Shown here: piece by piece, positions 1 through 12,088 of the stretch
Numbering within the stretch: position 1 is the stretch's first letter
How the letters are laid out: every line of letters starts with the position of its first letter
Origin: Alcaligenaceae bacterium
Lineage (GTDB): Bacteria > Pseudomonadota > Gammaproteobacteria > Burkholderiales > Burkholderiaceae_B
Direction: 5' to 3'
Length of the DNA: 12,088 nucleotides
Assembly (NCBI GenBank): GCA_029265335.1
Contig: JAJUJN010000026.1
Location: forward strand, 1-12,088
Translations under genes and position numbers: made by a program
The notes under the pieces: generated by a model
What the model saw: only the letters and a program-made list of their open reading frames with translations
What the model was told of the DNA's origin: nothing
Databases searched by the model: none

Positions 1-738
1 AACCTGGCGCTGGCCCTGGCGGCCGAAGGCGCACGGGTGGGAGTGATCGACGCCGATATCTACGGCCCCAGCCAGCCCACCATGCTGGGTGTCACGGGCA
101 AGCCACCCAGCAAAGATGGGGCCACGATGGACCCCCTTCAAGGGCACGGGTTGCACGTGAATTCCATTGGTTTTTTTGTGGAACCCGAAACCCCGATGGT
201 GTGGCGCGGCCCCAGGGTCACGCAGGCCCTCGAGCAGCTCCTGCGTAAAACCAACTGGGACAACCTCGATTACCTGCTGGTGGATATGCCGCCGGGCACG
301 GGCGACATCCAGCTCACCCTGTCGCAGAAAGTGCCGGTAGCGGGAGCCGTGATCGTTACCACTCCGCAGGATATCGCGTTGATCGACGCCCGCCGAGGGT
401 TGCGCATGTTCGAGAAAGTCGGCATTCCCATACTCGGCATCGTCGAAAACATGGCCATGCACGTTTGTTCGAACTGTGGCCATATCGAACATATCTTTGG
501 TGAGGGCGGGGGCGAGCGCATGGCTCAGCAATACGAGGTCTCCTGGTTGGGCGGTCTGCCCCTCTCGCTGCCCATTCGTGAGCAAACCGACGCCGGCCGA
601 CCCACAGTGGTTGCGGCGCCCGATAGCCCCGAAACTGCTGCCTATCGTGCCATTGCACGGCGCCTGGCGGGGCGCATTGCCGTCCAGGCGCGCGACATGT
701 CTTCGCGCTTTCCCAGTATCGTCGTACAAAACACCTGA
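1..738 (+). CDS. apbC: Mrp/ApbC family Fe-S cluster carrier ATPase, 5' end missing
   Basis: This is the 3' part of an Mrp/NBP35-family P-loop ATPase, which in this family carries or transfers iron-sulfur clusters to apoproteins in the cytosol. The reading frame is open from base 1, so the start codon, the N-terminal DUF59-like domain found in many members and the Walker A loop lie upstream; 245 residues are visible. Seen here are the segment DADIYGPSQP, typical just after the P-loop, the family signature DMPPGTGD (bases 283-306), and the CxxC pair as CSNC (bases 466-477), which in the family binds the bridging cluster between two subunits. The GEGGGE segment follows shortly after. The stop lies 3 bases before tamA, suggesting co-transcription. 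The family identity is very secure; the precise client proteins cannot be told from sequence. Confidence 0.95.
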   Translation, partial: NLALALAAEGARVGVIDADIYGPSQPTMLGVTGKPPSKDGATMDPLQGHGLHVNSIGFFVEPETPMVWRGPRVTQALEQLLRKTNWDNLDYLLVDMPPGTGDIQLTLSQKVPVAGAVIVTTPQDIALIDARRGLRMFEKVGIPILGIVENMAMHVCSNCGHIEHIFGEGGGERMAQQYEVSWLGGLPLSLPIREQTDAGRPTVVAAPDSPETAAYRAIARRLAGRIAVQARDMSSRFPSIVVQNT

Positions 739-741
739 GCC

Positions 742-2694
742 ATGGCAGCAAACGCCCAGCTGCGTTTCGGCTTGCTGGTCTGGGTGCTGGCATGCCTGCT
801 CATGGGATGTGCCGCGCGCGTAAATCAGCCAGACGCTGAAGGCGTGTCGAAGGCTGCCGCCCCACCCAATGCTGTCCCCGAGGTCACCATCGACCCAGGA
901 GGCGTGCCTCCCGCCGTGCTCCAGGCGGTTACCTCGTCGGTCACGCGCATTGCCCAACTCTCACAAGACCAGGACGGGGGCGAGATCGAGCGACTGCGAC
1001 GGCGCGCGCGCGATGTCACCATTGCCGCGCTCGCTACCGAAGGCTACTTCAGCCCGCACGTCACGCTCGAGGCCAACGTTGATCAGTTTGGTGAAACCTG
1101 GGACATCGTGATCCGGCCCGGTGAGCGCGCCACCATCCGCGAGGTCGATATTGTTTTTGAAGGCGCCATCGCGGGTGAGGCATTCGAAGAACGCCGGCAG
1201 CGCTTGCTGCGCGATTGGAGTCTCCGAGAAGGCGCGCCCTTCCGCAACGATGAGTGGGAATCGGCCAAACGAGATCTTCTGGGCAGCGTGGCAGGCGTCG
1301 ACTTCGCCTTGGCCCGCATCACTCACTCGCGAGCCCTGGTGGATGCGCCCGCGGCCGCGGTGGATCTCGACGTGGTGGTGACCAGCGGGCCGCAGATTCT
1401 GCTGGGCGAGCTCGAAACCGAGGGTTTCGACAAAGTCCCTTCGTCGTTGGTGTCACGCTATGTGCGCTATCAGCCGGGCAGCACGCCTTACGACCGCCGA
1501 CAACTGGTGAGCTGGCAGCAGGAGCTGCAGCGAACGGTGTTTTTTTCGGCGATCGACATCAACCTCGAAACTCGCGAGGTGGTGCGACAGATCGACGCCA
1601 GCGCCGTTGAAAGCGCCCCCCAGATCGGTACGTCGGCCGCCACAGTGGCCGAAGCCACCGGTACCGATGCGCCGCCACGCACCGGGCGGTTCGCTCGCTT
1701 CATGCAGCAAGAGCAGGCGGTGGTGCCGGTGAAGGTCACGGTGACCGAGGCCGACCGCCATCGTCTTGATCTCGGTCTGGGCATCGACAGCGACGTTGGC
1801 CTGCGGGCCGAGGCGATGTACCGCCAGAACGTGGTGTTTGGCCGGGCCGTGGAATTGCAAACAGGGGCGGGCATCGACCGCAAGCGCCAGATGGCTTTTG
1901 CCGATGTGCTGCTGCCACCGAACAGTCGGGGTTACCGCGACAAATTCGGTCTCTTGGCTGAACACACCGACATCGAGGGCCAGGACGTGCGCAAGGTTGC
2001 CGGTGGCTGGGTGCGCAGCCAAACCCGTCACGCCGCTGGCGATAGCCGGGTGCAGTTCGAAACCAACCTGAGTGTCACCGCCGGCTACGAAAAAGTTCGC
2101 TACGGCAACGTGGCCTACGATCTGCCGTCGATCGTGGGGGCCTGGGAATGGTTGCGACGCGATGTCGACAACCGCTACAACCCCCGTTCCGGCAACGTGG
2201 TGGCGTTCGGCGTGGGAGCGGGTACGGCGCTGGATGGCTTCGAGCCTTTCACTCGCCTGCAGGCCCGTGGGCAATATTGGTGGCCCATCGGCGAACGAGA
2301 CCTGCTCACCGTGCGTGGCGAGGTGGGCAAAGTGTGGACGCACGGCAGTGCCAATATTCCGGCAAACTTCGGTTTTCGTACCGGGGGCGCCCGAACCATT
2401 CGCGGATATCGGTATCTCAGTCTGGGTCGCGACGTCGGCGACGCCGTAATTGGCGCCAACGCCTTGGCGGTGGCCAGCATCGAGTATCAGCATTACTTCA
2501 CCGATATGTTCGGGGTTGGGTTTTTTGTGGATGCTGGCGATGCGGCCGAAGACTTCCGCGATATGGACATCGCTGTGGGCGTGGGTACCGGCCTGCGCGT
2601 GCGCACGCCGGCGGGCCCGATCTTTGTCGACCTTGCCTACGCGACGCGTGACAAGCGTTTGCGTTTGAGTTTCTCACTGGGAATCGCGTTTTGA
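742..2694 (+). CDS. tamA: TamA, Omp85-family outer membrane translocation/assembly protein
   Basis: A 650-residue Omp85/BamA-superfamily protein. TamA works with TamB to insert or transport outer-membrane and autotransporter proteins. The N-terminus is an export signal; POTRA-like repeats fill roughly residues 85-285 (for example VDIVFEGAI near 135 and the GELETEGF turn near 222). An Ala/Thr-rich stretch near 285-325 precedes the C-terminal barrel from about 335 to 650. The barrel contains the conserved Omp85 loop-6 motif as GGARTIRGY (R554-G555-Y556) and ends in a terminal phenylalanine, as expected for a BAM substrate. It is somewhat longer than E. coli TamA (577 residues). Oddly, residues 20-23 read LMGC, a lipobox-like site, so the protein may be lipidated. 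The ATG follows the mrp stop by 3 bases with no clear ribosome binding site, suggesting translational coupling; the next in-frame Met (21) would destroy the signal peptide. The adjacent tamB confirms TamA over BamA. Confidence 0.93.
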   Translation: MAANAQLRFGLLVWVLACLLMGCAARVNQPDAEGVSKAAAPPNAVPEVTIDPGGVPPAVLQAVTSSVTRIAQLSQDQDGGEIERLRRRARDVTIAALATEGYFSPHVTLEANVDQFGETWDIVIRPGERATIREVDIVFEGAIAGEAFEERRQRLLRDWSLREGAPFRNDEWESAKRDLLGSVAGVDFALARITHSRALVDAPAAAVDLDVVVTSGPQILLGELETEGFDKVPSSLVSRYVRYQPGSTPYDRRQLVSWQQELQRTVFFSAIDINLETREVVRQIDASAVESAPQIGTSAATVAEATGTDAPPRTGRFARFMQQEQAVVPVKVTVTEADRHRLDLGLGIDSDVGLRAEAMYRQNVVFGRAVELQTGAGIDRKRQMAFADVLLPPNSRGYRDKFGLLAEHTDIEGQDVRKVAGGWVRSQTRHAAGDSRVQFETNLSVTAGYEKVRYGNVAYDLPSIVGAWEWLRRDVDNRYNPRSGNVVAFGVGAGTALDGFEPFTRLQARGQYWWPIGERDLLTVRGEVGKVWTHGSANIPANFGFRTGGARTIRGYRYLSLGRDVGDAVIGANALAVASIEYQHYFTDMFGVGFFVDAGDAAEDFRDMDIAVGVGTGLRVRTPAGPIFVDLAYATRDKRLRLSFSLGIAF

Positions 2695-5600
2695 TTCATG
2701 CCGTCAAGCGCCCGCCACGGGGATTTGTGGTGGGCTTGTTGTTGATCCTGATGGCCGCGGCCAGCCTGCTGTTGTTTCTGGTAGGTTCGTCGTATGGGGC
2801 AGCGGTGGTGCTCCGGGTTGCCATGGCCCTCGGAGGCGAGGGCTACGCCGCTGGCGTCTCGGGTTCTCTCTACTACGGTTTGCAGGTAGAGCGCCTGGAG
2901 TTCCGTGGCTTCGATCTTTCCATCGAGGCCGACGACCTCCGCTTTGAGGTGAATTGGCCGGCTCTGCTCGATCGCCGGCTCGATATCGTGGAAGCCTCGG
3001 TACATCGACTGATACTCGATTTGCCCCCGGCTGCGGAGCCCGACCCTAACGAACCCTTCCGTATCCCTGACATGCCGCAGTGGCCCGACCTCCCCATAGG
3101 GGTGAGCGTGCAACGGCTGGCGGTGAACGAATTGAGATTGGGGCGCGAGGGTATCGCGATGCCGATCGAGGTGGATCAGGCAGCGCTGCACGCCAACTTG
3201 AACGCCGACGGCCTGGTATTGGGCCTGGAGGGCATCGAGGTACGCGCGCCCGACGCCAGCTTGCATGCGCACGGGCAAATTCTGCTCGGGCCGGCCACTG
3301 CAGCCGCGGACGACACTGCCGCAGCGGCGGCGGCTGATGAAGAAGCGCCCGCCATTCACGCTGCCGACGCGGCAGCTCCTGCCGAGAATGCGCCCACCGT
3401 CGACGCCAAATTGGTGTTGTCGATACAGCAGGGCGACGAATTCGCCCGTGTGAACCTTGCCGCGCGAGGTACCCTCGCCGACCTGCAGGTGGAGGCCGAC
3501 GGCTCGGGTTACTCACTCAACTTACAGGCCACGGCCAAAGTGGCACCGTTTTCCGAAACCTTGCCAGTCTCTGCGCTCACGCTCAAGGTCGAGGGATTCG
3601 AGCCATCGGCCTGGATGAGCGCGGCGCCGGCCGCCCGTTTGAATGTGGCCCTGGATGCCCAGTTCGAGGGCGCTCTGTGGCCCGAGGGCCAATTCGGCAT
3701 CCCGCAACCCGAAACCCTGCGCACGCAACTGCAGTTAGACGTGCTGGAAGGCAGCACCTGGCGTGGCGAACCGTTCGTGGGACAGGTGCGCTTGCATCAG
3801 GATGGCTGGCGACTGCCCGAGGTAGTCACTGATCTTCGTCTGGCAAGCAACCATGTGTCGCTCAACGGCGCGGCGGGTGCCACAGACGATGTGATCGACT
3901 GGCGGGTGCAATTGCCGCAACCAGCCGCGATTTGGCCGGGGCTGGTCGGCGGCGCCGATCTTTCGGGTCGCTGGCGGGGCATGCCGACAGATCACGAGTT
4001 TTCGCTCGAAGGCACCGTGACTCTGCCACCCGGGATGTTGCCGGAAAACATGGGTGGCGCCGGCGTCAGCGCACGCGAGCTGATGCCTTTCGACACCGAG
4101 GCAGATTCGGCTGGCGGTGTGGTGGTAGACGGTAACCAACTTGGCGATGCCACCGAGATCGCGCCCGCCATTGATGTATTGACCATTCTGGGGCAGGGGC
4201 CTCATCGGGTAGCGCTGACCTTGCAAGGTGGTTGGCAACCGGGTCACGCCGCAGGCGCTGCTTCAGCTGCCGATGGTGGGGCAGCGGGGAGCGTAGCGGC
4301 GGGCTGGCAGGGCCGCATTTCGCGTCTGTCTCTGACCAATCCACAGACCTCGATTCAGCTTGGCGAGCCCCTTGCGTTGGCCGTAAGGCTGCCGAGCCCC
4401 GTAGCGCCCTTGCATTGGGAGGCTGGCGCCACCACGATCACCTGGAATCTTCCCGACGATCGCCGCATCACCCTGCAGCACGAGGGCTCGCAAGGCACTG
4501 GCAGCGAATGGCAGACGGCCGGCCGAATCCAGAATTTGGTGCCCGCCTGGGTGGTGGCCGCCTTGCCGCGCAATGCCGACCCTCTCACGGTTGACCTCGC
4601 CTGGGATCTCGAGCAGGCCGGGAACCTGAGGGGAACCTTCCAATTGCGCCGACGCAGCGGTGATATCGTGCTGCCGGCCGAAACACCGATTGCGCTGGGC
4701 CTGGAGGCGCTGCAGCTCGACTTGCGGGCCACGCCGCGCGCGGCCAACTCCAGCGACCTGAACTTTCAACTCGATGTGCGGGGCAGGGTGCTGGGTTCAG
4801 TCAGCGCCAACGGCAGCACGGTGTTGCAGGTGCAAAATGGCGTGCCGATCATCACCGAAGCACAGCCTGTCGCCTTGAATGCGCAGCTGGCCATCAACGA
4901 CCTGGGCTGGACAGTGGCCTTCACTGGCGACGAAATCGAACTGGGCGGTCAGTTGCGTGGCGATGTGTCGCTGCAGCGTACTGGTGGCAATTGGGATGCC
5001 TCGGGAGCTCTCGAGGCAGAAGGTTTGCGGGTGGTGCGTATCGACGACGGCATCCGGCTGCTAGACGGCAGCCTGAGGGCCCGCTTCACGCAAGACCGCA
5101 TCGATGTCGAGTCGCTGCGTTTTCCCAGCGTCATTCGTTCCACCCCTCGCAATGCCGCCGTGCAGGCCTGGGTGGAACAATTCGGCGATGCTGGCTATGT
5201 GCAGGCGTCGGGAGGTTGGTCATTGAGCGAGGCGCAGGGTCGAGCCACCGTGGAGATCTCGCAGTATCCCCTGGTGCAGCGGGCGGATCGCTTCATAGCG
5301 GGTTCGGGGCAGGTACAGATCGAAGCTTCGCCGCGCCGCATGTCGATCACGGGCAAGGTAACAGCCGATATCGGCTGGATCAGCCTGGAAGGTAGCGACG
5401 AACTGCCCTCACTGTCGTCCGACGTCGTGATCGTGCAGGCCAACGACCCGCCGGACGATTTCCGGGATCAAGCGGTGGGGTCGGAGAACAATGAACCCTT
5501 GGCCTTGCGCTTGAACCTCGAAGTAGACCTTGGCAATCGCATGATGCTCACCGGTATGGGTTTGAATACCGAGCTGGTGGGCGCCATCAACGTGCGTAAC

Positions 5601-6251
5601 TCGCGGGGAGGCCTGCGCGCCACCGGCGTGGTGAACACGCGTGAAGGTCGTTTCAGCATCTACGGGCAGACCCTTGAGGTGCGCCGCGGCACTGTCACTT
5701 TCGATGGGCTGCTCGACGACCCCTTGCTCGATATCGTGGCCGTGCGACCCCACCTGCAAGTGCAGGCGGGGGTGCAGGTGAGCGGCACGGCAAGAGCGCC
5801 CGAAATTTCGCTCATCTCGTTTCCCGATGTGCCGGAAACCGAGAAGCTCAGTTGGCTGCTGCTGGGCCGAGGGCCCGATGCTCATGGCGCCGATACCGGT
5901 TTGCTGCTTTCGGCTGCGGCTTCGATGCTGGGCGGCGATCAGCCGCTATCGAGCGAGCTAGGCCTGGACGAGTTGGGTTTGCGCTCGGGTACGGGCGGCA
6001 GCATCAGCGGTATTCTGCCTCACACGACTGTGGTGGGTGACTTCAACGAGCTGAGCCGAGGCGATGAAGCCGGTCAATTCCTCGTGGCGGGCAAGCGCTT
6101 GTCGGATTCGCTGTATGTGACCTTCGAGCAGGCGCTGAACGGGCGCGAGGCTGTGGTACGGGCCAGTTATCGGATCTCGGAACGGCTCAGCGCCTCGATA
6201 CAGGGGGGCACCATCAATGGCCTGCAGCTGGTGTGGTCATTGATTTGGTAG
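2691..6251 (+). CDS. tamB: TamB, AsmA-like/DUF490 inner-to-outer membrane bridge protein
   Basis: An 1186-residue TamB. The family is anchored in the inner membrane, spans the periplasm as a long beta-taco groove, and partners TamA; recent work also links it to phospholipid transport. Seen here: a basic start, one signal anchor (about residues 11-33), a long repetitive amphipathic beta region, and the C-terminal DUF490 domain (about 850-1186). Typical family segments there are VVNTREGRFSIYGQTLEV, a GTVTFDG strand, DDPLLDIVAVR and ETEKLSWLLLGRG. The length is close to E. coli TamB (1259). An Ala/Asp/Glu-rich insertion lies at 200-235 and a Gly/Ala-rich low-complexity stretch around 445-540. 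The start chosen is TTG, overlapping the tamA stop as TTGA. This frame has no ATG nearby, and the alternative GTG codons (2727, 2730) would remove the basic residues preceding the anchor. The gene ends convergently, 13 bases from the opposing minus-strand gene, with no room for a dedicated hairpin terminator. Confidence 0.92.
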   Translation: MIHAVKRPPRGFVVGLLLILMAAASLLLFLVGSSYGAAVVLRVAMALGGEGYAAGVSGSLYYGLQVERLEFRGFDLSIEADDLRFEVNWPALLDRRLDIVEASVHRLILDLPPAAEPDPNEPFRIPDMPQWPDLPIGVSVQRLAVNELRLGREGIAMPIEVDQAALHANLNADGLVLGLEGIEVRAPDASLHAHGQILLGPATAAADDTAAAAAADEEAPAIHAADAAAPAENAPTVDAKLVLSIQQGDEFARVNLAARGTLADLQVEADGSGYSLNLQATAKVAPFSETLPVSALTLKVEGFEPSAWMSAAPAARLNVALDAQFEGALWPEGQFGIPQPETLRTQLQLDVLEGSTWRGEPFVGQVRLHQDGWRLPEVVTDLRLASNHVSLNGAAGATDDVIDWRVQLPQPAAIWPGLVGGADLSGRWRGMPTDHEFSLEGTVTLPPGMLPENMGGAGVSARELMPFDTEADSAGGVVVDGNQLGDATEIAPAIDVLTILGQGPHRVALTLQGGWQPGHAAGAASAADGGAAGSVAAGWQGRISRLSLTNPQTSIQLGEPLALAVRLPSPVAPLHWEAGATTITWNLPDDRRITLQHEGSQGTGSEWQTAGRIQNLVPAWVVAALPRNADPLTVDLAWDLEQAGNLRGTFQLRRRSGDIVLPAETPIALGLEALQLDLRATPRAANSSDLNFQLDVRGRVLGSVSANGSTVLQVQNGVPIITEAQPVALNAQLAINDLGWTVAFTGDEIELGGQLRGDVSLQRTGGNWDASGALEAEGLRVVRIDDGIRLLDGSLRARFTQDRIDVESLRFPSVIRSTPRNAAVQAWVEQFGDAGYVQASGGWSLSEAQGRATVEISQYPLVQRADRFIAGSGQVQIEASPRRMSITGKVTADIGWISLEGSDELPSLSSDVVIVQANDPPDDFRDQAVGSENNEPLALRLNLEVDLGNRMMLTGMGLNTELVGAINVRNSRGGLRATGVVNTREGRFSIYGQTLEVRRGTVTFDGLLDDPLLDIVAVRPHLQVQAGVQVSGTARAPEISLISFPDVPETEKLSWLLLGRGPDAHGADTGLLLSAAASMLGGDQPLSSELGLDELGLRSGTGGSISGILPHTTVVGDFNELSRGDEAGQFLVAGKRLSDSLYVTFEQALNGREAVVRASYRISERLSASIQGGTINGLQLVWSLIW

Positions 6252-6264
6252 CCCGCGGCCCTCG

Positions 6265-7566
6265 TTATTCAAATCGCCAGGTGAGCGACAGCATGGTGCT
6301 CAGCTCGCGATAGTCGAACAAGGGGATGCTGGCTTTTTGACGCACAGCCAGCAGGCTCCACCCTACGCGCCAATCGCGATTGAGGTTCACCGACAGCTCG
6401 GCACCAGTCTGCCATCGGGTGCGGATATTGCGCCGATTGGCAAACAGGGGGCTATAACCGGCGCCATCACGCGCGTGCAACACACCGGCGTTCAGTTCCA
6501 GCCGGGGCACCCAGCCCCCAACCGCGGGCAGCGTTCGATCGTGGCGCAGATCGAAGGCGTAGCGGGTCTGGCTTTTGCCAGCGCGTTCACTTTGGGGCGA
6601 GTCGTATTCGAAAGAGGCGTTGGCTCGCCATTGATGGCTGAGCGGCACACGGGCAGCCAGACGGGTGGTGTACCAGCCGGCGCCATCGCGAGGCTTGCGA
6701 CGTTCGATCGCACCACGCAGCACTGCGCCTTCGGGGCTCAACTGATGTTCCAACCAAAAGCCGGCAGCCCGCAAACCGCCCAGATAGCCCTCATTCACCG
6801 TCAACGCCAGCAAGCCGGCACGCGAGCGGGCGTTGAGGCCAAAACGCTCAAGACCAAAGCGTCCCAAGCCCATGCCCACTTCGGCGTAGCCGGCCACCAG
6901 AGCCGGCAGGCTGGTATCGAAAGGTCGGCGGCTAAGGGCATCGACACGAATATTGAAATCGTGCAGCGGCCACACGCTTTGGTAAGACAATGCCGCTTCG
7001 GCCAGGCCGCCACCGCGCTCACGATAGCCTTCATCGAGAAAGGCTCGCACTTCTACGCCGTCGAGCAGCAGCGTGAGGTCGTCGGCGCTGGTGGCCCGCA
7101 GCAAGTTGGTGCTCGCGCCCAGGCCCACTCGTATCTCACCTTGCTGCACGCGCAATACGTTGCCCAGGGTTTGACGCAGGGCGGGAGGCAGGCCGAACTG
7201 TTCGATGGCGCTGGCCAGAATATTGCGACAGCCGGTGGGGTCGCCCAGATCGCAGAGCGTTACTCCGTAATCGAACCAGGCGCCAGCAAACTGCGGCGAC
7301 AGCAGTAAGGCCTGCTCGAAGGCCAAAGATGCCTGGTGCAGGTCGCCGCGCGCTCGGGCATCCAGCCCGGCTTCATAGCTGGCCAAAGCCGCTGGTGAAG
7401 GCGACGATGGAGGCAGGGCAGGCTCGCCTGCCGTAGCAGTGGGCAGGCTCGCGCCAAGACTTCCCATGGTGAATGCTGCAGCCCCTAGAGCCCGCCCGAC
7501 AACGCGCTGCAAAATCGCAGCCACGGCCCGGAGGTGGATGAAAGGCTTGGCGTTAGGGGAAGTCAC
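6265..7566 (-). CDS. TPR plus outer-membrane barrel protein, Slam-like (type XI secretion translocon candidate)
   Basis: A 433-residue exported protein with the two-part layout of Slam/T11SS translocons. After a weakly hydrophobic signal region (about 25-47, possible cleavage near TATAG) comes a TPR segment (about 58-135, with helix pairs such as SYEAGLDARARGDLHQASLA). From about 143 to the end there are alternating amphipathic strands typical of an outer-membrane barrel. The C-terminal strand pair, NRDWRVGWSLLAVRQKASIP followed by LFDYRELSTMLSLTWRF, resembles my recollection of the DUF560/SlamB ending, where an S-N-I-P-like turn and a Tyr-Arg pair precede the last strand. Slam proteins move TbpB-barrel cargo across the outer membrane, and the FecR gene two upstream may be such cargo. 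The start is GTG, overlapping the preceding gene's stop as GTGA. It is a little shorter than characterised Slams (about 490 residues). The alternative is a generic TPR-porin of unknown function. The TPR-barrel layout is secure; the translocon role is inferred. Confidence 0.72.
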   Translation of the reverse strand: MTSPNAKPFIHLRAVAAILQRVVGRALGAAAFTMGSLGASLPTATAGEPALPPSSPSPAALASYEAGLDARARGDLHQASLAFEQALLLSPQFAGAWFDYGVTLCDLGDPTGCRNILASAIEQFGLPPALRQTLGNVLRVQQGEIRVGLGASTNLLRATSADDLTLLLDGVEVRAFLDEGYRERGGGLAEAALSYQSVWPLHDFNIRVDALSRRPFDTSLPALVAGYAEVGMGLGRFGLERFGLNARSRAGLLALTVNEGYLGGLRAAGFWLEHQLSPEGAVLRGAIERRKPRDGAGWYTTRLAARVPLSHQWRANASFEYDSPQSERAGKSQTRYAFDLRHDRTLPAVGGWVPRLELNAGVLHARDGAGYSPLFANRRNIRTRWQTGAELSVNLNRDWRVGWSLLAVRQKASIPLFDYRELSTMLSLTWRFE

Positions 7567-9503
7567 GAGAGCGAAGCGGCGGCAGGGGCTAGGGGTATCG
7601 GCCAGTCGTAGGCGGGAAGATGAGTGAGAGTGTAAAGCGCCATCACACGAGTTGCATCCAGTTGCAGTTTGGCAACAGGCTGGGTGGCGTCAGGAGGGAG
7701 AGCTTCGGCCACGGTCTGACTGAACAAGAGCGGCCAGGGGTGGAGGCGGGTCTGGCGCTCAATGTGTGCAGCCAAATTGGCGGCTTCGCTCACGACGGTG
7801 TAGCGTTTCTGACCTGAACCAAATGAGCCCAGCAGATAGGGGCCGGCGTGGATGCCGATACCGATGGCCAGCGGCGGCAGGCCCTGAGCGGCGAGCTCAC
7901 GGTTCACCGCCGGCAAGCCAGCCAGAATGGCGCGGGCTGCCGCTGCCGCGGCAGCGGCCTGCTCGATGTCGGAACCTTGGCGCCACAACAGCAAAGCGCC
8001 ATCGCCAGCCACGTTATCGAGCAAGCCGCCTTGATTTTGTGCATTCTGAATAATGTGATCGATGCCGCGATCGCACCAAGTAGCCACCTGACCCAGGGGC
8101 AGCGTGCGCGAAACCCGCGTGTAGCCCAGGATATCGGCCACCAGAATCGTGCCCCACCCGGTTTCGTCGGCGATGCGCAAGCCACCGCCAGTCAACAGGC
8201 GGCGCAAGGGTGGCGGAAGATAAGGCTCGATTCGCTCGAGCACCGCACGACGCTCACGGACAGCGCCATGAGTCATGAGCAGGGCAGTGGCGCTGAACGC
8301 AAAGAACAGCGGCGGCGCAAACGGCAGCATGATGTGATTGAGATGCCACGCCAGCACCACTGCCACGATCAACATCAGGCATGCCAGCCCACCCGCCCAG
8401 GCCACCCTTCGCGGTTGTGACGCCACCAGCATCAAGCCCACGGCCACCAGGGCCGCCAACATCAGCGCCAGGAGCGGGGAGTGCCGGGGTTCATAGGGGA
8501 GAGCATCGGCCAGCCATCCCTGCATGAGGTGGGCGTGCACCTCCATGCCGGGCACCGTGCGTTGCAATGGCGAGGTGGCGATGTCCCCCAGGCCCAGGGT
8601 AACGCCGCCAAACAACAGAATGCGCTGACTCAAGGCACCTGGCTCAAGGTTGTCATCCCAGAGGTCGGCGGCGCTGAAATAGGGGAGCCAGGGCTCTGCT
8701 TGCCAAGGAATCCAGCTCTGCAGATGCTCATCGAGAGGAATCGTCAACTCGGGCAGGCCTGCCGGGCTCAGCATCCAGGCCGGCTCCAGGGCGTACCATC
8801 GGCCGCGCCGCAGCTGCCAGTCGGGCGAACCCAGCAAGACATCCATCATGGCCAGAGCCAGACTTTGCGAGCAGGTGTCGGGCGGCGTCTGGCACAGCCA
8901 TGCGGGGGCTTTGCGCATGACCCCATCGGGGTCGATCACGGCATTGATGTGCCCCACTGAGCTGCTCTGGGCGAGCGGGGGCGCGTTGGCCAGCACACCC
9001 GAAAAATCGGGAAGCTGGGCTTCGATGCGGCTGGCGGCTGAGCGGTTCGGGGTGGAGGGCAGGGGAGTCCAGACTGGCAGGCCGCGATCCACCGGTTCGG
9101 GCAGCAGCAACTGACCGATCACGCTGGGCCCCTGCGCCAGCACCGAGGCCAGCTCTTGGTTGCCGACGCGCTGGCTGGGGTCGACGGGAAACACCACGTC
9201 GAGCGCCAGCAGAGCAGGTTCATGACGTTGCCGTACACCGGCCAGCAATTCGGCCCAAACGCTGCGCGGCCAGGGCCAGGGGCCCATTCGGTCGATGGCG
9301 GCTTCATCAAGCGCGATCAGCGTGATGGGCGTGGTCAGCGTGGGGGGTTCCGACTGCAAGAGCATTGCCTGCAAGCGGGTGTCGAGCGAGCGGGCTACGT
9401 TGGGCAGCAGCCAATAGGCTGCCAGCAGCAGCATCAAGGAAGGCGCGAGCCAGCGTCGCCAGACCGAAGACCGCGTCTCGCTGGGCGAGGAACGGCGGCT
9501 CAC
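7563..9503 (-). CDS. CHASE2 sensor membrane protein with class III adenylate/guanylate cyclase domain
   Basis: A 646-residue membrane signalling protein. One N-terminal membrane segment (about 19-37) leads into a periplasmic CHASE2 domain (about 40-335) with family-like pieces: IALDEAAIDRMGPWPWPRS, LALDVVFP, VGHINAVIDPDGVMRKAP and PGMEVHAHLMQGWL. Three membrane segments follow (about 343-361, 367-388, 394-412), then a cytosolic class III nucleotide cyclase domain (about 448-625). Both metal-binding aspartates are visible (D457 in VADILGYT, D501 in AGDG), as is the transition-state Asn (N576). By eye alignment the substrate-selecting Lys is Asn (N497), the matching Asp is Arg (R567), and the transition-state Arg of NLAAR is His (H580). 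It may therefore be weakly active, altered in substrate, or a non-catalytic nucleotide-binding receiver. The GTG start lies 5 bases after the FecR gene stop without a clear ribosome binding site, suggesting coupled translation. The CHASE2 ligand is unknown; the FecR partner and the barrel protein are candidate periplasmic inputs. Confidence 0.9.
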   Translation of the reverse strand: MSRRSSPSETRSSVWRRWLAPSLMLLLAAYWLLPNVARSLDTRLQAMLLQSEPPTLTTPITLIALDEAAIDRMGPWPWPRSVWAELLAGVRQRHEPALLALDVVFPVDPSQRVGNQELASVLAQGPSVIGQLLLPEPVDRGLPVWTPLPSTPNRSAASRIEAQLPDFSGVLANAPPLAQSSSVGHINAVIDPDGVMRKAPAWLCQTPPDTCSQSLALAMMDVLLGSPDWQLRRGRWYALEPAWMLSPAGLPELTIPLDEHLQSWIPWQAEPWLPYFSAADLWDDNLEPGALSQRILLFGGVTLGLGDIATSPLQRTVPGMEVHAHLMQGWLADALPYEPRHSPLLALMLAALVAVGLMLVASQPRRVAWAGGLACLMLIVAVVLAWHLNHIMLPFAPPLFFAFSATALLMTHGAVRERRAVLERIEPYLPPPLRRLLTGGGLRIADETGWGTILVADILGYTRVSRTLPLGQVATWCDRGIDHIIQNAQNQGGLLDNVAGDGALLLWRQGSDIEQAAAAAAAARAILAGLPAVNRELAAQGLPPLAIGIGIHAGPYLLGSFGSGQKRYTVVSEAANLAAHIERQTRLHPWPLLFSQTVAEALPPDATQPVAKLQLDATRVMALYTLTHLPAYDWPIPLAPAAASLS

Positions 9504-9508
9504 AGACG

Positions 9509-10837
9509 TTAAGGGCGACCCCAGACCACGATACCGGACAGCTGGCCATCGTCGAATTGACGTTCGACGGTGGTAATGGCGGAATCGAGATCTTTGCCGA
9601 GGGCGCCGGTGACACGGGCATTGGACAGGGCAGGGTCGGAGCGCAGGAAGCCCTGCGCGTTGATGGTGCCGCTGGCTTGGGTGTGAAACTCTCGGGCGCC
9701 ATCGGTGAACTCGGCGTGGGTGTCGAAGCTGCTGCGGTCGAAATCCACACCCAGGCGGCCCGAGGCCACGCTAAGGGCTGCGGAGCTGTCGGCGCCCAAC
9801 CAGACCCCTTCGCCCCCCGCCGCGACGAAATCGGCGCGCCCACTGCGCGGCAGTTGGGTGGCTCGTTCGTTGAAGCCAGCACCGTACTGAGTGTTGACCA
9901 CATGCACCTCTTTGCCTTCGCTCAAGAGGTCGCTCACGCGCTGAACGGTAGCGCCGTCGACGGCCTCAGCCGAGCTCCAACGCCCCCAGTGCACCCCCTC
10001 GGGCATGGCGATGTCGTTGGCGCTGGGCGGCGGCGGCTCGACTGGCGTGGGCGACACGGGCGTGCCCCCGGTTTCTACGCCCACGGTAACGCTGACCTCG
10101 CCTTCGCGGGTATCGGGCAGCGATTGGGAACTGTTGACGCGGGGCTCATCGGCGTGGGGCGGAGCCAGTTGATCGGGTGTTTGCTGAGGGTCTTCTACCA
10201 GCCGCGGCAGTTGCTCGCCGCGCACCACTTCCACGAACTGCCCGGGCAGGCTATCGGTCTTGCCCAGCACCACGGCGCCGTCGGCACAGGAGCCGAAGCT
10301 GGCGGCCGAGCAGTGTTCGCCCAAGGCGGCCACCACCACTGCGCCGCTGTTGATGGCCACGCGAGAAGCCGAGGAAGTGGTGGCGACCACGAAATCGGTG
10401 CCGCGTACCCCTACGGCTGCCACCGGCGTGTTGAGACGAAAGGCTTCTTTGTTGACTTCGCCGACGCCACCGGTGATGGCTCTTGCCACGCCTTCGTCGA
10501 GCCGGTAGCGTACGCGGTCGTTGTGCGCGCTGCCTTCATACTGAAAAACTTCGATTTCGAATACAGACAGGGGCCGCACCGCCACCAGACCGCCGTCGGC
10601 CATGCGCACGTGGGCAAATCCGCCTTCGCCAGTGACCAGAGTTTGGCCGGCCTCGAGCGTGGCGCCGCGTTGCACCGGTTCACGGTGTTGCTCACTTTTG
10701 AGGTACACCGGGCCGGCAGCCAGCACGACTTCGCCGGCGGGAGGCGCGGCGCTGACAACGCCCGAAAGCAAAGGCAGGGTGCATACGGCGGCCAACAGGC
10801 CGCGCCAGGCGAGCGAAGGGGCATTGAAATTGCGCAT
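9509..10837 (-). CDS. Secreted FecR-domain protein with TbpB-like C-terminal barrel segment
   Basis: A 442-residue exported protein. The Sec signal is residues 1-30 (basic start, LLAAVCTLPLLSGVVSA, likely cut before APPAG; no lipobox). The FecR domain spans about 35-165, with GATLEAGQTLVTGEGGFAHV, RPLSVFEIE and the hallmark NTPVAAVGVRGTDFVV. Two cysteines (176, 184) could form a disulfide. A Pro/Thr-rich linker (about 215-275) leads to a segment beginning HWGRW (283-287). The last 110 residues alternate like an eight-stranded barrel, with GVDFDRSSFDTHAEF, ASGTINAQGFLRSD, NARVTGALG and a terminal LSGIVVWG, recalling the TbpB barrel domain. It is not a classical FecR anti-sigma regulator: there is no membrane segment after the signal and no sigma factor gene nearby. 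I chose ATG at 10837 because GAGGA lies 4 bases upstream and a signal peptide follows directly; an upstream ATG at 10915 would fall inside the promoter. It is the first gene of a three-gene unit. Confidence 0.85.
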   Translation of the reverse strand: MRNFNAPSLAWRGLLAAVCTLPLLSGVVSAAPPAGEVVLAAGPVYLKSEQHREPVQRGATLEAGQTLVTGEGGFAHVRMADGGLVAVRPLSVFEIEVFQYEGSAHNDRVRYRLDEGVARAITGGVGEVNKEAFRLNTPVAAVGVRGTDFVVATTSSASRVAINSGAVVVAALGEHCSAASFGSCADGAVVLGKTDSLPGQFVEVVRGEQLPRLVEDPQQTPDQLAPPHADEPRVNSSQSLPDTREGEVSVTVGVETGGTPVSPTPVEPPPPSANDIAMPEGVHWGRWSSAEAVDGATVQRVSDLLSEGKEVHVVNTQYGAGFNERATQLPRSGRADFVAAGGEGVWLGADSSAALSVASGRLGVDFDRSSFDTHAEFTDGAREFHTQASGTINAQGFLRSDPALSNARVTGALGKDLDSAITTVERQFDDGQLSGIVVWGRP

Positions 10838-10841
10838 GAAA

Positions 10842-10846
10842 TCCTC
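10842..10846 (-). promoter_or_regulatory. Ribosome binding site GAGGA of the FecR-domain gene
   Basis: On the minus strand the sequence reads GAGGATTTCATG, placing a Shine-Dalgarno core 4 bases before the ATG at 10837. It fixes the start of the FecR gene 26 codons inside the longest open frame. The two downstream genes of the unit show no comparable site and seem to depend on coupling. Confidence 0.75.
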
Positions 10847-10905
10847 GGGGGTGCCGCCGGCGCACGAATTGCGACCTGCAAACAGAGTGGCCGGGGCTCC
10901 GCGCG

Positions 10906-10934
10906 ATGCTACCATATACGGTCACGCCTGAAAA
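10906..10934 (-). promoter_or_regulatory. Predicted sigma-70-type promoter of the FecR-CHASE2-Slam-like unit
   Basis: Reading the minus strand, a -35 element TTTTCA (10929-10934) is separated by exactly 17 bases from a -10 element TAGCAT (10906-10911) preceded by TGG, which makes it an extended -10. Both hexamers match consensus at four of six positions. Transcription would begin near 10899, giving a leader of about 60 bases before the ribosome binding site and ATG. A perfect 10-bp palindrome overlaps the -35 element. Confidence 0.5.
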
Positions 10935-10942
10935 CGGCCGTT
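10933..10942. promoter_or_regulatory. Palindrome AACGGCCGTT at the -35 of the FecR promoter
   Basis: A perfect 10-base inverted repeat, without spacer, overlaps the first two bases of the predicted -35 element (10929-10934, minus strand) and extends upstream of it. Its position fits an operator for a dimeric regulator. It is short and GC-rich at its centre, so chance occurrence is possible. No regulator gene lies in the window. Confidence 0.3.
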
Positions 10943-11000
10943 GACTTTTAGCGCAGATTCTGCTGGAATGGTGGGCTTTGCGAAATCTCGGCCCACGTTA

Positions 11001-11031
11001 TTGGGGCATGCACGATTTGGGGCATGCACGA
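11001..11031. repeat. Tandem direct repeat, two copies of TTGGGGCATGCACGA
   Basis: The 15-base unit TTGGGGCATGCACGA occurs at 11001-11015 and again, identical, at 11017-11031, giving a period of 16 bases (about one and a half helical turns). Each copy contains the palindromic core GCATGC. The array lies between the FecR promoter and the candidate rpmH promoter and could be a regulator site or a replication-slippage product. Confidence 0.8.
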
Positions 11032-11117
11032 GAATGCTTGGGTGAGTGCCCGCGCAATACCCCACTTTATACTCGCGCTTACTCGGGTGAGCAGCTCTGG
11101 GCGAGAATGCCTGGGTG
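11029..11117. repeat. Repeat pair CGAGAATGCYTGGGTG flanking the rpmH -10 candidate
   Basis: CGAGAATGCTTGGGTG at 11029-11044 recurs as CGAGAATGCCTGGGTG at 11102-11117, identical at 15 of 16 positions and 73 bases apart, about seven helical turns. The first copy overlaps the end of the tandem repeat. The candidate rpmH -10 element at 11068-11073 lies between the copies. The meaning is unknown. Confidence 0.7.
11068..11073 (+). promoter_or_regulatory. Candidate -10 element of the rpmH operon
   Basis: TATACT matches the sigma-70 -10 consensus at five of six positions and would start transcription near 11080, about 90 bases before rpmH. No good -35 hexamer is seen at 16-18 bases upstream, so either the promoter relies on an activator or this is not the true element. 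Strong expression is expected for a ribosomal protein gene. Confidence 0.35.
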
Positions 11118-11167
11118 CCGCAGTTTTCGCGGGTGTTCTTTTCTGATTCTTTTATCTGGATGTTGTC

Positions 11168-11302
11168 ATGAAGCGTACTTTTCAGCCTTCTGTCGTTCGC
11201 CGCAAGCGTAATCATGGTTTTCGTGCGCGCATGAAGACTCGTGGTGGCCGAGCAGTGATCAACGCGCGCCGCGCCAAGGGCCGCAAGCGCCTCGCTGTCT
11301 AA
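11168..11302 (+). CDS. rpmH: 50S ribosomal protein L34
   Basis: A complete 44-residue L34, beginning [20 protein letters not shown] and ending AKGRKRLAV, with the very basic composition and the [10 protein letters not shown] core that are nearly invariant in bacteria. L34 sits in the large ribosomal subunit in contact with 23S rRNA. A weak GGAT motif lies about 8 bases before the ATG. It heads the conserved rpmH-rnpA-yidD cluster and is divergent from the FecR unit. Compared with common versions, Val at position 10 and Ala at position 20 are mild variants. The identity is certain. Confidence 0.98.
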
Positions 11303-11355
11303 GAGGCACGCACAAAGGCACGCCCACAGCACCACAGCGATCATGGGCGCGAGTC

Positions 11356-11865
11356 ATGCCCGATTCCGTCAGCTCGGAGCCCAATCCCACCCAATCTGCA
11401 GAGCGAGTGGCGAATACGCACGTTCGCCTGGGTTTGCCACGCACGGCCAGGCTGCGCAAGGCGGCCGAATTCCAGGCTGCACTGCGCCGCGGCAAGCGTA
11501 TCGGCCGCAGTTCGCACTTCGTACTCATCCATCTTGCCCCAGCCCCCACCGCTGAACTGTCTGATGCCAGTTGCGGAGCGCGCCTGGGCCTGATCGTGGG
11601 CAAGCGCCACGCGCGCAGGGCGGTGGATCGCAATGCGGTCAAACGGGTTTGGCGCGAAGCTTTTCGTGCACGCCGTGCTGGCCTGCCCGCCGGCGATTAT
11701 GTGGTTCGCCTGGCCGCCAAGCTGCCCGAGCTCAGTCAGGGTCTGCTCAAGCGCCAGCTGCGCGCCGAAGCCGACCAGCTACTGGCTCAAACGAACGGCA
11801 AAGGGCGTTCGAGACGCAGCCAGAAGGCCGCTGGATCGCCTCGCGCCGGCTCGCGGTCAACATGA
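11356..11865 (+). CDS. rnpA: Ribonuclease P protein component
   Basis: A 169-residue RNase P protein subunit, which helps the catalytic RNA remove 5' leaders from precursor tRNAs. The family core runs from about residue 26 ([20 protein letters not shown]) through FVLIHL and [20 protein letters not shown] to the RNR-motif helix ([16 protein letters not shown], 92-107). It is longer than usual (typically 115-135 residues), with about 25 extra residues before the core and a basic, probably disordered tail after about 145. If a later start is used (for example GTG at Val18), the N-terminal extension shrinks; the ribosome binding site at 11356 is weak, so the start is moderately uncertain. It lies 53 bases after rpmH and its stop overlaps the yidD start as ATGA. 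Confidence 0.95.
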
Positions 11866-12088
11866 AACAGCGGCTGCGGCGATGGAGCGTGGCAATCTTA
11901 TTGTTGCCATTGCGCACCTATCGCTATCTGGTCAGCCCGTGGTTGCCGCCATCCTGCCGCTTTTCGCCAACCTGCTCGGCCTATGCCGAAGAGGCCGTGA
12001 GGCGTCATGGTGTGGCTCGTGGTTCATGGCTGGCTCTGAAGCGTTTGTGCCGCTGCCATCCGTTTGCCCAGGGAGGTTACGATCCTGT
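11862..12088 (+). CDS. yidD: YidD membrane protein insertion efficiency factor, 3' end missing
   Basis: The first 75 codons of YidD, a small membrane-associated protein that aids YidC-dependent insertion of inner-membrane proteins. Seen here are an amphipathic hydrophobic start ([20 protein letters not shown]), the cysteine signature [15 protein letters not shown], a glycine and Leu/Lys-rich helix, and [12 protein letters not shown], all hallmarks of the family; the window ends just where the usual DPVP segment begins. The ATG overlaps the rnpA stop (ATGA), the normal coupling in this cluster, and yidC is expected immediately downstream. Confidence 0.95.

Follow-up and report, generated by a model that had tools for sequence, protein, structure and literature searches.

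The window, a stretch of 12,088 nucleotides, comes from an incomplete Burkholderiales genome (2.65 Mb in 543 contigs, 89% complete). Three genes follow one another on its minus strand, encoding a FecR protein, a CHASE2 membrane protein and a protein in which TPR helices precede an outer-membrane barrel (Table 1). An earlier note on this DNA had described these genes, with a 5-base gap at the first junction and a GTGA overlap at the second, and both frames and sequence bear this out; the CHASE2 start codon beyond the gap is GTG. The FecR assignment stands well above its Pfam cut-off. The single promoter that the note placed ahead of the genes was not confirmed, as a sigma-70 consensus scan of positions 6000-12088 returned 0 sites against a shuffle mean of 0.7, a result compatible with either the presence or the absence of a promoter. 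At gathering thresholds, Rfam matched nothing in the window, and neither a sigma factor nor a TonB-dependent receptor was found among the six window proteins scanned. By inspection only, the N-termini of the FecR and barrel proteins resemble signal peptides.

Table 1. Positions of genes, junctions and predicted domains in the window.
Feature	Position	Strand	Details
FecR protein, predicted cargo	9509..10837	-	442 aa; PF04773 49.3 bits, cut-off 24
PupR C-terminal cell-surface signalling domain fold, FecR residues 62-230	10148..10654	-	
Predicted disordered linker, FecR residues 236-259	10061..10132	-	pLDDT < 50
TbpB/NHBA/fHbp/HpuA-type C-terminal barrel, FecR residues 277-442	9512..10009	-	
Intergenic gap, FecR stop to CHASE2 start, 5 bases	9504..9508	-	
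CHASE2 membrane protein with class III cyclase-like domain	7563..9503	-	646 aa; PF05226 130.2 bits, cut-off 26.3
CHASE2 domain	8439..9428	-	132.2 bits
Cyclase-like domain, bounds approximate	7704..8156	-	Asp457 and Asp501 (metal) kept; Lys site Asn497, Arg site His580
GTGA overlap, CHASE2 stop and barrel start	7563..7566	-	
TPR and 14-stranded barrel protein, distant Slam/DUF560 homologue, predicted translocon	6265..7566	-	433 aa
TPR helices, barrel protein residues 58-137	7156..7395	-	
Outer-membrane barrel, 14 long strands, residues 140-432	6271..7149	-	Predicted structure

Conservation of gene linkage

Species genomes were scanned with an alignment of 80 FecR relatives (A2), and the best 80 of the 435 places found were analysed. 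These FecR-anchored loci were picked by the FecR protein and not by neighbouring genes; the profile for the third gene was grown from the window barrel protein. Among the best 80 of 435, a barrel family member occurs in 71, a CHASE2 frame (E<1e-20) in 68 and all three genes in 64, one of which (L010) has its CHASE2 gene 4.8 kb away from fecR. The nine loci without a barrel (L011, L013, L026, L041, L057, L060, L063, L065 and L085) are all shorter than 12 kb and ended by contig ends; where loci from the same set span at least 17 kb, the barrel is present in 50/50 and all three genes in 49/50. The three-gene linkage is far above chance. Most commonly the barrel gene lies behind CHASE2, the order CHASE2-FecR-barrel also occurring (L024, L029 and L035), and in Massilia and Duganella loci a CHASE2-barrel pair is divergent from fecR. 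The hidden Markov models used to recognise barrel and Crp-like genes, and the type I secretion queries, were built from loci later counted; adjacency was outside the fit, but recognition of members was made easier. Two barrel members (L076 and L079), whose stop-to-stop frames exceed 900 aa, were left out of the barrel alignment (A3) and are still counted in the 71.

In the reverse direction, the A3 profile matched 129 of 274 genomes of the class at E<=1e-8, many matches being partial and apparently TPR alone. The best place in each of the top 30 genomes was taken, window included, and the 29 others were counted. A flank of 1.5 kb contained a FecR frame in 26/29 cases and a CHASE2 frame in 2/29; for the 20 of 29 that were extended to 5 kb, FecR is directly downstream on the same strand in 18 and a CHASE2 gene is present in seven. 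The barrel and FecR genes look like the core of the cassette, and CHASE2 like a frequent companion. The earlier note had proposed a search of this kind, holding that its reading would suffer if FecR and barrel homologues lay mostly apart; they lie together in all three samples (71/80, 26/29 and 18/20), and the three-gene arrangement itself is conserved in 64/80 of the best 80 of 435.

These counts bear on two readings that differ from the one we favour, both of which we consider improbable. In the first, FecR works with CHASE2 as an ordinary periplasmic sensor pair and the barrel is a co-regulated porin or nutrient channel that exports nothing. The FecR-anchored loci hardly speak against this, as the frequencies of barrel and CHASE2 barely differ there (71/80 and 68/80 of the best 80 of 435), whereas the barrel-anchored loci do, with FecR next door in 18/20 and CHASE2 within 5 kb in only 7/20. 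In the second, the translocon behaves like those of known type 11 systems and merely exports FecR as an effector that stays on the surface or is secreted, while CHASE2 and a Crp-like regulator control expression and sense something else. Such a role would suit the barrel-FecR pairs that have no CHASE2 gene within 5 kb, and also the loci with more than one FecR frame near a single barrel gene (L191, L193, L197 and L198), as expected of cargo.

A barrel family related to Slam

Slam proteins combine TPRs with a 14-stranded DUF560 barrel (PMC5449769; here and below, statements on published work refer to the available parts of the papers cited). The model of the window barrel protein (mean pLDDT 88.9) has TPR helices ahead of 14 long strands. 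Pfam yields TPRs and one weak generic barrel match, and nothing else; all TPR models are sub-cut-off, at E 6e-5 and weaker (TPR_19: E 6.4e-5, 23.6 bits, cut-off 25), and TPR_19 recurs at E<=1 in 76/78 members of the barrel family. No match to PF04575, the DUF560 model, was found at E<=1 in the window protein or elsewhere in its incomplete genome, and only 2/78 family members have one (best 4.6e-5). We therefore call the barrel Slam-like and do not file it in PF04575.

In profile comparisons, the barrel parts of the family (72 members, window included) matched a set of 10 PF04575 barrels with a probability of 99.3% (E 6.8e-21, 287 columns) and a set of nine weaker PF04575 hits with 99.75% (E 2.5e-27). 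Controls scored 0.9% for BCSC_C, 1.5% for PgaA and 22.6% for Porin_4 (E 9e-4); some control sets retained short rows (one BcsC row of 6 residues, one PgaA row of 0 and one porin row of 89). The Slam set itself scored 53% against Porin_4 (E 1.4e-4) and 26% against PgaA, which puts the noise floor here at E ~1e-4. Six of seven reversed controls fell under 1%, the other reaching 30% (E 5.5e-4), and reversed alignments scored 0.5% against Slam. On its own, the window clade scored 6.8% against the Slam set and 65% against the weaker PF04575 set (E 6e-5, 262 columns), but 99.2% against the rest of the barrel family (E 7e-20), which without the window clade matched Slam at 99.2% (E 8e-20). By these profile comparisons, the window clade is linked to Slam solely through the wider barrel family. 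The description of the barrel as Slam-like in the earlier note holds for the family homology, the 14 strands and the TPR helices, and not for a direct relationship between the window clade and Slam.

Seven of 20 loci fetched by PF04575 have an adjoining FecR gene, all seven being among the weaker hits; the three of these seven barrel proteins that were rescanned all pass the PF04575 cut-off. Structural comparison is kinder to the view of the barrel as a porin beside a sensor pair, as the best matches of the model are CymA and OmpG, both known as diffusion channels. The same view may draw on published FecR-CHASE2 pairs without a named barrel, such as the LysM-FecR protein and CHASE2 kinase of BiofilmReg (PMC5192318, in the parts available). 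The profiles nonetheless place the barrel family with Slam/DUF560, and not with Porin_4, PgaA or BcsC, that is, not with the porins that the earlier note had raised as a possible grouping or with polysaccharide secretins; furthermore, a TPR domain precedes the barrel.

The FecR protein as a candidate cargo

In its predicted structure (pLDDT 87.3), the FecR protein consists of a signal-peptide-like N-terminus, a domain resembling cell-surface signalling domains, a disordered linker and a C-terminal barrel. The linker has 24 residues at pLDDT < 50 and confidence remains low up to about residue 270. Before the first strand, at residue 35, there is only the signal-peptide-like stretch, judged by eye, and so no cytoplasmic anti-sigma N-terminus. 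The closest named relatives among the matches listed are metagenome proteins labelled Pigmentiphaga (66% identity) and Verticiella (53-54%).

Features of the cargo of type 11 secretion systems (T11SS) include a TbpB-type, eight-stranded C-terminal barrel and a gene near that of the translocon. The modelled FecR protein has a barrel of this type, and its gene lies near the barrel gene, with the CHASE2 gene standing between them in the window. A sequence bridge to TbpB-type barrels was obtained for FecR C-termini from 18 of the 20 rows of an alignment of FecR frames from barrel-anchored loci (A4), at 93.4% when cut to 190 residues and 85.7% uncut. A4 omits four of 24 FecR frames (two of L197, a 1212-aa frame of L193, and L194), and the TbpB comparison set used 12 of 14 loci, L147 and L151 having yielded no residues. 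A public protein, P0120, joins FecR and a PF01298 barrel in one chain, both above cut-off. The C-terminal barrel had been missed by the earlier note and strengthens its idea of export; it also sits awkwardly with a porin that exports nothing. No lipobox was seen by eye in the window FecR protein; classical T11SS cargo has a lipobox, and soluble cargo is reported as well (PMC8406197).

The CHASE2 protein and its cyclase-like domain

The CHASE2 domain of the window protein is presumably an extracytoplasmic sensor. The earlier note had called the protein a membrane cyclase, of which the CHASE2 half is secure and the cyclase half needs care, as the domain falls under the PF00211 cut-off (19.6 bits against 21.9) and two catalytic positions are atypical. 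We assigned the site positions (the metal Asp pair, the substrate Lys and the transition-state Asn and Arg) on the model of class III cyclases. The window protein retains the transition-state Asn beside both metal Asp residues. Across 68 CHASE2 proteins (the window and 67 from the FecR-anchored loci, best 80 of 435), the metal positions are kept in 68/68 and 67/68, the sole exception being a gap, and the full canonical set occurs in only 18/68. All 14 of 14 distinct sequences from the window clade have Asn or Thr at the Lys position and His at the Arg position (a fifteenth row repeats the window protein). Changes shared throughout the clade look, from the alignment, like conservation rather than decay, and would point to another chemistry or a non-catalytic relay.

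A Crp-like regulator and type I secretion neighbours

The recurrent unit is wider than the three genes of the earlier note and includes a Crp-like gene, which is present in 65/80 FecR-anchored loci (best 80 of 435), within 5 kb in 63 of them and divergent directly upstream of fecR in 42/80. All ten Crp-like proteins scanned have cNMP_binding and HTH_Crp_2 domains. Of the same 80 loci, 34 have an ABC gene of type I secretion and 46 encode a large protein whose N-terminus resembles DUF4214; one or both are found in 43/50 loci of at least 17 kb. Five of the large proteins were scanned; three matched DUF4214, one contained RTX repeats and one gave no match.

The window contig has no match to the Crp profile, and a Crp-like gene is likewise absent from the available sequence of the two Verticiella loci, L007 and L008. 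There is a single match in the window genome, on another contig (267.5 bits), and one strong match in each of two genus mates (263.6 and 254.5 bits; next <=64). In all three genomes of the genus, the Crp-like gene adjoins ABC, HlyD and TolC-type genes. Since the gene is kept elsewhere in these genomes, the module in this genus appears to have been split rather than lost. In one genome (G000), a SapC gene lies near the Crp-like gene.

On a reading that we consider less likely than not, the circuit has been rewired in the window lineage, its cyclase-like domain serving as a signal relay without catalytic activity and the cassette having a target other than the Crp-like gene; this would be compatible with our main explanation for the family at large. 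The clade-wide replacement of Lys by Asn or Thr and of Arg by His (14/14), with both metal Asp residues kept, would fit such a change, as would a Crp-like gene unlinked in 3/3 genomes of the genus. On the other hand, all three genomes keep that gene (254-268 bits, next matches <=64), and atypical sites are common in the family, given a full canonical set in only 18/68 proteins. We also considered a simple association in which an atypical cyclase goes with absence of the Crp neighbour, and found it unsupported. At many loci from gammaproteobacteria the Lys position is Glu and Crp is still divergent from fecR, and two loci (L021 and L022) retain Lys yet have no Crp-like gene in their sequence.

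Discussion

The computations show that the genes are linked, that the barrel family is homologous to Slam, that the FecR C-terminus has a TbpB-type fold and that Crp-like and type I secretion neighbours recur. Beyond these, we infer export, contact between CHASE2 and FecR, the direction of regulation, the nucleotide made and a role in the display of surface proteins. We lean, by a narrow balance, towards the view that the genes form a Slam-like export pair, resembling type 11 secretion, coupled to a membrane receptor that feeds a Crp-like regulator; our confidence is tempered by the noise-floor controls and by a report of Slam1-independence. On this explanation, the TPR-barrel protein would be the outer-membrane translocon and the FecR protein its cargo, recognised through the C-terminal TbpB-type barrel and taken to, or held across, the cell surface. 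The state or place of the FecR domain would be read in the periplasm by CHASE2, and the CHASE2 protein would relay this inward through its cyclase-like domain, as a cyclic nucleotide in at least some relatives. The receiver would be the Crp-like regulator, whose gene often neighbours an operon for type I secretion and the gene of a large surface-type protein; it probably controls both.

There is precedent for an outer-membrane barrel that feeds CHASE2 cyclases and a Crp-family regulator. In S. meliloti, the CHASE2 cyclases CyaD1, CyaD2 and CyaK need the outer-membrane barrel NsrA (PMC7529298, PMC13001267) and act through cAMP and the Crp-family regulator Clr (PMC5498481, PMC7529298, PMC13001267), a likeness by description. 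The locus number of a FecR gene, SMc02177, directly follows that of cyaD1, SMc02176 (PMC5498481, PMC7529298, PMC13001267), and this FecR gene is dispensable for signal perception (PMC5498481). The NsrA barrel is placed at residues 600-1200 (PMC7529298), and NsrA is therefore far larger than the window barrel protein. In Campylobacterota, a CHASE2 adenylate cyclase, a FecR-domain outer-membrane protein and a TPR protein are clustered and have been proposed as one pathway (PMC9239204). These clusters resemble the window, again by description, in bringing the three kinds of protein together; they differ in adding a phosphodiesterase, and the parts of that paper available neither term the TPR protein Slam-like nor mention a cargo barrel (PMC9239204). 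The BiofilmReg operon of Burkholderia, also in Burkholderiales, likewise encodes a FecR-domain protein and, after it, a membrane receptor with CHASE2, but the receptor is a histidine kinase, the FecR protein usually carries LysM and a TPR-barrel gene is not named in the available text (PMC5192318).

With Slam and T11SS, the window shares a TPR domain with a 14-stranded barrel, a candidate cargo in the cluster and a cargo end of the TbpB/fHbp/HpuA fold (PMC5449769, PMC8406197, PMC8560813). It differs in that its barrel lies outside PF04575 as drawn, the front half of the cargo is a FecR signalling domain in place of a ligand-binding handle, and the operon includes a CHASE2 sensor. Unlike FecI-FecR-FecA and PupR, the window has its FecR domain on a protein of exported type, with no room for a cytoplasmic anti-sigma part, and the gene after fecR encodes CHASE2. 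FecR and cyclases are absent from the main text, so far as available, of two T11SS surveys (PMC8406197, PMC12282271), and among the papers listed, in a search that largely covered literature outside subscription, we found none that connects FecR or CHASE2 to Slam or T11SS. Two of the papers listed contain both a FecR and a Slam-type word (PMC11233812, PMC13348254), under titles on unrelated subjects. Clustering of CHASE2 cyclase, FecR and TPR proteins (Campylobacterota, PMC9239204) and of FecR with CHASE2 kinases (Burkholderia, PMC5192318) is already known from the available parts of those papers. Within the literature searched, the TPR protein as Slam-like, a Slam-cargo barrel on a FecR protein and the addition of Crp and type I secretion are apparently new.

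A bolder version of the proposal, which we put forward as rather unlikely, makes the Slam-like barrel a transmembrane signalling device, with the cargo barrel outside, the FecR domain in the periplasm and the disordered linker running through the translocon. Surface events, such as assembly of a type-I-secreted surface layer, would make the FecR domain engage or leave CHASE2 and so set the Crp-controlled secretion programme. If true, a type 11 system would be used for signalling and its cargo would itself be a signalling protein.

In a 2021 survey, nine of ten T11SS network clusters were without characterised members (PMC8406197), and in 2016 the ligands of CHASE2 were described as unknown (PMC5192318). 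From the cassette described here, it seems that a channel for protein export may have been taken over to inform the cell interior about its surface. It offers a concrete candidate class of cargo for distant Slam-like barrels and a protein signal for CHASE2, together with a likely receptor, the Crp-like protein, and a likely target, the export of large surface-type proteins by type I secretion. This small set of genes recurs across beta- and gammaproteobacteria, and may make two open questions experimentally tractable with two or three genes.

Chromosomal setting of the cassette

The cassette stands tail-to-tail with TamA-like and TamB-like genes (742-6251, plus strand), which make up a pair for outer-membrane assembly and show no obvious connection with the cassette. 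Beyond fecR lie two frames that, judged by their sequences, are rnpA-like and yidD-like, and these place the cassette near the rpmH-rnpA region, which is frequently found near oriC.

Plus-strand features flanking the cassette in the window
Feature	Position	Strand	Basis
TamA-like gene	742-2694	+	Pfam; under NCBIfam equivalog cut-offs
TamB-like gene	2691-6251	+	Pfam; under NCBIfam equivalog cut-offs
rnpA-like and yidD-like frames	11356-12086	+	Named from sequence; beyond fecR

Variation among barrel-anchored loci

At four loci of other genomes (L191, L193, L197 and L198) more than one FecR frame lies near a single Slam-like barrel gene, as if the cargo had been multiplied. The protein encoded behind FecR at L199 (982-3363) is a possible alternative receptor: it combines ferredoxin domains and a pyridine-nucleotide oxidoreductase domain with two cyclic-nucleotide-binding stretches.

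FecR and TbpB barrel domains, both exceeding Pfam cut-offs, occur in one public protein (P0120), and one 1212-aa frame at L193 (1095-4730) combines FecR domains with an OmpA-type outer-membrane barrel, apparently a single-chain form of FecR plus outer-membrane barrel.
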